Numbered from the stretch's first letter, positions 1 through 64,000 are shown. The stretch: 64,000 nt of DNA from Spirochaetae bacterium HGW-Spirochaetae-4 (GCA_002839335.1 PGXU01000009.1:1-64000); one strand, 5' to 3'. Made by a program: numbers and translations. The notes: generated from the sequence alone by a model not told the origin.

Positions 1-299
1 TACGCATCCGTTTCTCCCACCTGGGTGCAGGAGTCTTCTCCTCCCAGGGCGGCGTGCAGGATGAGACCGGCCGATTCGGGCCGGAGGATGAAGCTCACTG
101 AGCCCTCCACCGTCACCGCCAGCAGGTCCCGGTTCGTTGCGGTCTTGCTTCCCAGCAGCGAGCCCTCGTCGCCTTTCTCGACGGCCACCTTGATGCTTTC
201 GCTGGTCAGGTCGACCAGAGTCGTGGGACTGGCAGCCTGGGCGAAGGAGCTTTCCTTGCCTGCCTGCAGCCGCGATCCCGTTCCCGTGTAGAATGCCAT
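1..299 (-). CDS. phage tail tube / major tail protein (partial)
   Basis: This is the N-terminal ~99 residues of a gene that runs off the left window edge. It starts MAFYTGTGSRLQAGKESSFA, preceded by an AGAGAGG ribosome site. The opening is typical of siphophage tail tube proteins, which begin with a short ordered segment followed by 'LVDLTSESI.V..EKGDEGSLLGSKT'. It is the last gene of the minus-strand head-tail module, right after the neck and terminator genes, where the tail tube gene normally lies. The rest of the tail module must be to the left. Assignment rests on position and the N-terminal pattern. Confidence 0.6.
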   Translation of the reverse strand, partial: MAFYTGTGSRLQAGKESSFAQAASPTTLVDLTSESIKVAVEKGDEGSLLGSKTATNRDLLAVTVEGSVSFILRPESAGLILHAALGGEDSCTQVGETDA

Positions 300-319
300 G
301 TGCGTTACCTCTCTTGTGT

Positions 320-778
320 TCAGAATTCCTTGGACCACTGCAAATCGATGCTTGCCTCGATGGCCGTGATGGTCGCCGAAGCGGTGACGGCAGGGTAGTA
401 GTCCATGTCGGTGATACGCGCGTCCTCGATGAATCCTCCCAGCGTGGGGTCCCCTCGTAGGAGCAGGTACAGGGCTCCATACAGTGCGAATACACGCTTG
501 ACCAGAATCGCGTTGGGCGCACTCTTGCAGAGGAGAAAGATGGTGGCGCGCATGGTGGCCAGGTCGCTATGCATGCCCAGCGGTTCGAGGTTCTCATAAT
601 CGGGCTGGATGTAAAGCATCGCAGGGCGCCTCATGCTGTCCACATCAGGAAAGTCGATCTCTATGTTCTTATCGTCGAAGTGCTCGATGGAAATTCCCTC
701 TTCGCTCTCCTGCAATCCGACCAAATCGGTGGCAATCACCGCCTTGAGCCTTTCGAGCACCTGCATCTCGGTTATCAT
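320..778 (-). CDS. probable phage tail terminator / minor tail protein
   Basis: 152 residues, acidic, with no membrane segment. The start overlaps the stop of the upstream gp10-like gene (ATGA-type overlap at 775-778), so the two are translationally coupled. In HK97-type phages the gene between the gp10-like neck protein and the tail tube is usually the tail terminator, which caps the tube during assembly. The sequence contains no motif I can name, so the call comes from size and gene order. Confidence 0.45.
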   Translation of the reverse strand: MITEMQVLERLKAVIATDLVGLQESEEGISIEHFDDKNIEIDFPDVDSMRRPAMLYIQPDYENLEPLGMHSDLATMRATIFLLCKSAPNAILVKRVFALYGALYLLLRGDPTLGGFIEDARITDMDYYPAVTASATITAIEASIDLQWSKEF

Positions 779-1293
779 CGTTTACTCTCCTTTTCAATGC
801 GCGCCACTTCCCGCTGCACCAGCTGATCGAGCTTCGTCTTGAAGGCCGTGGAGCTCAGGTATTTCTTCACCGGAGCGGCCACGAAATCGCGCTCGGGAAG
901 CTTCACCGAGTGCACGCGCACCCATTTTCCGTCCTTCTGGAATGTGAGGTATCCTCCGTCCTTGGCAGTGATCCGAGCTCCCTTGGCCAGTGCGTAGCCA
1001 TAGAAGACCTTATCTTTTTCCGATGATGCCTTGGCTTCGACGATGACCGCTTTGCCGCTACGGATCACACGGCGGCTGATGCTCTTGTACAGCGCCCCCG
1101 TACCTTTGGCCAGGCCGTGGGACTTGTAGGTCTTGCGTACCTGGGCTCTTGCGGCCGTGCCGATGCCACCCAGGATACGTCGCATCGCCTTGTGCCGGTT
1201 TGTTCCAAGACCCTCGAGGTAGGAGAGTGCTTCAGCCAGGTCAGTCTCGACCGATACGCTTTCGGTGCTGTATCGTTTTCGTCTGCCGGCCAT
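775..1293 (-). CDS. HK97 gp10-like phage neck / tail-completion protein
   Basis: 172 residues starting MAGRRKRYSTESVSVETDLAE. It is lysine/arginine rich. The central '...AARAQVRKTYKSHGLAKGTGALYKSI' is typical of HK97-gp10/tail-component proteins, which join the head to the tail. The chosen ATG overlaps the stop of the connector gene upstream (TGA at 1295-1297), as expected in a packed structural operon. An in-frame extension upstream runs through the neighbouring gene and is not used. Confidence 0.6.
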   Translation of the reverse strand: MAGRRKRYSTESVSVETDLAEALSYLEGLGTNRHKAMRRILGGIGTAARAQVRKTYKSHGLAKGTGALYKSISRRVIRSGKAVIVEAKASSEKDKVFYGYALAKGARITAKDGGYLTFQKDGKWVRVHSVKLPERDFVAAPVKKYLSSTAFKTKLDQLVQREVARIEKESKR

Positions 1294-1294
1294 G

Positions 1295-1840
1295 TCAGAA
1301 CCCCAGGATGCGCAAGCTGTCCAGCGGTTGGAGGTACTTGCGGTAGTTGCTGTAATTGACGAACGTGCGGCTGTTGTCGGCAAAGCTCTTGCCTGTCAGG
1401 CCGATGTTGCCCCCGGTCTCGCTGAGCATGAGCGTGGCGATACGTAGGATCGAGACGACGATCACCGAAGGCATCTGCCCGATTTCCCATCCAGCGGTGT
1501 AGCTGAGGTGGATGTTGTCTTCCCCGATGGGGAACTTGGTGGTGTGATCCACAAAACGGATATGGTCGTCGCACGGTGCCACCAGCGTGGTATCCACTTT
1601 GACCATCCCCACAGTGAGCGCTTCGACACTGGTGATGTTGCGCGCACGTAGGTACAGACGCCGCGAGCCCGAGCCCGAAGCGACCACATCGGTATACTCC
1701 TGCTGCTTCGGATCGAAGCCCAAGTACGAGGCCACGATATCCTCGGCAGTACAGAGGAAGGCGCCCTTGAGCAGCACGGCCTCGCTTGCGTCCTCGTAGT
1801 TGCCGCTGTAGGTGTCGAACATGGCGATACTGGCAATCAT
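1295..1840 (-). CDS. phage head-tail connector protein
   Basis: 181 residues, with an AAGGAGG ribosome site before the ATG. The layout is an N-terminal helical part, a middle '...RNITSVEALTVG...' beta segment and a C-terminal helix 'PSVIVVSILRIATLMLSE'. This matches gp6-like head-tail adaptors, which form a ring under the portal after packaging. Position between the capsid/head-fibre genes and the gp10-like gene supports this. The exact subfamily is uncertain. Confidence 0.5.
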   Translation of the reverse strand: MIASIAMFDTYSGNYEDASEAVLLKGAFLCTAEDIVASYLGFDPKQQEYTDVVASGSGSRRLYLRARNITSVEALTVGMVKVDTTLVAPCDDHIRFVDHTTKFPIGEDNIHLSYTAGWEIGQMPSVIVVSILRIATLMLSETGGNIGLTGKSFADNSRTFVNYSNYRKYLQPLDSLRILGF

Positions 1841-1903
1841 GCGCTTCCTCCTTCATCGAAATGATGGACACCCCAGCTCTCACCGGGATGCCCCCAAAAT
1901 TTC

Positions 1904-2431
1904 TTATGCTTCGTTTACGGTTACCGTGATCGCCTCGCTTGGGACATCACTGAACGCCTTGGTGGCTCCTGCGGTTGCCTCACTGACGACGCAGTAGTAG
2001 TACGAAGTTCCCGCGCTCGACGTGGACGCCTCATAGGTACTGGCCGTCGCACCGCTGATGAGTGTTCCCCCGGTGTTGGTCGCACCTGTGTTCGCATACC
2101 ATTGGTAGGCCAGCTCTCTGCCGTCAGAAGCGTCTGCTTGTATCCCTAGGACGACCATTTCCCCCATGAGGGCGGCCACTTCAGTTTCCACAAGAGACAC
2201 CGTCAGTGTCGGGACCGTCGGCTCGACCAGGCCCGCAGTCTTAAGGTTGTTGATCAGGACGTTCAAGTCCTTGACCACATTCGCCGCGGTGGAGGCTGTC
2301 GATGCCGGAATGTACGGTATCGGGCACGGGCGCTCGTCGGTGATGATGCAGTCGGCAGCGAGGATGACCTCGCCGCCGATGACCGTCTTTTCACCGCCTT
2401 GTTCGCGGTAGTTCTTCGTGTTGTATCCCAT
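1904..2431 (-). CDS. phage head fibre protein with C-terminal Ig-like domain
   Basis: 175 residues. The N-terminus MGYNTKNYREQGGEKTVIGG has the 'YxEQGGEKxVIGG' opening that marks siphophage head-fibre/decoration proteins. A short linker (about residues 45-70, with paired 'NVLINNLKTAGLV') follows. Residues ~75-175 form a bacterial Ig-like fold with the 'YQWYANTGATNTGG...YYCVVSEA' signature (Trp core, paired beta strands). Such Ig domains on capsids are thought to help phage stick to glycans or mucus. It lies directly downstream of the major capsid gene, the usual position. Confidence 0.65.
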   Translation of the reverse strand: MGYNTKNYREQGGEKTVIGGEVILAADCIITDERPCPIPYIPASTASTAANVVKDLNVLINNLKTAGLVEPTVPTLTVSLVETEVAALMGEMVVLGIQADASDGRELAYQWYANTGATNTGGTLISGATASTYEASTSSAGTSYYYCVVSEATAGATKAFSDVPSEAITVTVNEA

Positions 2432-2443
2432 CAGGTGCCTCCC

Positions 2444-3646
2444 TTAGGCTTTCTGCACGAGGACCTTGACGGCCTCGCCGAGGATCAGTCGCCCGTCCAC
2501 GCGCTGGGACCCGAGGAATCCCACCTGGCCGGTCGGGGCGAACAGTTCTCCCAAACGCTTGAAGGTGCGTCCCTGGCGGTCGGCGATCCAGTAGTACGAG
2601 AAGTCCCCGAAGGCCACCGTCTTCGCACCGCTTGCGATCTCGGGCATGTACGCCGAGGTCCTCACCGGGCGGCCGAGGATGGTGTCGGGCTCCTTGGCCA
2701 CCAGCGAGGGTTGCCAGATGTACTGCCCGTTGCCGTCCTTGAGCTTGCGGATCGCCTTGATGGTGGCGTCGTTGGTCAGCCACACCGCGTCCTTGCGGTA
2801 CGGAGAGCGCAGCGCATGGTACAGGTCGATGACCTCGTCGCACGTCAGTGCGGTGGCCGAGGCCGCGGTGACGCCCACCTGCGCACCCCCGGCGGCCGCG
2901 AGGATGCCCAGCGGCTTGCCCGATCCGTCGCCGCTGAAGAACGCGGCCTCCTCCTTGGCCCCGATGCGGCGGGCGAACTCGGTGGCGATGTAGGACTCGA
3001 TGTCGAACACGCTGTCGTTGATCAGCTCCTCGCTCACCTTGATGATCGTGCCCAGCTTGTAGGCGCTGATGGTCACCTGCCCGAAGCTGTCGTCGCTCTC
3101 CGGATAGGTCCCCTCCTCGTCGATCCATGCCGCCTCGCCCTTGCTGGTGGAAATCGGGATCTTGCGGTCGCCGCTTGCGGTCTGGATGAGATGCGCGATC
3201 GATCGGAAGATGTTCTCATCCTTCAGCGACTCGACGATGGTGCGTTCGAACTCGTCGGGCACCAGGTAGCCGCCCTCGGTGTCGGTGCCCACCTGCAGCG
3301 CGTTCTTCACCTCGAACTCGTTGCCCTGGCGCCTCATGTGGTTCCAGAATGCCGAGCGGTACTCCTGCGATGCCCGTCCCGCCTTCTTTTCTGCTTTCGG
3401 GGCATTCTCGGGGCGGCTGGTGATGGGATAGCCCACGTGTGCGTTCAGCTCCCGCTCGAACGCCTCGATGCGCTCCTGCCGTTCGATCTCGGCTCCCAGG
3501 TCCACGATCTCCTTCTCCATCCGCTCGTACGTCGCGGTATCCTCGGCGCCCAGGATGCCCTTGTCGTTGCGCCTCGAGTCGAGGAATGCCTTCGCCTGTT
3601 CCCAGGCCTTCGCGCGCTGGGCGCGCATGTCGTTGATCTTTCCCAT
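2444..3646 (-). CDS. HK97-family major capsid protein
   Basis: 400 residues, the usual size for an HK97-fold precursor. Residues 1-~100 are a charged coiled coil (MGKINDMRAQRAKAWEQAKA) that acts as the scaffold (delta) domain and is normally removed by the prohead protease encoded next door. Residues ~115-400 carry the capsid signature, including 'DTEGGYLVPDEFERTIVESL', 'GDGSGKPLGIL' and a C-terminal 'RVDGRLILGEAVKVL'. It follows portal and protease in the standard order. Confidence 0.93.
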   Translation of the reverse strand: MGKINDMRAQRAKAWEQAKAFLDSRRNDKGILGAEDTATYERMEKEIVDLGAEIERQERIEAFERELNAHVGYPITSRPENAPKAEKKAGRASQEYRSAFWNHMRRQGNEFEVKNALQVGTDTEGGYLVPDEFERTIVESLKDENIFRSIAHLIQTASGDRKIPISTSKGEAAWIDEEGTYPESDDSFGQVTISAYKLGTIIKVSEELINDSVFDIESYIATEFARRIGAKEEAAFFSGDGSGKPLGILAAAGGAQVGVTAASATALTCDEVIDLYHALRSPYRKDAVWLTNDATIKAIRKLKDGNGQYIWQPSLVAKEPDTILGRPVRTSAYMPEIASGAKTVAFGDFSYYWIADRQGRTFKRLGELFAPTGQVGFLGSQRVDGRLILGEAVKVLVQKA

Positions 3647-3656
3647 GTGTTCTCTC

Positions 3657-4385
3657 CTAGTGGGGTTTGATGAGATTCAGCCGTGTCTCGAGTTCGTCGA
3701 GGGCGGCTGTGCCTGCTTCAGGTGGCGCCTGGTCCGTCGTGTGCGCATGCGTTGTGGTGATCTTGTTCAGAAGCGAGAGCTGCGAGGTGCGCATCGAGAA
3801 CGCGTACGATGCCTCGTTCGAGGCCTTCTTCGCATCCTCGAGGATCGCATCGGCGAAGCCCAGCTCGATGGCCTTCTTCGCGTTCATCCATGTCTCGTTG
3901 TCCATCAGGTGGCTGATCTTCGCGCGGGTGAGGTTCGTCTTGATCTCGTAGGCGTTGATGATGCTTTCCTTCACCTCGTCCAGCATGCCGATGGCCTTCT
4001 GCATGTCCTCATGGTTGCCGTAGGCTCCGGTCATGGGGTTGTGGATCATCATGAGCGCGGTGGGTGCCATGAGCACCCTCGTGCCCGCCATCGCGATCAC
4101 CGAGGCCGCGCTCGCGGCGATCCCGTCGATCTTCACCGTGATTGCCCCCGGATAGTCCATGAGCATCGCGTGGATGCGGCTGGCCGCGATGCAATCCCCT
4201 CCGGGGCTGTTGATCCAGATGGTCACCTCGCCGCTGTCGGCAAACAGCTCATCGCGGAACTGCTCGGGGGTGACATCATCATCGAACCAACTCTCCTCGG
4301 CGATCGTGCCCGAAAGCTCAAGGATTCTCGCTGTGCCTTCGTCTTCGCCCCGGTTTTTCCATTGCCAGAACTTCCTGTTCTTCAT
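3657..4385 (-). CDS. ClpP-like prohead protease
   Basis: 242 residues starting MKNRKFWQWKNRGEDEG, after an AGGAGAG ribosome site; a longer in-frame extension inside the portal gene is rejected. The fold is the phage ClpP/S49 type: 'WINSPGGDCIAASRI', the Ser nucleophile segment 'GIAASAASVIAMAG' and the His segment 'MMIHNPMTGAYGN'. It matures the capsid by cutting off the scaffold domain. It overlaps the portal gene end by 68 bases and lies just upstream of the capsid gene, the classic order. Confidence 0.9.
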   Translation of the reverse strand: MKNRKFWQWKNRGEDEGTARILELSGTIAEESWFDDDVTPEQFRDELFADSGEVTIWINSPGGDCIAASRIHAMLMDYPGAITVKIDGIAASAASVIAMAGTRVLMAPTALMMIHNPMTGAYGNHEDMQKAIGMLDEVKESIINAYEIKTNLTRAKISHLMDNETWMNAKKAIELGFADAILEDAKKASNEASYAFSMRTSQLSLLNKITTTHAHTTDQAPPEAGTAALDELETRLNLIKPH

Positions 4386-5646
4386 TACTCTCCTCCTGGG
4401 ATGTGTCCGTTGACTTGTCTGCGAATGCCCCGGCCCGCGAAAGGGGGAGCATGTTTCCGTTGATGAGGTAGAGGTTCCCCCCGTCCCCGTCGGCGATGAG
4501 GTCCATGTCCTCCAGGGAGCGGATATCGTTGGCACTCATCCAGCCGTTCTGGCGCGCGGTGGCATACCCGCCCATGCGGCTCTGGTAATCACCGCGGAGC
4601 AGCCCCTCGACGTTGAAGCGGAAGAAGTGCGTCTGCTTCTCCTCAGATGCCAACAGCGCACGCGAGAGGGCCTGCTCCCAGCGGATCACCCAGGGGTCGA
4701 GGGTGTACTTGACGAACTCCAGCGACTGTTGCTCGATGTTGCTGAACGAGGATTTTTCCAGGTCCCCCACCATGTGCGGCGGCACGCGGAAGATGCGCGC
4801 GATCTCGTTGATCTGGAACTTGCGTGTCTGCAAAAACTGCGCCTGCTCGGGTGAGATCGAGATGGGGGTGTATTTCATTCCCTCCTCGAGCACCGCGACC
4901 TTGTGCGAGTTGGACGAGCCGCCGAACTGGCCTTGCCACGTATCGCGGAGGCGCGAGGGATCCTTCACCGTTCCCGGGTGCTCCAGCACCCCGCTTGGAG
5001 CGGCCCCGTTGGCGAAGAACTTGGCCCCATACTCCTCACAGGCGATCGCCATGCCGATGGCGTTCTTGGCCATCGCGATGGGCGAGTAGCCCACCAGACC
5101 GTCGAAGCCCAGGCCCGGTATGTGCAGCACCTCGGAGGCGTCCAGTACCACCGAAGTGCCTTTCATCGTCGGTGCATCCTCGGCGCTGGTGGTATATTGG
5201 TAGTAGAGCTTGCCGCTCTTGTCGCGGTCCACCTGCATGCGGTTGGGCATCAGCGGGTACAGCGCGGCAACCTGGCCCTTGCCGTTTCGGATGATCTGCG
5301 CATAGGCGTTGCCCCAGAGCAGCAGGTGGGTCATGAGCGTCTCGCGGAACACGAAGCTGGTCATCTCCGCATTGGGCTCGCTGTGCAGCAGGGTGTACAG
5401 CGGGTGCTCCTTCGCCTTGTGTTTGCTTGCATCGTTGCCATGCCGGTACAGGTGCAGCGGCAGGCCGGCGATCGCCTCGGCGAGGATGCGCACGCAGGCA
5501 TAGACCGCCGTCATCTGCATCGAGGAGCGTTCGTTGACCGCCTTGCCGCTGGTTGAACCGCCGAATAAGAAGCTGTATGAGGACCCGAGGGTCCTGTTCT
5601 GCGGCTTGTCGCGAGTCCTCGCGACCAGTTTTCCGATGAGTCCCAT
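4318..5646 (-). CDS. phage portal protein (HK97 type)
   Basis: 442 residues starting MGLIGKLVARTRDKPQNRT. Portal signatures are present: 'VYACVRILAEAIAGLPLHLYR', 'LLWGNAYAQIIRNGKG', 'FFANGAAPSGVLEHPG' and 'IARIFRVPPHMVGDLEKSSFSNIEQ'. The dodecameric portal is the DNA entry vertex and docks the terminase. The 3' end overlaps the protease gene by 68 bases, so both reading frames carry coding information there; the C-terminal tail is glutamate rich then basic. Confidence 0.95.
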   Translation of the reverse strand: MGLIGKLVARTRDKPQNRTLGSSYSFLFGGSTSGKAVNERSSMQMTAVYACVRILAEAIAGLPLHLYRHGNDASKHKAKEHPLYTLLHSEPNAEMTSFVFRETLMTHLLLWGNAYAQIIRNGKGQVAALYPLMPNRMQVDRDKSGKLYYQYTTSAEDAPTMKGTSVVLDASEVLHIPGLGFDGLVGYSPIAMAKNAIGMAIACEEYGAKFFANGAAPSGVLEHPGTVKDPSRLRDTWQGQFGGSSNSHKVAVLEEGMKYTPISISPEQAQFLQTRKFQINEIARIFRVPPHMVGDLEKSSFSNIEQQSLEFVKYTLDPWVIRWEQALSRALLASEEKQTHFFRFNVEGLLRGDYQSRMGGYATARQNGWMSANDIRSLEDMDLIADGDGGNLYLINGNMLPLSRAGAFADKSTDTSQEESNEEQEVLAMEKPGRRRRHSENP

Positions 5647-5666
5647 GTGTGTATGTCTCCTGGATG

Positions 5667-7268
5667 TCAGATGAAGAGGATTCCCCTCTGCTCGTAGACT
5701 GATTCGCGAACCTCGTTGCCGCACCTGATCGCCCGGTCCAGTGCCATGATCGCGGCCACCGCTCCGTCGATCTTCTCGGTGGACTTCTGCTTGTCGGGCT
5801 TGATGTTCCCAGCCGGATCGGTGCGGATGAAAATGTTGTCCATCATCCAGCGAAGCACCGGATGTCCCGCATGCGCGATGCTTTTCCCCAACACCAGCTT
5901 CATCAGCTCCTTGGTCGGCGGGCTCATGTCCTTGAACCCCTGGCCGAAGGGAACCACCGTGAAGCCCATGCCCTCGAGGTTCTGCACCATCTGCACGGCT
6001 CCCCAGCGGTCGAAGGCGATCTCGCGGATGTTGTATCTCTTGCCCAGCTCGTCGATGAAAGCCTCGATGAAGCCGTAGTGCACCACGTTGCCCTCGGTGG
6101 TTTGGATATGACCGGTTCGTTCCCACACGTCGTAGGGCACATGGTCGCGCCTCACGCGCAAGGCGATGCTGTCCTCGGGTATCCAGAACCAGGGGAGGAT
6201 CATGAACTTCTCCTGTTCGTCCCGGGGAGGGAACACCAGCACGAAGGCGGTGATGTCGGTGGTGCTCGAGAGGTCGAGCCCTCCGTAGCAGACCCTGCCT
6301 TCCAATGCCGTCCCGTCCACCGGGAAGTCGCACTGGTCCCACTTCTCCATCGGCATCCAGCGCACCGCCTGCTTGACCCACTGGTTGAGCCGAAGCTGCC
6401 TGAACACGTTCTCTTCACCCGGGTTCTGGCGCGCGCTGTCGCAGGCTGCCTTCACCTTCTCGAGGGCGATGGTGTGTCCCAGCGACGGATTGGCCTTCTT
6501 CCAGGTCTTCGCATCGGTCCAGTCGTCGTTCTCCTCGGCGCCGTAGATCACCGGGTAGAAGGTCGCATCGTGTTTGCGACCCTCGATGAGGTCGCGTGCC
6601 TTCTGGTGCTGCTCGTAGCAGATGGAGTGCTGGTCGGTGCCCGCGGTGGTGATGAGGAAGAACAGCGGCTGCGAGCGTGCGTCGCCGGAGCCCTTGGTCA
6701 TGACGTCGAAGAGCTTCCTGTTCGGCTGGGTGTGCAGCTCGTCGAAGACCACCCCGTGGATGTTGAACCCGTGCTTGGAGTAGGCCTCGGCGCTCAGCAC
6801 CTGGTAGAAGCTGTTCGTCGGCTGGTACACGATGCGCTTGGTCGCCGCGAGGATCTTCACGCGCCGGTTCAGCGAGGGGCACATGCGCACCATGTCGGCG
6901 GCCACCTCGAACACGATCGAGGCCTGCTGGCGGTCGGCCGCGCATCCGTAGACCTCCGCTCGCTCCTCGAAGTCGGCGCAGGTGAGCAGCAGGGCCACCG
7001 CGGCGGCGAGCTCGCTCTTGCCGTTCTTCTTGGGGATCTCGATGTAGGCGGTGTTGAACTGCCGGTATCCGTCCGGCTTCACGATGCCGAAGAGGTCTCG
7101 GATGATCCGCTCCTGCCACGGAAGCAGCAGGAAGGGCTTTCCCGCCCACACCCCCTTGGTGTGCCTGAGGCTCTGGATGAACTGCACCGCGCGGTCGGCC
7201 TTGTCCTTGTCGTAGGTCGAGTCCTTTGCCATGAACGGCGTGGGCTTGTAGGTCTTCATCGGTTTCAT
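5667..7268 (-). CDS. phage terminase large subunit
   Basis: 533 residues. The N-terminal packaging ATPase has a Walker A-type 'IPKKNGKSE' (about residues 78-86) and a Walker B 'VVFDELHTQ'. The C-terminal nuclease carries acidic clusters at 'YGGLDLSSTTDITAFV' and 'IAFDRWGAVQMVQ'. It pumps DNA into the prohead and cuts the concatemer. The gene is full length. Its small-subunit partner is not adjacent but more than 5 kb upstream at 12736-13275, separated by an accessory and lysis block. Confidence 0.95.
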   Translation of the reverse strand: MKPMKTYKPTPFMAKDSTYDKDKADRAVQFIQSLRHTKGVWAGKPFLLLPWQERIIRDLFGIVKPDGYRQFNTAYIEIPKKNGKSELAAAVALLLTCADFEERAEVYGCAADRQQASIVFEVAADMVRMCPSLNRRVKILAATKRIVYQPTNSFYQVLSAEAYSKHGFNIHGVVFDELHTQPNRKLFDVMTKGSGDARSQPLFFLITTAGTDQHSICYEQHQKARDLIEGRKHDATFYPVIYGAEENDDWTDAKTWKKANPSLGHTIALEKVKAACDSARQNPGEENVFRQLRLNQWVKQAVRWMPMEKWDQCDFPVDGTALEGRVCYGGLDLSSTTDITAFVLVFPPRDEQEKFMILPWFWIPEDSIALRVRRDHVPYDVWERTGHIQTTEGNVVHYGFIEAFIDELGKRYNIREIAFDRWGAVQMVQNLEGMGFTVVPFGQGFKDMSPPTKELMKLVLGKSIAHAGHPVLRWMMDNIFIRTDPAGNIKPDKQKSTEKIDGAVAAIMALDRAIRCGNEVRESVYEQRGILFI

Positions 7269-7284
7269 GGCATTCCTGTCTATA

Positions 7285-7312
7285 TGGAAAGAAGACCCCG
7301 GAGGGTCTTCGG
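7285..7312 (-). terminator. hairpin downstream of the accessory cassette (possible weak terminator)
   Basis: On the minus strand the stem AAGACCC/GGGTCTT encloses CTCCG and is followed by a short pyrimidine run. It lies between the gamma-glutamylcyclotransferase stop and the large terminase start, so it could trim read-through between the accessory cassette and the packaging genes. The U-tract is short. Confidence 0.3.
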
Positions 7313-7344
7313 TTGGGCTTTCCGTGGAAATTAGGAACGTTCAG

Positions 7345-7788
7345 CTATTGAACGCTCTCCGTCGTACGCATCACCGCCTCCTTGAGGATCGCCTCGTCGA
7401 AGCCGCAGTCGCGGTAGCCATGCAGGATGGTCGCGTAGTAATACGCACCCGGCATCGCCGGAGGGGGACCATCGTTCATGACGTAGGCCATCGCCACCAA
7501 CTCATCACCGTCAAGGTCCACGGTCAGCTGCTCCTTGCGGTACAGGTGCGGATATCCCTCGTAGCGGTCCAGTGCCTGCTCGCACCTTTTGGTGATCTCC
7601 CACAGCAACACGGGAACCGCAGATCCCCTCTCTTGCTCGATGGTGGCCACGCCGCTGTGGCGGCCTCCCCGGAACACCAGCCGGTAGTCGGGCAGCATCG
7701 TGGTTCCGATCACCGTGGCATCGGGACATCGGTAGGCCATCTGCTCGAGGTTCAGGTTGCTTCCGTAGGCCAGGTAGACTTTCTTCAT
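7345..7788 (-). CDS. gamma-glutamylcyclotransferase (AIG2/GGCT family)
   Basis: 147 residues starting MKKVYLAYGSNLNLEQMAYR, with a GGAG site upstream. 'YLAYGSNLN' is the substrate-binding loop of the GGCT fold, and the acidic catalytic residue is expected near 'ALDRYEGYPHLY' (E in 'YEGYP'). Members release 5-oxoproline from gamma-glutamyl amines. It follows an amidoligase gene. Pairing of these two families in phages and mobile elements is known from comparative genomics and suggests making and trimming of a gamma-glutamyl-type bond. The true substrate is unknown. Confidence 0.85.
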   Translation of the reverse strand: MKKVYLAYGSNLNLEQMAYRCPDATVIGTTMLPDYRLVFRGGRHSGVATIEQERGSAVPVLLWEITKRCEQALDRYEGYPHLYRKEQLTVDLDGDELVAMAYVMNDGPPPAMPGAYYYATILHGYRDCGFDEAILKEAVMRTTESVQ

Positions 7789-7825
7789 GGTTGTATCACT
7801 CCTTCGATCGGTTTCTACCACCCCA

Positions 7826-7844
7826 AGGGCGGTAGAGCCGCCCT
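7826..7844. other. GC hairpin between amidoligase and GGCT genes
   Basis: Perfect 7-bp stem AGGGCGG/CCGCCCT around TAGAG in the 79-base gap between the two genes. There is no U-tract, so it is more likely an mRNA processing or stability hairpin than a terminator. Confidence 0.3.
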
Positions 7845-7867
7845 CAAGGTTTCAAGAAGTCGCCCCT

Positions 7868-8773
7868 TCAGGCTGCGATGCGCCGTCTCCACGCGGCATT
7901 TCCCGACAGCCGCTTGCACAGATGTTCGCGGCAGGCTTTGAACTCATCACCGATGAGGCCGAGGCGGTTGAGGTAGGTGCGCATCGCGAACTTCTCGTTC
8001 TCGGCTTGGGGCTTTTTGGTGCTTGCCGAACTCTGCGTGAGCGCTTGGGTGTTCAGCGCGAGGGCGAACACGATGTAGCTCCTGACCTCCCCGGCGTGGA
8101 GCGTGCTGTTGAAGCCGCGCAGCTCCACCGTATGGTGGCCGTGGAAAAACGCATGAAGGTTGCAAAAATGATACCTGCTCTGATGGTAATGGGCTTCGCG
8201 GCTGCCTTGGTATCCTGCGTACCAGATGCTCTCGATCTCGGCGAAGGTGGCTGGCTTGGCGCGGTTCATGGTAGCCACCAGGTGCTCGTCCATCTTCTTG
8301 CAATACCGTGCCCGCTGGGCTTCGATGCCAAGGGCCTTGTAGAACAGGTCGTTTCGGGCATGGATGATGTTCACGAAGTTTCTGATCGAGCGCGGTGTGT
8401 GGGACGCTCCGTCGAGATGGACGTGGATGCCGCAGGAGCTGTTGGTGAACGCTCCGGCCTTTCTGAGCGCCCTGACGACCTCCTGCAGGTTCTCGATGTC
8501 GGCCTCGTAGGTGAGGATCGGGCTGACCAGCTCGACGCTGTACAGCCGTGATGCGCTCTCGGTCATCCTGCCCCGCTTGGTCTCGCACCTGATCGAGCCG
8601 TCGTAGGTGAACTTCCAGGTCCTGCCGTCGGAAGTGGCAAGCTCGTAGGTGTCGTAGTAGGAGCCGCCATAGCAGAGCTCCCCACCGAGGACCGTCTGTG
8701 CCGCAAGGGCCGCGTCCTTGCGGGTGATGCCCGTTATCTCGATCTCGATTCCGAACCGTGTCGCCTTGTCCAT
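7868..8773 (-). CDS. phage-encoded amidoligase (ATP-grasp-like, DUF3715/PF12224 type)
   Basis: 301 residues starting MDKATRFGIEIEITGITRKD; an upstream in-frame extension lacks a ribosome site. Family motifs are 'FGIEIEITG' near the N-terminus, 'SYYDTYELATSDGRTWKF..D.S', 'VELVSPIL' and the central 'SSCGIHVHLDG', with a C-terminal 'HHTVELRGFNSTLHAGEV'. These are the glutamine-synthetase-like beta strands that bind Mg-ATP and the carboxylate substrate. Amidoligases join an amine to a carboxyl group. The adjacent GGCT and DUF4314 genes form a conserved trio; a role in modifying cell wall or phage/host protein is inference. Confidence 0.85.
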   Translation of the reverse strand: MDKATRFGIEIEITGITRKDAALAAQTVLGGELCYGGSYYDTYELATSDGRTWKFTYDGSIRCETKRGRMTESASRLYSVELVSPILTYEADIENLQEVVRALRKAGAFTNSSCGIHVHLDGASHTPRSIRNFVNIIHARNDLFYKALGIEAQRARYCKKMDEHLVATMNRAKPATFAEIESIWYAGYQGSREAHYHQSRYHFCNLHAFFHGHHTVELRGFNSTLHAGEVRSYIVFALALNTQALTQSSASTKKPQAENEKFAMRTYLNRLGLIGDEFKACREHLCKRLSGNAAWRRRIAA

Positions 8774-8868
8774 GCTCTCTACCTCTCTTTGGTGTGTGTT
8801 TCTTTTCGTACTGTAGTAATCACTCAAAGAGGAATAGATAGCAAGTGTATATATGCGAATAAGATACA

Positions 8869-9108
8869 CTATTTTGCAGGTATTTCTTCGCCCAAGCGTC
8901 TCACCATGTCGACCCCCGGTACCACCCCCAAGGTCGAGCCGGTTTCCCATGCAATGTGGATGCTGCCGATGTCATCCACGTGGATTACTTTGCCCTTGGT
9001 ACCCGCCGGCGGTGCGAACTCGTCATCCATGCTGACAAGCACCACGGTACACCCGGGTGGGTATTGCTTCCTGAGGACCTCGACTCTCTTACGGTTCATT
9101 TCATCCAT
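8869..9108 (-). CDS. DUF4314 domain protein
   Basis: 79 residues starting MDEMNRKRVEVLRKQYPPG, after a GGAGGATATAC ribosome site. The pattern 'PPAGTKGKVIHVDDIGSIHIAWETGSTLGVVPGVD' is the small SH3-like beta-barrel of DUF4314. Members are encoded beside amidoligase and GGCT genes in phages and conjugative elements, as here. Function is unknown; a small adaptor or ligand-binding role is possible. Confidence 0.8.
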   Translation of the reverse strand: MDEMNRKRVEVLRKQYPPGCTVVLVSMDDEFAPPAGTKGKVIHVDDIGSIHIAWETGSTLGVVPGVDMVRRLGEEIPAK

Positions 9109-9170
9109 GTATATCCTCCGTGTAGTGTGCATTGATCGCTCAGCTTTGCATGAATAGCAAGTCCGATGAT

Positions 9171-9533
9171 TCAGGGTTTCGCCAACGCATCCAGGATAAG
9201 GCGCATCTGGCGCAGGTATTGGTCATAGTGGTGGGCAAACAGCAGTAGAGTGTTCTCCCCGTAGTCCAAAAGCTTGTCGGCATCCGCCTCTGCTATGCAG
9301 TACAAACCGTTCTCGTATGTCCAGTTCAGTGCAGGGAAGGTCGGGATTGTCGGGGCTTCAGGTGCCATCGATACCAGAGTTTGGCGATATGGATCACTGA
9401 CCTCGACCGTCGGTGTGCTCGTGCAGCCGGTTGAGACGATCAAGACGGCTAGCAGAGTCACCGCTTTCAGGAGGTTCAATCTTTTCAGGTACCGCCTCTT
9501 GTGTGATGGTGGTGATCTTTTGGTGTACTTCAT
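9171..9533 (-). CDS. candidate o-spanin (Rz1-like lipoprotein)
   Basis: 120 residues starting MKYTKRSPPSHKRRYLKRLN. A very basic N-region is followed by a hydrophobic stretch 'LLKAVTLLAVLIVSTGC', ending in a Cys that could be lipidated (the -3 residue is not ideal), and then a proline-containing periplasmic part. It overlaps the i-spanin gene by 140 bases in another frame, the hallmark of overlapping Rz/Rz1-type spanin pairs. These fuse inner and outer membranes at lysis of diderm hosts. Confidence 0.6.
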   Translation of the reverse strand: MKYTKRSPPSHKRRYLKRLNLLKAVTLLAVLIVSTGCTSTPTVEVSDPYRQTLVSMAPEAPTIPTFPALNWTYENGLYCIAEADADKLLDYGENTLLLFAHHYDQYLRQMRLILDALAKP

Positions 9534-9684
9534 GGACCTTCTCCAGTTCCGTTTCTTTGCGTATCGCTGCATCCTCGGCCCTTTTGACATCCTTTTTCAG
9601 ATCCTTGGTCTTGGATGCCTGGAATCGTGTGATCCCTAGCAGCCCCAGGATGATGAGGATCAGCAGCTGCATGATGTCATTCAT
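9394..9684 (-). CDS. candidate i-spanin (Rz-like)
   Basis: 96 residues: an N-terminal membrane anchor 'MQLLILIILGLLGITRF', then a charged coiled coil 'KDLKKDVKRAEDAAIRKETELEKV', then a Pro/Glu-rich tail. This is the architecture of the inner-membrane spanin subunit. It overlaps the holin-like gene upstream by 8 bases and the o-spanin candidate downstream by 140 bases. Confidence 0.6.
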   Translation of the reverse strand: MNDIMQLLILIILGLLGITRFQASKTKDLKKDVKRAEDAAIRKETELEKVHEVHQKITTITQEAVPEKIEPPESGDSASRLDRLNRLHEHTDGRGQ

Positions 9685-9988
9685 CGGCTTTTTTCTCCAT
9701 GAACCGTTTGAGCAGCGGTTTCCAGAATGCCATGCACGTCGGAAGCTGCAGCAAGTAGATCGCCACGGTGTACAGGACCACCAGGTAGGGCGTGGCCTTC
9801 AGATCCCCGGCCGGCGTGGATGCCGGCGCGACCCGGTAGGTCACGTACGCGAGGGCTGTCGAGCAGGCGAGGGCGACCAGCTTGATCTCGTTCTCGCTTG
9901 CCCTGTCACAACGAAGGCTCTTCTTGTACAGTTCCATCACCAGCCCCAGGAACGCGGCGAATGCGAGCAATATGGCACCGAGGGTCAT
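9677..9988 (-). CDS. holin-like membrane protein
   Basis: 103 residues with three hydrophobic segments: 'TLGAILLAFAAFLGLVMELY', 'KLVALACSTALAYVTYRVA' and 'YLVVLYTVAIYLLQLPTCMAF'. The C-terminus is basic (KRFMEKKADE). Small size, three membrane spans and position directly before a spanin pair fit a class I holin, which makes the inner-membrane lesion that times lysis. No endolysin gene is seen in this window. Confidence 0.6.
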   Translation of the reverse strand: MTLGAILLAFAAFLGLVMELYKKSLRCDRASENEIKLVALACSTALAYVTYRVAPASTPAGDLKATPYLVVLYTVAIYLLQLPTCMAFWKPLLKRFMEKKADE

Positions 9989-10290
9989 GGGTGCTCCCCC
10001 TTGCTGCCAAGCAGCGACAGAAAGTAATCGTCCATCTTCTTTTCCTGCTCCTCGCTTTCCCCGTTGATCTCATGGGTCCTCAGCGACTTGAAGATGACCT
10101 TGTCGTTCTCAAGCGCCATGACCAAGCCCATCTGGATCTTGGTGATGGTGGCCTTGATCTCCCTCAGGTCCTTCGCATAGCCGAGGCGGTCATCGCTTCT
10201 CTTTGCGAGTCGGTTCAGCAGCCACAGCACGATGCCGCCCGATCCGAACAAGCACACCGAGATCGTGGCGAGCAGGGTAAGCTCATCCAT
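9985..10290 (-). CDS. small phage membrane protein with coiled-coil tail
   Basis: 101 residues starting MDELTLLATISVCLFGSGG, with a GGAGGCAAGCG ribosome site located inside the 3' end of the methyltransferase gene. One N-terminal membrane span is followed by a soluble helical region ('LREIKATITKIQMGLVMALEND'). Immediately upstream of the holin-like gene with a 4-base overlap, it may be an antiholin or second holin component. No named family recognised. Confidence 0.55.
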   Translation of the reverse strand: MDELTLLATISVCLFGSGGIVLWLLNRLAKRSDDRLGYAKDLREIKATITKIQMGLVMALENDKVIFKSLRTHEINGESEEQEKKMDDYFLSLLGSKGEHP

Positions 10291-11530
10291 CGCTTGCCTC
10301 CTCGGAGGCGACTTCCTCGTAGGTGTAGTCCAATCCATCCCGTTGGACGGTCACATTCGCAGTGGATCCGACAAGCTCGATGTAGCGTTTTACGATCACA
10401 TCGCAGTACTTCTCATCCAGCTCGATGGTGGCACAGCTTCGCTCGGTCTGCTCGCAGGCGACCAACGTGCTGCCGCTGCCGCCGAACGGATCGAGCACCA
10501 GCGTGTTGCTCATCGACGAGTTCATGATCGGATAGGCGATCAGGGCAACCGGCTTCATCGTGGGATGCTCGCCGTTGCGCTTGGGCTTGTCGAATTCCCA
10601 GATGGTCGATTCCTTGCGTCCGGTGTACCACAGGTGCTTGCCCTTCTTCTTCCATCCGAAGAGCACCGGCTCGTGCTGCCACTGGTAGGGCGAACGTCCG
10701 AGCACCAGCGACTGCTTCTTCCAGATGCACGTTCCCGACAGGCAGAAGCCCGCCTCGCTGAATGCCTTGCGGAAGTTCAGCCCCTCGGTGTCGGCATGGA
10801 ACACGTAGATGGAAGCATCGTCGGCCATGTGGGAGGCAGTGTTGGTGAAGGCCTCGAGCAGGAACTGGGCGAAGGCGTCGTTGCCCAGGTTGTCGTTCTT
10901 GATCTTGCCCGCTGTGCCCTCGTAGTTGACGTTATACGGTGGGTCGGTGACCACCAGGTTCGCTTTCGCTCCTGCCATGAGCAGTTCAAATGTCTCGGCC
11001 TTGGTGCTGTCTCCGCATACCAGGCGGTGCCTTCCCAGTTTCCATAGGTCCCCAGCTTTGGTGATCGCAGGCTTTTCGAGCTCGCCTGCCACATCGAAGT
11101 CATCATCGTGGATGCCGTCGGCAAGCGCGTCCTTGAACAGGTCGTCGATCTCGGCCGGATCGAAGCCGGTGAGCGAGACATCGAAGTCTAGCCCCTGGAG
11201 CTCGGTGATGAGCAAGGCCAGCTTGTCCTTGTCCCATTCGCCGCTGATCTTGTTCATGGCGATGTTGAGGGCTTTCTCCTTGTCGGCATCCAGCTCGACC
11301 AGGATGCAGTCCTCCTCGGCAACCCCCAAGTCCTTGAGCACATTCAGCCGTTGGTGGCCGGATATGACGGTGTTGCCGTTGGCGGCGTTGACCACGATGA
11401 GTTCGACATAGCCAAATTGCTCAAGCGATCGCTTCAACTTCTCATACTCGGGATCCCCTTGCTTGAGGGCTTTGCGCGGATTGTATGCTGCCGGATTCAG
11501 GTCCGACAGTCTCATCTTCTGGATTCTCAT
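10283..11530 (-). CDS. ParB-nuclease domain / DNA methyltransferase fusion
   Basis: 415 residues. Residues 1-~150 form a ParB-like domain ('RLSDLNPAAYNPRKALK', 'VVNAANGNTVISGHQRLNVLKDLG'). The rest is an N6-adenine/N4-cytosine methyltransferase with the catalytic 'VVTDPPYNVNYEG' preceding the SAM-binding 'LVLDPFGGSGSTLVACEQT' (beta-class order). Phages use such enzymes to mask their DNA from host restriction. The neighbouring gene makes its cofactor, SAM. Only a short gap separates the two genes, suggesting co-transcription. Confidence 0.92.
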   Translation of the reverse strand: MRIQKMRLSDLNPAAYNPRKALKQGDPEYEKLKRSLEQFGYVELIVVNAANGNTVISGHQRLNVLKDLGVAEEDCILVELDADKEKALNIAMNKISGEWDKDKLALLITELQGLDFDVSLTGFDPAEIDDLFKDALADGIHDDDFDVAGELEKPAITKAGDLWKLGRHRLVCGDSTKAETFELLMAGAKANLVVTDPPYNVNYEGTAGKIKNDNLGNDAFAQFLLEAFTNTASHMADDASIYVFHADTEGLNFRKAFSEAGFCLSGTCIWKKQSLVLGRSPYQWQHEPVLFGWKKKGKHLWYTGRKESTIWEFDKPKRNGEHPTMKPVALIAYPIMNSSMSNTLVLDPFGGSGSTLVACEQTERSCATIELDEKYCDVIVKRYIELVGSTANVTVQRDGLDYTYEEVASEEASDG

Positions 11531-11543
11531 GGTGTGTTTCCTT

Positions 11544-12707
11544 TCAGTCGTGCTGTTCCAGTTCGCCCCTGAGTGCCTCTACATGCTGCTCGCTCACCTG
11601 TTCCCACGGGAACAGCGCACTGCCGAAATGGCCGTAGCATGAGGTGAGGTTGTATATGGGGCGGCGCAGTCCCAGCTGCCCGATGATGTCGCTTGGCTTG
11701 AGGCTGAACACCCGGCGAACCGCCTCGGCGAGCTTTTCATCACTATGCGTTCCGGTGGCGAAGGTATGCACATCCACCGCGACCGGTTCGGCCTTTCCGA
11801 TGGCATACGAGATGGCCACTTCACAGCGTTCGGCCAATTCGGCGGCAACGATGTGCTTGGCCACCATGCGTGCCATGTAGGCACCGCTGCGGTCGACCTT
11901 GGTCGGATCCTTGCCGCTGAAGGCGCCTCCGCCGTGCAGGGCGAGACCTCCATAGGTATCGACCATGATCTTGCGCCCGGTCAGGCCGGTGTCGGCGGCA
12001 GGTCCCCCCTCGACGAACCGGCCGGAGGGATTGATGAGGATGCGGGTATGGGAGTCGAACGGGAAATCCTCGAAGGCAGGGTAGAGTACCTTCCTGAGGA
12101 TCTCACCCTTGAGCCATTCCACATTCTTGTCCGGCTCATGCTGCACCGAGACGATGATCGCGGCCACCCGCTTGGGCTTGCCGTCCTCGTACTCGATGGA
12201 GACCTGCGCCTTGCCGTCGCTATGGATACCGAGTATGGTTCCCCTCAATCGACACTCGTCCAGGTCCATGCAGATGCGATGCGCCAGCTCGAGCGGCAAC
12301 GGGATACCGGTGGGTGTCTCGTCGGTGGCATAGCCGTACACCGTTCCTTGGTCTCCGGCTCCCAGTTCCTCCTGGCTGCCATCTGTATCCCTGACCTCGA
12401 GGGCCCTGTCCACGCCGCTGGCGATATCGGGACTCTGGGTGTGGAGGTACACGCTGATCGCATAGTCCTTCGGGTCGTAGCCGCACTGGGCAAGTGCGGA
12501 TCGCACCGTCTTTCGCACGTTGATCGTGCCCCTGCTGGTGATTTCTCCGGCGACGATGATGCGGCCCTTGGTGGCCATGACCTCGCAGGCCACGCGAGAG
12601 TAAGCGTCGGTTGCAAGGCACGCATCGAGGATCGAGTCTGCGATATGGTCGCACAGCTTGTCCGGATGTCCGCAGCAGACACTCTCGGAAGTGAGGTAGT
12701 GTTTCAT
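11544..12707 (-). CDS. metK: S-adenosylmethionine synthetase (phage-borne)
   Basis: 387 residues, full length for MetK. Signatures present are 'ESVCCGHPDKLCDHIADSILD' at the N-terminus, the ATP-binding 'GAGDQGTVYGYATDET', 'INPSGRFVEGGPAADTGLTGRKI' and the P-loop-like 'GGGAFSGKDPTKVDRS'. It makes SAM from methionine and ATP. It sits in a phage late cluster directly upstream of the DNA methyltransferase gene, so it probably boosts cofactor supply during infection. It is not a host copy in core context. Confidence 0.95.
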   Translation of the reverse strand: MKHYLTSESVCCGHPDKLCDHIADSILDACLATDAYSRVACEVMATKGRIIVAGEITSRGTINVRKTVRSALAQCGYDPKDYAISVYLHTQSPDIASGVDRALEVRDTDGSQEELGAGDQGTVYGYATDETPTGIPLPLELAHRICMDLDECRLRGTILGIHSDGKAQVSIEYEDGKPKRVAAIIVSVQHEPDKNVEWLKGEILRKVLYPAFEDFPFDSHTRILINPSGRFVEGGPAADTGLTGRKIMVDTYGGLALHGGGAFSGKDPTKVDRSGAYMARMVAKHIVAAELAERCEVAISYAIGKAEPVAVDVHTFATGTHSDEKLAEAVRRVFSLKPSDIIGQLGLRRPIYNLTSCYGHFGSALFPWEQVSEQHVEALRGELEQHD

Positions 12708-12735
12708 GTTTGAATTCCTTCGGATGTTTGATTTC

Positions 12736-13275
12736 CTAGCGGTGCCGGGGCGCGCTGAGCAGTCGTTCCATCAGGTCGTCCTGCGGATTCGCCCCCTGGT
12801 ACGAGGTGGCATTGTTCTCCTTCACGATCTGGAAGATCTGGTACCAGATCTGGTTGGACTGCTTCATGTATTCACGGCTCATCGCCACGTACGGAGAGGC
12901 TATCGCCGCCCCGGTGGTCGGGTGCTTGGCAAGGAAGCCGTACTCGCTGACGGCCATCTCGCACTGGATCCAGCGCGCCACCGCCATCGCATATTGATGG
13001 ATGACCTGGCTGCTGACCAATTCCTCGCAGCGCCTGGCCTTGAGCCACTCCCAGGTCTCCCGGAACACTTCTGCGGCATCAAGGTCGATACCGTTTTTCT
13101 GAAGGACCGACAGGTAGTACTTGACCGGTGGCATGTCCATCCCCGCGAGATCGGGAGCCTCGGGTAGCTGCACCATGGTGGCAGAACGACCTTCACCGAT
13201 CTTCTCGGAGAGCGCCTTGGGTTTTCTCCCCGCGCCGACGCGTGCACCGCCGCGGTTGGTGCCGTCCTTTGCCAT
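12736..13275 (-). CDS. phage terminase small subunit (probable)
   Basis: 179 residues starting MAKDGTNRGGARVGAGRKPK. 'RGGxRxGAGRKPKA' is the usual opening of P27-family small terminases. The body is helical, with 'AEVFRETWEWLKARRCEELVSSQVIHQYAMAVARWIQCE'. The small subunit recognises the packaging site in phage DNA. It is followed by metK and is far from the large subunit, which is unusual. Confidence 0.8.
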   Translation of the reverse strand: MAKDGTNRGGARVGAGRKPKALSEKIGEGRSATMVQLPEAPDLAGMDMPPVKYYLSVLQKNGIDLDAAEVFRETWEWLKARRCEELVSSQVIHQYAMAVARWIQCEMAVSEYGFLAKHPTTGAAIASPYVAMSREYMKQSNQIWYQIFQIVKENNATSYQGANPQDDLMERLLSAPRHR

Positions 13276-13353
13276 GCCGAACCCCCTCAATGAAAGTCGG
13301 GGGTCAATCCCCCGTTTGAATACCGATTTTTACGCGTCGTTGCCCCTGCCCGC

Positions 13354-13382
13354 AGTATACCATATATGGTGTAGAGATTCAA
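13354..13382 (-). promoter_or_regulatory. sigma70-type promoter for the late operon with palindromic operator in the spacer
   Basis: On the minus strand: -35 TTGAAT, an exact 17-base spacer, then -10 TATACT, about 80 bases upstream of the small terminase start. The spacer contains the perfect palindrome CCATATATGG, so a bound regulator would block or remodel RNA polymerase. Confidence 0.6.
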
Positions 13383-13416
13383 TAGCCCCTAGGTAATAAC
13401 ACTATATATGGCGTAC
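13356..13416. promoter_or_regulatory. two related operator-like sites
   Basis: Two similar near-palindromes lie 42 bases apart: TACCATATATGGTGTA at 13358-13373 and CACTATATATGGCGTA at 13400-13415. Spacing is four helical turns, as expected for cooperative binding of one regulator. One lies in the promoter spacer, the other upstream of the -35 box. Confidence 0.45.
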
Positions 13417-13423
13417 AAATTAA

Positions 13424-13783
13424 TCATTGGTTTCGCCACCGCTCTCCCTGGCGTGCATGCAGGGCACTGTGGCAGCTGTTGCAGAGCGCCATGAGGTTCT
13501 CCTCGTCATCCGCACCACCATGTCTGGCGGCCTTGATGTGGTGGGCAACCGTCGCTTCTTTGAGCTTCCCATGCCGCCGACACAGAACGCAGAAGGGATG
13601 CTCGGCCAGGAACGCCTTGCGCACCTTGCGCCATGTGTGCCCGTAGCGTTTGTGCGTCTCCGGATCGCGTTGATGGCGTTCGTAGGTTCTCGCAGCCTCT
13701 TTCGCATGCTCGGCGCAGTACCGACCTTCGGTCAGCCTCGGGCATCCCGGATGGCTGCACGGTCGCTTGGGCTTGTAGGGCAT
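13424..13783 (-). CDS. phage HNH endonuclease
   Basis: 119 residues starting MPYKPKRPCSHPGCPRLTEG, with an AGGAGAT ribosome site. An N-terminal Cys-rich 'CSHPGCPRLTEGRYCAEH' zinc knuckle is followed by the HNH core 'CVLCRRHGKLKEATVAHHIKAARHGG' and 'NLMALCNSCHSALHA'. HNH proteins beside terminase genes assist the packaging cut. It stands at the start of the head operon upstream of the small terminase, the typical site. Confidence 0.92.
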   Translation of the reverse strand: MPYKPKRPCSHPGCPRLTEGRYCAEHAKEAARTYERHQRDPETHKRYGHTWRKVRKAFLAEHPFCVLCRRHGKLKEATVAHHIKAARHGGADDEENLMALCNSCHSALHARQGERWRNQ

Positions 13784-13805
13784 GAGAGGATCTCCTATGG
13801 GCAAC

Positions 13806-13832
13806 AAAAAAGCCCGGGAGGAATTCCCGAGC
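13806..13832 (-). terminator. rho-independent terminator of the first cargo gene
   Basis: On the minus strand an 8-bp stem GCTCGGGA/TCCCGGGC (one G-U pair) with a 5-base loop is followed by TTTTTTG. It lies just downstream of the lipoprotein gene that ends at 13944 and upstream of the HNH gene. This isolates the cargo gene from the phage late operon, as expected for a moron. Confidence 0.85.
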
Positions 13833-13943
13833 TCTCGATTGGACTTGTCTGAGTGTACAGTAGCGTGGAACGCGAACTGAGCACAACTGTTATTTTCTGA
13901 TAATTCAACGATAGGGTACAAGAATATCCGTGTCGAATACGTA

Positions 13944-14516
13944 TTACTGTTGCTTTGCTAAGGCGCTCTCCAGTTTTGCAATGATTTCAGGAGTTTCTTT
14001 GCGTAAATCTGTCTTGGCTTCTTCGATCAATTCTTTGAACGTCTTTACAATTTTTGTTTGTGCTTCGGATTCCACCTGTGCGTATGACCAAACAACGATG
14101 TTTCCACCATCCCTATAATACTGATTAGCCCAGATTTTCTTGCCATTGACGTCGAATATCCTGAGCTCAAACTCTACGTAAACGCCGGTGGACAATGACC
14201 ACTCATCGATAGGGTCGAAAGACGCATCTATCAGTACCAGATCAATGGTCCCCCAAGTTTCATCGCCATTCCATTCAATCAAATTGTTCTCGCACTCACG
14301 CTCAAATATGGTGTAGAGATAGGTATTGGTTGAAAGCGATTTGGAATTTGAACGTCCTACGGAATAATCGGAATCTTCATTCTTCAGCTCCAAGTTTGGC
14401 AACTTTGGATCTATCGAACTCGAGGCATGTTGAAGGAGCGTTCTGTCGAAGCTCGTCACACAAGACACAAACACCAATGAGAGCAGGACAAAAACAAGCA
14501 ACAACGTCTTTTTCAT
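13944..14516 (-). CDS. phage-borne lipoprotein (moron)
   Basis: 190 residues starting MKKTLLLVFVLLSLVFVSC, a signal peptide ending at a likely lipidated Cys. The mature part is mixed alpha/beta with 'GTIDLVLIDASFDPIDEWSLSTGVYVEFELRIFDVNGKKIWANQYY' and a charged C-terminal helix; I recognise no family. A GTG nine bases upstream is the alternative start. The gene is much richer in A+T than the surrounding phage genes and has its own terminator. It is probably expressed from the prophage and alters the host envelope (inference). Confidence 0.7.
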   Translation of the reverse strand: MKKTLLLVFVLLSLVFVSCVTSFDRTLLQHASSSIDPKLPNLELKNEDSDYSVGRSNSKSLSTNTYLYTIFERECENNLIEWNGDETWGTIDLVLIDASFDPIDEWSLSTGVYVEFELRIFDVNGKKIWANQYYRDGGNIVVWSYAQVESEAQTKIVKTFKELIEEAKTDLRKETPEIIAKLESALAKQQ

Positions 14517-14645
14517 AGCACTCACCCAGTAAAAAAGTATTTATTCAAGAATTTACCATACGGCAGATAAAGGTGCAAATAATAAGTGGAGTCACCATTC
14601 GGCGGTTGCGTTTTATTAACCTCCACACAGCCACAACATATACGG

Positions 14646-15016
14646 CTAAGCCGATGGAACTCTCACCAACGCCAGCGCCTTACGGTGCAGGTGGTAGATG
14701 TAATCTTGGCTATAGTTCAACTGAGCTGCCACATGGTCCCAACTTAGGAAGGCGAGGTAACGCATTTCCAGCAGCGTCTCGCACTCCATGCTGTTCACAC
14801 TTCGGATTACATCAGCGATCTCAGCCTTCAATCGCATCAACTGTGCGATGCTGGTGTTGATCTCATGTTCCAGTTCGGTAATGCGTACCACTGCCTCCTC
14901 GACGGGAGACCGCCTGATCGACGGAGCCTTGGGTATCTCGGTGAGTTTGGGGGAGACGTAGACAGCATGACTTCTGAGCCAATCGAGCTGGCGTTCCTTG
15001 GTTTTGATGCGATTGT
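14646..15016 (-). pseudogene. 5'-truncated copy of the DUF1492 regulator gene
   Basis: Encodes ~121 residues that match the intact DUF1492 protein at 16527-16937 from 'RIKTKERQLDWL' to the C-terminus, with about 11 differences by eye. The first ~16 residues are replaced by unrelated, AT-rich sequence, so an in-frame ATG at 15041 gives only an artificial N-terminus. The homology ends abruptly near 15016, which marks a recombination junction next to the lipoprotein cargo gene. Confidence 0.75.
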
Positions 15017-15088
15017 ACAATAGATAAATTTTTGTGAACATAAATTATTCGGAGTTGCTTTTAGACTTTTAAATTCTAATTAACCGTT

Positions 15089-15094
15089 TATAAT
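15089..15094 (+). promoter_or_regulatory. -10 box (TATAAT) of the cargo lipoprotein gene
   Basis: Perfect TATAAT eight bases before ATG 15102. No good -35 is seen at 17 bases. If used, the transcript would begin at or next to the start codon. Confidence 0.4.
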
Positions 15095-15101
15095 GGTTGC
15101 C

Positions 15102-16151
15102 ATGAAAAGAAACGTTTTAATCCTGTATGTCGTGCTAATAACGTTATCAATAGTAATTGGTTGTAAAAAGACTGACGAGTCTTATTTTGCTCCTGCTGAT
15201 TATTACTCTTACGATGAGCAGTATGATTATGACGCAACATATCGCTATCTCTATAAAAATAATCCCACACCCTTGGATGAAGGTTCGTCTTTGTTTTATT
15301 ACATTGGAGGCTATGCTCATGGTGACAGAGATAAGCCAAAGGAGAAGCGAAGGTACTCTGAATATTATGTAGTCATTCAACCTTCTGTAGATATCCATTA
15401 TAGTGATGGTACTAGCCGTGATCATGAAATACACATCGATAAAGAAGATTTCGATTCTTTTAAATTAGCTGTAATAAGTCTAAGGCACTTAGAAGGAAAG
15501 GATAGGGCGTTGCGGGAAACCCTTTTAACCATATTTAAGGAAAAAAGTTGGCAAATGCATGTCGATCCAGCAAAAAAAAGCATCGCAGCAACACTCGGGT
15601 TCGATTCAATAGACTATCTCAATACTTCGACCTCATCGGAGCTTGAAAAAGTTGAAAGGATGATAAGAGCCTACCCGATTTCTTTTTCAGTATACTATGA
15701 TTTGTTTACTGATGTTCTGAATGTTGATATGCTTGTATCGTATACTGACAATAAGCCTCTTGACATAAAAAAAATAGACATTTCCACTGACTCAGCAAGA
15801 TTCTCATATTCGGATTTTAGCAAGACAGAAGCCCAAAAAGGAAATATTTATGTTGAGCAGGCGTTGATTGAACGATTTGGTTCAGAAAATTGGGATCATT
15901 TAGAAGATGTCCTAGTACCCTTATTCGACTCAAAAAGCTTATTTATAAATTTTATTGGCACGGATGGTGAAAGCAGTAAAATATCTTTAAGCAATCCTAA
16001 TCAAAGATGGCTTGGTCAACATGATGATCTTGCAGCAATCTTAATAATTTATCGAGAAATGTTAAAAGGAGAGATTGACTCGTGGATATTAACCCGAGTT
16101 AGCCAATCGATGTATCATTATGATGCCGACATCGATGGTGGTTACCGTTGA
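15102..16151 (+). CDS. phage-borne lipoprotein (moron), unknown function
   Basis: 349 residues starting MKRNVLILYVVLITLSIVIG followed by Cys, a clear type II signal peptide. The mature protein opens with a Tyr/Asp-rich segment ('YFAPADYYSYDEQYDYDATYR') and has no motif I can name. It is strongly AT-rich, on the opposite strand to flanking phage genes, and lies between a truncated and an intact DUF1492 copy. An ATG at 15093 is also in frame, but a TATAAT box covers 15089-15094, so translation from 15102 on a nearly leaderless mRNA is possible. Confidence 0.7.
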   Translation: MKRNVLILYVVLITLSIVIGCKKTDESYFAPADYYSYDEQYDYDATYRYLYKNNPTPLDEGSSLFYYIGGYAHGDRDKPKEKRRYSEYYVVIQPSVDIHYSDGTSRDHEIHIDKEDFDSFKLAVISLRHLEGKDRALRETLLTIFKEKSWQMHVDPAKKSIAATLGFDSIDYLNTSTSSELEKVERMIRAYPISFSVYYDLFTDVLNVDMLVSYTDNKPLDIKKIDISTDSARFSYSDFSKTEAQKGNIYVEQALIERFGSENWDHLEDVLVPLFDSKSLFINFIGTDGESSKISLSNPNQRWLGQHDDLAAILIIYREMLKGEIDSWILTRVSQSMYHYDADIDGGYR

Positions 16152-16253
16152 TTGCTTTATTGGGATTTACACAGGGTTTGCTTATCGGAGTTAAGCTCGA
16201 TTTATCATCAGCTATTTGCTTCATAGTAATACTGATTACATCCTGAGAACACT

Positions 16254-16340
16254 CAATAACTCCAGCGCTTCCCGTTGCAGATGATAGATGTAGTCCTGGC
16301 TGTGTTCTATCTGGAAGGCGATCAGGTTCCAAATCGCCTC
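16254..16340 (-). pseudogene. remnant of a third DUF1492 gene copy
   Basis: Minus-strand translation reads WNLIAFQIEHSQDYIYHLQR then EALELLSVL, which aligns with the C-terminal 'WDQVAAQLNYSQDYIYHLHRKALALVKM' of the intact DUF1492 protein. It is more diverged than the other copy and has no N-terminal part. It lies between the cargo lipoprotein and the intact gene. Confidence 0.65.
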
Positions 16341-16526
16341 TGCGATTCAAGAATCATTAAAAGTAAATCGCTTTGGACGTGCTTAGCTTTCAATTAAAAA
16401 TTATGATTCTGTTCCCTTGGTCGCTGAATTTTAGCAATCAATATCTAATTGAAAGGTTGCATAAATAAGGAGTCCAGATCGAACGAATGAGACGAGTAAT
16501 TCATCCCAGATAACCCCTTGTAAACC
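16341..16526. other. AT-rich intergenic junction sequence
   Basis: I see no gene or clear signal here. The base composition matches the cargo region, not the phage, so it probably came in with the cargo. Confidence 0.4.
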
Positions 16527-16937
16527 TTAAGCTCCCGGCATCTTCACCAACGCCAATGCCTTCCTATGCAGGTGGTAGATATAATCCTGACTGTAGTTCA
16601 ACTGGGCTGCCACCTGGTCCCAACTCAGGAAGGCTAGGTAGCGCATCTCCAACAGTGTCTCACACTCCATGCTGTTCACGCTCCGGATCGCTTCGGCGAT
16701 CTCTGACTTCAGTCGCATCAACTGAGCAATGCTGGTGTTGATCTCATTCTCCAACTCGGTGATCCGAACCACCGCTTCTTCGACGGGAGACCGCCTGATC
16801 GACGGAGCCTTGGGTACCTCAGCGAGTTTGGGAGATACATAAACGGCATGGCTTTTGAGCCAATCGAGCTGGCGTTCCTTGGTCTTGATGCGCTTGTCCA
16901 GATACCATGCCTGCGACAAATATTCCTTTGCTTTCAT
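16527..16937 (-). CDS. DUF1492-family phage regulator (sigma70 region 4-like HTH)
   Basis: 136 residues starting MKAKEYLSQAWYLDKRIKTK, preceded by GGAGGCAAGAGC. The N-terminal half is a coiled coil. The C-terminal 'LEMRYLAFLSWDQVAAQLNYSQDYIYHLHRKALALV' is a sigma region 4/ArpU-like helix-turn-helix. Members are late-gene activators in phages of Gram-positive bacteria. This is the intact member of three copies in 2.4 kb and may act on the promoter ahead of the small terminase (inference). It overlaps the upstream gene by 4 bases. Confidence 0.75.
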   Translation of the reverse strand: MKAKEYLSQAWYLDKRIKTKERQLDWLKSHAVYVSPKLAEVPKAPSIRRSPVEEAVVRITELENEINTSIAQLMRLKSEIAEAIRSVNSMECETLLEMRYLAFLSWDQVAAQLNYSQDYIYHLHRKALALVKMPGA

Positions 16938-17155
16938 GCTCTTGCCTCCTGTAGGTGAATCTTGGTGAAGTCGGGGCTGATCTCGCACAGGAGCTCGAAC
17001 CACTCGCTTTCGAAGAACCGTTCGATCTCGTCCTTGTCTGCCCATGCGTACTCATAATCGGGGTTGTCCTCCAGTTGGGACATCGCCTTGTGCCAATCAC
17101 TAACAGCTCGATCCACGATCGCAGCCGCCAGATGCTTCATGCTTGTCTCGGTCAT
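16934..17155 (-). CDS. small phage protein, unknown
   Basis: 73 residues starting MTETSMKHLAAAIVDRAVSD. It is acidic and helical ('DKDEIERFFESEWFELLCEISPDF') with no recognised domain. It overlaps the helicase gene upstream and the DUF1492 gene downstream by 4 bases each, so it is part of one tightly coupled operon. Confidence 0.65.
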   Translation of the reverse strand: MTETSMKHLAAAIVDRAVSDWHKAMSQLEDNPDYEYAWADKDEIERFFESEWFELLCEISPDFTKIHLQEARA

Positions 17156-18525
17156 CGCAATCCTCCATCAAGTTCTGCTTTCACCGCCTCGATCAGAGCA
17201 TCCTGGGTTGCAGCTTTTCCCGAGAGGACCCTCATGATGCGCTCGTCGATGGTCTGATCGGTGATGAGGTGCTGGACCACCACCGTCTCGGACTGCTGCC
17301 CTTGGCGCCACAGGCGCGCCACCGTCTGCTGGTAGAGCTCAAGGCTCCACGTCAGGCCGAACCAGATCAGGCAGTTGCCGCCGCCCTGCAGGTTCAGCCC
17401 ATGCCCGGCCGATGCGGGGTGGATCAGCCCGACCGGGAGGTTGCCGTCGTTCCATATCCGGATGCTCTTGCTCGAGTCCAGGGTTGAGAACGACACCCCC
17501 AGCTTCTCCAATCTCCCGATAATCCTTTCAAGGTCGTGCTTGAACCAATAGGCCACCAGCACACTTTGTCCGTTGGCTGCCTCGATGAGGTCTTCCAGCG
17601 CATCGAGCTTGCGATCATGGAGGGCGATCGTAGTGCCTTCGTCGGTGTACACCGCGCCGTTGGCCAGCTGCAGCAGCTTGCCCGACAGGCTCGCGGCATT
17701 GGCGGCCGTCACTTGTCCTCCGGAGGAATCCAGGACCAGATCCTTCCGAAGCTTTTCATAGACGTTCCGTTCATCATCGGAAAGGGTGATGCGGTACTCG
17801 TTGCTCACCAGCTCCGGCATCCTGATATGGTCCTGGGCTTTCATCGAGATGGTGATGTCATCGATCGCCCGGTAGATCTTCTCCTCAGCTCCGGGGGCGG
17901 GTTTATAGCTGAACACGATCTGTCCATTGCGTTTGTCTGGGGAGAAGTACGCATCACGGTAGGAGCCGATGAACCTGCCCAGACGTGCTCCCTTGTCCAA
18001 CAGCTTGAACTGTGCCCAGAGGTCGATCAGGCCGTTGCTGGCAGGAGTGCCGGTAAGCCCCACGATGCGTTTTACCAAGGGACGGCGTTTCATCAGAGCC
18101 CTGAAGCGCTTGGAGCGGTGGTTCTTGAATGACGAGAGCTCGTCGACGACCACCATGTCGAAGTCGAAGGGTAGCGCGCTCTCCTCGATCAGCCACTGCA
18201 CGTTCTCGCGGTTGATGATGTACAGGTCCGCCTTGCGCTCGAGTGCTATAATCCGCTCGGCGGTGCTTCCCACCGCCACCGAGGTTCTCAGCAGCTGAAG
18301 GTGATCCCACTTGCCGATCTCGCTAGGCCACGTGTCCCTTGCCACCCGAAGCGGCGCGATGACCAATACCTTGCGCACTTCGAAGGAATCGAAGAGCAGG
18401 TTGTGCACCGCTGTCAGGGTGATGATTGTTTTGCCTAAGCCACACGCAAGAAGAATCGCCGCCACGGGGTGTGTTTCTATGAAGTCGCTCGCATACTGTT
18501 GGTATTCATGCGCTGTGTATGTCAT
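17152..18525 (-). CDS. SNF2-family DEAD/DEAH-like phage helicase
   Basis: 457 residues. Helicase motifs: I 'LLACGLGKTIITLTAV', II 'MVVVDELSSFKNH' (DELS in place of DEAH), III 'RIVGLTGTPASNGL', and V/VI 'GHGLNLQGGGNCLIWFGLTWS' with 'QTVARLWRQGQ'. This is the compact SNF2-like form common in siphophages with VirE-type replication modules. It lies directly after a VRR-NUC nuclease gene (20-base overlap), as in many such phages. Confidence 0.92.
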   Translation of the reverse strand: MTYTAHEYQQYASDFIETHPVAAILLACGLGKTIITLTAVHNLLFDSFEVRKVLVIAPLRVARDTWPSEIGKWDHLQLLRTSVAVGSTAERIIALERKADLYIINRENVQWLIEESALPFDFDMVVVDELSSFKNHRSKRFRALMKRRPLVKRIVGLTGTPASNGLIDLWAQFKLLDKGARLGRFIGSYRDAYFSPDKRNGQIVFSYKPAPGAEEKIYRAIDDITISMKAQDHIRMPELVSNEYRITLSDDERNVYEKLRKDLVLDSSGGQVTAANAASLSGKLLQLANGAVYTDEGTTIALHDRKLDALEDLIEAANGQSVLVAYWFKHDLERIIGRLEKLGVSFSTLDSSKSIRIWNDGNLPVGLIHPASAGHGLNLQGGGNCLIWFGLTWSLELYQQTVARLWRQGQQSETVVVQHLITDQTIDERIMRVLSGKAATQDALIEAVKAELDGGLR

Positions 18526-18787
18526 TGATGATCTCCTCTATCTGCTCTTTCGCATCCAGCACGTATACTTTGAAGCCCCATGCCTTGAGCATTTCATGCC
18601 TTACCACTTGGAGTGCCCTCGGCTTCTTGCCAGGGGCCTTCACTTCCACAAAGCCGCATTTGCCACCAGGTAGCAGCACCAGGCGATCGGGCATTCCATC
18701 AAAACCTGGGCTCATGAATTTCACCGCTCGGCCTCCCATATTTTTCACAGCCCTCACCAGCTGCAGTTCGATCTCTTGTTCCAGCAA
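18506..18787 (-). CDS. VRR-NUC domain nuclease
   Basis: 93 residues starting MLEQEIELQLVRAVKNMGGR. The PD-(D/E)XK core reads 'KFMSPGFDGMPDRLVLLPGGKCGFVEVKAPGKKPRALQ', with the catalytic D in 'MPDR' and E..K in 'VEVKAPG'. Stand-alone phage VRR-NUC proteins act as Holliday-junction or structure-specific nucleases in replication. It overlaps the helicase start. Confidence 0.92.
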   Translation of the reverse strand: MLEQEIELQLVRAVKNMGGRAVKFMSPGFDGMPDRLVLLPGGKCGFVEVKAPGKKPRALQVVRHEMLKAWGFKVYVLDAKEQIEEIINDIHSA

Positions 18788-18956
18788 TGATTCCTCCGTG
18801 TGGACAAGAGGGACAAAATGGACTTGGATTCCTATACGTGCGTGTATGTGCGTTCGCGCTCTTGTGCAACGCGCGCTCTTGCTCGATAATCATCAAAACC
18901 CTCATATAGTATTATCTTGTCCAAGTGTCCCTCTGCCTGTGTTATTGCTTGCAGCG

Positions 18957-21368
18957 TTATGGATTGCTTGTGGGGACGATGGAAGGACCAGCTCCGTCAC
19001 CGTTCTTCACACGCATGTTCTTGTCCCGAACGTAACCTCTCTGACGACCGTAGATCGGGAAGATGGTCCGCGGTGCCTTTTTCCAGCTGTCCATCTTGTG
19101 CATGATCGCGGAGATCTCATATGAATCGGATTTTTTCAATGCGGCGGGGTTGTTACCAAAGCACTCGCACCAGATCTCCATATTGCACACCGCACTTCTA
19201 CTGACAGTCCCCTTTGCCGTCATGCCGCTGTTCCTTTCAGAGAAGTATGCACGTCGTTCATACATGTCCATCTCACCCCAATTTTCAGGAAGCAGTGTGT
19301 CGAGATACACTCGTACAAGACCTTCGCGCTCATCCCCCTCCATGGCTTCGCCCTGGGCTTCCTCTGCTTCATCCAGAAAATCCCCCTCGAGGTACAACTT
19401 CTCTCCGCTCTCCCAGATCGCCTTGGCTTCCGCCCAGAACTGAGCTCGGTATGCTTCGGAAAGCTGCCAACACATCTGATGGCGCGCCAGGTTGGACTTG
19501 ATGACCCAATACCGCCGGTTGCCGGTTATGTCGCGCAGGTAGCCATGCTCCCCGTTGACCGTCGCGATGATCACGCACTGGCGCGGATGGCTCTCGACCA
19601 CCTTGCCGTAGCTGGGGCGATACTTGTCATCGGATGTGGAGAAGAACGCCTTCACTTTCTCGATATCCATCTTCTTCATCCCGGCCAGTTCCCCGATCTC
19701 TGCGATCCACACTCCCTGTAGCTTCTCGGCACCTGCCTTGGATTCCATGTCGGCAAGCGTGAGGGTTTCTGTGTAGTATTCGCTTCCCACCAGATCCTTG
19801 ACGATCGTGCTTTTGCCGATACCCTGCTCGCCATCGAGCACCAGCACGTTGTCAAACTTGGTCCCCGGGTGGTAGACGCGCGCCACAGAGGCTGCGAATG
19901 TCTTGCGTGTGATCTCCCTGACGTAGGGGGTGTCATCTGCTTTCAGATAGTGGATGAACAGCTCCTCGACCCTTTTGACACCATCCCATGGTGGAAGGCC
20001 ATTGAGGTAGTCGCGGATAGGGTGGAAGTGGCGATCATCGGCAACCTTTGTAAACGATACATCGTGGTTGCGACTTGAGAAGCATCCATAGCGGATATCG
20101 ATGAGGGACTTCAGCTGTGCCGTATCCGCATCGCGCCAGAAACTGTTTCCCACCGGACGATCCCAGGGCAGCTTGGATGTGACTTGGATGCGTCCCGCTA
20201 GGTCGTTGAACGCGAACCCTACGAAATCTGGATCGTTGTTGAGGATCAGGTTCAGGTTCCATACGCTGTTTTCCAGCTGTTTGCTTCTGGGCATGTAGCG
20301 CAGTTGTTTTTCCCAGTCACCATCAGTTGCGAAATCGACATTCGCTTCAGCACGTCGCTCATGGGTGATTACCTGTTTCACGCGCTCGTCCTTGCTAGCC
20401 AGGTCGGCCATCGCATTAAAGGACTTGGTTGGATCATCATCACCAAAGCGGTGGATCCTCACTAGGTCGAAAGCGTTGAGAGTCTTGTCGCACGCGGGAT
20501 CGCTCGCATGGTGGGAGTAGGCGAACTTACCGTCGTAGATCACCACTCCGGCGCTCGAGTCGGCGGGGATGTAGTCATACCTGCCATCCTGGGCGGATGG
20601 TGCGTATATATCGGAGAGGAATGCCTCGATGGCTTCGTCGATCGGATGATATGCACGACAGAACGCTCCCACGAGGCCCTCCTTGGCTAGCGGGTCGCTT
20701 TGGCTGGTCATCGAGTTTCGGATGACCTCGGATTGGCGTGAGCTGACCGGCCATTGGGAGGCATCCTTCCAATCGTGGTACATGCCTAGGAACCGATCAG
20801 GATCCAGAGCCTCCCCGTCCTGGTCCTCGAATACAAACTCGGCGTCCGATGGACAGCTCGCCCAGTACATCATGCGGTTTGCCTGGTAGGTGCAGTCGTC
20901 GAAGAAGTCCATACCGATCTGTTTGGCGACCATGCGCATGACGGCGGGGTACTCGTCCTCACCCACCTCACGGGAGAAGCGGATCACCACGCGGTAGCGG
21001 GGATTCTCTGCGGTGTGGCTATGTGTGGAGTAGAGGAAATACGAGATGCCTTCCAAAGCATGCTTCACCTTGGCGGGAAAGTCATCAGTGCTTTCGATGT
21101 GGTCGGCATCGAGGGACCCCACCGTTCTACAGATCACATGACCATTCTTGCGCAGGCCTTCCTTCAACCAACCGCCGACGAAACCTCCCTGGTCCTTCAG
21201 CTGGTCGCGCTGGGCACGCGAGAGCTTAGGGTACTCCTTGATGGTCTCGGATGTACGTACGGGGTTGGCGTTTCGGTCTTTGAGTTCGTTCCAGGACATC
21301 TCGCGGTTCTTGTACTTGCGGTCGGTCTTTCGGTTGCAGAGCGCAACCTTGATGAGTTGGTCGTTCAT
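18957..21368 (-). CDS. VirE/VapE-family primase-helicase
   Basis: 803 residues starting MNDQLIKVALCNRKTDRKYK, with ribosome site AAGGAGATAC; an in-frame extension upstream is rejected because it overlaps the antirepressor gene. The N-terminal ~250 residues look like a PriCT/archaeo-eukaryotic primase-type region ('SLDADHIESTDDFPAKVKHA', 'NPRYRVVIRFSR'). The C-terminal half is the VirE ATPase with Walker A 'LDGEQGIGKSTIV' and 'GVWIAEIGELAGMKKMDIE'. It provides primase/helicase function for phage replication. Confidence 0.9.
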   Translation of the reverse strand: MNDQLIKVALCNRKTDRKYKNREMSWNELKDRNANPVRTSETIKEYPKLSRAQRDQLKDQGGFVGGWLKEGLRKNGHVICRTVGSLDADHIESTDDFPAKVKHALEGISYFLYSTHSHTAENPRYRVVIRFSREVGEDEYPAVMRMVAKQIGMDFFDDCTYQANRMMYWASCPSDAEFVFEDQDGEALDPDRFLGMYHDWKDASQWPVSSRQSEVIRNSMTSQSDPLAKEGLVGAFCRAYHPIDEAIEAFLSDIYAPSAQDGRYDYIPADSSAGVVIYDGKFAYSHHASDPACDKTLNAFDLVRIHRFGDDDPTKSFNAMADLASKDERVKQVITHERRAEANVDFATDGDWEKQLRYMPRSKQLENSVWNLNLILNNDPDFVGFAFNDLAGRIQVTSKLPWDRPVGNSFWRDADTAQLKSLIDIRYGCFSSRNHDVSFTKVADDRHFHPIRDYLNGLPPWDGVKRVEELFIHYLKADDTPYVREITRKTFAASVARVYHPGTKFDNVLVLDGEQGIGKSTIVKDLVGSEYYTETLTLADMESKAGAEKLQGVWIAEIGELAGMKKMDIEKVKAFFSTSDDKYRPSYGKVVESHPRQCVIIATVNGEHGYLRDITGNRRYWVIKSNLARHQMCWQLSEAYRAQFWAEAKAIWESGEKLYLEGDFLDEAEEAQGEAMEGDEREGLVRVYLDTLLPENWGEMDMYERRAYFSERNSGMTAKGTVSRSAVCNMEIWCECFGNNPAALKKSDSYEISAIMHKMDSWKKAPRTIFPIYGRQRGYVRDKNMRVKNGDGAGPSIVPTSNP

Positions 21369-22078
21369 TGTATCTCCTTCAGGAAGTCCGTCCATGCGGT
21401 GATCGGGTAGCTGTTCACCGTTCCGAAGCGTTCGTCGTTCGTCTCGCACGAGCGGATCTCGATCGCGCGGGCGCGGCAGTAAGCCGACAATTGCTTGCCG
21501 ATGGTTTGCGATTGGGTGAGGTTCCATCCCATGCCGAAGCTCTTGTTGTACTTGGCCACCGTGTAGAACTGCAGTGCCGAGTTCAGCGCGATCCCCAGGC
21601 TCTCGTTCTCTTCGCTGAGGGCCATGATGCGCCGCTGGGCCTCGATGCTGCGTTGGTGGGCGATCTGCAAGGCGCGTTCCATAATGAGCTCGGGCGAGTT
21701 CCACGCCTCTTCGATGTCGATGAAGTATCTGCGGAACTTACGACCGGCCGCCGAGCGCTGCAACATGCACAATTCCTTGGCCATCGCTATGGTGATCTCA
21801 TGGTCGATGCTCGGCCGACCTCCGGTACTTTCGCGCAGAATTGTGCTAAAGTCCTTTCCCTCCACGAAGCCGTACCGGCACATGCGGGGTAGCCAATCCT
21901 TGTAAGGCGTCACTACTTTCAATGCTGCGTGCAGATCCCGTGCATTGACCGTTGGTATGGTTTTCTCATAGTTGACGGGAATCAAGGCTTCCGATGGCAA
22001 TGCCATGCGTGATCCGTTGATGTGTGCTCCAGGGCAGCTGCCTATGCAGCCTTTGTGGGATTTCGTATGTGCTCTCAT
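21365..22078 (-). CDS. AntA/AntB-type phage antirepressor
   Basis: 237 residues. The N-terminal AntA domain carries 'PTVNARDLHAALKVVTPYKDWLPRMCRYGFVEGKDFSTIL' and 'GGRPSIDHEITIAMAKELCMLQRS'. A coiled coil and a C-terminal DNA-binding-like region ('LTQSQTIGKQLSAYCRARAIEI') follow. Antirepressors inactivate the lysogeny repressor. The first ~25 residues include an odd 'CIGSCPGAH' segment not usual in the family. Start supported by GAGGAGGAGC; the end overlaps the VirE start. Confidence 0.85.
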   Translation of the reverse strand: MRAHTKSHKGCIGSCPGAHINGSRMALPSEALIPVNYEKTIPTVNARDLHAALKVVTPYKDWLPRMCRYGFVEGKDFSTILRESTGGRPSIDHEITIAMAKELCMLQRSAAGRKFRRYFIDIEEAWNSPELIMERALQIAHQRSIEAQRRIMALSEENESLGIALNSALQFYTVAKYNKSFGMGWNLTQSQTIGKQLSAYCRARAIEIRSCETNDERFGTVNSYPITAWTDFLKEIQ

Positions 22079-22136
22079 ATGCTCCTCCTCTTATATGGCC
22101 GAAAACCGTACCCCCGGCTCTCTTGCTTGATCGAAT

Positions 22137-22562
22137 TCATCCCGCCACCTCCCGGCACTCGGCATCGAAGTAGCGCAGCAAGTATCCTTTACGCTTGGCG
22201 TAGGCAATCTCACTTGCCATTCCGTTCGATACCCCGTGGCCAGCGAACACCCATACTTCGGTGCATTTGCTCATGAGGATGTTCCCGAAACGAAGTGCGA
22301 GCTCACGCTCGGCGGGATCGTCGTCGTACATGAACTGCGGATACAGCAGATGTACCGTCAGCGGGATATGGCCCGAGTCCACCGCGAAGCGGCTGTACAA
22401 CCGTGCGCGCTCGACGTTCGCCTCGACATCTCCCGCATAGGGCGAGCAGATATAGACGATGGGGCGGAAGGCGCGCTTGGTACTTCGCTCCTCCTGCTCC
22501 ATCGCCTTGAATGCCTCATAGGGGGTCGGGTCCGGATACCCCTCGTTGTTCAATCGATTCAC
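22137..22562 (-). CDS. DUF4406/DUF7768-type (nucleoside deoxyribosyltransferase-like) protein
   Basis: 141 residues with a GTG start preceded by AAGGAGGATTCAG. The Rossmann-like core 'PIVYICSPYAGDVEANVERARLYSRFAVDSGHIPLTVHLLYPQFM' and 'CTEVWVFAGHGVSNGMASEIAYAKRKG' matches phage proteins related to nucleoside 2-deoxyribosyltransferases. They may act on nucleotides or ADP-ribose-like signals; the substrate is unknown. It is the first gene of the leftward early operon. Confidence 0.75.
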   Translation of the reverse strand: MNRLNNEGYPDPTPYEAFKAMEQEERSTKRAFRPIVYICSPYAGDVEANVERARLYSRFAVDSGHIPLTVHLLYPQFMYDDDPAERELALRFGNILMSKCTEVWVFAGHGVSNGMASEIAYAKRKGYLLRYFDAECREVAG

Positions 22563-22757
22563 CTGAATCCTCCTTCACTTGGTTCTGCGGGTTTTGTCTC
22601 CCCACATACCCTTCCGGACGCCACGCACGATATGACCGACAAATTCTCAAAGAATTTTTAGGAGAAAAATCTTTCACTTTCTGTCGGTCAAAATCCCCGC
22701 CGCATACGGAAGGTGGTGAGGGGCGAAGAAGAGAAAAACCTCTCGAAGGAGATGCGA
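22563..22757. promoter_or_regulatory. divergent early control region with nested inverted repeats
   Basis: This gap separates the leftward (22562) and rightward (22758) operons. TGACCGACA (22633-22641) and TGTCGGTCA (22682-22690) form a perfect 9-bp inverted repeat around 40 bases. Inside lie AAATTCT-caa-AGAATTT (22641-22657) and ATTTTT-aggag-AAAAAT (22654-22670). Such symmetry is expected for repressor sites controlling both directions. Clean -35/-10 boxes are not obvious. Confidence 0.55.
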
Positions 22758-22976
22758 ATGGATGAACGGAGGACAAGACGCCGGTCTGAACATGAGACCG
22801 ACGAGGATATCGCCGAGGTGTTGATGACCATCAGCGCAGTGGCGAAACGGCTGGCCAAGCGCCTCATGGCAGCTTCGGCCAAGGATCGGATGATCACAAG
22901 GGAGGAGGAATCATATGCACGAAGAGACGAAAGCCTGCATCGCAGAGGCCATGACTATCCTGAATACCGCTACTGA
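22758..22976 (+). CDS. small basic/acidic phage protein, unknown
   Basis: 72 residues starting MDERRTRRRSEHETDEDIAE, with an AAGGA ribosome site 7 bases before the ATG (an ATG at 22752 is also possible). Highly charged and helical ('AVAKRLAKRLMAASAKDRM'). It is the first gene of the rightward replication operon and overlaps the next gene by 62 bases, inside which lies the next gene's ribosome site. Confidence 0.5.
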   Translation: MDERRTRRRSEHETDEDIAEVLMTISAVAKRLAKRLMAASAKDRMITREEESYARRDESLHRRGHDYPEYRY

Positions 22977-23385
22977 TGCCCTCGAGGCCTTGCAAGCGAG
23001 GTGGGAACAACCGGAGCCGGCTAAGGCTGAGTCACAATCCGAACCGGAGCCCAAAGCGCTGACACTGGTAGAGGTGCGCGCGGTCTTGGCTGATAAGTCA
23101 CGCGACGGACATACCGAGCAGATAAGGACCCTGCTGGAGAAATACGGGGCTTCCAAGCTTTCTGAGATCGATCCTGCGCGGTATCGCGACCTACTGGATG
23201 CGGCACTGTGCCTGGGAGCGACGATAGCCGATATCGAGCAGGCAATGACCGAAAAGAAGCGCGAGGGGCTGGAAGATGCCTTCACAGCGGTGTTCGCTCA
23301 CCACGGAGCGACGTGCCTCGATGACCTGAAGGAAGAGTACTACCCATCGTTCCTCAGGGATATCAGGAGGCTCGGCAATGGCTAG
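22915..23385 (+). CDS. phage early protein, unknown
   Basis: 156 residues after a strong GGGAGGAGG site. The N-terminal helix 'CIAEAMTILNTATDALEALQARW' leads to a Pro/Glu linker. The C-terminal half 'VRAVLADKSRDGHTEQIRTLLEKYGASKLSEIDPARYRDLL' resembles the small helical domain often attached to phage recombination or ssDNA-binding proteins. Overlaps DUF2800 by 8 bases. Confidence 0.65.
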   Translation: MHEETKACIAEAMTILNTATDALEALQARWEQPEPAKAESQSEPEPKALTLVEVRAVLADKSRDGHTEQIRTLLEKYGASKLSEIDPARYRDLLDAALCLGATIADIEQAMTEKKREGLEDAFTAVFAHHGATCLDDLKEEYYPSFLRDIRRLGNG

Positions 23386-24496
23386 GCATGCCTTGCTCTC
23401 ACCATCGTCGGCAGCTCGGTGGACATCGTGCCCGCCATCGGCACGACTGTGCGAACACATCGAAGAGGGACCGAGCCTCTTTGCCGAGGAGGGGACCGAA
23501 GCGCATACGCTCTGTGAATACAAGGTCAGACTCGCTCTGGGGCTGCCAGCACAGGACCCGACTCCCACCTTGGGCTTCTACAACGAACAGATGGAAGACT
23601 GCGCGGATGAGTACACCGCATTCGTGCTGGAGGCGTTCCAACAGGAGGAGGATGCCAAAAGGGATCCGATCATCCTATTGGAGCAGAAGGTGGACATCAG
23701 CTCGTATGTACCCGAGTGCTCGGGAACCGCTGACTGTATCATCATTTCTGATGCTCACCTGCACGTGATCGATTTCAAGTATGGCCAGGGGGTGCCGGTA
23801 TCGGCCGAGCGCAACACCCAGATGATGCTCTACGCGCTGGGGGCGATCGGGATGTTCTCTTCGCTGTACGAGATGGAAACGGTCAGCATGACGGTGTTTC
23901 AGCCACGGTTGGCGAATGTGGGTACCTTCACGATGGATGTTGGAGAGCTCCTCGAATGGGCTGACTCGTTCCTCAAGCCCCGTGCCGAGCTCGCGTTCAC
24001 AGGCCAAGGGGAATTCTGCTCGGGACCGCACTGCCGCTTTTGCAAGGTGAAGGCCACCTGCCGCAAGCGCGCCGAGGCTAATTTGGACCTTGCACGCTAT
24101 GAGTTCGCCAAGCCTGTACTGCTGGGAGATCACGAGATTGCTGAGATCCTCACGCAAGCTGATGAGCTGGCTTCTTGGGTAAGTGATGTAAAGGCCTACG
24201 CTTTTTCGCTCCTGGAGAAAGGAGGAACGCTTGAAGGCTTCAAGCTGGTGGAAGGTCGTTCGATACGGCGCTATACCGATGAGGCCGCTGCAGCTGAGGC
24301 TGTGAGATCGGCTGGCTTCGATCCCTATGAGCACAAGGTATTGGGTATTACGGCAATGACCAATTTGCTGGGAAGGACACGTTTCAACGAGATCTTGGGT
24401 TCGCATGTAGTGAAGCCCAAAGGCAAACCGACGCTTGTGCCGGAGGGCGATAAACGGCCGGCGATCACAATACACGATTTCATGGAGGAAAAGTAA
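23378..24496 (+). CDS. DUF2800 RecB-like nuclease
   Basis: 372 residues. The N-terminus 'HALLSPSSAARWTSCPPSARL' and the PD-(D/E)XK core 'CSGTADCIIISDAHLHVIDFKYGQGVPVSAERNTQMMLYALG' (D...D-x-K) are typical of DUF2800. A C-terminal cysteine cluster 'CSGPHCRFCKVKATCRKRAE' (four Cys) likely holds an iron-sulphur or zinc site, as in AddB/Cas4 relatives. In siphophages it is encoded just before DUF2815 and a family A polymerase, exactly as here. Confidence 0.9.
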   Translation: MARHALLSPSSAARWTSCPPSARLCEHIEEGPSLFAEEGTEAHTLCEYKVRLALGLPAQDPTPTLGFYNEQMEDCADEYTAFVLEAFQQEEDAKRDPIILLEQKVDISSYVPECSGTADCIIISDAHLHVIDFKYGQGVPVSAERNTQMMLYALGAIGMFSSLYEMETVSMTVFQPRLANVGTFTMDVGELLEWADSFLKPRAELAFTGQGEFCSGPHCRFCKVKATCRKRAEANLDLARYEFAKPVLLGDHEIAEILTQADELASWVSDVKAYAFSLLEKGGTLEGFKLVEGRSIRRYTDEAAAAEAVRSAGFDPYEHKVLGITAMTNLLGRTRFNEILGSHVVKPKGKPTLVPEGDKRPAITIHDFMEEK

Positions 24497-25048
24497 ATGT
24501 CAAACACAAAAGTCATCACCGGCAAGGACACCAGATGGTCGTACCTTGCGGTCTGGGAACCCAAGTCCATCAACGGCAGCACACCAAAGTATTCGGTATC
24601 GCTGATCATCCCAAAAAGCGATAAGGCCACCGTGCAGAAAGTTAAAGCTGCCATTGAGGCTGCGTATGCCGAGGGAGAGGCGAAGCTGAAGGGAAATGGC
24701 AAGAGCGTCCCGCCACTTGCATCACTGAAGAACCCCCTGCGCGACGGGGATATCGACCGCCCCGATGATGCGGCGTATGCGAATGCGTTCTTCGTCAACG
24801 CCAACAGCGCCACCGCACCAGGGATCGTGGATGCCAATTGCAACCCGGTGATCAATCGAACGGAAGTGTACTCGGGTGTCTTTGGAAGAGCTTCTATCTC
24901 CTTCTATGCGTTCAACTCAAACGGCAACCGTGGTATCGCCTGCGGGCTGAACAACCTGCAGGTACTGCGCGACGGAGAGCCCTTGGGTGGGAGGGCGAGC
25001 GCGGAGAGCGATTTCGTCACCGATGACGAGGATGATTTCCTTGCCTGA
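24497..25048 (+). CDS. DUF2815 ssDNA-binding-like protein
   Basis: 183 residues starting MSNTKVITGKDTRWSYLAVW, immediately after the DUF2800 stop. The beta-rich pattern 'PKYSVSLIIPKSDKATVQKVKAAIEAAY', 'RPDDAAYANAFFVNANS' and 'EVYSGVFGRASISFYAFN', with the acidic tail 'SDFVTDDEDDFLA', is DUF2815. Members resemble OB-fold ssDNA-binding proteins; the acidic tail would recruit partners. Confidence 0.9.
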   Translation: MSNTKVITGKDTRWSYLAVWEPKSINGSTPKYSVSLIIPKSDKATVQKVKAAIEAAYAEGEAKLKGNGKSVPPLASLKNPLRDGDIDRPDDAAYANAFFVNANSATAPGIVDANCNPVINRTEVYSGVFGRASISFYAFNSNGNRGIACGLNNLQVLRDGEPLGGRASAESDFVTDDEDDFLA

Positions 25049-25135
25049 TAGAAAGCGGGGAGGGCGGTGGGTGCATCTGCCGTCCTTCCCGATCCTCCCA
25101 CTACTACAGCCGATCACTGATGCCAGGAGCCTAGA

Positions 25136-28006
25136 ATGCATTACTTGAATGTGGATATTGAATCGTATTCGTCAGAGAACCTCGCCAAGAGTGGAGTTTT
25201 TCGGTATTGCGATGCTGAGGACTTCGAGATCCTTTTGTTTGGCTACAGCGTTGATGGCGGACCGGTACAGGTGGTCGATCTCGCCCGGGGCGAAAAGATC
25301 CCTCAAGAGATACTCGGAGCGCTCACCGATACCAGTGTGGAAAAGTGGGCGTTCAACGCTGCCTTCGAGCGAATCTGTCTCTCGCGCTATTTGGGACTGC
25401 CCACAGGCACGTACCTGGATCCGTCATCCTGGCGCTGCACGATGATCTGGTCGGCGTACCTTGGACTACCACTGTCGCTCATGGGAGTGGGAGTGGTACT
25501 GGGTCTAGAGAAGCAAAAGCTCTCAGAGGGCAAAGATCTGATCCGGTACTTTTGCATCCCGTGTGCTCCTACGATCACCAATGGGGGACGCAGAAGGAAT
25601 CGTCCTGCCGATGCTCCAGAGAAGTGGAATCTCTTTGTCGATTACAACAAACGTGATGTTGAAGTCGAGCTTGCCATCCACCAACGCCTAGGGAGGTTTC
25701 CTGTGCCCGATGCCATTTGGGATGAGTACCACCTGGATCAGCTTATCAATGATCGCGGCGTGCTGGTCGATCGCCAGCTGGTACGTAGTGCGATCGAGAT
25801 GGATGGTCTTTCTCGGCAAGAGCTGGTGTCCCGGATGCAGGAGATCACAGACCTGGAAAATCCCAACTCGGTCGCGCAGGTGAAGACCTGGCTGGCTGAG
25901 AATGGTCTCGAGGTCGACTCGCTGGGTAAAAAGGATGTGATCTCCGCTTTGGATGGTGCTCCGCGTGAGATCAAGGAAGTGCTTGAGCTCAGGCTCCAAC
26001 TGGCCAAATCGTCGATCAAGAAGTACCAGGCGATGGAGAACGTAGCTTGTTCTGACGATCGTGCTCGGGGCATGTTCCAATTTTATGGGGCGAATCGTAC
26101 CGGAAGGTGGTGCCTCACCGGTGATCATGAGGTACCGACCATACACGGATGGGAGCGTTTGGATGAGTGGAAGGGTGGACTGATTGCCAGTTGGAGCCCA
26201 GTGAACGAGGGGGTGGTATTTTCCCATGCGAAAGCTCTTTGTTTCGATTATGCAGGTCCCATGTATGAATACCGCAGTAACCGCATAGCTCAAGTTAGCA
26301 CACCCGATCACAAGATGTACTTCAAAAGACAAAGATGGGGGGCTTGGAGTGTCGGTACGGTGGAACAGATGGCGACAGGACCGGCGTGCATACCGTTCAC
26401 CGGGTATCGGATGGTGAAGGGGCGGCCGGACAATGATGCGCTGCGGGTGCTCGTCATGACGCAGGCCGATGGACATTACGCCGAGGATGGGTCTGTCTGT
26501 TACAACTTCACCAAGCAAAGGAAGATCGAACGCTGCAAAACCCTGCTCAGAAGGGCAGCTCTGGTGTACACCCTTTCCGTCTACGATCAGGCTGACCGGA
26601 AATACCACCGCTTCCGAATCGCAAACAGGGATGTGCCAATGTGGCTCCGTCAATTTCGATCCAAGACTTACGGCACATGGCTATTTGATGAAAGCGCAGA
26701 TATTTTCTTTGACGAGCTCCCCCATTGGGACGGTTATCGTCCGGCTCCCAACAGCATCCAGTATTCCACCTGCAACAAGGTGAATGCCGACATGGTCCAG
26801 GCTTTCGCCCACATGTCCGGCAGGGTGGCGAGCCTCAAGCTGAGGAAAGAGCCCCCTCATCGGTCATCTAGGATGGATAATTTTACGGTGAGCGTGTGGT
26901 TGACTCCGGGGAATTGCCATGAGATTTCCAAGAAGCCGACAATATCCGACTTCAAAGGAAAGGTCTTCTGTGCACAAACCCAATCGGGATACTTCCTGGT
27001 AAGAAGGGACGGCCGGGTGTGGGTGACAGGCAATTCAGGAAGACTAATTCAAGCCCAAAATCTGAAAAGAAACAGTATCGAGGACCTTGCTGTCGCCAGG
27101 ACCTTAGTGAAGGGTGGCGATTACGAGGCGGTGAAGCTGCTCTATGGTGATGTGCCAGATACGCTTTCCCAGCTCGTCCGAACAGCCTTCATTCCGAGAA
27201 GAGGCCATCGTTTCATCGTGTCCGACTTCTCGGCGATCGAGGCACGAGTACTCTCCTGGCTCGCTGGGGAGACTTGGCGTATGGATATCTTCGCCGAGGA
27301 TGGGGATATCTACTGTGCGTCTGCTTCTCAGATGTTCAAAGTTCCCGTCGAGAAACACGGTGAAAATGCCCATCTGAGGCAGAAAGGTAAGGTATCCGAA
27401 TTGGCGCTTGGTTATAACGGATCGGTAGGGGCACTGAAGGCGATGGGTGCCTTGGATATGGGTCTTGCCGAGAGTGAGCTCAAGCTCTTGGTGGATGCAT
27501 GGCGCCAGTCCAATCCGAACATCGTCAAGCTCTGGTGGGATGTCGACAAAACGGTGATCCAAGCAGTCAAGGATAGGTCCACGACCAATACACACGGTAT
27601 AAGATTCTCCTATGAGAGTGGCTTTCTGTTCATCACCTTGCCATCTGGCCGGAGGCTCGCATATGTGAAACCCCGCATCGGTACCAACGTATTCGGTAGC
27701 GACTGTGTCACCTATGAGGGGGTGGGGGCTACGAAGAAGTGGGAACGTATCGATACATTTGGTGGAAAATTGGTAGAAAATGTTGTGCAGGCGATCAGTC
27801 GCGATCTGCTATGCTACGCCATGCAGCAACTTGAAGCCGCCGGATGCCACATCGTGATGCACATCCATGACGAAGTGGTCATTGAAGCACCGATGGACAT
27901 GGAGGTCGACGAAGTCGGTAGGATCATGAGTATCGTGCCATCTTGGGCTGAAGGCTTGATGCTGAATGCGGCGGGGTATGAAGCGGAGTTTTATATGAAG
28001 GATTGA
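25136..28006 (+). CDS. family A DNA polymerase precursor containing an intein
   Basis: 956 residues. The N-terminal DEDD 3'-5' exonuclease starts 'MHYLNVDIESYSSENL'. Polymerase motifs: A 'VSDFSAIEARVLSWLAGE', B 'RQKGKVSELALGYNGSVGAL', C 'MHIHDEVVIE'. There is no 5'-3' exonuclease domain. The conserved strand 'FYGANRTGRW|SGRLIQAQN' is split by 308 residues (326-633) that form an intein; removal leaves 648 residues, the usual size of these phage polymerases. The intein must splice out for activity, since it interrupts the start of the polymerase core. Confidence 0.95.
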   Translation: MHYLNVDIESYSSENLAKSGVFRYCDAEDFEILLFGYSVDGGPVQVVDLARGEKIPQEILGALTDTSVEKWAFNAAFERICLSRYLGLPTGTYLDPSSWRCTMIWSAYLGLPLSLMGVGVVLGLEKQKLSEGKDLIRYFCIPCAPTITNGGRRRNRPADAPEKWNLFVDYNKRDVEVELAIHQRLGRFPVPDAIWDEYHLDQLINDRGVLVDRQLVRSAIEMDGLSRQELVSRMQEITDLENPNSVAQVKTWLAENGLEVDSLGKKDVISALDGAPREIKEVLELRLQLAKSSIKKYQAMENVACSDDRARGMFQFYGANRTGRWCLTGDHEVPTIHGWERLDEWKGGLIASWSPVNEGVVFSHAKALCFDYAGPMYEYRSNRIAQVSTPDHKMYFKRQRWGAWSVGTVEQMATGPACIPFTGYRMVKGRPDNDALRVLVMTQADGHYAEDGSVCYNFTKQRKIERCKTLLRRAALVYTLSVYDQADRKYHRFRIANRDVPMWLRQFRSKTYGTWLFDESADIFFDELPHWDGYRPAPNSIQYSTCNKVNADMVQAFAHMSGRVASLKLRKEPPHRSSRMDNFTVSVWLTPGNCHEISKKPTISDFKGKVFCAQTQSGYFLVRRDGRVWVTGNSGRLIQAQNLKRNSIEDLAVARTLVKGGDYEAVKLLYGDVPDTLSQLVRTAFIPRRGHRFIVSDFSAIEARVLSWLAGETWRMDIFAEDGDIYCASASQMFKVPVEKHGENAHLRQKGKVSELALGYNGSVGALKAMGALDMGLAESELKLLVDAWRQSNPNIVKLWWDVDKTVIQAVKDRSTTNTHGIRFSYESGFLFITLPSGRRLAYVKPRIGTNVFGSDCVTYEGVGATKKWERIDTFGGKLVENVVQAISRDLLCYAMQQLEAAGCHIVMHIHDEVVIEAPMDMEVDEVGRIMSIVPSWAEGLMLNAAGYEAEFYMKD
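26111..27034 (+). mobile_element. intein (LAGLIDADG-type, probably degenerate) in the DNA polymerase
   Basis: Codes 308 residues, Cys1 to Asn308, followed by Ser+1. Block A 'CLTGDHEVPTIHGWERLDEW', block B 'VSTPDHKMYFKRQ' (T..H), and C-terminal blocks 'VFCAQTQSGYFLVRRDGRV' and 'WVTGN'. The penultimate residue is Gly in place of the more usual His, a variant known in phage-type inteins. The middle has two LAGLIDADG-like motifs, 'LRVLVMTQADGHYAEDG' and 'FFDELPHWDGYRPAPNS', the latter followed by the usual 'IQYSTCNKVNADMVQAFA'. Homing activity is uncertain; the motifs are imperfect. Confidence 0.9.
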
Positions 28007-28091
28007 AAACTTTCACAATATTTATTACTGCGATTGGTGCTTATCTCTATTCGAGGTTATGAGTATGTTACCATTTACACTTTCAAATTAG

Positions 28092-28132
28092 TAAACGAGG
28101 GCGTCTACCATACTAGGTGACCCCCTCGTTTA
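28092..28132 (+). terminator. strong terminator of the phage replication operon
   Basis: A perfect 10-bp outer stem TAAACGAGGG/CCCTCGTTTA plus inner pairing (GTC..ACC/GGTGAC) around ATACTA, followed by TAGTTTTC. It lies 86 bases after the polymerase stop and is the last phage-like feature before the island. The symmetrical ends would also let it act on leftward transcripts. Confidence 0.75.
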
Positions 28133-28156
28133 TAGTTTTCAACTAATAGCACGATA

Positions 28157-29329
28157 TCAATATTGTAAGGCCCCCATGGACCAATTATCAGGATCTCTCT
28201 CATTTTGGGCTGAATCGTATGAAATCAGGTTGGCCACCTCTAAACTTGTTACAGAATATGTAACCCCCAATTCATCAATGTAAGCTTGTATTAAGCTGGA
28301 AGTAAGACTAACTCCTCCGAACTTAAGTGAATCGCTTGTACCGGAATTTAACGAATAGTCATTAGATGAGTAGCCGTTAAAAATCGAGGTTTTTGACCAT
28401 AATGGATCTTCTGTTCCAACAGGTTCACCAATGTTTCCAATCATTTTTGATTCATCTAGTCCAGTTCTTGATGTAGTAAATTCTGATGCTTGAGTAACAT
28501 AATAAACACCAGTTGTTCCTTGTGGAGCGAACCAGGCTGTTGTTAGGTCAAAGAATGCATTATGACTGATGTGTTTTGGCATAACTGTTCCAGTGCTACT
28601 ATAAATTCCATACCGCGGACCTCTACTTGCTTTCGAATATAATATATTATTCGAAAGCACCGCGGATCCACTACCCAAATATATTCCGTAAGAGGTTTCA
28701 TCAGCTGCTCCAGAGTCGCCACCTTCGATGGAATTATTGAGTATTAAGGGATTACTGTTTGATGAGTAAATTCCGTAGACAGGACCGCCAAAACTCGTTA
28801 TTCGACCCACATTAATGACATTTCCTGCGACTACCATATTTGAAGAGGATAAATACAGTCCATAGGCAAGAGAAGCCCCACTCGTTGTTGAAATCTGATT
28901 GTTAATCAAAACCGAAGGAGAGTTAGTAGCATAGTATGCTACACCACTGCCAGCAAATGCACTTTCCAAGGATTGAATAGAATTTCCAGTAATTACGCTA
29001 TTGGAACTGTTTTCATAGATAGCTCTTGTCCCCAACGTTGCTCCAAAGGAGCTTGTTGGCCCTCCTCCTTTCGCCATTATGTTGCTGTCAATAATTGTCG
29101 AGGATGAATCGATGTTATGGATTCCATAAGAGTATCCATAGAATCCACTGGAATTCAGGCCTTGACTTGAAATTGATGAATTATCAACAATTACCTCGGT
29201 AGCTTGGTTGTTCTGCATTCCTATTGTATTGCTGCCACCAAATGAGGTTTCAACCTCAGATGACTCACCGTTGGTAAAAGCCTGTATGCGTAACATAGCT
29301 GCAGCCAAGATCACTGTGGTAAATAAGAG
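28157..29329 (-). pseudogene. right-handed beta-helix surface protein, 5' end lost
   Basis: About 385 residues with repeated Asn/Ser/Gly/Tyr-rich coils ('SNSVITGNSIQS', 'YGIYLGSGSAVLSNNILYS', 'YGIYSSNSNPLILNNSIEGG'), the pattern of Right_handed_beta_helix/polymorphic outer-membrane repeats. It ends 'DNWSMGALQY', typical of choice-of-anchor spirochaete surface proteins. The frame continues upstream of the GTG at 29314 as LLFTTVILAAAML, a signal-peptide core, but meets a stop before any positively charged start. The first codons are therefore missing, and secretion is probably lost. Confidence 0.65.
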
Positions 29330-29369
29330 TCATGTTCCGCTCTCTATCAAACAAGAGGTAGGGCTCACG

Positions 29370-30050
29370 GTGGAATCTGTACTACTGTTACAGGATGACT
29401 ATAGTCTGTATGCCTTTCCATTGGATGAGATACCGTTTGACCATCTACTGCAGGACTTGGATTCCCATCTACTCTCTGCTTTGGCCTTTAGATTCGTAGA
29501 AACAGGTCATACTGGTTACTTTGATCTGCAAAACTGTACCTTGTTCATTCAAGGGCCGTCTTGGCGCTTCAGTAGGTTTCCATGGCTGAAACGGGAACCG
29601 GCACTTGTCACACAGACCTATGCCTATATGGTGCTTGTAGCTGGGAAAGAACGATCGGTTGTAGCATGTGATGGAAGTGAAAAGCGCGAGTGTTTGTTTT
29701 GTGAACAATTTGCAGGTGAAGTTATCAGCGTGATCCATCGACTGATATTCAGAGCTGCCATTACGGGAGATATGCCTGAAGAACCCTATTTCAATCCTCG
29801 TGGAGCGTGGGAAGAGGCTATGAAAGATTGGCAGGTGTTATTAGCACACGATGATTGGGAACACCTATTTGAGACACTATGCAGCCCCGACTATCAAAAG
29901 CATACGATGGATTCGACTTGGTTATCTCTGATCAATGAATCGTATCGAGCCGACTATGCAATGCTGAAAGAGGTGCTTCGTTTCTTGTATGACTGGGTAG
30001 AGCAGGTATTGGAAACAGAGGAGGGCATTACAGCTTATTGCATATGGTAG
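29370..30050 (+). CDS. unrecognised protein, first of a pair
   Basis: 226 residues from a GTG start preceded by AGAGGTAGGG. The frame is open further upstream (ATG at 29286), but that part is antisense to the truncated beta-helix gene and lies across an apparent junction, so the original N-terminus may be lost. Features: an acidic, leucine-rich start ('SLYAFPLDEIPFDHLLQDLD'), a Cys pair 'ECLFCEQFAGE' and a C-terminal helix 'EVLRFLYDWVEQVLETEEG'. No membrane span and no family I can name. It overlaps the next gene. Confidence 0.55.
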   Translation: MESVLLLQDDYSLYAFPLDEIPFDHLLQDLDSHLLSALAFRFVETGHTGYFDLQNCTLFIQGPSWRFSRFPWLKREPALVTQTYAYMVLVAGKERSVVACDGSEKRECLFCEQFAGEVISVIHRLIFRAAITGDMPEEPYFNPRGAWEEAMKDWQVLLAHDDWEHLFETLCSPDYQKHTMDSTWLSLINESYRADYAMLKEVLRFLYDWVEQVLETEEGITAYCIW

Positions 30051-31216
30051 ACAATAAAGAGTTCATGAGAATTTTAGAAGAAGCATATTGGTGGAAGGTA
30101 GACTCCTATACAGAATATGACGAGCATGCAATCGCTATCGAGCTAGTGATGATGCAGGTTATCGATACATCAGCGATAGCCTTAGCTGATGGGTTCCCTC
30201 CGAGGAGGGAGATTGGTCGATATCGTTTATACCGGATTACCTCTGGGTCAAAACAACTACCGGAAAAAGAGGCCTCGACCGAAGAGTTTGCTAAACGATG
30301 TAAAGCTGAGAGTGAACAGTTAGGATATCCGGTCATGGTCACGTGGCGAGATGGAAGACCAAGATCTCATCCAATGGATTGGTATTCTGTAGTACAAAAG
30401 GAAGGCAATTCTTTCTTTCTCAGATCATGGGATGGAAAGATCTTCGATACGGTAAAGGCCTTCGCCTTGGCCTTCAATCGAGAGCATATGGGAGCATGGG
30501 AATACCTGCTAAAAGATAATCGATGGCACTACGAAGATGAAGAAATTTCTTACCACTATAATTACAGTGGAAAAGGGGTCCCTGATAAACTGGATCTCTC
30601 TCTGCAGCTCGTTCAAAAGCACACCTCAATTGGAAAGGTGACTGCAGGCCTTTGTCGACAAGAGGGACAAATCTACGTCCCCTGTGTTATGAATAACGAG
30701 ACAGGTAAAGGGTTTTTCTTTCGGGTCCCCTATGAAACTGTGATCGAGATAACAGCAAGAGATATTCCTAAAGGTACTCCATTCACCCCCTTCCAACAAT
30801 TACAAGCTATAGAGAAGCTTGTTCCAAAGATCGTGTATGATTTAGAGGGATGGAAGATTCATTCAAGTGAAGATTTAGTAATTGATGTTGATGTCAAATC
30901 CACTACCACTGGTAAGATACCTATCAGAAATCGATACCGATTGCCAATCGGTTACTACAAAAAGAGACTGAGTACGGAAGATAGCTCAGTGCTCATCTTT
31001 CAGGCATTGGATAGCAACACGAGTGAAGCCCTGCGCGAAGAAAAAATGGATTTGGTATTCGACCTAGAGCGTGTAGATCGGTTTTGGAGTGAAAGCATTT
31101 TCACCCATCCTTGGATCAATGCATATGGGCATCTGGAATTTCTCAACGGAGCGAGCTTTGCCCCTTCATGGATCGTACACAGAGGAATGCTAGTAGCGGT
31201 TTTAAAATCGGATTAA
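30044..31216 (+). CDS. unrecognised protein, second of a pair
   Basis: 390 residues starting MVDNKEFMRILEEAYWWKVD, overlapping the previous stop by 7 bases, so the two are co-translated. It is rich in aromatic residues ('HMGAWEYLLKDNRWHYEDEEISYHYNYSG'), soluble and of mixed structure, ending 'FAPSWIVHRGMLVAVLKSD'. I recognise no family. The pair is a good target for structural prediction. Confidence 0.6.
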   Translation: MVDNKEFMRILEEAYWWKVDSYTEYDEHAIAIELVMMQVIDTSAIALADGFPPRREIGRYRLYRITSGSKQLPEKEASTEEFAKRCKAESEQLGYPVMVTWRDGRPRSHPMDWYSVVQKEGNSFFLRSWDGKIFDTVKAFALAFNREHMGAWEYLLKDNRWHYEDEEISYHYNYSGKGVPDKLDLSLQLVQKHTSIGKVTAGLCRQEGQIYVPCVMNNETGKGFFFRVPYETVIEITARDIPKGTPFTPFQQLQAIEKLVPKIVYDLEGWKIHSSEDLVIDVDVKSTTTGKIPIRNRYRLPIGYYKKRLSTEDSSVLIFQALDSNTSEALREEKMDLVFDLERVDRFWSESIFTHPWINAYGHLEFLNGASFAPSWIVHRGMLVAVLKSD

Positions 31217-31422
31217 AAACTTCTTCGAACGATGGTGAAAGAGACCGAATACCACAATAATCATACGTCGCAATTTTACGGCGTATGTTCCCTCCCAATC
31301 GTGTATTCTGATTTAAGTATATGAAGCAATGCGTCTTGGAGAGTAGATCAATTTGGGCTAGATTTTTAGTTATGAGGCATAGATGATTTTCGGCTAGATT
31401 AATTATGAGGCAATGCGATATG

Positions 31423-31451
31423 TTGACAAAGTTGGCGATAATATCTAGAGT
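31423..31451 (+). promoter_or_regulatory. promoter of the MpsC-like gene
   Basis: -35 TTGACA (31423-31428), a 17-base spacer and -10 TAGAGT (31446-31451), about 26 bases before the start codon's ribosome-site region. The -35 is perfect, the -10 moderate. Confidence 0.45.
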
Positions 31452-31477
31452 GCTGTAGTCAAGAGGAGTTGTACTTA

Positions 31478-31840
31478 ATGACAAAGGGACAATCTGAGGC
31501 GAGAATAAGCGAAGCGGTAAGTGCCTTTGAAATGAATTACATGGGACGTGGTCCCAAACAAATTAAAACGACAATTTGTCAAGACTTGATAATTATTCGG
31601 CTAAAGGGCTTCCTAAGTCAGGTTGAAAGAAAACTGGCAGAGAGTAGTCAGGGCGTTGAGTTGTTGAAGCAGGTCAGGACCAGTTTGTTTGAAAGTGCTT
31701 GTGAATATTTTGAGAAGCAAATCAAAGAAGTGGTCGATGTCAATATTGTAAGTTTGCATTCCGATGTCAGTACGCGGACAGGGGAGAAGGTTATAGTCAT
31801 TACGTTGGCAGAAAATTTGGAGAATACATTTTCCAAGTAG
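31478..31840 (+). CDS. MpsC / DUF2294 family protein
   Basis: 120 residues starting MTKGQSEARISEAVSAFEMN, with AAGAGGAG 9 bases upstream. The pattern '...FEMNYMGRGPKQIKTTICQDLIIIRLKGFLSQVERKLAE' followed by 'VRTSLFESACEYFEKQIKEVVDVNIVSLHSDVS' matches DUF2294, the MpsC component of the Na+-translocating/bicarbonate-accumulating Mps system. Partners MpsA and MpsB are not in this window, so this is a stand-alone member of unclear role. Confidence 0.75.
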   Translation: MTKGQSEARISEAVSAFEMNYMGRGPKQIKTTICQDLIIIRLKGFLSQVERKLAESSQGVELLKQVRTSLFESACEYFEKQIKEVVDVNIVSLHSDVSTRTGEKVIVITLAENLENTFSK

Positions 31841-31925
31841 TAGTTTGAACATATAGAATTTTATCAGAGGACCCAAAGGTTCTCTTGGAAGACAAAGGAA
31901 AGGGTTTTAAACCAGTTCCGAAGTA

Positions 31926-31970
31926 ATCCAGTGTTTGTCGGTAGTTGCCGATAGATGCTGGATTTTTTTT
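31926..31970 (+). terminator. terminator after the MpsC-like gene
   Basis: Nested stems ATCCAG/CTGGAT and TCGGT/GCCGA followed by TTTTTTTT. It lies 86 bases downstream of the MpsC-like stop and 45 bases upstream of the next gene, so it may also act as a leader attenuator for that operon. Confidence 0.75.
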
Positions 31971-32014
31971 GGCCCAAAGAGGCATGCAGGCAAACTGCAA
32001 GGAGGACACCATAG

Positions 32015-32500
32015 ATGGTGGGTAAGAGAGTCAGTACAGGTGTATCGTTTTCGAAGGAATCGCACTGCAATTCAAGTAAGGATCTATTGCAGTCGAAGGA
32101 ATTCTACCTGCTTATGGAGTTGTACTGCAACAACATAGCAGAGAAAGATGGGAATCAGGTTGCGTTCCTCAATCAGCATTTCACCGAAGAAGGGTATGTA
32201 GATTGTTGGCGCATACCCCATTTGATGCTCGACATACACGAGAAGAACTATGAATCACATCTTAGCACGCTAGATTCTACAGATTTCCTGTCCGGATTCT
32301 TCGATTTTTTGTTTGGATTTTACAACTACACCATGAGGATGTATGAACCCTATCTGCTAGGAGCATGGGCGTCTGAGAACGAAAAGGAAGCTTTGCTTCA
32401 TATCGCCATGTGCAGGGATCAGACAAATCTCATCATGGATACCATGAGTCAGATAATTGAGAACCTTGATCACTATAAAATCACGGGAAGGGGAAACTAA
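32015..32500 (+). CDS. helical protein of unknown function, partner of DUF4914
   Basis: 161 residues with an AAGGAGG site before the ATG. Mostly helical, aromatic-rich core 'SGFFDFLFGFYNYTMRMYEPYLLGAWASENEKEALLHIAMCRDQTNLIMDTMSQII'. No membrane signal is evident and I recognise no family. Its stop overlaps the DUF4914 start (TAATG), so the two proteins are made together and may form a complex. Confidence 0.6.
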   Translation: MVGKRVSTGVSFSKESHCNSSKDLLQSKEFYLLMELYCNNIAEKDGNQVAFLNQHFTEEGYVDCWRIPHLMLDIHEKNYESHLSTLDSTDFLSGFFDFLFGFYNYTMRMYEPYLLGAWASENEKEALLHIAMCRDQTNLIMDTMSQIIENLDHYKITGRGN

Positions 32501-34377
32501 TGAGCAATATGATAGAAAAAATGGTTTTGCCAAAGGAATTGCAAGTAGTATTGTCAAAAGGGAACAAGGTAATGATTCCCGAAACCAGGCAAGAGATGTT
32601 GGAAGCAGCGATGGGTGGAAAAGGCTGCGACTATTTTGAGGTGTCGTACGATGTTCCCGGTAAAGGAAGCATAGTCGAGGCGACTGTCGCTAGATGCAAG
32701 AATGGTGCTGTCGTCAACTACCCTGATCTCTACATGAGACGTCGTGATCCTAACTGCATGTTGATAGCTGATCAAGGCGATACCGACAAGACTCGCTATT
32801 TTGAAAAGTATGGAACCGATTTCTCTACACTTAGAGAACTAACCTTCGATTGGTTATCTACAACGGATCTGATTCTGATGCCTTTCACCGCGGGAATCAA
32901 GGAGATGGGAGGTCCTGCATTATTGGTGGCTCCGGCTAATGCCGGGTTCTTCGCTGGTGGACTAGCTGATCTCCAGGGATTCATACCGGCTAGTGAGATT
33001 CCTGAGGGTTTTACACCAACAGCAATCATCTACCTTGCACCAACGTTCCGACATACCCATTTCAATGGAAAGCAAATGGTAGTGCACAATAGGTTGGAAA
33101 CAGTGTATGAGATGTTTGCTTATAATCTATATCCAGGACCCAGTGCGAAAAAAGGTGTCTACGGCGTACTCCTGGACATTGGTGAAAAAGAGGGATGGGT
33201 TACCGCCCATGGATCGACTGTGATGGTAGTCACACCCTATGACAACGTAATCACTATTATGCATGAGGGAGCCAGTGGCGGTGGAAAGAGTGAAATGATT
33301 GAGAAGATTCACAGAGAAATGGATGGAAGAATTCTTCTCAGTCAGAACACATTGACGAATGAAAAGATGTACCTCGACTTGATTGAGCCCTGTGAACTTA
33401 ATCCAGTGACCGACGATATGGCTTTGTGCCACCCTGCAATGCAAAACTCGAGTGGGAAGCTTGTAGTGGGGGATGCTGAGGACGGTTGGTTCCTCCGAAC
33501 TAACCACATCACAAAGTATGGTACTGATCCATACCTAGAGGAATTGACTATACATCCCCAAGAACCGCTTATTTTCCTCAATTACGAAACCTCCCCTGGT
33601 TCTACCTGTTTGATCTGGGAACACACCTTGGATGCTCCTGGCAAACCTTGTCCAAATCCTCGGGTTATCATGCCCCGAAGACTGGTGACGAAGATTGTCG
33701 ATCAACCTGTCGAAATCGACATCCGGAGTTTTGGCGTACGGACACCTCCTTGCTCAATGGAACATCCAACCTACGGTATTATTGGCCTGTTCCATATCCT
33801 CCCTCCGGCTTTGGCCTGGCTATGGAGGTTGGTGGCCCCTCGAGGACACGACAATCCAAGCATCACCGATACGGAAGGTATGAGTAGTGAGGGAGTCGGT
33901 TCCTATTGGCCTTTCGCTACCGGGAGGATGGTCGATCAGGCAAACCTGTTGCTCAAGCAGATTGTGGATTATCCGAATACCCGCTATATATTGGTTCCCA
34001 ACCAGTATATCGGAATATACAAAGTCGGATTCATGCCACAATGGATCGCGCGGGAATATCTTGCGAGACGGGGCAGTGCCAAATTCCAACCACATCAACT
34101 CAATACTTCCCGAAATCCACTCCTTGGATATTCCATTGCTAACGTGAAAGTAGATGGAGTCAATATTCCCAAAGAATTGCTGGAAGTCAACCGGCAGATT
34201 GAGGTAGGAGAACAGGGCTATGATGCGGGGTCAATCATTCTTTCGAACTTTTTCAAGAAGGAGTTGGAGAAATTCCTGACTCCTGAATTAGATCATCTAG
34301 GACGCAGAATCATTGAGACATGTCTGAACGATGGAGCGCTAGAAGAATATGTAAAACTAATTCAAATGAGGATATAA
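32500..34377 (+). CDS. DUF4914-like, PEPCK/HprK-type P-loop protein
   Basis: 625 residues. A P-loop 'MHEGASGGGKSEMIEKIHRE' (about residues 255-274) resembles the 'GxSGxGKS' kinase loop of HPr kinase and ATP-PEP carboxykinase. Other conserved-looking blocks are 'MPFTAGIKEMGGPALLVAPANAGFFAGG', 'NQYIGIYKVGFMPQWIAREYLARRG' and 'RRLVTKIVDQPVEIDIRSFGVRTPPC'. Size and motifs fit DUF4914, a family without a known reaction; a small-molecule or protein kinase is plausible. It is coupled to the upstream unknown gene and followed by adenylate kinase, hinting at nucleotide metabolism. Confidence 0.65.
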   Translation: MSNMIEKMVLPKELQVVLSKGNKVMIPETRQEMLEAAMGGKGCDYFEVSYDVPGKGSIVEATVARCKNGAVVNYPDLYMRRRDPNCMLIADQGDTDKTRYFEKYGTDFSTLRELTFDWLSTTDLILMPFTAGIKEMGGPALLVAPANAGFFAGGLADLQGFIPASEIPEGFTPTAIIYLAPTFRHTHFNGKQMVVHNRLETVYEMFAYNLYPGPSAKKGVYGVLLDIGEKEGWVTAHGSTVMVVTPYDNVITIMHEGASGGGKSEMIEKIHREMDGRILLSQNTLTNEKMYLDLIEPCELNPVTDDMALCHPAMQNSSGKLVVGDAEDGWFLRTNHITKYGTDPYLEELTIHPQEPLIFLNYETSPGSTCLIWEHTLDAPGKPCPNPRVIMPRRLVTKIVDQPVEIDIRSFGVRTPPCSMEHPTYGIIGLFHILPPALAWLWRLVAPRGHDNPSITDTEGMSSEGVGSYWPFATGRMVDQANLLLKQIVDYPNTRYILVPNQYIGIYKVGFMPQWIAREYLARRGSAKFQPHQLNTSRNPLLGYSIANVKVDGVNIPKELLEVNRQIEVGEQGYDAGSIILSNFFKKELEKFLTPELDHLGRRIIETCLNDGALEEYVKLIQMRI

Positions 34378-34429
34378 GCATGTTTTCCATCATATTCACT
34401 CGCAGAAATTATTAAGGAGATTCTATCGA

Positions 34430-35134
34430 ATGATACTTATCATGTTTGGAGCGCCTGGTGTTGGAAAAGGAAGCCAGGCGAGATTTCTTTCGGAAGCATT
34501 GCAAATTCCACATATCTCGACCGGGGATTTATTTCGTGAAAATGTTGCTAACCGTACCGAACTGGGAAAGCTAGTGAAAATCCATATGGATAACGGATCG
34601 CTGGTGCCGGATGAGATGACCATAGGATTAATAATGGATCGGATTCGTCAAGCCGACTGCAAGCAAGGATTCATTCTTGACGGATTTCCGAGAACGATTT
34701 CCCAAGTTGAGCATTTAGAAAAGAGCTTGAAAGCAGAAATGCGGGCTATCGATACAGTAGTCAATATTACTCTGGATGATGCGAAAATCATTGATCGTGT
34801 GACGGGTAGGCGTATCTGTCCATCATGTAATTCTGTCTACCATCTGGCATACCATAAACCTTACAGTGTGGGTCGATGCAACAACTGCACTACCGATCTC
34901 GTACAACGGGTCGATGACACAGAATCAACTGTATTGAGGAGATTACAAGTGTACTATGCCCAAACGGAACCGGTGCTATCATATCTAAGAGACAGGTATG
35001 CGGTGGTGGATGTAGTAAGTGAAGACGATATCAACGATACGACGCGAAAAATTTATAGTAGCCTGGATCTGGCTGTACATGGGGCTTCCAATAAAGATGC
35101 TCGATATATGCGATTGCCCAGCGGTTGTGCTTGA
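34430..35134 (+). CDS. adk: adenylate kinase (zinc LID type)
   Basis: 234 residues. Walker A 'FGAPGVGKGSQARFL', AMP site 'HISTGDLFRENVA' and 'FILDGFPRTISQVE', and a LID domain with two CxxC pairs ('RRICPSCNSVYHL', 'GRCNNCTTDL') that bind zinc. Converts AMP + ATP to 2 ADP. The C-terminal extension 'AVHGASNKDARYMRLPSGCA' goes beyond the usual end. It lies outside the ribosomal operon where adk is common, so it may be a second, context-specific copy tied to the DUF4914 gene. Confidence 0.93.
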   Translation: MILIMFGAPGVGKGSQARFLSEALQIPHISTGDLFRENVANRTELGKLVKIHMDNGSLVPDEMTIGLIMDRIRQADCKQGFILDGFPRTISQVEHLEKSLKAEMRAIDTVVNITLDDAKIIDRVTGRRICPSCNSVYHLAYHKPYSVGRCNNCTTDLVQRVDDTESTVLRRLQVYYAQTEPVLSYLRDRYAVVDVVSEDDINDTTRKIYSSLDLAVHGASNKDARYMRLPSGCA

Positions 35135-35151
35135 TCTATAAATTGAACGAG

Positions 35152-35184
35152 TGGGGAGGGACCAGTATATGGTCCCCTCTCCCG
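35152..35184 (+). terminator. GC hairpin after adk
   Basis: A 7-bp stem GGGACCA/TGGTCCC around GTATA, flanked by further G/C-rich pairing. It has no U-tract. Probable 3' end or stability structure of the DUF4914-adk mRNA. Confidence 0.4.
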
Positions 35185-35548
35185 AGCGAATACAAGCAAC
35201 GTAGGCATCCTCGGGTCATCACTTCCGCTGGAGATTGAATGATGTTCTTTGCGGCAGGACACCTGCTCATTTAGCTATTAAAATGGAACTAATGAAGTAT
35301 TTTCATTCAATCTCAGAATCATCATTGACGTGGGCCTTTGGATCCTTTCGGAGCAAACTTCGTTATCTATGGGTCCACGATTGTGCGGTACTTTGTAAAA
35401 TCGTAGTTTTCGATACGGCACCCGATTTGTTTTTTCGTCTACAAAGTTGCTCGTCTCCTATGAGTTTATTTCTGAAGAAAAACAGTAAGGACCAATAGGT
35501 GGCTAGCAAGGAGAAACCCTTAACAGTCAGTTGGCCTTATCATGTGGC
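35185..35548. other. region without a supported gene
   Basis: A short plus-strand frame (35235-35498) has no ribosome site, a Cys/Ser-rich composition and no recognisable pattern. I see no RNA gene or repeat here; it is probably decayed sequence. Confidence 0.5.
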
Positions 35549-37030
35549 TTAATGGTTATTTGCAGCTTTTCGAAGTCTATTATTGACTGCGATTCCAATT
35601 CCGGTTTCCGGTAGTAGCTTAACCACGATCAGTGAGAGTGATAGGCGATCGAGCTTTCTCATTGCCTGATACAATCGTTTAGCGGCCTCTTTCGGATCTG
35701 AAGAGAGACTCAGATATTCTACCGGTCCATGAAAGTCTTCAGTACTTTTTCCAAAGAGAAGTACACCCACATCACTTCTTGATGCATAATCGCTCGGATT
35801 TTCGACTATTTGGAGTGGGGTGGCTGTAGCGTAGTGGCTGGGGAGCATACCGGGACTGGTCGTTGATTCCTCAACGCTGTCGTGTTGATCCGACAATACT
35901 TTGCCGATACATGCCTCTATAGCCTTCTGGTCTATGCCCCCGGGTCTAAGAATCCTAGGTGTCTTTCCAAGAAATGATATCACGGTAGATTCGATACCCA
36001 CGATGCATGCCCCTCCGTCGATAATCGCATCGTATGTTCCCCCCAACTGTTGCTCCACATGTTGTGCGGTTGTCGGGCTTGTACAACCGAAAAGGTTTGC
36101 ACTTGGGGCGGCAATCGGTTTACCTGCGAGGCGAATCAGTTCGCGGGCCAATGGATTACTGGGCATTCTTATTGCTACCGAAGGACTATCGGCAGTCACT
36201 ATCGAAGGTACCAATGAGGATTTGGGAAGCACGACAGTCAACGGTCCAGGCCAAAAATGTGCTGTTAACGCTTTTGCTTTCTCAGGAAATTCGGTCACTA
36301 ACGGTAGCATCTGCTTCGTATCGGACACATGTACGATCAACGGGTCGTAGAATGGACGTTTTTTGGCTGCAAAGATCTTTTGAACAGCTACCGGATTTGT
36401 CGCATCCGCACCGAGTCCATAGACGGTCTCCGTCGGTAGGACGACGAGGCCGCCTTCTCTCAAAATTCCCGCTCCTTCTTGGAGGCCTTGAAGGAGGTTT
36501 TTGTAGGGAGAAGGATGAGACAGTATCCAAGATGCCATATCACTATAGGTGTGAAAGCAGATAGTGAGCACTTCTGGAAGAACTGTTTCTGTTCCAAGAT
36601 TCTTCAGGTCACAAAAGATCGATAATTTTGTACCAGCTTGAACGAGAAGTCTGCGTTCGACAGGGATACCATAGTTTCGTGAGAATTCCTCAATATGGGT
36701 ACGTGTTGAGTCTTCACTTTGGGAGAATGTATCTTTTCCAGTCAGGTAATCTGCGGTTTCAGAGAATTTGACTTCAGATTCTAATAGGAGGGAACTTAGA
36801 TGAGATTCAGTTGGATGATCCGAAATCTCTCCTTCTCCTGCAATCACCAGATGGTGGTGATGTTGCAATTCGTGCAATGCAGAAACTACGTCATCGACAA
36901 CCCCCCGATGGTTCGCTGGCATGTTGGAAGAAAATAGTTCATCGGTAAGGGATTTCTTTTCGAGAAAGATGACCAAACCATTGGAATAATCCTTTTTGAT
37001 GTGGTTTTCGTTCTGCAATGTCATCAACAA
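35549..37030 (-). CDS. degenerate HAD-like domain fused to TsaC/Sua5 threonylcarbamoyl-AMP synthase
   Basis: 493 residues. Residues ~170-370 are a TsaC/YrdC domain: 'LVVLPTETVYGLGADATNPVAVQKIFAAKKRPFYDPLIVHV', 'HFWPGPLTVVLPKSSLVP', 'VAIRMPSNPLARELI' and 'PIAAPSANLFGCTSPT'. A Sua5-like C-terminal domain ('TTSPGMLPSHYATATPLQIVEN') follows. It makes threonylcarbamoyl-AMP for tRNA t6A37. Residues 1-~165 look like a HisB/GmhB-type HAD phosphatase without catalytic residues ('VIFLEKKSLTDE' where IFLDRDGT is expected; 'QAGTKLSIFCDLKNLG' where GDKxSDI..G.NAG is expected). The added domain may regulate the enzyme. Confidence 0.85.
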   Translation of the reverse strand: MLMTLQNENHIKKDYSNGLVIFLEKKSLTDELFSSNMPANHRGVVDDVVSALHELQHHHHLVIAGEGEISDHPTESHLSSLLLESEVKFSETADYLTGKDTFSQSEDSTRTHIEEFSRNYGIPVERRLLVQAGTKLSIFCDLKNLGTETVLPEVLTICFHTYSDMASWILSHPSPYKNLLQGLQEGAGILREGGLVVLPTETVYGLGADATNPVAVQKIFAAKKRPFYDPLIVHVSDTKQMLPLVTEFPEKAKALTAHFWPGPLTVVLPKSSLVPSIVTADSPSVAIRMPSNPLARELIRLAGKPIAAPSANLFGCTSPTTAQHVEQQLGGTYDAIIDGGACIVGIESTVISFLGKTPRILRPGGIDQKAIEACIGKVLSDQHDSVEESTTSPGMLPSHYATATPLQIVENPSDYASRSDVGVLLFGKSTEDFHGPVEYLSLSSDPKEAAKRLYQAMRKLDRLSLSLIVVKLLPETGIGIAVNNRLRKAANNH

Positions 37031-37223
37031 TCTCCTCTATATGTATGTTCTGAAGCCATTTGTGTTCAATCCAATGCATTATATACGTACTATGAGAGCC
37101 GAATCAACAGATTGCTCTGATATCTGCAGTGCATTTGTTGGAGGGACTTTGATCAAGTTGGTGATGTGGTTGAAGTAGAATGTGATATAGTAATAAGAGC
37201 TAAGCATAGGGGAGGGAAGTACT

Positions 37224-38255
37224 CTGAAACGTATACTCATACTGCATACTGGCGGGACCTTCGGAATGTTGGAGAAGGAGGGGGTATGGAAACCCAATGA
37301 ACGTATCTCCAAAGACGATCTTCTATCGGTCGTACCCGAATTAGAACTGCTTGCACAAATCGATGTGGTGGTCCCCTATATCCAAGATAGTGCCGAGTTG
37401 ACGTTGGGACATATCAATCTGCTTGCTTCTACCATTGCTGACAATCGTGATGCATTCGATGGATTTGTGGTAATCCACGGTACCGATACGATGGCCTACT
37501 CGGCTTCTGCACTCTCTTTCATGTTGGCGGGTCTTGGCAAACCGGTGGTATTCACAGGTTCCCAACGTCCTTTCATGCAGATACGAACGGATGCGAAAAG
37601 CAATCTGATCAATTCAGTCGAGATTGCTGCCAGTTCCTTCAATGAGATCGCATTATTCTTTGGAAACAAGTTATTGCGTGGTAATCGGACCACCAAGGTC
37701 TCGACTTGGAAGTTTGAGGCATTCGATAGTCCAAACTTTCCCACTCTTGGTGAAGCCGGGGTGAATATCAACTTCAACCTCTACCCGGTGGGCAATCCCA
37801 CATTAGAAGCACAAGAGTTCCAACCGTTCAGCAAACTGAGGGAGACGGTGTTCGTGATTCATCTGTTTCCCGGTCTGCAGAATACCGACTTGGATTTTCT
37901 GCTACACAATGAGCGTATTGAAGCATTCATCATCGTAGCTTACGGGGCGGGAAATATGCCTACAGGGAAGGATTCGGGGTTGGTTGGTTTCATCACCTTA
38001 GCGATTGAACAAGGAAAGATAGTCGTAATAGCTACTCAATGTACCCATGGTCGTGTATCGCTCGATATCTATGAGAGTGCCCGTATCGTAAAACAGTTGC
38101 GGGTGCTGGGATGCAAGGATATGACTCTGGAAGCCGCTGTGATGAAACTCACCTATCTCCTGAGTCGTTATGATGATGACCGCCAAAAGGTTCGTACGTT
38201 ATTCGAGATGAATATCGCCGGAGAAATCACCGATGAGCACCATATTGTGCGATGA
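37224..38255 (+). CDS. ansA: L-asparaginase I with a probable CTG start
   Basis: 343 residues from CTG 37224, which is preceded by GGGAGGG. The N-terminus then reads 'KRILILHTGGTFGM', carrying the first catalytic Thr (TGGT motif). Starting at the first in-frame ATG (37266) would delete this residue. The second catalytic triad region is 'FVVIHGTDTMAYSASALSFM', and 'GKPVVFTGSQRPF' is also typical. Cytoplasmic type I asparaginase, Asn to Asp + NH3. A terminator follows. Confidence 0.9.
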   Translation: MKRILILHTGGTFGMLEKEGVWKPNERISKDDLLSVVPELELLAQIDVVVPYIQDSAELTLGHINLLASTIADNRDAFDGFVVIHGTDTMAYSASALSFMLAGLGKPVVFTGSQRPFMQIRTDAKSNLINSVEIAASSFNEIALFFGNKLLRGNRTTKVSTWKFEAFDSPNFPTLGEAGVNINFNLYPVGNPTLEAQEFQPFSKLRETVFVIHLFPGLQNTDLDFLLHNERIEAFIIVAYGAGNMPTGKDSGLVGFITLAIEQGKIVVIATQCTHGRVSLDIYESARIVKQLRVLGCKDMTLEAAVMKLTYLLSRYDDDRQKVRTLFEMNIAGEITDEHHIVR

Positions 38256-38271
38256 TGTGTACAGCGTAATT

Positions 38272-38320
38272 ACCAGATAATGTAACCATTGGAATGCAGA
38301 CGGTTGTCATCTGGTTTTTC
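38272..38320 (+). terminator. terminator after ansA
   Basis: Imperfect long stem, CCAGAT/ATCTGG at the base and AACC/GGTT above, followed by TTTTTCC. Directly after the asparaginase stop. Confidence 0.6.
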
Positions 38321-38388
38321 CCCCGGGGATTAATTATCTCCTAAAATAGAGTATTCTGTGGGAGAAAAACAAAGCAGGTGGGATAAAG

Positions 38389-39456
38389 ATGCGCGAATTC
38401 GATTACAGCAAATTGAGAGAAAGCTCATGGGATGCCGAGATACTCTCGTTCGTCGCACAGATACGTGAGTATAAGGGTAGGCAAGAGTTATACCTTAGGC
38501 AGAAGCCGATTGAGCTGGAACGGCTGGTCGAAGTGGCAAAGATCCAGAGCACTGACAGTTCGAACAGGATCGAGGGTATTGGGACATCTAATGCTCGAAT
38601 GAAACAACTGGTGGAGAATCGGACTACACCCCGGAATCGGGATGAACAGGAGATTGTGGGTTATCGTGACGTGCTAAACACAATCTGCGAAAGCTATGAA
38701 TATATTCCACTCACAGGTGATGTCATCCTACAGTTGCACCGGGACCTGCTTTCGTATACCGACAGGACGTTCGGGAAGAAGTTTAAAAACACCCAGAATT
38801 ACATCAACGAGACCCATGCGGACGGTAGTTCCTTCACCCGATTCACTCCGATTGAACCATTTGAGACACCGGAAGCCGTAGATGCGGTCTGCACTAGCTA
38901 TCGGGAGGCTCTTGCCAAGCAAGTGTTGGATTCGCTGATCTTGATTCCCCTATTTATCTGCGACTTTTTGTGTATTCATCCATTCAATGATGGCAACGGG
39001 AGGTTGAGTCGACTGCTTACCACGCTGTTGCTGTACCAAAGTGGCTTCATGGTGGGCAAATACATCAGTATCGAACAGAAGATTGAGAAAACTAAAGATA
39101 CGTACTACGACGTATTGGAGAAAGTCTCCAGCGGATGGCATGAGGGTAAGAACGACTACACTTCCTTCATCAAATATTTTCTCGGCATCGTTTTGAACTG
39201 TTATCGTGACCTCGAGGAAAGGCTTGGTTCGATGGATTATAAAAGTACCCCATATGAGATCGTGCGCAAAGCTGTGGACAGCACCTTGGGAGTGTTCACC
39301 AAAGCACAGATCCTTGAGCTCTGCCCAAGTATCGGAAGTTCCTCAGTAGAGGCTGCGCTTAAGCGCCTCAAGGAAGAGGGATACATCCTCAGCCAAGGTA
39401 ACGGCAGAAACACCGCCTACTTGCGATCTCCGACCACATATAATCTCCCGCGGTAG
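38389..39456 (+). CDS. Fic-family AMPylator, self-inhibited class
   Basis: 355 residues. Fic motif 'HPFNDGNGRLSR' (197-208) is complete, with the catalytic His and phosphate-binding loop. The N-terminal inhibitory helix has 'SNRIEG' (Ser58...Glu62-Gly63), fitting [S/T]xxxE[G/N], so activity is held off by the protein's own helix. A C-terminal winged helix ('VFTKAQILELCPSIGSSSVEAALKRLKEEGYI') suggests DNA binding and self-regulation. Targets are unknown. Confidence 0.92.
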   Translation: MREFDYSKLRESSWDAEILSFVAQIREYKGRQELYLRQKPIELERLVEVAKIQSTDSSNRIEGIGTSNARMKQLVENRTTPRNRDEQEIVGYRDVLNTICESYEYIPLTGDVILQLHRDLLSYTDRTFGKKFKNTQNYINETHADGSSFTRFTPIEPFETPEAVDAVCTSYREALAKQVLDSLILIPLFICDFLCIHPFNDGNGRLSRLLTTLLLYQSGFMVGKYISIEQKIEKTKDTYYDVLEKVSSGWHEGKNDYTSFIKYFLGIVLNCYRDLEERLGSMDYKSTPYEIVRKAVDSTLGVFTKAQILELCPSIGSSSVEAALKRLKEEGYILSQGNGRNTAYLRSPTTYNLPR

Positions 39457-40156
39457 TGATCATGTGGGAGTTTAATAAAACACCCGGGAGAATCTATTCG
39501 GTTTCAAAGCTGGGAAGGTAAAAGAGTACATTTCACAAGTAGCGTCTTGCATTCACTGCTCTGTACGATCCATCGGCGAATATACCTTTGAGTACTTCCC
39601 CCAGTTTGTTTGCATCACCCTTTAGGATTTCCAGATCGACTGTGGCTGATTTAATTACTTCTCCATTATTGCTCTACTTTTCGATGAGTAATGGTGTTAA
39701 TAATGTACAGGCTATGGCCTGAGATTTAGCAGAACTTACCTAAGGATTGTACTGGCGGGAATGTGATAATGTTCTGAGTATTTATTACTAGGTAAAACAG
39801 ATACAGAGAAGGAAACCACCGAACGCGATCCGTTACAGTGGTTTCCTAATATGACGGTTTTTGCTTTTGTGAGTGACTAGAATGTTCTGATAGGTCGCAC
39901 TCTACAAGAGCTGATTTTTCCTGCACTCTTAGATCCGTCGCCAAAATCTTCAATTGTTCCGTAGGTTTTCGTTCTATCTGATGATTCAGAAGATCTCCTA
40001 TAAGAAGATTTTCCATTCGGTTAAATGCCCTTTTGGCGTGCATTTCATTTTACCGCGCGCAAAAATATTCTTATAAAGATTTTCCTTGAGAATATTAAAA
40101 ATATGAAATATAATTTAACTAAACGTAGAAATAATACGTGAAAAGGAAATAAAAAT
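39457..40156. other. gene-poor stretch with remnants and a hairpin
   Basis: On the minus strand 39539-39664 reads 'KSATVDLEILKGDANKLGEV' followed by a plausible C-terminus ending in RRYL, like the last ~40 codons of a lost gene. A 65-residue frame (39846-40043, minus) starting MHAKRAFNRM has no good ribosome site. AT-rich sequence before 40157 carries 'TATAAT', a likely promoter of the ATPase gene. Confidence 0.35.
39811..39846. repeat. perfect inverted repeat
   Basis: GGAAACCAC (39811-39819) and GTGGTTTCC (39838-39846) form a 9-bp stem with an 18-base loop. There is no U-tract on either side. It may be a bidirectional 3' end or part of a lost mobile element. Confidence 0.4.
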
Positions 40157-41455
40157 ATGATAAAAGAATTTTCTGTAGAAAATTATCGTTCTATCAAGAC
40201 AAAACAGACGCTAAGTTTTCTTCCAAATAGTAAAATACATAATGGGTCGGATGAGTATCTTCTCACCCGAATCAATAGCTCTGTGAGTCTCCTCAAGGTC
40301 TGTGTTTTGTATGGGTACAACGCATCGGGGAAATCAAATATGTTACACGCACTGGACTTTGTACGGAACTTGGTATTATCCGGTCCGGAGACCAAGGATG
40401 AGGAAACCGGATTCACTCCATTCTTATTGGATCCTATAGCCCAAGCGCAACCGGGAACATTCTCATTGATTTTCTACATCGAAGGTATTCAATATGAATA
40501 CTTAGTTTGCTTGGATTCACAGCGAATACTATGGGAAGTTCTCCGTTTTACTCCAGAGAAAAGGATAGCCACACTCTTTTCACGCAATTATGACACAGAG
40601 AAATCTGTTTCTAAACTCAATTTTGGCTCCAAATGCACTCTATCTGCAAAGGAAAGGACGATTCTGAATGGAAATACCCTTGAGAACTCCACCACGTTAT
40701 TTGCCTATCAGAAGAGTAATATCCATTCTCCGGTACTGGATACCGTCATTTCATATTTCAGGAAAAACCTGATGCCCCTAATCACCCCAAATCATCGCTT
40801 GAGGGAATGGAGTAGAAATCGATTGGAAGCAGATGCCAAACAGAAACAGTTTTTTGTGACATTCTTGGCAAAAGCCGACTTTCAGATAGCTGACCTTGAG
40901 ATACGGAACGGGATCATTCCTATCGATGAAACCCTACTGGATAAGTTTGCAGAGCAGGGCGCCCCGAAAAGTCTCTTGGAAAAATTGAAAAATGACAACC
41001 AATTGGAAGTAAAGGAATTACTATTTTTACACGCTACAACCCAAGGAACCTATCAGATTTCTTCAGAGGATGAATCTGCAGGAACCATGCGTTACTTCGG
41101 GTTAGGAGGTGTGCTACAGCAGCTGATTGGGTCTTCTCATGTGGCCGCGATTGATGAATTGGAATCTTCCTTGCATCCAGATCTCGTCTCCTTTTTCTTG
41201 CAAATGTTCTTGCTGAATGCCAACAACTCCCAACTCATCGTCACCACCCATGCACAATACCTCATGGAACAGGATTATATGCGCAATGACATGGTTTGGT
41301 TTTGTGAGAAACAGGATAGTGGCACAAGTGAGTATTACAGCGCACAAGATTTCAAACTCCACAAAAACAATAATCTGGCTAATTTCTACCAAGCCGGAAA
41401 GCTTGGCGCGAAACCAGTTTTAGGAAGTCCTCTCTTGGGAAAGGACAAACAATGA
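40157..41455 (+). CDS. RloA/AbiLi-like AAA15 ATPase
   Basis: 432 residues. N-terminal 'MIKEFSVENYRSIKTKQTLSF' and Walker A 'YGYNASGKSNMLHAL', then the SMC/ABC-like signature region and Walker B 'VAAIDELESSLHPDLVSFFLQMF' with 'QLIVTTHAQYLME'. This is the AAA15 ATPase paired with an RloB TOPRIM protein in AbiL/RloAB defence systems. The expected partner overlaps the stop (ATGA) but is cut off after 30 codons, so the defence unit is probably inactive here. Confidence 0.88.
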   Translation: MIKEFSVENYRSIKTKQTLSFLPNSKIHNGSDEYLLTRINSSVSLLKVCVLYGYNASGKSNMLHALDFVRNLVLSGPETKDEETGFTPFLLDPIAQAQPGTFSLIFYIEGIQYEYLVCLDSQRILWEVLRFTPEKRIATLFSRNYDTEKSVSKLNFGSKCTLSAKERTILNGNTLENSTTLFAYQKSNIHSPVLDTVISYFRKNLMPLITPNHRLREWSRNRLEADAKQKQFFVTFLAKADFQIADLEIRNGIIPIDETLLDKFAEQGAPKSLLEKLKNDNQLEVKELLFLHATTQGTYQISSEDESAGTMRYFGLGGVLQQLIGSSHVAAIDELESSLHPDLVSFFLQMFLLNANNSQLIVTTHAQYLMEQDYMRNDMVWFCEKQDSGTSEYYSAQDFKLHKNNNLANFYQAGKLGAKPVLGSPLLGKDKQ

Positions 41456-41544
41456 GAAAAACGAAACAACTTAAGAAATCCATAGGAGTTGTGGGAGAGG
41501 GACTGACTGAGAGAATGTATTTTGATTACATTAGTTGTATGTAA
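41452..41544 (+). pseudogene. truncated rloB-like gene (TOPRIM start only)
   Basis: 30 codons, MRKTKQLKKSIGVVGEGLTE then RMYFDYISCM, stop. 'VVGEGLTERMYFDYI' is the first TOPRIM motif ('EGxTExxYF') of RloB. It overlaps the ATPase stop as in intact RloAB operons. The remainder is absent from the following 800 bases. Confidence 0.7.
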
Positions 41545-42340
41545 AGATGAAAAACGGTCCAGTGAGTATTTCTGGGGTTAATGAGAATAGGGATAGACCT
41601 TAATGAGCCAAAAAACAGGCTCTTTTAAAAAAGACATTTTCTTTCGATTCACAATCTATCCAAGTTGTGGTAAATGTCGAACCCTTATAAAACTCAACAA
41701 CGGCTGCATCTTGGAACAGTCGTTGCTTCAACGTTTGGGAAAACACACAAGTTGTTCTCGTGAATGAATGCTAACTAGGTTGCCTCCGGATGTCAAGGAT
41801 ACGTATTCAATTCAATGAGTGCAATACGGATTAAGAACGATATTTTGCCCATACTAATGGGCCTTTTCATGTGGAAGTAAAGCTGGGTAATAGCGTTTTA
41901 TATAAACCATATGAGATAAAAGCGATGCTTATAATTGAATACGTAAGGAAAAAAGAGCGTAGGCATAGCGCTTCAGATGGTAGACCGAATTGTATTATGA
42001 TTAAACTATCAGATAATTCTAACCTTTTAGTATTTCACAGATTATCGAACTGAGATTCTACTTTTCGATGAAAAATAACCAATCTTCTACATTCGTTTCC
42101 AAGAACTTTGGTAGTTTTGAGTGTAGCGTTCAGGTGCCTTTTGGGCGCATACGAATTTAAATCCGGTGCGAGCAGGTTTTTTTGATGATTTTGTCATACA
42201 TATTTGCTTTCTCATTCTCGCTCAAACGCAGCACCTCAGCTACATCTACCAGTCAATCCTTGGTTAATGAAGCATGACGGTTATTTTAGCAATAGATCAT
42301 ATTTGTAAAAGAACTGCCAATTATATTCTAAGAAAACAAT
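41545..42340. other. decayed AT-rich stretch
   Basis: No supported complete gene. A plus-strand frame at 41871-42053 (MEVKLGNSVLYKPYEIKAML) looks protein-like but lacks a ribosome site and partners. The stretch probably results from the deletion that removed the rest of rloB. Confidence 0.35.
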
Positions 42341-43543
42341 TTACTGAAACAAGCATTTTAAACCTCTTGTCTCCAACATCTCGGAGAATAGAGAATAGTT
42401 ACCGGTTTCATATCGTATACGGCCAGCAAGAATAGCGGGAGAACGTTTTAGCTCTTTTGATGTTGTTAATATTTTAGAGGGAGACCAAAAGGATGCATCA
42501 CTTAATTCACTAACTGTTATCTTTGTTGGTGGGATTAAATATTCCATAGCGAAATGATTTGCCTCTTGTTCTAGTTGGGAATCACATTCATTTGGACTAG
42601 GAGAAGTGTCATCAAAAAATGCTTTATTATCCGATTCGTTATAAAGATGTTTAACGACATGCCCTAACTCATGTAAAAGGGTAAACCAAAAGTTATCAAC
42701 TCGATCATGTCTCAAAGAAAGAACAATCATAGGTTTGTCATCATGAGATTTGAAAGCTGCACCATCTACATAAGTCTTAGAGAGATGTTGTTCTATAACA
42801 AAACGGATTCCATATGTTTTAAGGTAGTCTTTTACTAATAGCGGACCTTTGGAGTACATACTGAATGAGAGCAATTCCTCGAAGAATGAATTATCGAGAG
42901 AATCTAAAGAGAAATCATCTACCTCGTCTGAAGATGCTTTTTGAAGGATATGCGCCTGCCAAGCAAGCAATGCATTAAGATTTGGTTTTGCCTTTTCTAA
43001 TGATTGCTTACAATAAATTGTCTGGGGAATTCTACCACCAAATTGACGGAATAAGTTAGACATAGCTTCTTCAAAGTACTCTCTAACTTGAGAAATTTTA
43101 TTAAAACTGGAAAAATATCCTAACTTAAACATTTCAGGAACGGGATAATTTTCATAGGTGAATTGTTTCTCTGGAACTTGGTTCTGCTGTGTATCCTGAA
43201 GAAGAATTTCAGCTGGTATGTTCAGTTCTTCATGAAGTTTTCTGATCATAGAAAGACTAAGTGGCCGTTTCCTATTCAGAATTTCAGATACCTTGCTCTG
43301 GCTACCAATAATAGGGATGAGGTCTCTTCTTCCCAGTCCTTGTTGATCCATAACGAATAAAACTGCATCAATGGGGTCAGGGAGGTCAACAGGAAAAGAT
43401 TCTTCTTCATAGAATGATATCAATGAGGTAAATAATTCAATTTCTTCGTTGGTGTCTTTCGATTCAGGTTGTTCCATCAGCGACTCTATATATTTTAGGG
43501 CCATCTCATAATCGTGATCATTCTTCAATAGTTTTGGTTTCAT
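42341..43543 (-). CDS. HigA-type antitoxin with ImmA/IrrE metallopeptidase domain
   Basis: 400 residues. The N-terminal third holds a Cro-like HTH ('VLFVMDQQGLGRRDLIPIIGSQSKVSEILNRKRPLSLSMIRKLHEEL'), the HigA pattern. The C-terminal half is an ImmA/IrrE-type zinc peptidase: 'WFTLLHELGHVVKHL' (HExxH-type HELGH) and 'EQEANHFAMEYLIPP'. It lies directly downstream of the toxin gene, with a one-base overlap. The peptidase may process the antitoxin or a partner and so switch the module under stress (inference). Confidence 0.85.
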   Translation of the reverse strand: MKPKLLKNDHDYEMALKYIESLMEQPESKDTNEEIELFTSLISFYEEESFPVDLPDPIDAVLFVMDQQGLGRRDLIPIIGSQSKVSEILNRKRPLSLSMIRKLHEELNIPAEILLQDTQQNQVPEKQFTYENYPVPEMFKLGYFSSFNKISQVREYFEEAMSNLFRQFGGRIPQTIYCKQSLEKAKPNLNALLAWQAHILQKASSDEVDDFSLDSLDNSFFEELLSFSMYSKGPLLVKDYLKTYGIRFVIEQHLSKTYVDGAAFKSHDDKPMIVLSLRHDRVDNFWFTLLHELGHVVKHLYNESDNKAFFDDTSPSPNECDSQLEQEANHFAMEYLIPPTKITVSELSDASFWSPSKILTTSKELKRSPAILAGRIRYETGNYSLFSEMLETRGLKCLFQ

Positions 43544-43836
43544 TATATTTTCTCCGCATTTACTTTAGCGTACTCTGCATGGGTTCCTATGAATCTGATA
43601 AACATAGTTTGTGTGGAATATCTTATTTTCACAATGATCCTGTAAGAATTACCTTTAATGTTGAATACTACTCTATCACTAGGAATAATATCTGCTGACC
43701 TAAAGACCTCCTTGATGGCGATGGGGCTTGGATATTTCCCCCTTTCCATCATGTGAAACCATGTATTTAGTTCTCCTCTAACATCTGGGTGATTAGTACC
43801 AAACTCAATTAGACACCTTCTTGATATCACATGCAT
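43543..43836 (-). CDS. HigB-type toxin (mRNA interferase)
   Basis: 97 residues starting MHVISRRCLIEFGTNHPDVR. The C-terminal 'GNSYRIIVKIRYSTQTMFIRFIGTHAEYAKVNAEKI' is the typical HigB ending, and 'VVFNIKGNSYR' is the RelE-fold core strand. It cleaves mRNA at the ribosome unless bound by HigA. Toxin-first order, overlapping the HTH-IrrE antitoxin gene. Confidence 0.9.
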   Translation of the reverse strand: MHVISRRCLIEFGTNHPDVRGELNTWFHMMERGKYPSPIAIKEVFRSADIIPSDRVVFNIKGNSYRIIVKIRYSTQTMFIRFIGTHAEYAKVNAEKI

Positions 43837-44110
43837 ACATTATAATCCCTTTTTTAATATAATCAATATGAAGTTCCCATTTTGGGATATTTATTCTACT
43901 TTGTTACCTATCCCCAAACGTCATACAACAGTCGTGCTATGAAAATTACTAAAACTCAAGGTAGTTTTTCATGATTTGATAATCTATTTAATCAAATTTG
44001 CCCAGCCCAATGAAATTATTCTAGTATACTAAGACCGAATCTTGGACAGGAGGAGTCGAAAAGATACGAATAGAGTTGCCCACGATGCGTAACATGCGTA
44101 TGGTGGACCT

Positions 44111-44419
44111 ATGGGAAGGAAAAAACGGACATTTACTGGCGATTTCAAGTTAAAAGTAGCTTCTGAAGCACTCGCTGGCGAGAAGACCATTCAGGCAATT
44201 GCTGCGGAAAACAACATCTCTGTGAGTTTGGTAAGTACTTGGAAGAAGACTCTCCAACAGGAAGGGCCTCGGTTCTTCAATGAGAAATCGAAGATCCAGA
44301 AGGAGCTTGAACAGCACCTAGAGGAACTTGAACGGGAGAAACAGTTGCTACTTGAAGAGTATGGTAAGAGCCAACTGGAGAACGTGCTACTCAAAAAAAA
44401 ACTGAAAATCCAGGACTAA
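44111..44419 (+). CDS. IS3-family transposase OrfA
   Basis: 102 residues. N-terminal HTH ('TFTGDFKLKVASEALAGEKTIQAIAAENNISVSLVSTWKKTL') and a C-terminal leucine-zipper-like helix 'LEQHLEELEREKQLLLEEYG'. Ends at TAA 44417 unless ribosomes slip at A9 (44393-44401), which joins it to OrfB. Confidence 0.92.
   Translation: MGRKKRTFTGDFKLKVASEALAGEKTIQAIAAENNISVSLVSTWKKTLQQEGPRFFNEKSKIQKELEQHLEELEREKQLLLEEYGKSQLENVLLKKKLKIQD
44393..44401 (+). promoter_or_regulatory. programmed -1 ribosomal frameshift site
   Basis: Nine consecutive A (AAA AAA AAA in the OrfA frame) just before the OrfA stop. Slippage by -1 continues into OrfB without a stop. Confidence 0.75.
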
Positions 44420-45321
44420 GAGATGAGCAGATCATCACTCCTGGGCTTTCGATCGAACTGCATGGTAAAACCTTTAGTATGGGTATTGCCGAGCAATGTC
44501 GCCTGTTAGGTGTATCGAGAAGTAGCTACTATTGGTGGCTTCGTCACAAGGATCAGATCAAGTTCTGTGATGATGAACTTGCGTTGGTACAGGTTGTTCT
44601 CAATTGGTGGACAGATCATCCTGCGACTGGGTACCAGAAACTGGCTCGACAATTACAGCAAGATGGGTATGAACGAGCAACTGAGAAGCGGGTAAGAAAG
44701 ATTATGAGACGACTGGGGATTCGTGGTATTTCTCCTAAACCGAACACCTCTCGACAAGGGAAAGGAAAGCAACATAAGAAGTATCCCTACCTATTGAGAG
44801 GAAAGAAGATACGGCATGTGAACCAAGTCTGGGCAACAGATATCTCCTACGTGAGGCTTCCCAGTGGTATGGTCTACGTGGTGGCCATCATCGATCTGTT
44901 TAGCCGTAAGATTTTATCCCATCGGGTAAGTAATACTATGGATGTGGCGTTCTGCAAGGAATGTCTGTATGAAGCAATTGATCAGTATGGTGTACCGGCC
45001 ATTTTTAATAGTGATCAAGGCAGCCAATTTACTAGCATTGAGTTCCTAGCAATCCTTGAGCATCTAAAAGTTGAAATAAGCATGGATGGAGTCGGCAGGT
45101 GTCTGGATAACGTATTCATGGAGAGAACGTGGCGAACCCAAAAATATGAACATATCTTCCTTCACGACTACCGGACTCTCGGTGAGTTGAGAAGGGGCTT
45201 GAAGGGCTTCATTGATTTCTTTAATGGAGAAAGGTTGCATCAAGGGTTGGCATATCAAACTCCAGATGCAGTCTATTATGGAGCATTTCCAATCAAGGAA
45301 ATGGAACAACGGGTGGCTTGA
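44401..45321 (+). CDS. IS3-family transposase OrfB (DDE), read by -1 frameshift
   Basis: The frame continues from the A9 run as TENPGLRDEQIITPGLSIEL, then 'HGKTFSMGIAEQCRLL'. The catalytic core has the DDE residues in 'VWATDISYVRLPSGMVYVVA', 'IFNSDQGSQFTS' and 'NVFMERTWRTQKYE'. An internal ATG at 44479 exists, but the frameshifted fusion is the likely active transposase. It appears intact. Confidence 0.92.
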   Translation, partial: TENPGLRDEQIITPGLSIELHGKTFSMGIAEQCRLLGVSRSSYYWWLRHKDQIKFCDDELALVQVVLNWWTDHPATGYQKLARQLQQDGYERATEKRVRKIMRRLGIRGISPKPNTSRQGKGKQHKKYPYLLRGKKIRHVNQVWATDISYVRLPSGMVYVVAIIDLFSRKILSHRVSNTMDVAFCKECLYEAIDQYGVPAIFNSDQGSQFTSIEFLAILEHLKVEISMDGVGRCLDNVFMERTWRTQKYEHIFLHDYRTLGELRRGLKGFIDFFNGERLHQGLAYQTPDAVYYGAFPIKEMEQRVA

Positions 45322-45367
45322 TTTTCGTATGATTTCAAACCAACTGTCTAGACAAAGGGCTTAGGTC

Positions 45368-45589
45368 AGAAGTGCCCCGAAGCAAGTGATTAGATTACGT
45401 GAGAAATACAAAGATATTATCGACAATTCGTTTGTCCTATCGAAGGAAATTAGATTCACTAGCCCTTCTGCAGCCGCAGGTTTTGTTGGAGGGGCTAGTC
45501 TAAACGGCAATGATTATTGGGTCACTGACGATGGGGCAACGCTGGGGCAATATTTGACTGAAGAACCTCTACCGAAAGAAAATTGCTAA
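45368..45589 (+). pseudogene. C-terminal remnant of a DUF4357 domain protein
   Basis: Reads 'EIRFTSPSAAAGFVGGASLN', then 'GNDYWVTDDGATLGQYL', the DUF4357 pattern that often follows a GIY-YIG nuclease domain. The N-terminal part is missing; the insertion sequence ends directly upstream, and nothing matching is seen on its left side, so there was also a deletion. Confidence 0.7.
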
Positions 45590-45609
45590 TTCAATGCTCT
45601 AACTTCAAC

Positions 45610-45774
45610 CTATTTATGTTTCCATTTATTCCCAGGTTTGCTAGTGGGCGGGAGTCTATCACCTGGATCAATTTTTACCACTTTTGGTTTTGGCAAATCT
45701 CCTCCAAGTGGACCGGTTTCAATATATTTGCCAGGCTTCTGATTGTCTTCTCCCGGCTTATGTAATTTTCCCAT
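45610..45774 (-). CDS. YjzC-like small protein
   Basis: 54 residues starting MGKLHKPGEDNQKPGKYIET, with a strong GAAGGAGG site that favours this ATG over one at 45813. The pattern 'KPG....PGKYIETGPLGG....PK.VKIDPGDRLPPT...GNKWKHK' matches YjzC of Bacillus and its relatives, a family of unknown role. It follows the YbjQ-like gene on the same strand by 28 bases. Confidence 0.7.
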   Translation of the reverse strand: MGKLHKPGEDNQKPGKYIETGPLGGDLPKPKVVKIDPGDRLPPTSKPGNKWKHK

Positions 45775-45802
45775 TTGACTGCCTCCTTCAAATAATTTTT
45801 GA

Positions 45803-46858
45803 TTAGTCATCATTCAACAGCACTTTAACTATAGATAATTCATTTCTCAAAATATTGATTACTTCTAAAGGTTGAACTTCGTTATCGAAAAATCCCAATC
45901 TGTTCTTGTTACACCGTCTACAATTGGAATGTTTAGTTGAGTTGATCTTCCCACAGGCGCATTCCCAGTTCTTTCCATCGTCTTCTAGGGTGTCCATGGA
46001 ATATTTCTTTTCCAGAAGATGTATAAGATTCTGACAAGCAACTATATCTTCTGTAGAATACCCAGCTTTAATTATTTTTAATACATTCAGTGCAAAGTGT
46101 TGGAGGTCGACTGCATCTGAATAGAACCAATCAGCGATTTTACTAAAATCAACAAGGCCTAAACTATTCAGAATGGTCATTATGGCTTCTTCAAGTCTTA
46201 AATAGTCCGGAATATAAGGATAAAGAAAGGATGCTTGCTCTTTTGGCTCGAATTGACCTAGATACATTAATAAAGAAGAAAGGTTTTCGTTATAGTCTTC
46301 TCGGTTAAAAGTTGAAGACCCTTCTTGGATTGTGAATAGCGACTTAAGGAAAAATTTGGCTGCGTCTGGGAATTCACCATGTATAAGCATATCAATCTCA
46401 TCTTCTTCCAATTGAAAGTTCTGTTTAGTGTATCTTTTTTCGATTTCTTGCATCTTTATGTGTTTTTTTACATCTTCACCATCAACCATTAAATGTTGCA
46501 CTTCAGATCTTGTATCGTCTATCTTTTTTATTACTACTGCAGTACCTGCAACATTGATCATGAACATGGATTTTCCAGAGCCAGAAATTTCATCAGAATC
46601 TATTTTGATTCCAAGGATTGCGTTAGCACCTTTCTCTCTTGCTTTTTCAATTAAGCCTTCTAAGGCGTACTTGCGTAACTGGTATAGTTGTTTTTGGTAA
46701 CTACGCGATTTTCCTCCAAATATATCTGAGACACTAGCAAAGAAATCACTGAAAAGGTTTGTACCAACAACTATGCTTTCATAGACGATGTCTAAGTATT
46801 GAGTTATTTGATAACCATCAAATGAATTCGTTGTACTAAGTCTAATATTTGAAATCAT
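45803..46858 (-). CDS. YbjQ/UPF0145 domain with C-terminal zinc ribbon
   Basis: 351 residues after a GGAGGAATTTC site. Residues 1-~115 are YbjQ-like: 'LSTTNSFDGYQITQYLDIVYESIVVGTNLFSDF', then 'GLIEKAREKGANAILGIKIDSDE' and 'FMINVAGTAVVI', a pentameric beta fold. A middle helical region follows. The last ~50 residues hold a four-Cys RanBP2-like ribbon 'WECACGKINSTKHSNCRRCNKNRLGF'. Function unknown; the ribbon suggests RNA or protein binding. Confidence 0.8.
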   Translation of the reverse strand: MISNIRLSTTNSFDGYQITQYLDIVYESIVVGTNLFSDFFASVSDIFGGKSRSYQKQLYQLRKYALEGLIEKAREKGANAILGIKIDSDEISGSGKSMFMINVAGTAVVIKKIDDTRSEVQHLMVDGEDVKKHIKMQEIEKRYTKQNFQLEEDEIDMLIHGEFPDAAKFFLKSLFTIQEGSSTFNREDYNENLSSLLMYLGQFEPKEQASFLYPYIPDYLRLEEAIMTILNSLGLVDFSKIADWFYSDAVDLQHFALNVLKIIKAGYSTEDIVACQNLIHLLEKKYSMDTLEDDGKNWECACGKINSTKHSNCRRCNKNRLGFFDNEVQPLEVINILRNELSIVKVLLNDD

Positions 46859-47271
46859 GAAATTCCTCCAAGAGGTTTAACCATAACTCAGCTTATTATC
46901 CAGATAGGGATAAGTAAAGAGTAATAATCATCAAGTAATGATTGTAAAACGAGATATGCAATATTCAGAAAAATCTCAAATCGCTCACGGTAATCTAGGT
47001 GATACTAAAAGGGTTATAGCAATCAAGTTGGTGAAGATCCGACAATCTAACTAACTTCAACGTTTTCAAATTTTAATATCGGGGTACACTAATAGTTTTT
47101 TTCTATGTGTGCGTATCCCATGGTTTCAAAATACACAAGCTCTCAATTCCACGAGTCTTTCCTCGCTAAAAAGCTTTCTCCAATTAAGGCCGTGATGGCA
47201 TGAAAACCTCAAACTAGCGCATTCTAGAGGGGTTTTATGCCTATAGTACCTCTAAATCATTGTATCAAAAC
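46859..47271. other. intergenic stretch at the island edge
   Basis: AT-rich, no supported gene. Near its left-to-right end (47202-47236) AAAACCTC...GAGGGGTTTT can fold into a hairpin, a possible terminator for either side. The truncated radC gene begins at 47272. Confidence 0.35.
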
Positions 47272-47772
47272 CTACGCAAAGACCTCCCGCGGATGTACAA
47301 GCGTATGGTTCACCAGTCCGATCGATACGACCTGTACTCCAATGATTTCGTGTGCTCCATTGAGCGAGACACAAAGGAAATACTCCTGTGGCCGGTTTCC
47401 ATAATGCCGAATGAGCGGATATACGTCGGATGGGAAAATCACCTGTTTCCGCTTTGCGGGTAACCGTCGGCGACCCAATTCCAAGGCGGCGCACACAAGG
47501 GTAGCCTTGGCCATTCCCATCCCATCGATCTTGATCAGATCCTCGATCAATATTTCGCTATCGCCTCGTGTCCGATCCAATAAGTCCAGGATATCCTTGG
47601 CAAGGATCGGAACAGGTTTCCTGCTGGTCCCCGATCCAAGAAGGATCGAAAGCAATTCATTGTCAGACAATGCTGTGGAGCCATTGATTTGCAGCTTTTC
47701 GCGGGGACGTTGCTCTAAAGGCAACTCTTTGATTCCGCTTTCCAACGCTGGTGGTTCATTGTATTTTCTCAT
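47272..47772 (-). pseudogene. radC-like gene lacking the catalytic JAB domain end
   Basis: 166 residues from ATG 47772. The N-terminal helix-hairpin-helix part ('LPLEQRPREKLQINGSTALSDNELLSILLGSGTSRKPV', 'LIKIDGMGMAKATLVCAALELGRR') and the start of the JAB domain ('YFLCVSLNGAHEIIGVQVVSIGLVNHTLVHPREVFA') are intact. It stops just where 'DA....AII.HNHPSG' with the zinc ligands should follow. The cut coincides with the edge of the AT-rich island, so an insertion or deletion probably removed the end. Confidence 0.8.
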
Positions 47773-47867
47773 ATAGGATATACGCACGGGATTTTGGTAT
47801 TGCTTCGTAAATTTTTGAAAAAACTCAGTGGGATGGAGGGGTGTATCTGATGATTGTTTTTTTCACA

Positions 47868-47878
47868 GGTGATATACT
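47868..47878 (+). promoter_or_regulatory. extended -10 promoter of the kamA operon
   Basis: TGA-TATACT fits an extended -10 (TGnTATAAT); no close -35 at 17 bases. Located about 87 bases before the GTG start of the aminomutase gene. Confidence 0.4.
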
Positions 47879-47964
47879 CGGAATAGACGTGAGCGCTTGG
47901 ACGAAAAACGTGGAAAGCGAAGCTGGAAACGAGAATCGTTTGACAAGAGCGTAAGGAGCTAACC

Positions 47965-49206
47965 GTGGAGCAAGTCTCTGCGCAACGGATTTCGTCACTT
48001 GATGACGAACCTCCGCTTAAACAACCGGGTGTTGGAGTTACCTTTCCTTCGCCTAGTCCCAAACGGCCTGGAAACCCCAGGTCCTCCCTGTTCAGAAAAC
48101 ACTATTTTCCGAACACGAATTCGACCCAATGGAACGATTGGCATTGGCAACTTTTCCATAGGATCACGACGCTCGAGCAACTCTACCGATACGTAACGCC
48201 CACAGAGGATGAACGCCAGGCTTTGGAACGAAAGGATTGGCAGTTTCCGTTCTCTGTAACCCCCTATTATTTGAGTCTCATAGATCTCTCGGACCCTGAC
48301 GACCCGCTCAGGAAGACAGTCATTCCCCAAATCGCCGAAAGCCATATCTCTGCTGGAGAAGCTGCCGATCCGCTCAGCGAGGACCACACCAGTCCGGTTC
48401 CGGGCATCGTGCACCGCTACCCCGACAGGGCATTGTTTCTTGCCACCAGCTTCTGTTCGGTCTATTGTCGGTATTGTACCCGTTCACGCCTTGTGGGAGG
48501 GCATACCGAGACGTTGGAAGTGCAGTGGGACCGGGCATTCGAGTACCTTGCGCAACATACGGAAATCCGGGACGTCGTAATCTCAGGTGGCGATCCGTTG
48601 ACATTGTCGGATGAGCGTTTGGGCCAGTTGTTGGGCAGGTTGAAGCAGATCAAACATATCGAGATGGTCCGTATTGGAACCAAGGTGCCGTTTGTCATGC
48701 CCCAGCGCATCACCCCGGCATTGGTCAAGGTTCTCAAGACCTTCAGGCCCCTGTTCATCAATATCCATGCAACGCATCCGAATGAAATGACCGAGGAATC
48801 ACGGCAGGCCTGCAACCGGTTGGCGGATGCCGGTATTGTCCTGGGTAGCCAGACCGTACTGCTCAAGGGCGTCAACGATTCGATAGCGACAATGACCGAT
48901 CTGTTCCACAAGTTGCTTACCGTACGTGTCAAACCCTACTACCTGTTCCAATGTGATCCGATAGTCGGATCGGAGCATTTCAGGACTACGATCGCAAAGG
49001 GAAAGGAGATCATGGACGGCTTGCGGGGGCATACCAGCGGGTTTGCCGTTCCGTACTATGTGGTCGATACTCCCGGAGGTGGTGGAAAAGTCCCCATATT
49101 GCCCGATTATGAAGTCTCCCATGACGAAAAGGGACTCTGCCTTCGCAACTACGAGGGGAAGGAATTCATGTATCCCGATGTGGTTGCAACCCATGGAACA
49201 CTCTGA
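47965..49206 (+). CDS. kamA: KamA-family lysine 2,3-aminomutase (radical SAM)
   Basis: 413 residues, GTG start after TAAGGAG. The radical SAM cluster is Cys164-x3-Cys168-x2-Cys171 ('SFCSVYCRYCTRSRLVGG'). The PLP lysine is Lys375 in 'DTPGGGGKVP'. The two aspartates that bind the lysine side chain in known lysine aminomutases are kept (Asp331 in 'QCDPIVGSEHFR', Asp368 in 'VVDTPGG'), so L-lysine to L-beta-lysine is the predicted reaction. It heads an operon with two ATP-grasp enzymes and an acetyltransferase. Confidence 0.92.
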   Translation: MEQVSAQRISSLDDEPPLKQPGVGVTFPSPSPKRPGNPRSSLFRKHYFPNTNSTQWNDWHWQLFHRITTLEQLYRYVTPTEDERQALERKDWQFPFSVTPYYLSLIDLSDPDDPLRKTVIPQIAESHISAGEAADPLSEDHTSPVPGIVHRYPDRALFLATSFCSVYCRYCTRSRLVGGHTETLEVQWDRAFEYLAQHTEIRDVVISGGDPLTLSDERLGQLLGRLKQIKHIEMVRIGTKVPFVMPQRITPALVKVLKTFRPLFINIHATHPNEMTEESRQACNRLADAGIVLGSQTVLLKGVNDSIATMTDLFHKLLTVRVKPYYLFQCDPIVGSEHFRTTIAKGKEIMDGLRGHTSGFAVPYYVVDTPGGGGKVPILPDYEVSHDEKGLCLRNYEGKEFMYPDVVATHGTL

Positions 49207-49207
49207 G

Positions 49208-50194
49208 ATGCGCATAGGTCTGACCTTCGATCTCAAGGAGCGGTACTTGGCGGAAGGGTATAGGCCCGAGGAAGTGGCGGAGTTGGACAGCATCGAGACA
49301 ATCGATGCGATCGATGCCTCCCTGCGTACCTTGGGGTACCTGACTGAACGGATCGGCAATGTGAAGGATCTGGTCTTCGCCCTTGCACATGGCAAGCGTT
49401 GGGACCTTGTCTTCAACATAGCCGAGGGATTGCATGGACTGTGCCGTGAAGCACAGATTCCCGCACTGCTCGACGCTTATCGGATACCCTATGTATTCTC
49501 CGATTCGCTCACTCTCGCGGTGACCCTGCACAAGGGGTTGGCCAAGTCGGTGGTGCATGAACATGGTGTACCGACCGCTGCATACCGTGTTGTGCGCAAT
49601 CCCGGTGATTTGATCGGTCTGGACCTGCCGTATCCCTTGTTCATCAAACCGGTTGGCGGTGGTACCGGAATGGGTATCGACGGAAACTCGATCGTGCGGA
49701 ACCACAGACAACTGGAAAAGGGTGTGGGGCATTTGCTTGCCGCGCATGGCCAACCGGTATTGGTGGAGACCTATCTCAGCGGACGAGAGTTCACTGTAGG
49801 CATAACCGGAACTGCCGGACAGGCCTCGGTTGTCGGAATCATGGAGATCTCTGTCGACACGTCGAGTGACCAGGGGGTGTACTCCTATGCCTCCAAGCAA
49901 CATTACAAGGAATGTGCAGCCTATCGGACAGTGGATGGCCCGGTAGCAGCCCAGTGTGCAGAAGTCGCGCTCGGTGCCTGGAGGGCCTTGGATTGCCGGG
50001 ATGGCGGCAGGGTCGATTTGCGTATGGATGACCGGCAGGTTGTGAACTTCCTTGAGGTCAATCCGCTCGCGGGCCTGCATCCCATTGATTCCGATCTCCC
50101 CATCCTCGCGGGTATGGCTGGAATCGGGTATACCCAGTTGATTGGGCGGATCATGGACTCGGCTTGTCTTCGGTTGGAGAAGATACATGGCTAG
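49208..50194 (+). CDS. ATP-grasp ligase 1 (D-Ala-D-Ala ligase-like)
   Basis: 328 residues from ATG 49208, two bases after the kamA stop (an ATG at 49193 is also in frame). The ATP-grasp fold shows 'PYPLFIKPVGGGTGMGIDGNSIV' (nucleotide loop), 'VLVETYLSGREFTVGITG' and the metal site 'DLRMDDRQVVNFLEVNPLAGL' (E..N). The N-terminus 'DLVFNIAEGLHGLCREAQIPALLD' is D-Ala-D-Ala ligase-like. Position with kamA argues for ligation of a beta-lysine or related amino acid in place of cell-wall D-Ala. Confidence 0.9.
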   Translation: MRIGLTFDLKERYLAEGYRPEEVAELDSIETIDAIDASLRTLGYLTERIGNVKDLVFALAHGKRWDLVFNIAEGLHGLCREAQIPALLDAYRIPYVFSDSLTLAVTLHKGLAKSVVHEHGVPTAAYRVVRNPGDLIGLDLPYPLFIKPVGGGTGMGIDGNSIVRNHRQLEKGVGHLLAAHGQPVLVETYLSGREFTVGITGTAGQASVVGIMEISVDTSSDQGVYSYASKQHYKECAAYRTVDGPVAAQCAEVALGAWRALDCRDGGRVDLRMDDRQVVNFLEVNPLAGLHPIDSDLPILAGMAGIGYTQLIGRIMDSACLRLEKIHG

Positions 50195-51167
50195 GAACGT
50201 GTTGCTTTTGCATGATATGGTCTCCGCCCACGCCCCGCCCGATGAACTGGACACCTTGGACCAGTTGGTTGCGGTGGAATCCGCGTTGCACGCCTTGGGG
50301 TGCGAAACCACAAGAAAGCCATTCGACGGGGACTTGCTCGCACTTGAGCGTCACTTGCGGACCAATCGGTTCGATGTGGTGTTCAACCTCGTTGAAACCT
50401 ACCACGGTTCACGGTTCCTCCACCTCATACCGCTCCTCTGCGAACAGCTGGGCGTACCGGTTACCGGAGGGAATTCGGAATCGTTGTTCCTCACCAGCGA
50501 CAAGTTGCTGGCAAAACGGCTGTTGGTCCTGGCAGGTATTCCCACTCCCCAGTGGGTTACCCGAGTCAACCGCGACCAGTGGAGTTCATTCCTGGGTCAG
50601 CGGTTGCTTTGCAAACCGAGGGGTGAGGAGGCTTCTGTCGGTATCGACGATGCCTCGGTCCTCGTCTGCGACACCTTGTATGAATTGGAAAGCTTGGTGG
50701 AACGTGCCGATGCCGAGGGCCTCCTGGTAGAGCGCTTCATTGATGGACGTGAATACAATATTTCCATTCTCCCGAGCGATGGGAGGCCGGAAGTGTTGCC
50801 GATAGCCGAAATGGTGTTTTCCGATTATCCTCCAGACAAGCCGAAAATTGTAGGGTATGAGGCAAAATGGCTCGAAGATTCGTTTGCCTACACCCATACG
50901 GTCCGCTCCTTTGGGGTCGAGGGCAACGATGCGGCCTTGGCCGGGAGGTTGCATGTGGTTGCCGAGGATACGTGGCGCCTGTTCGGTGGCAACGGGTACG
51001 CCCGGGTCGACCTGCGGCTCGACGGGCAGGGCAACGTGTTTGTCCTGGAGTTGAATGCGAACCCTTGTATTTCCCATGACAGCGGATTCTGCGCGGCGGC
51101 GAACGAGGCCGGATATACCTACAACCAGATGATCGAAGCTATCGTACAGGAGGCTCTCCGTGGGTGA
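50187..51167 (+). CDS. ATP-grasp ligase 2 (D-Ala-D-Ala ligase-like)
   Basis: 326 residues starting MARNVLLLHDMVSAHAPPDE, overlapping ligase 1 by 8 bases. Homologous in layout to ligase 1: 'DVVFNLVETYHGSRFLHLIPLLCEQLGVPVTGG', 'RLLCKPRGEEASVGIDDASV', 'LLVERFIDGREYNISIL' and 'YARVDLRLDGQGNVFVLELNANPCI'. Two ligases in series suggest two successive peptide-type bonds, or different substrates. Confidence 0.9.
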   Translation: MARNVLLLHDMVSAHAPPDELDTLDQLVAVESALHALGCETTRKPFDGDLLALERHLRTNRFDVVFNLVETYHGSRFLHLIPLLCEQLGVPVTGGNSESLFLTSDKLLAKRLLVLAGIPTPQWVTRVNRDQWSSFLGQRLLCKPRGEEASVGIDDASVLVCDTLYELESLVERADAEGLLVERFIDGREYNISILPSDGRPEVLPIAEMVFSDYPPDKPKIVGYEAKWLEDSFAYTHTVRSFGVEGNDAALAGRLHVVAEDTWRLFGGNGYARVDLRLDGQGNVFVLELNANPCISHDSGFCAAANEAGYTYNQMIEAIVQEALRG

Positions 51168-51645
51168 ATTGTGGTTTCGGGACGAGCCCGACTATGCCGA
51201 TGTAGCCAAAGTCGAATCGCTGCTCAAAAGGACCGCCTTCTTTTCTCCGGATGAGGAGGAGATCGGGATCTCTTTGGTTGCAGAACGGTTGGAGAAGGGC
51301 CTTTCCTGCGGATACCTGTTCGTATTCGCCGAACTGGATGGCTCCCTGGTCGGATACTCGTGTTACGGACCGATTCCGGGAACCTTGGACGGCCATGATT
51401 TGTATTGGATAGCTGTCGATCCCGACAGGCAGGGCAAAAGATACGGCAGCGCGATACTGGATGAGACCGAGAAGCGGGTGCTTGCTGCGGGAGGCAAACG
51501 GTTGTATGCCGAAACATCCTCCACGGACCTGTATGCCCCGACACGTGCCTTCTATGAACGGAATGAATTTTTCTTGGAAGGTCGCCTGGCCGATTATTAT
51601 GCACCGGGTGACGACAAGATGCTGTACGTGAAGCGCCTTGTGTAA
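51160..51645 (+). CDS. GNAT-family N-acetyltransferase
   Basis: 161 residues, GTG start after CAGGAGG, overlapping ligase 2 by 8 bases. The acetyl-CoA site is 'DLYWIAVDPDRQGKRYGSAILDETE' (R/QxxGxG/A type 'RQGKRYGSA') and 'YAPTRAFYERNEFFLEGRLADYY' is the C-terminal part. In other organisms KamA plus an acetyltransferase (AblB) makes N-epsilon-acetyl-beta-lysine, an osmolyte. Here the acetyl group may go on a ligated product. Confidence 0.9.
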   Translation: MGELWFRDEPDYADVAKVESLLKRTAFFSPDEEEIGISLVAERLEKGLSCGYLFVFAELDGSLVGYSCYGPIPGTLDGHDLYWIAVDPDRQGKRYGSAILDETEKRVLAAGGKRLYAETSSTDLYAPTRAFYERNEFFLEGRLADYYAPGDDKMLYVKRLV

Positions 51646-51668
51646 ACCGTTTTCAGATCACTGGATTC

Positions 51669-53030
51669 CTAGATTACGGTCTTGGATTTCCAAGAACCCT
51701 TTACGAACCGTGTGACGAAGCAGGTGGCGCGGAACAACCAGTCGAAATACATGGCAAACCAAATACCATGCAATCCGAGACCAAAGTATTTGCCCAGCAC
51801 ATAACTCAGGCCGACCCTGAACACCCACATGCTTGCGATTGAGACGGTCATGGTGTATTTCACATCTCCCGAGGCTCTCAATACCTGGGGGAGGGTGAAC
51901 GAGACCGGCCAGATGACCGCATTCACAACAAACAGGATTTTCAAAATCCCTATAGCCAATGTCGTCGATGCCGCACTCAAATTGAACAGGCCCACCATGG
52001 ATTCTGTCGCTATGAATAGTACAGCGGCAAGGCCCGCCAACGTCACATACGTAATCTTCAACAGTTTTCGGGCGTAGTAGGCCGCTTGTTCCTTCTCGCC
52101 CGCTCCCATGCATTGTCCGACCACCGTGATGGTTGCCAATCCGATCGCCCCTCCTGGGATGTTTGTCATGGATGCAAGGGTGTTCGCTATCGCGTTGGCT
52201 GCCAGCGCGGTTGTTCCGAATGTTGCGGTGAGGCTCTGCACCAGTATCTTGCCGATATGGAAGATGCCGCTTTCCAAGCCGTTGGGGATGCCGATGCGGA
52301 GGATACGGCGGATCATGGACCAGTCGAGTTTGATGTGCAGCAACCGGTCGATCCGAATCCGATCCCCCTTCTTGACCAACAAGGTCAGCATGATGGCTGC
52401 CGATAGGATTCTCGCTGCCAAGGTCGCGATTCCCGCACCCAACACACCCAGTCCTGCTATGTAGATGAGGATTGCGTTTCCCAGGATATTGCTGATCGTC
52501 ATGACCACCGATACCTGCATGGATATACGGCTGTTGCCCATCGCCCTGAAGAGGGCCGCACCAGAATTGTACAAGCCGAGGAACGGGTAGGAGAGTGCTG
52601 TCAAGGCGAAATAGGTCTGTGCTTGGCGCATGACATCGCGGTCCAAATCTCCATACAGGGCCCCTAGGATAACATTATTGAACAGCAGGAAGGTTGTCAT
52701 GAACAGCAAGGCCACGAATGTGGTCGAGTAGATGAGTTGCTTTGCGGCATCACCCGCTTTTTGGGAGTTCCGCTGGCCTATGTACTGTGCGACGACAACA
52801 GCACCTCCCGCGGCAAGGGCCGAGAAAAGGAACAGGAAGAGGTTGTTGATGGAATCGACAAGCGCGATGCTTGAAACGGCGGCCTCACCTACGGAGGAGA
52901 TCATGATGGTGTCGGCGAATCCCACCGAAACATCCAACATCCTTTCTATCACCAAAGGGAGGATAAGGGAACCGAGTTGTCTATTCGAAAAAAGCCTAGG
53001 TTGCAACGGAGAAGATTCTGCAGAGAACAA
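51669..53030 (-). CDS. MATE-family efflux transporter
   Basis: 453 residues, TTG start, about 12 membrane spans. 'PLVIERMLDVSVGFADTIMISSVGEAAVSSIALVDSI' is the typical MATE opening, and the internal repeat '...LVQSLTATFGTTALAANAIANTLASMTNIPGGAIGLATITVVGQCMGAGEKEQA' is diagnostic. It exchanges drugs or metabolites for Na+ or H+. It converges on the kamA operon (24-base gap); export of the operon product is possible but not shown. Confidence 0.93.
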   Translation of the reverse strand: MFSAESSPLQPRLFSNRQLGSLILPLVIERMLDVSVGFADTIMISSVGEAAVSSIALVDSINNLFLFLFSALAAGGAVVVAQYIGQRNSQKAGDAAKQLIYSTTFVALLFMTTFLLFNNVILGALYGDLDRDVMRQAQTYFALTALSYPFLGLYNSGAALFRAMGNSRISMQVSVVMTISNILGNAILIYIAGLGVLGAGIATLAARILSAAIMLTLLVKKGDRIRIDRLLHIKLDWSMIRRILRIGIPNGLESGIFHIGKILVQSLTATFGTTALAANAIANTLASMTNIPGGAIGLATITVVGQCMGAGEKEQAAYYARKLLKITYVTLAGLAAVLFIATESMVGLFNLSAASTTLAIGILKILFVVNAVIWPVSFTLPQVLRASGDVKYTMTVSIASMWVFRVGLSYVLGKYFGLGLHGIWFAMYFDWLFRATCFVTRFVKGSWKSKTVI

Positions 53031-53205
53031 TGGATTTTTCCTTGACCCGGGTCATCGCATAGCACGATGGCGTGATACTCCAGTGTGCTCCTTTTCACCG
53101 ACTAAAGCAAGATGGACTTGGAAAGTTGGCGTATGTATCGGAGGTTGCATTGTCACGTAAATGTACTATAATTGTCTTATATGTATTGAGAGGGAGGCAA
53201 ATAAC

Positions 53206-53682
53206 GTGAAGAAGATAATCCTCTGTACGGTATGCTTGCTGGTTGTGATGACAGGCGCTTTCGGTAGCAGTCCGGATTACACGTGGGCTCTTGGCCTCTC
53301 GGCGATTGCTCCCGGGATGCCGGTGGCCGCAAAGGGCGTGTGGCAGTCCCATGGGTGGGGAGTACAGGTCGAGGCGAATTATTTCTATGCACTCGGCATG
53401 TTCAGGCTTGACGGCCGGCGTATGATCAAAACAAAGGGACCATGGAGTGCCTATGGATTTGTCGGAGTCACCGCCAACCACTTCAACGACGGCTCGGATA
53501 TCAACAATACCCTATGGGCCGATGTTGGAGCAGCGGGAACAGTCAAGTTTGGAAAGAACCGACGTTTTGAGATCGGTATGGAAGGTGGGTTGCTCATTCC
53601 GTTCTACAGCAATATGGGACTGGAGCAATATGAGGATACCGGTTTCATGGTCGCAAACCTGTTCGCACTTTGGTGGTGGTGA
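53206..53682 (+). CDS. small secreted / outer-membrane-like protein
   Basis: 158 residues, GTG start after GAGGGAGG. Signal peptide 'MKKIILCTVCLLVVMTGAFG', then beta strands with alternating aromatics ('VQVEANYFYALGMFRLDGR', 'GPWSAYGFVGVTANHF', 'GMEGGLLIPFYSNMG') ending 'LFALWWW'. The final aromatic residue supports an outer-membrane barrel. No family recognised. Confidence 0.65.
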   Translation: MKKIILCTVCLLVVMTGAFGSSPDYTWALGLSAIAPGMPVAAKGVWQSHGWGVQVEANYFYALGMFRLDGRRMIKTKGPWSAYGFVGVTANHFNDGSDINNTLWADVGAAGTVKFGKNRRFEIGMEGGLLIPFYSNMGLEQYEDTGFMVANLFALWWW

Positions 53683-53692
53683 GAGTCTGTTC

Positions 53693-54136
53693 CTACAGGG
53701 TTTTCGCCCGCCGGTACATGGTTAGGAATTCATCGACAGGGATTTGCGAGAGCATGTTCCCGATTGCTTCCAATGGAATGTCCTGAAGTGATGTGAATCG
53801 GACACAGGATTTTCCAAGGTTCGGTCGTTTCCCGATTTCATCGAAAGCTTTTTCGAGCTGTCCCCTACGTGCAGGATCGCTATAGATGGCGGACAGGTAC
53901 AACGAGCAATAGTTCTTCTGTGCTGCCAATGCCGCGAACATGAGCGGCTGGTGGTTGTACGTCGGGCCGGATACCTCCAGTGGGACTTCGTAAGAAATCA
54001 TCCCCCATCGCAAGGATTCGTCATACCCGGAGGGTATGGAGGCCAACAACCGTTCACGGGTTGCATCGACAAGAGTTTTCCATTGTTGGGGAATCTGCTG
54101 GAGATATTCGGCTACTGTCGTGGCATCGGTTCTCAT
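53693..54136 (-). CDS. DUF1801 (YdhG-like) protein
   Basis: 147 residues from ATG 54136 (an ATG at 54148 is an alternative). 'TVAEYLQQIPQQWKTLVDATRERLLASIPSGYDESLRWGMISYEVP' and 'AALAAQKNYCSLYLSA' are the DUF1801 fold. Function unknown; related to small SCP2/GyrI-like proteins. The frame runs further upstream through the tRNA, but those codons are not used. Confidence 0.8.
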   Translation of the reverse strand: MRTDATTVAEYLQQIPQQWKTLVDATRERLLASIPSGYDESLRWGMISYEVPLEVSGPTYNHQPLMFAALAAQKNYCSLYLSAIYSDPARRGQLEKAFDEIGKRPNLGKSCVRFTSLQDIPLEAIGNMLSQIPVDEFLTMYRRAKTL

Positions 54137-54185
54137 GACATAGAACATAGCCACGCACGTGCGAAAGGTCAATTGAAAAGCAAAT

Positions 54186-54259
<74 letters not shown>

Positions 54260-54269
54260 AAGCTTTTGT

Positions 54270-54298
54270 ATGCTATGGATACCGGAGGCCCTTGTCAA
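54270..54298 (-). promoter_or_regulatory. promoter of tRNA-Arg
   Basis: -35 TTGACA, exactly 17 bases, -10 TAGCAT on the minus strand, about 10 bases before the tRNA 5' end. Confidence 0.6.
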
Positions 54299-54535
54299 GA
54301 CATGGCAAGTCATAAAAATGAAATGGTTTTTGACTGGAAAGCGTATGGCAAAGTGAAATTTATTCTGATTATGACATAAGTTGGACTAGGGCAAAAATAT
54401 GTAAATAAATATAAAATAAACAAATAAGAAAATTGATATATATGGTACTTCCAATTACTATCTATCTCTTGACACCACTTCTGCTTTTTATTACCATTGG
54501 AATGTATTGGAAATCAGTCATCGGGAGGGTGTTGG

Positions 54536-55096
54536 ATGCGTCGAATGGTACTGGCTTGCATAGTCATTGGAATCTTGATCGTACCAACGCTCTCTGCCCA
54601 ACGGAATCTGTTCAGCGAGACTATCCCGTTGCAAGGACATATCGAACTCCAGGAAAGGTTCTCCCTCGAGGTGAAGCCGCGGGTATTCTTCGTATTGAGC
54701 CAGGATATGGCCGGTACTACCCATGAGATCGCGACATATCAATTCTTCTCCAACAGCCCCGAGGTCGCCTATCAGATGAGACTTTCCCCCGGTTATGTGA
54801 CCCAACTTGGGGAGGGTGTGTTCGCTTTCCGAAACATTTCCGGAACAGGCGGGAATTCCGAAACACAGCCCATACCATTCAAACTGAGCGTAGTCAGTCA
54901 GGTGCACGATTCCTCATCCACAAACGATGCCTTTCGGGCAGTCCAGAAGGCTATCGGCCTTCGTGATGGATCCCGTTCGGAAGAGAAGGGGACAATATTC
55001 GTCACGTTCCCTTCCCAAAGCGACGGATTCAACCTCCAAAGCTTCACCTTTGGAACATATGAAGCCTCGATAGCGGTGGAAGTTTCAGCCGATTAA
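54536..55096 (+). CDS. secreted protein of unknown function
   Basis: 186 residues from ATG 54536 after GGGAGGG. Signal peptide 'MRRMVLACIVIGILIVPTLS', cleavage near A-Q. The mature part is beta-rich ('TIPLQGHIELQERFSLEVKPRVFFVL', 'FTFGTYEASIAVEVSAD'), like small pilus- or coat-type spirochaete secreted proteins. No named family. Confidence 0.65.
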   Translation: MRRMVLACIVIGILIVPTLSAQRNLFSETIPLQGHIELQERFSLEVKPRVFFVLSQDMAGTTHEIATYQFFSNSPEVAYQMRLSPGYVTQLGEGVFAFRNISGTGGNSETQPIPFKLSVVSQVHDSSSTNDAFRAVQKAIGLRDGSRSEEKGTIFVTFPSQSDGFNLQSFTFGTYEASIAVEVSAD

Positions 55097-55161
55097 GACT
55101 CCCAGTAGTGGTTTTTGCAGCATCATGCTATACTGGATCCACTACATTCGAGGAGGTCCCG

Positions 55162-56070
55162 ATGAAGCCGATTCTACTGGTTATGGCTGCAGGAATGGGA
55201 AGCCGATACGGCGGAATAAAGCAAATTGACGGTGTTGGAATGCACAATGAGGCATTGCTCGACTATTCGACATACGATGCCCTGAAAAGTGGTTTCGGTA
55301 AAATCGTATTCATAATCCGCAAGGATATTGAGAAGGACTTCAGGGAGCGGATATTCGATCGTATAGCCGCGAACTGCGACGCTACCTATGTTTTCCAGGA
55401 ACTCGATACCCTGCTTACCCCCGAACAGGTGAAAGCCTCGTCAGGTCGCAAGAAACCTTGGGGTACCGTTCACGCTGTCCTGAGCGCCAAACAAACGATC
55501 AATGCTCCCTTTTGTGTCATCAATAGCGACGATTATTACGGACGCGAAGCATACCAGATAATGGGAGGACATCTCGCATCGATCGAAAACGATTCGATTG
55601 AGCAAGCCATGGTGGGGTATGTCCTGAAGAATACCACCAGTCGCAGCGGCTCCGTTTCCCGTGCCGTCTGTACCGTCAAGGACGGGTACCTCGTTTCGAT
55701 GCGCGAAAACAAGAAGATATACCATGAAGGAGATCGGATCATCAGTACAATCGATGGTGAACAGCGGGTGCTCACCGGTGAAGAATGGGTCTCCATGAAC
55801 TATTTCGGCTTTTCACCAGCTGCGATTCCCTTCTTCCAGGACTATTTCGACAGATTCCTGGTTGACGCGATCTCGACCGAAAAGGAAGAGTGCTATCTGC
55901 CTGAAGGTGCCAGTCTTATGGTGAACCAGGGTGTCGGCAAGATGCGCTTCTATACCACCAATGAACGTTGGTTCGGCATGACGTACCAGGAAGACCGGCA
56001 AATTGTCAAGGATGAGATTGCCAAGAAGATTGCCCAACGGGTGTATCCCGAGAAATTGTGGAAGAATTGA
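55162..56070 (+). CDS. sugar-phosphate nucleotidyltransferase-like protein
   Basis: 302 residues starting MKPILLVMAAGMGSRYGGIK, with GAGGAGG upstream. 'LLVMAAGMGSRYGGIKQID' is the nucleotide-binding loop of NTP transferases (LAAGxGxRxxxxTPK-like, with a KQ variant). 'PWGTVHAVLSAKQTINAPFCVINSDDYYG' carries the metal-binding Asp pair. It resembles a spirochaete-specific branch of sugar nucleotidyltransferases; the sugar is unknown. Confidence 0.82.
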   Translation: MKPILLVMAAGMGSRYGGIKQIDGVGMHNEALLDYSTYDALKSGFGKIVFIIRKDIEKDFRERIFDRIAANCDATYVFQELDTLLTPEQVKASSGRKKPWGTVHAVLSAKQTINAPFCVINSDDYYGREAYQIMGGHLASIENDSIEQAMVGYVLKNTTSRSGSVSRAVCTVKDGYLVSMRENKKIYHEGDRIISTIDGEQRVLTGEEWVSMNYFGFSPAAIPFFQDYFDRFLVDAISTEKEECYLPEGASLMVNQGVGKMRFYTTNERWFGMTYQEDRQIVKDEIAKKIAQRVYPEKLWKN

Positions 56071-56101
56071 CCCGATTGTAGACACCATGCATTGTGGTTG
56101 G

Positions 56102-56126
56102 AAAACCGGGAATTCTCCCGGTTTTT
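56102..56126. terminator. bidirectional terminator
   Basis: AAAACCGGGA-ATTC-TCCCGGTTTTT: a perfect 6-bp core extended by A/T pairs, with a U-tract in both directions. Serves the converging nucleotidyltransferase and YitT genes. Confidence 0.9.
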
Positions 56127-56139
56127 CGCTAGTAGGATA

Positions 56140-57015
56140 TTACCGTTTGTCCATTGGGGAGAATCCTTCTCCCACAACCTCATAGGCCTCTTCAATGATC
56201 ATAAAGGCTTCCGGGTCGGATTCCTTGACGATTGTGTTCAGGCGTGAGATCTTCTGGTTCGGTATGACCGTCATCAGCACGGACTTGTCTTTCTTGGAAT
56301 ATATTCCCGTTCCCTTCAACAGTGTGCCACCGTGGCCCAGTTCCTCGACAATCCGCTTTGCAATCGCATCGTGGTGGTCGCTTACGATCAGTGCTGTCTT
56401 GGCATAGCGCGTTCCCATGTTCAACAATACGAAGTTGATGGAAACGCTGGTCACATACAAGGTGATGGTTGCGAACAGTGCGCTCTCAAGGCCGAAGGCG
56501 AACCCACCAGCCATAATCACCAAGCCGTCCACAATGAACAGCGAGGTTCCGACCGACAACGGTGTGTACTTGCTGACAATTTGCGCGGCGATATCTGTGC
56601 CACCGGTATTGGCTCCACCCTTGAGTACCAGGCCAGTGCCGAATCCGGCAAGGAATCCTCCAAACAGGGCCGACAACAGTGTATCGACAGAATCGGTGTA
56701 TTCCAGGAAACCCTCGAAACCGAACAGAACACCGAAGAGGGTGGTGAACAGGGAGAGCAGTATTGTGCCCAGTAGGGAAATGAACCCATATCGGGTACCG
56801 AATATCCGCAAGCCGGCGATGAAGAGGGGAAGGCTGAGCAGGAATATGCTGATGCCGACTTCGAAGTTGAACATATGGTACAGAATGACTGCGATACCGC
56901 TGACACCGCCACCAGCGAGCTTGGCCGGCGTTATGAAACCGGCGATTCCAACTGCAGTGACAATGGAGCCTCCGATAATGAGTGCATAATCGCGGACCCG
57001 ATACTTGGTTTTCAT
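56140..57015 (-). CDS. YitT-family membrane protein
   Basis: 291 residues: five or six membrane spans ('DYALIIGGSIVTAVGIAGFITPAKLAGGGVSGIAVILYHM', 'GFLAGFGTGLVLKGGANTGGTDIAAQIVSKY') and a C-terminal cytoplasmic DUF2179 domain ('TALIVSDHHDAIAKRIVEELGHGGTLLKGTGIYSKKDKSVLMTVI'). The 'GGANTGGTD' signature is diagnostic. Transport substrate unknown. Confidence 0.92.
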   Translation of the reverse strand: MKTKYRVRDYALIIGGSIVTAVGIAGFITPAKLAGGGVSGIAVILYHMFNFEVGISIFLLSLPLFIAGLRIFGTRYGFISLLGTILLSLFTTLFGVLFGFEGFLEYTDSVDTLLSALFGGFLAGFGTGLVLKGGANTGGTDIAAQIVSKYTPLSVGTSLFIVDGLVIMAGGFAFGLESALFATITLYVTSVSINFVLLNMGTRYAKTALIVSDHHDAIAKRIVEELGHGGTLLKGTGIYSKKDKSVLMTVIPNQKISRLNTIVKESDPEAFMIIEEAYEVVGEGFSPMDKR

Positions 57016-57102
57016 AACCGGATTATATCGTATCGCAGGAAAAACTAGTAGAACCCCATTTCATACACAAGCGAAAAATATCCAAACTTAATTGGTTTTT
57101 CT

Positions 57103-57705
57103 TTACGGATGCTCGATTTTTACGGGAAGGTCCAAATCAACCGAACACAGTTTTTCCAACAAATCGTCGGGATCCGCACTCACCACCAGGGCATCGAACA
57201 GGATCTTGCGTAGGAACCCCTGGTCGACCATATGACGAAGGAGGTCGATCAGAGAGTCGTAGAACCCTTCCGTATTCAACAGCCCGATCGGTTTGCAATG
57301 ATATCCCAATTGCAGCCAAGTCAACGCCTCCATCACCTCTTCCAGAGTTCCGATTCCCCCGGGAAGAGCTATAAAAGCATCGGATCGTTCATACATGGTC
57401 GCCTTGCGTGCATGCATATCCGAAACCACAATCAGTTCGTCCTCGACATGTTCGATATGCTTCACCATGTCATAGAGCCGAGTAGGGATTATTCCCGTTA
57501 CTGTCCCATTGGCCTCTTTCAGTGTGGCTGCGACCTTGCCCATAAGTCCTCGACCGCCACCACCGTAAACCAGGTTGATATTCCTTCTGGACATGGCAAG
57601 GGCAAGGGCAGCCGCCCCTTCAAGATATGCCGGAACATTCCCGTCCGAGGAACCGCAGAAGACACATAACGTACCGATTGTTCGCACAGAAGCTCTTGTT
57701 TCCAT
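57103..57705 (-). CDS. LOG-family cytokinin-type phosphoribohydrolase
   Basis: 200 residues from ATG 57705; the start is not certain because the ribosome site is weak. 'VFCGSSDGNVPAYLEGAAALALAMSRRNINLVYGGGGRGLMG' and the 'LPGGIGTLEEVMEALTW' motif (PGGxGTxxE), with 'MHARKATMYERSDAF', are complete. LOG enzymes release the base from nucleoside 5'-monophosphates; in bacteria without cytokinins the role is nucleotide salvage. Confidence 0.9.
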   Translation of the reverse strand: METRASVRTIGTLCVFCGSSDGNVPAYLEGAAALALAMSRRNINLVYGGGGRGLMGKVAATLKEANGTVTGIIPTRLYDMVKHIEHVEDELIVVSDMHARKATMYERSDAFIALPGGIGTLEEVMEALTWLQLGYHCKPIGLLNTEGFYDSLIDLLRHMVDQGFLRKILFDALVVSADPDDLLEKLCSVDLDLPVKIEHP

Positions 57706-57827
57706 AGGTGGAGGATACACGACGGTGGTCTCGGGTGTCGATACCTTGCGTTGCCTGCAAAGGTACAGGCCTCTCGTGCATAAGAATTGTAATTGTTTCC
57801 ATAACTGTATGTGATAAAAGTATCTAT

Positions 57828-57856
57828 TTGACATTGGCCTGGTACTGGGATATCTT
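57828..57856 (+). promoter_or_regulatory. promoter of the flavodoxin gene
   Basis: Perfect -35 TTGACA (57828-57833), 17-base spacer, -10 TATCTT (57851-57856), 21 bases before the ATG. Confidence 0.6.
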
Positions 57857-57876
57857 CTGTACAAAGAGGTGGTATC

Positions 57877-58362
57877 ATGAAGGTTTTGATTGTGTATGAT
57901 TCGATTTTTGGAAATACCGAGAAGGTCGCTTTCGCACTCAGGGATGCGGTTCCCGCACCGCATGAAGCCTCGGCCGTACAGGTCGCCCAATTTTCTCCCA
58001 CCATGCTTGCCGGTGTCGACCTGCTGGTGGTGGGATCGCCAACCCGGGCTTTCCGTCCGACTCCCGCGACAACGTCCCTGTTGAAATCGCTTGCTTCCGA
58101 TGCGTTGGCAAGCGGAATCCGGACAGCCGCATTCGATACTCGGGTATCACTGGCGGATGTGAATTCCAAATTTCTCAATTTCATGGTGGCGTTGTTCGGA
58201 TACGCCGCGAATCCGATCGACAAGGCCTTGGTCAAACATGGGGGTACAGCTGTTTGTCAACCGACATGGTTTATCGTCAACGACAAGGAAGGACCATTGA
58301 AGGAGGGTGAACTGGACCATGCGGCGAATTGGATGGGTGAATTGCTGACAAGCGCGACATGA
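57877..58362 (+). CDS. flavodoxin-family protein
   Basis: 161 residues. 'VLIVYDSIFGNTEKVAFALRDAV' contains the FMN phosphate loop (DSIFGNTEK, normal SxxGNT). 'LLVVGSPTRAFRPTPATTSLL' is the ring-binding loop, with Arg-Pro in place of the usual aromatic. The C-terminus 'GTAVCQPTWFIVNDKEGPLKEGELDHAANW' resembles stand-alone flavodoxin-like oxidoreductases. Electron carrier or quinone reductase role is likely. Confidence 0.85.
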   Translation: MKVLIVYDSIFGNTEKVAFALRDAVPAPHEASAVQVAQFSPTMLAGVDLLVVGSPTRAFRPTPATTSLLKSLASDALASGIRTAAFDTRVSLADVNSKFLNFMVALFGYAANPIDKALVKHGGTAVCQPTWFIVNDKEGPLKEGELDHAANWMGELLTSAT

Positions 58363-58402
58363 AAGCTTTGGATGGTACAACCCATTCTAACGAGTGCGTG
58401 TA

Positions 58403-58438
58403 GGCAACGAAAGGTGACCGTTGGTACCTTTCATTGCC
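58403..58438 (+). other. leader hairpin before the outer-membrane-like gene
   Basis: A 13-bp stem GGCAACGAAAGGT/ACCTTTCATTGCC with one mismatch and a 10-base loop, no U-tract, about 100 bases upstream of the next ATG. It may stabilise or regulate that mRNA, or mark the flavodoxin mRNA end. Confidence 0.45.
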
Positions 58439-58538
58439 GGCAACAGTCCACAAGGTGCGATCTTTCCACTTGACCTAACCATGTATCCATGTCTACGCTA
58501 GGGATACGTCTCCTTTTGGAGATTGGAGGTGGTTTCAT

Positions 58539-59582
58539 ATGAAGAAAACGACACGGATGGGTCTGGTGCTCACCTTGATCATGGTGTTGTGCACCCTGGG
58601 CCCGTTGTTCGCAGGTGAAATCTCCATCATGTGGGAATGGGAGAAAGCCGACGAAGATGTCGTAGCCTTCAGGTATCAAATGGATGCCCAGGAGGCCGAT
58701 GGGTGGACCGTGGTGGATTCGTCCGTCACCAGCTTCTCAGTTGGACCGGTCGACGACACAGTCGCGTATTCCCTCTATCTTCAACAATCCTACGATGGCG
58801 AAACGTGGAGCGAGAGCGGCCAGCTCACCTACGATCCCGTCGAATTTGGGGCTGTGGAAGTTGCGGTCGAACCGATGGCTGAACGTGTTGCGGTTGCCGA
58901 GGAACCTGTTGCACCTGTAGTTGCCGACGAGCCTGTCGATTCGACGGATACCATTGCGTTCGATTCCACGTTCCCTGAGTTCGAACCGGAGATCATGGCG
59001 GAAGAACCTGCCGTGGAAGAACCGTTGGTTCAACCCGTACCTGTGCTCGAAGCGAAGGAAACCGGCTTGCGTGTGGAAGTTTCGGTCGGAGCAGGCGGAA
59101 AAGCCGACAACTATCTTGGTGGATTCGATGCCAGTGGAGATTTCGTTGCCCTACGCACACGCCTCTTGCCCTCGATCACGGCCGATCTTGTCTACCCGAA
59201 TATGAGAAAAATCAGTTCCTCCATCAACGTGGGCTTACGTGCTGGTCTCGGATACCAAGGCTACCAGAATGGAGCGGGTGATGCTATCGCGGGATTCGAT
59301 ATCCATGGATTGGCAATGTTCGAATATCCGATCAACCGGAAATTCTCGGTCGATGCATCGGTGGGATTCTCGTTCATGTTCACCGGAAGCGATATCCATA
59401 CGGGAGGCGGGAGTGCCCTTGGAGTTTTCTTCGGCCCCTTGGCTCAGGTGAACGCCCGGTATAAAATCAACGATACCTGGTCTGTGGGTATGCAAAACGA
59501 GGTCCGTTTGCTGTTTGGCAATACGTTCGAACCGTACGAGTTGACTGGAATTGTCAGGCTTGGTGTGGGATATAGTTTTTAA
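58539..59582 (+). CDS. outer-membrane beta-barrel protein with Pro/Glu/Val linker
   Basis: 347 residues. Signal peptide 'MKKTTRMGLVLTLIMVLCTL', a fibronectin/Ig-like segment 'ISIMWEWEKADEDVVAFRYQMDAQEADGW' (~30-105), a Pro/Glu/Val linker (~108-178, 'VAVEPMAERVAVAEEPVAPV'), then a beta-barrel of alternating strands ending in Phe ('ELTGIVRLGVGYSF'), the C-terminal signal for outer-membrane insertion. The linker would span the periplasm. No enzymatic motif. Confidence 0.75.
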   Translation: MKKTTRMGLVLTLIMVLCTLGPLFAGEISIMWEWEKADEDVVAFRYQMDAQEADGWTVVDSSVTSFSVGPVDDTVAYSLYLQQSYDGETWSESGQLTYDPVEFGAVEVAVEPMAERVAVAEEPVAPVVADEPVDSTDTIAFDSTFPEFEPEIMAEEPAVEEPLVQPVPVLEAKETGLRVEVSVGAGGKADNYLGGFDASGDFVALRTRLLPSITADLVYPNMRKISSSINVGLRAGLGYQGYQNGAGDAIAGFDIHGLAMFEYPINRKFSVDASVGFSFMFTGSDIHTGGGSALGVFFGPLAQVNARYKINDTWSVGMQNEVRLLFGNTFEPYELTGIVRLGVGYSF

Positions 59583-59599
59583 ATTACAATGGAGGGTGC

Positions 59600-60358
59600 A
59601 TGAAAGAAAGTCACTTGCGAAGGCATCTGGACTTTATCTGTTTCATTCAGGAGACCGAAGGGTATCGCATGACCGCCAAGGCGGAAGAATTGGCTCGTGA
59701 TGTGCTCGACGATGAAATGTCGGGAGACGAAGCCGTTTCCGCAATAATCGATTCGTATGGATTCGCGTCCGAGTCGGACAACAGTGAATCTGTCGACGGC
59801 TGCTATCCAGATTCGGATGTGTACATCAACTTCTTTGGAATTCGGGACCAGGGTGTATTGGATGCGATCGAAACCGAGATCGTGTCGGTCAGGATGGCGG
59901 AGATACTCGCGGGACCACAGGAATGGAAATTCGATTTCGACCATTTGAAGACCCTTCATGGGCGCTTGTTCGATGACATCTATCCTTTTGCCGGAGAAAT
60001 CCGCTACATCCCCATTACCCGCAGGACGGTCTTCTGCCTTCCCCAATATATAGACACCATGGCCGAGGAGATCTTCGCCAAGTTGCGTGACGAACTCTAT
60101 TTGCGAAACCAGGATTTGGATGAGTTTGTTGACAACCTTGCCTACTTCATGGCCGAAGTCCACGCGCTGCATCCGTTTTTGGATGGAAACACACGTACCT
60201 TGCGGTTGTTCTTCCAACAGCTGAGCCATGCCGCCGGGTGGCGAATAAATCCGTCGGAAACCACCGATAGCCGCTTGCTCGAGGCCGACATCGCAGCACT
60301 GGAAGGGGATTACCAACCATTGATCAGTATACTGCACGAAGCAGTCGAACCACTCTAG
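59600..60358 (+). CDS. Fic protein with fused VbhA-like antitoxin domain
   Basis: 252 residues after GGAGG. Residues 1-~55 ('RRHLDFICFIQETEGYRMTA' then 'KAEELARDVLDDEMSGDEAV') follow the VbhA antitoxin pattern: a Glu-Gly (20-21) inhibitory motif then the helical 'xxxxxG-E-x-Ax' tail. The Fic core has 'KFDFDHLKTLHGRLFDDIYPFAGEIRY' and the active loop 'HPFLDGNTRTLR' (191-202). The Ser/Thr expected four residues before Glu20 is Ile, so the inhibition may be altered. Enzyme and antitoxin are encoded in one chain. Confidence 0.85.
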   Translation: MKESHLRRHLDFICFIQETEGYRMTAKAEELARDVLDDEMSGDEAVSAIIDSYGFASESDNSESVDGCYPDSDVYINFFGIRDQGVLDAIETEIVSVRMAEILAGPQEWKFDFDHLKTLHGRLFDDIYPFAGEIRYIPITRRTVFCLPQYIDTMAEEIFAKLRDELYLRNQDLDEFVDNLAYFMAEVHALHPFLDGNTRTLRLFFQQLSHAAGWRINPSETTDSRLLEADIAALEGDYQPLISILHEAVEPL

Positions 60359-60399
60359 TGGTGAGTGATAGATCACCAAAGCATGTGCGAGGTATAGGC

Positions 60400-61473
60400 A
60401 TGATCACAGCGATATTGTTCGATATGGATGGAGTTCTCATCGACTCCGAGGAATACATCTCACAAGCGGCGATCGATTACTTCGATTCGATCGGAGTGGC
60501 AACGAAGCCCGAGGATTTCATTCCGTTCGTCGGTGCCGGTGAGAACCGGTATATCGGGGGAGTCGCCGAGAAGTATGGGGTCGACCTTGAAATCGAACAA
60601 GCGAAGCTCGATACCTACGACATATACGAACGCTTGATAACCGGTAAGGAAAGCGCACTTCCCGGCGTAGTGCGGTTCTTGACCAATGCCCATAAGGCTG
60701 GATTGCGCATGGCTGTGGCCACCAGCGCCGACAAGCGTAAGATGGAGATCAACCTAGCGGTCATGGGATTGGACCTTTCCTGGTTCAAGGTACTCATTAA
60801 CGGCAAGGATATCGAACGGAAGAAACCCTTTCCCGACATCTATCAGAAGGCCGCCGACGAACTTGGTGTCGAGAATAGCCAATGCATCGTATTCGAGGAT
60901 GCCACCAATGGTGTGCGTGCGGCAAAAGCCGCCGGCTCATTGTGTGGAGGAATCACCACCAGCTTCACCGATGTCCAATTGCGTGCGGAAGGTGCCGATT
61001 TCATTATCGATGGATTGGACGACTTCGAGGACTTTTCCACAATCGAGGAATTCAATCGCCTGCTGTTGCGCTTCAAGGCACGTGAGACAGCCTCACAGGT
61101 CCGTCTCAACGCATACGCCCCCTACTCGAAATTCCAGGTCGGAGCTGCCGTCGTGAGCGCTTCCAGCGGAACGATCTACCATGGCTGCAATGTGGAGAAC
61201 AGCAGCTATGGAGCTACTATTTGTGCGGAGCGGGGAGCCCTGATGGAAGCCGTCGCACAGGAGGGTGATTTCCGTATCGACATGGTGGTCGTGGTTTCCG
61301 ACGACAACCCCCCGGCTCCTCCGTGTGCGCTGTGCCTCCAAGTCTTGGCCGAATTTGCAGCCGACGATACGGTGGTGCACCTGTACGATACGAAAGGAAA
61401 CTCGGAGACGTACCGTTTCGACGAACTGTTGCCGCATCCCTTTATTTTTCCCACCCAGCGCGACCGTCGCTGA
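60400..61473 (+). CDS. HAD phosphatase / cytidine deaminase fusion
   Basis: 357 residues. Residues 1-~215 are a beta-phosphoglucomutase-like HAD: 'ILFDMDGVLIDSEEYI' (nucleophile Asp), 'MAVATSADKRKME', 'KKPFPDIYQKAADELGVENSQCIVFEDATNGVRAA'. Residues ~230-357 are a cytidine deaminase: 'YAPYSKFQVGAAVVSASSGTIYHGCNVENSSYGATICAERGAL' and 'PPAPPCALCLQVLAEF' (Cys-Ala-Glu and PCxxC zinc site). The two activities could convert a cytidine nucleotide to uridine in one protein. It follows the Fic gene by 41 bases. Confidence 0.9.
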   Translation: MITAILFDMDGVLIDSEEYISQAAIDYFDSIGVATKPEDFIPFVGAGENRYIGGVAEKYGVDLEIEQAKLDTYDIYERLITGKESALPGVVRFLTNAHKAGLRMAVATSADKRKMEINLAVMGLDLSWFKVLINGKDIERKKPFPDIYQKAADELGVENSQCIVFEDATNGVRAAKAAGSLCGGITTSFTDVQLRAEGADFIIDGLDDFEDFSTIEEFNRLLLRFKARETASQVRLNAYAPYSKFQVGAAVVSASSGTIYHGCNVENSSYGATICAERGALMEAVAQEGDFRIDMVVVVSDDNPPAPPCALCLQVLAEFAADDTVVHLYDTKGNSETYRFDELLPHPFIFPTQRDRR

Positions 61474-61480
61474 GTCGTGC

Positions 61481-61930
61481 TCAGCAGGTTCCACCCTCGA
61501 GGGACATGATCTTGTTGACCCGGGTCGCATGACGACCACCCTCGAAGGGACTGTCGATATAGGCGTCGAGCATCTCCAATACAGGTTCCTGATACTCGAT
61601 TCGTCCACCGAATGCAATAAAATTGGCATTGTTGTGGCTTTTGGCCATGCTGGCTGCGAACATGTTCTGTGGCAATGCACAACGGATTCCATCGATCTTG
61701 TTGGCTGAAATCGAGATTCCGATTCCCGTACCACAACATACGACGCCGAATTCGTACCCACCGGCAAGGTATTCACCGCAGGCTTGCGCCGCCATGTCGG
61801 GATAATCCACCGAATCTGCTGCATAGACGCCCAGATGATTGACTGTATACCCGCGGGCGATAAGATGCTCCACAATACTCTTCGATAGTTCCACTGCACC
61901 GTGATCGTTTGCCACCACTACTTTCTTCAT
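61481..61930 (-). CDS. rpiB: ribose-5-phosphate isomerase B
   Basis: 149 residues: 'VANDHGAVELSKSIVEHLIARGYTVNHLGVYAADSVDYPDMAAQACG' and the catalytic 'FGVVCCGTGIGISISANKIDGIRCAL' (Cys and GTGIG loop), with 'NNANFIAFGGRI'. Interconverts ribose-5-P and ribulose-5-P. Stops 8 bases from the converging HAD-deaminase gene. Confidence 0.95.
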   Translation of the reverse strand: MKKVVVANDHGAVELSKSIVEHLIARGYTVNHLGVYAADSVDYPDMAAQACGEYLAGGYEFGVVCCGTGIGISISANKIDGIRCALPQNMFAASMAKSHNNANFIAFGGRIEYQEPVLEMLDAYIDSPFEGGRHATRVNKIMSLEGGTC

Positions 61931-62093
61931 TGCGTTCCACTCCTTGACAAGTGCCCTATTGTTGTGGGAATTGGAGGAATGGTCAAGTATTCGGATACTA
62001 GTTCTGACTATTGCGACTCTTTGTCATATAACTCACTTTTCTGTTGCACCTTTACAGTAGTTTGGCTACGATTGCCGAAGGGGGCGTCTTGGC

Positions 62094-63731
62094 ATGCGAG
62101 AGATATATGTGACAGGTCATAGGAATCCGGACCTCGATTCGGTAAGTGCCGCTTGGTGCTATGCACGGTTGAAGAATATTGTCGATTCGGACAATACCTA
62201 TGTTCCCATCAGAATCGGGCATATGAACGACACCACCAAGGACCAGTTCCAGAAAGCCGGGGCCGAACCACCCCGATTCATCAGGGATGTGCGTGCCAAG
62301 GTTGGCGATGTCGTCATGACCGAATACTGGTCGCTCCATCCCGACGATCCGGTATACAGCCTGGTGACCATGATCAGCGATCGCCACTCGTCGGTCGTTC
62401 CACTGCTGGACGGAGAGAAGTTTACCGGCCTGTTGAGTCTCGATGAGATCACCGCCTTCTTCCTCAGGGAAAATGCAGGCGAACGTCCCCACTACCGTTT
62501 CCAGCCAGAGAATTTCAGCAAGGTCATACGGGGAGAATTCATCAAGAAAAACAAGCGGAAATGGTTCGATGCCTACATCATGACCGGGGCCATGGAGTTC
62601 GATGTCTATTGCAAACGCTTGAATGCACTGTTACCGGATTTGCCTGTATTGGTGGTAGGAAATAGAAAGCATCATCTAGAATATGCAGTGAAAAGTCAGT
62701 TTCCGGCTATCATTTTGACCGGTTTGGAGCCTGGTGAACCGATCGATGCCGATTTCTCCGCCTATAGGGGAATCGTCTACAAGTCGTATGAGGATACGGC
62801 GGAGACCATCCGCCTATTGCGCATGAGCCTCCCAGTTCGCCATCTGCTGGCTTCCGAACCGCCACGTGTCCAAGTCGACGACTTGTTCGACGATGCGAAA
62901 CGGATCCTGATGGAAACCGAATATCGTGGATTGCCGGTATTCGACGACCAGCGGTTCGTCGGCTTCGTGACCCGGCGGTGCTTCCTGGAACGACCCCGGC
63001 GCAAGGTCGTCATGGTAGACCACAATGAACTCAACCAGAGTGTCGAGGGCCTGGCCGAGGCCGATATCGTGGAGATCATCGACCACCATCGCCTGGATGC
63101 GGAGAAGACCCAACGGCCCATTTTCATCGCAGCGGAACCGGTGGGCAGTACGTGTACCATCGTCTACCACCAGTTTCTCCGTTGGAGTGTTCCGGTCGAC
63201 CCGCTTACCGCACGGATGCTGTTGGCGGGCATAATCAGCGACACGGTGATGCTGAAAAGCCCCACCACAACCAACCAGGATGTCACAGCAGTGAATGCCC
63301 TGTGCAAGATCGCCTCCATTCCGAATGTGAAACTGTTCGGCGAGCAGCTGTTCAGCGCCGCCTCGGTGTTGACCAAGGCCGACCCCAAGAAGGTGGTCGA
63401 GGGAGACTTCAAGGCCTACGCCGAGAATTCGGTCCGCTTCGGTATCGGACAGGTCGAAGTCACCACGTTGTCCCAAGTCGACGAGGTGAAGGAGAAATAT
63501 CTGGAGCAACTGGAGATTTCCAAACGGGACCATGGCCTCGACTGGGCCATGTTGCTGGTCACCGATGTGATAAAGGAGGAGAGTATTCTCCTTTCGACTC
63601 CGTATCCACGTCGTGAGAAGGCTTTGATCTATCCCTCGGAATCCCCGGGGAAGTACTTGCTCAAGGGAGTGCTATCACGTAAGAAGCAATTGCTGCCGGA
63701 GATCCTGCGGGTGCTGGAAGAGGGCCGATAG
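62094..63731 (+). CDS. Mn-dependent inorganic pyrophosphatase with CBS and DRTGG insert
   Basis: 545 residues, DHH family. 'VTGHRNPDLDSVSAAWCY' and 'EIIDHHRLD' are the DHH metal-site motifs. A CBS-type domain ('DPVYSLVTMISDRHSSVVPLLDGEKFTGLLSL') starts at ~70, a DRTGG-like part follows (~180-245), then a second CBS ('DLFDDAKRILMETEYRGLPVFDDQRFVGFVTR'). The C-terminal DHHA2 part ends '...LKGVLSRKKQLLPEILRVL'. In this subtype adenine nucleotides bound to CBS regulate PPi hydrolysis. The name ppaC is usual. Confidence 0.92.
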   Translation: MREIYVTGHRNPDLDSVSAAWCYARLKNIVDSDNTYVPIRIGHMNDTTKDQFQKAGAEPPRFIRDVRAKVGDVVMTEYWSLHPDDPVYSLVTMISDRHSSVVPLLDGEKFTGLLSLDEITAFFLRENAGERPHYRFQPENFSKVIRGEFIKKNKRKWFDAYIMTGAMEFDVYCKRLNALLPDLPVLVVGNRKHHLEYAVKSQFPAIILTGLEPGEPIDADFSAYRGIVYKSYEDTAETIRLLRMSLPVRHLLASEPPRVQVDDLFDDAKRILMETEYRGLPVFDDQRFVGFVTRRCFLERPRRKVVMVDHNELNQSVEGLAEADIVEIIDHHRLDAEKTQRPIFIAAEPVGSTCTIVYHQFLRWSVPVDPLTARMLLAGIISDTVMLKSPTTTNQDVTAVNALCKIASIPNVKLFGEQLFSAASVLTKADPKKVVEGDFKAYAENSVRFGIGQVEVTTLSQVDEVKEKYLEQLEISKRDHGLDWAMLLVTDVIKEESILLSTPYPRREKALIYPSESPGKYLLKGVLSRKKQLLPEILRVLEEGR

Positions 63732-63750
63732 GTCGTATAGGGTAGGGATT

Positions 63751-63999
63751 CTACAGTGAGCTGATGGAGACGATGGAAGGGATGGCCTTGATACTCTTGA
63801 CCACCTTCTTGAAATCCTCCTCGTTGGCGACTTCCATGGTGAAACTGCCAATGAGACGATCCTGTTCACCATCGTCCAACCTGCCTTCGATCAGATGTCC
63901 GCGATACTTGCGGATAGCCCCTTCGATTTCGGCGAACAGGTCCAGCGTGATCCTGCTCACGACACGGAAGCGGCGGGTGAGCCGGGGAGTGGCTGTCTC
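63751..63999 (-). CDS. Rel/SpoT-type (p)ppGpp synthetase/hydrolase, C-terminal ACT end (partial)
   Basis: The last ~82 residues of a gene entering from the right edge: '...TPRLTRRFRVVSRITLDLFA' then 'EIEGAIRKYRGHLIEGRLDD' and 'GSFTMEVANEEDFKKVVKSIKAIPSIVSI'. This is an ACT-domain ending like that of Rel/SpoT proteins. The catalytic part is outside the window, so the name rests on the tail alone. Confidence 0.65.
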   Translation of the reverse strand, partial: ETATPRLTRRFRVVSRITLDLFAEIEGAIRKYRGHLIEGRLDDGEQDRLIGSFTMEVANEEDFKKVVKSIKAIPSIVSISSL

Positions 64000-64000
64000 C

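What the first reader, a model, noticed from the sequence alone, without database searches (positions are those of the whole stretch)
47965..53030. Aminomutase, two ATP-grasp ligases, acetyltransferase and MATE exporter: a possible new beta-lysine conjugate pathway
Seen: kamA, two paralogous ATP-grasp ligases and a GNAT overlap or abut in one operon; a MATE exporter converges on it. KamA keeps both lysine-binding Asp residues, so beta-lysine is the likely first product. Known: KamA+AblB make N-acetyl-beta-lysine osmolyte. The two ligases are extra and suggest peptide-bond formation to beta-lysine, or another amino acid, followed by acetylation. I do not know this four-gene combination as a characterised pathway.
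Basis: partly seen in the sequence, partly recalled or inferred. Interest (0 to 1): 0.85.

Follow-up and report, generated by a model that had tools for sequence, protein, structure and literature searches.

The report
Conserved beta-lysine ligase-acetyltransferase operon
A spirochaete carries a tightly packed four-gene operon, found in the same order in many unrelated bacterial phyla, that by its enzymes should turn lysine into beta-lysine, join it to other amino acids and acetylate it, making a small molecule that nobody appears to have identified.

Summary
kamA, two Ddl-fold ATP-grasp ligases (31-32% identical) and a GNAT lie in one operon (1-bp gap, then 8-bp overlaps). A scan with ligase 1 gave 80 loci from many phyla; 57 hold kamA-lig1-lig2-gnat in this order, and 4 more have GNAT fused to lig2. 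A lig1-lig2 fusion also occurs. The KamAs form their own clade apart from AblA, yet keep the lysine-binding residues in 92 of 92 sequences. The ligases are not housekeeping Ddl: they fail every Ddl model, and the genome has a separate Ddl that passes one. The MATE is weakly tied: its adjacency is confined to close relatives and homologues occur without the operon. Best reading: synthesis of an acetylated beta-lysine di- or tripeptide, perhaps a compatible solute. Product, ligase substrates and role are inferred. No description was found in the held literature.

The parts
47965..49206 (+). kamA: radical SAM, PLP-dependent lysine-2,3-aminomutase-type enzyme (413 aa), own clade, short C-terminus
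   Evidence: Pfam LAM_C/Radical_SAM; TIGR00238 KamA family 342.5 bits over cut-off 199.2, AblA model 457.1 bits below cut-off 525.4; C164/C168/C171, R173, D331, D368, K375 invariant in 92 of 92; separate clade
49208..50194 (+). lig1: Ddl-fold ATP-grasp carboxylate-amine ligase (328 aa), invariant SDL motif at residues 295-297 in the second-substrate pocket
   Evidence: Pfam Dala_Dala_lig_C; AlphaFold2 model pLDDT 93, VIA-align Z 31.7 to DdlB 8evz (rmsd 2.8, 292 aligned); below every Ddl cut-off; residue conservation
50187..51167 (+). lig2: second Ddl-fold ATP-grasp ligase (326 aa), NxNPC motif; fused to GNAT in 5 other loci
   Evidence: Pfam Dala_Dala_lig_C; model pLDDT 93.8, Z 31.4 to DdlB 8evy (rmsd 3.0, 290 aligned); fusions
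51160..51645 (+). gnat: GNAT N-acetyltransferase (161 aa), close relative of PDB 2R7H
   Evidence: Pfam Acetyltransf_1; hmmsearch of its alignment to 2r7h E 7.9e-50 over 154 residues
51669..53030 (-). MATE transporter, convergent neighbour; conserved here only in close relatives, probably not a core member
   Evidence: Pfam MatE, TIGR00797 over cut-off; adjacent in the window and 6 relatives; 48-52% identical homologues in relatives without the operon

Best explanation
The four genes form a dedicated biosynthetic pathway. KamA moves the alpha-amino group of lysine to give beta-lysine (inferred from invariant active-site residues). Lig2 and Lig1, two Ddl-type ATP-grasp ligases, activate a carboxylate as acyl phosphate and join it to the amine of an amino acid, building a beta-lysine-containing di- or tripeptide (fold and catalytic residues shown, substrates inferred). 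The GNAT caps a free amine with acetyl, most likely the side-chain amine as AblB does (inferred). Lig2 and GNAT are the core after KamA: they can be fused, and some loci have kamA-lig2-gnat without lig1. In many other phyla a GNAT-acetylpolyamine-amidohydrolase fusion is added and could remove or exchange the acetyl group (inferred); in this spirochaete family a third ligase and second GNAT extend the pathway. The product is probably kept inside the cell, since no transporter is conserved; a neutral acetylated beta-amino-acid peptide acting as compatible solute is my favoured role (about 0.35). My confidence refers to a beta-lysine-derived, ligase-built, acetylated small molecule.
For: Same gene order in 57 of 80 loci across Spirochaetota, Bacteroidota, Desulfobacterota-type deltaproteobacteria, Planctomycetes, Ignavibacteria and others. 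Fusions lig1-lig2 (L096), lig2-GNAT (L069, L080, L115, L116, L127) and GNAT-HDAC-GNAT (L103; also L130) bind the members functionally. KamA residues for lysine carboxylate (R173 = R134), epsilon-amine (D331, D368 = D293, D330), PLP (K375 = K337) and the CxxxCxxC cluster are invariant in 92 of 92. Both ligases have the complete Ddl fold and keep the ATP/Mg and carboxylate-clamp residues. GNAT is homologous to 2R7H. The inserted HDAC domain is nearest to acetylpolyamine amidohydrolases, i.e. enzymes that deacetylate primary alkyl amines. A third ligase occurs only in operon-bearing relatives.
Against: No substrate or product is shown. KamA scores below NCBI's AblA cut-off and lacks the C-terminal extension of AblA, so its substrate could differ. 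No osmotic signal (riboswitch) was found near the operon in the window or in nine relatives. The GNAT is not AblB.
Confidence: 0.6

Rival explanations
1. KamA acts on another amino acid (arginine, ornithine, or a lysine derivative), so the pathway builds a conjugate of a different beta-amino acid.
For: KamA fails the AblA cut-off and forms a clade of its own; a GNAT-agmatinase fusion in L109 and the polyamine-type amidohydrolase hint at basic amino acids or polyamines in general.
Against: Both Asp residues that bind the lysine side-chain amine are invariant; glutamate and arginine aminomutase models score lower than AblA and lie far under their cut-offs.
Confidence: 0.15
2. The operon makes a secreted bioactive or signalling peptide, exported by the MATE.
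For: MATE is convergent with the operon in the window and six relatives; an MFS transporter gene sits inside the operon of L120; beta-lysine occurs in antibiotics (general knowledge).
Against: MATE is not next to the operon outside close relatives, and homologues of 48-52% identity exist in relatives without it. Very broad conservation of the enzyme set fits primary or stress metabolism better than a specialised antibiotic.
Confidence: 0.13
3. KamA and GNAT make plain N-acetyl-beta-lysine, and the ligases belong to another process such as cell-wall modification.
For: KamA plus an acetyltransferase is the known osmolyte recipe (PMC3543383; PMC9337991); the fold and sequence of the ligases are closest to Ddl.
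Against: lig2 is fused to GNAT and the ligases sit between kamA and gnat in all phyla; the genome has its own Ddl over cut-off; lig1 and lig2 fail all Ddl cut-offs.
Confidence: 0.08
4. Chance adjacency of unrelated genes.
For: None.
Against: Conserved order across phyla and gene fusions.
Confidence: 0.01

Closest known systems
N-epsilon-acetyl-beta-lysine osmolyte pathway (AblA/KamA lysine 2,3-aminomutase + AblB acetyltransferase) of methanogens and some bacteria
   Same: KamA-family aminomutase with lysine-binding residues plus an acetyltransferase in one operon
   Different: two (or three) Ddl-type ligases are added; KamA is a different clade without the AblA C-terminal extension; the GNAT matches no AblB model
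D-alanine--D-alanine ligase family (Ddl, VanA/C/G)
   Same: complete ATP-grasp Ddl fold, ATP/Mg and Arg carboxylate-clamp residues retained
   Different: all Ddl models score far under cut-off; the Leu282-type position of DdlB is an invariant Asp in Lig1 and Gly in Lig2; separate true Ddl in the genome
NAGGN (N-acetylglutaminylglutamine amide) solute synthesis, GNAT + ATP-grasp synthetase
   Same: idea of an acetylated, ligase-made amino-acid peptide as solute
   Different: no aminomutase, different ATP-grasp protein; resemblance is of logic, from general knowledge
PDB 2R7H, putative D-alanine N-acetyltransferase of the GNAT family
   Same: same GNAT family over its whole length
   Different: its name is a depositor's guess; the function is not known to me to have been tested
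Acetylpolyamine amidohydrolases
   Same: nearest solved relatives of the HDAC domain in the extended operons
   Different: fused to an N-terminal GNAT domain and embedded in a kamA-ligase operon; absent from the window's genome

Membership tests
AblA lysine 2,3-aminomutase | score over curated cut-off of TIGR03820 (525.4 bits) | tested here: not met
   457.1 bits; 13 true AblA of other spirochaetes score 584-785
AblA lysine 2,3-aminomutase | lysine-binding residues R134, D293, D330 and PLP Lys337 | tested here: met
   R173, D331, D368, K375 invariant in 92 of 92 (numbering)
AblA lysine 2,3-aminomutase | conversion of L-lysine to beta-lysine | not testable with these tools
   needs enzyme assay
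Glutamate 2,3-aminomutase | score over TIGR04368 cut-off (650 bits) and loss of the two Asp residues | tested here: not met
   416.1 bits; both Asp kept
AblA-AblB osmolyte pathway | AblB-type acetyltransferase next to the aminomutase | tested here: not met
   NCBIfam finds only weak RimI-type matches for the GNAT
D-alanine--D-alanine ligase (Ddl) | score over a curated Ddl model | tested here: not met
   Lig1 at most 136 and Lig2 at most 105 bits against cut-offs of 243 or more; the genome's own Ddl passes NF002528 with 280.5 over 262
D-alanine--D-alanine ligase (Ddl) | Ddl-type ATP-grasp fold with ATP/Mg residues | tested here: met
   Z 31.7 (292 aligned, rmsd 2.8) and 31.4 (290 aligned, rmsd 3.0) to DdlB; K, E, D, E, N residues invariant
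D-alanine--D-alanine ligase (Ddl) | uses D-alanine | not testable with these tools
   pocket positions differ, but no assay
EpmB (EF-P beta-lysylation) | score over TIGR03821 cut-off (369.3) | tested here: not met
   271.5 bits
Acetylpolyamine amidohydrolase (extended operons only) | HDAC domain nearest to that family | tested here: met
   top five PDB sequences are all acetylpolyamine amido-/aminohydrolases, E 2e-74 to 2e-59

The most novel reading that the evidence does not exclude
A widespread, undescribed class of bacterial solute or metabolite: acetylated beta-lysine peptides built by paired Ddl-type ligases and turned over by a GNAT-acetylpolyamine-amidohydrolase fusion, used by anaerobic and sediment bacteria of many phyla.
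Probability: 0.4. Interest if true: 0.82.

Novelty: new variant of a known kind. Interest (0 to 1): 0.64.

Why it matters
An operon this widely and strictly conserved should make a physiologically important metabolite, and it is at present annotated as stray 'lysine 2,3-aminomutase', 'D-alanine--D-alanine ligase' and 'GNAT', which misleads annotation of both cell-wall synthesis and lysine metabolism. Identifying the product would add a beta-amino-acid peptide pathway, new ATP-grasp ligases for beta-peptides, and possibly a new compatible solute in uncultured anaerobes. It also gives a testable function to the solved but unassigned GNAT structure 2R7H.

Tried and rejected
Housekeeping Ddl: rejected. 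MATE as core member: not supported. Riboswitch (sodium, c-di-AMP) upstream: none in window 44000-57000 or in nine related loci. Promoter/terminator scan: nothing above shuffled expectation. Rhizobial plasmid ATP-grasp proteins: about 30% identical, no kamA beside them in the two inspected. HDAC homologue in the window's genome: none. Agmatinase link: one fused case only, L109. Structure searches listed only Ddl-type ligases among the best rows for both ligases; this does not exclude other families. Literature: nine searches found no paper on the gene combination; some phrase searches are weak because the tool rejects commas. The 2009 amidoligase survey by Iyer and colleagues, which I remember as treating ATP-grasp gene neighbourhoods, is not held, so a prior mention there cannot be excluded.

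Full report
Check of the observation. The five genes are present at the stated positions. kamA (47965-49206) is followed after one base by lig1 (49208-50194); lig2 (50187-51167) and gnat (51160-51645) each overlap the gene before by 8 bases, and kamA, lig2 and gnat have clear Shine-Dalgarno sequences. The MATE gene (51669-53030) runs the other way and ends 23 bases from gnat. Pfam and NCBIfam confirm the families.

Genome and own paralogues. The window is contig C14 of a 3.6-Mb draft genome; its nearest named relative in the public set is 'Spirochaetae bacterium HGW-Spirochaetae-2', with lig1 95% identical. The genome holds a second KamA (C74, 41% identical), a true Ddl (C99) that passes NF002528 with 280.5 bits over 262, and a third ligase, ligC, on C39, 32% identical to Lig2. 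There is no HDAC-family gene.

Conservation in relatives. In 61 genomes (the window's own and 60 relatives), 14 have a lig1 orthologue of 48% identity or more. In 11 of the 14, the window's own included, kamA-lig1-lig2-gnat are complete; the other three lie on short or broken contigs, and only kamA-lig1 or kamA-lig1-lig2 could be read there. MATE follows convergently in the window and six of them. In three others (G004, G021, G024) that place is taken by ligC, with a second GNAT before it where this was read (L061). ligC of 46% identity or more occurs in 9 of the 14 operon-bearing genomes and in none of the 47 others; the random expectation would be about 1e-7, although the genomes are related, so this number is only a guide. 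By contrast, MATE homologues of 48-52% identity also occur in genomes without the operon. Across 247 Spirochaetota species lig1 is found in 27, in 16 of 125 genera.

Conservation across phyla. A scan of 84,980 species genomes with the lig1 alignment gave at least 562 related stretches; the best 80 were kept. They come from records named Spirochaetales, Bacteroidales, several deltaproteobacterial groups, Planctomycetes, Ignavibacteria, Gammaproteobacteria, Neomarinimicrobiota, WOR-3, Sumerlaeota and others; most are metagenome bins, so single names may be wrong, but isolates such as Desulfopila sp. IMCC35006 (L107) and Desulfocarbo indianensis (L101) are among them. Of the 80, 57 show kamA, lig1, lig2 and gnat in that order on one strand, and four more have GNAT fused to Lig2. 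lig1 was the bait, so its presence is by construction; the other three genes are not. Many of the rest are cut by contig ends.

Fusions and extra members. Lig2-GNAT fusions occur in L069, L080, L115, L116 and L127, and a Lig1-Lig2 fusion in L096. Clustering of neighbouring genes found only one further recurrent partner: a protein of about 580 residues in 21 loci, between lig2 and gnat, before lig1 or after gnat. It has an N-terminal GNAT domain and a C-terminal histone-deacetylase-type domain whose five nearest solved relatives are acetylpolyamine amidohydrolases. In L103 and L130 it is fused to the operon's GNAT. One locus (L109) has a GNAT-agmatinase fusion and one (L120) an MFS transporter inside the operon. 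In L179 and L183 the order is kamA-lig2-gnat without lig1, so Lig2 and GNAT look like the core and Lig1 like an extension.

KamA. The protein is 458-bit class for AblA, under its cut-off, and true AblA of spirochaetes score 584-785 bits. In a FastTree tree 90 operon KamAs fall together, with two lone KamAs (L170, L172) among them, apart from all 13 AblA (support 0.84, branch 0.23); one KamA outside (L177) was included by my sampling but is not in an operon. Operon KamAs end about 41 residues after the GGGGK motif, AblA 83-97. Still, the radical SAM cysteines, the carboxylate-binding Arg, both side-chain-amine-binding Asp and the PLP Lys are invariant in 92 of 92. The assignment of these roles in 2A5H is established knowledge of the C. 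subterminale enzyme; the conclusion that lysine is the substrate is an inference.

Ligases. Both AlphaFold2 models are good (pLDDT 93 and 93.8) and match Ddl over the full length (Z 31.7, 292 aligned, rmsd 2.8; Z 31.4, 290 aligned, rmsd 3.0). Sequence profiles also find Ddl first. ATP- and Mg-binding residues are invariant (Lig1 K109, K147, E187, D270, E283, N285; Lig2 K106, K143, E182, D275, N290, and E288 in 40 of 41), and so is the Arg that clamps the carboxylate of the second substrate in Ddl (R268, R273). Against the DdlB motif, the residue at Leu282 is an invariant Asp in Lig1 (D296) and an invariant Gly in Lig2 (G300); this mapping rests on the printed alignments with other Ddls and on my knowledge of DdlB numbering. 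It suggests amino-acid-like second substrates with a clamped carboxylate, and in Lig1 a basic group near the pocket. This is inference.

GNAT. Its profile matches PDB 2R7H at E 7.9e-50; the deposited name is 'putative D-alanine N-acetyltransferase', which I read as a guess from the neighbouring ligase. It is not AblB by NCBIfam.

Mechanism. Shown: operon, its conservation, fusions, folds, catalytic residues. Inferred with good support: KamA makes beta-lysine; Lig1 and Lig2 make amide bonds at ATP cost; GNAT acetylates an amine. Inferred weakly: the order of steps, the partner amino acids, the use of the amidohydrolase fusion for removing the acetyl group, and a role as compatible solute. For the last point the only arguments are the known use of N-acetyl-beta-lysine as osmolyte (PMC3543383, PMC9337991) and the lack of a conserved transporter.

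Novelty. No paper on this combination was found in nine searches, with the limits given under Tried and rejected. The enzyme kinds are known, the combination is not known to me; I rate it a new variant of a known kind.

Noticed in passing
L048:8879-10483 (window's genome, contig C39): Third Ddl-type ligase (ligC) convergent with a second GNAT; the ligase is found only in operon-bearing relatives and in some lies directly beside the kamA operon.
   Followed up: partly
window 47272-47787, - strand: radC, divergent from kamA, stops after 171 aa at 'REVFA'; no continuation with the JAB/HNHPSG part was seen in any frame, so it looks truncated.
   Followed up: partly
window 44111-45321: IS3-type insertion element with orfA and orfB (helix-turn-helix protein and DDE transposase).
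   Followed up: no
window 54186-54259, - strand: tRNA gene (Rfam RF00005, 66.1 bits).
   Followed up: no
L109:11653-13146: In-frame fusion of the operon GNAT with an agmatinase-family domain (220.9 bits over cut-off 174.3), seen once.
   Followed up: partly
L170 and L172: Lone KamA of the operon clade beside an SMC-like gene, without ligase or GNAT within the fetched stretch.
   Followed up: no
L179 and L183: kamA-lig2-gnat without lig1, suggesting Lig2 and GNAT are the core after KamA.
   Followed up: partly
L133 and L134: Rhizobial plasmids carry a lone ATP-grasp protein about 30% identical to Lig1, one near an MFS transporter and one near a CapA-family gene.
   Followed up: partly
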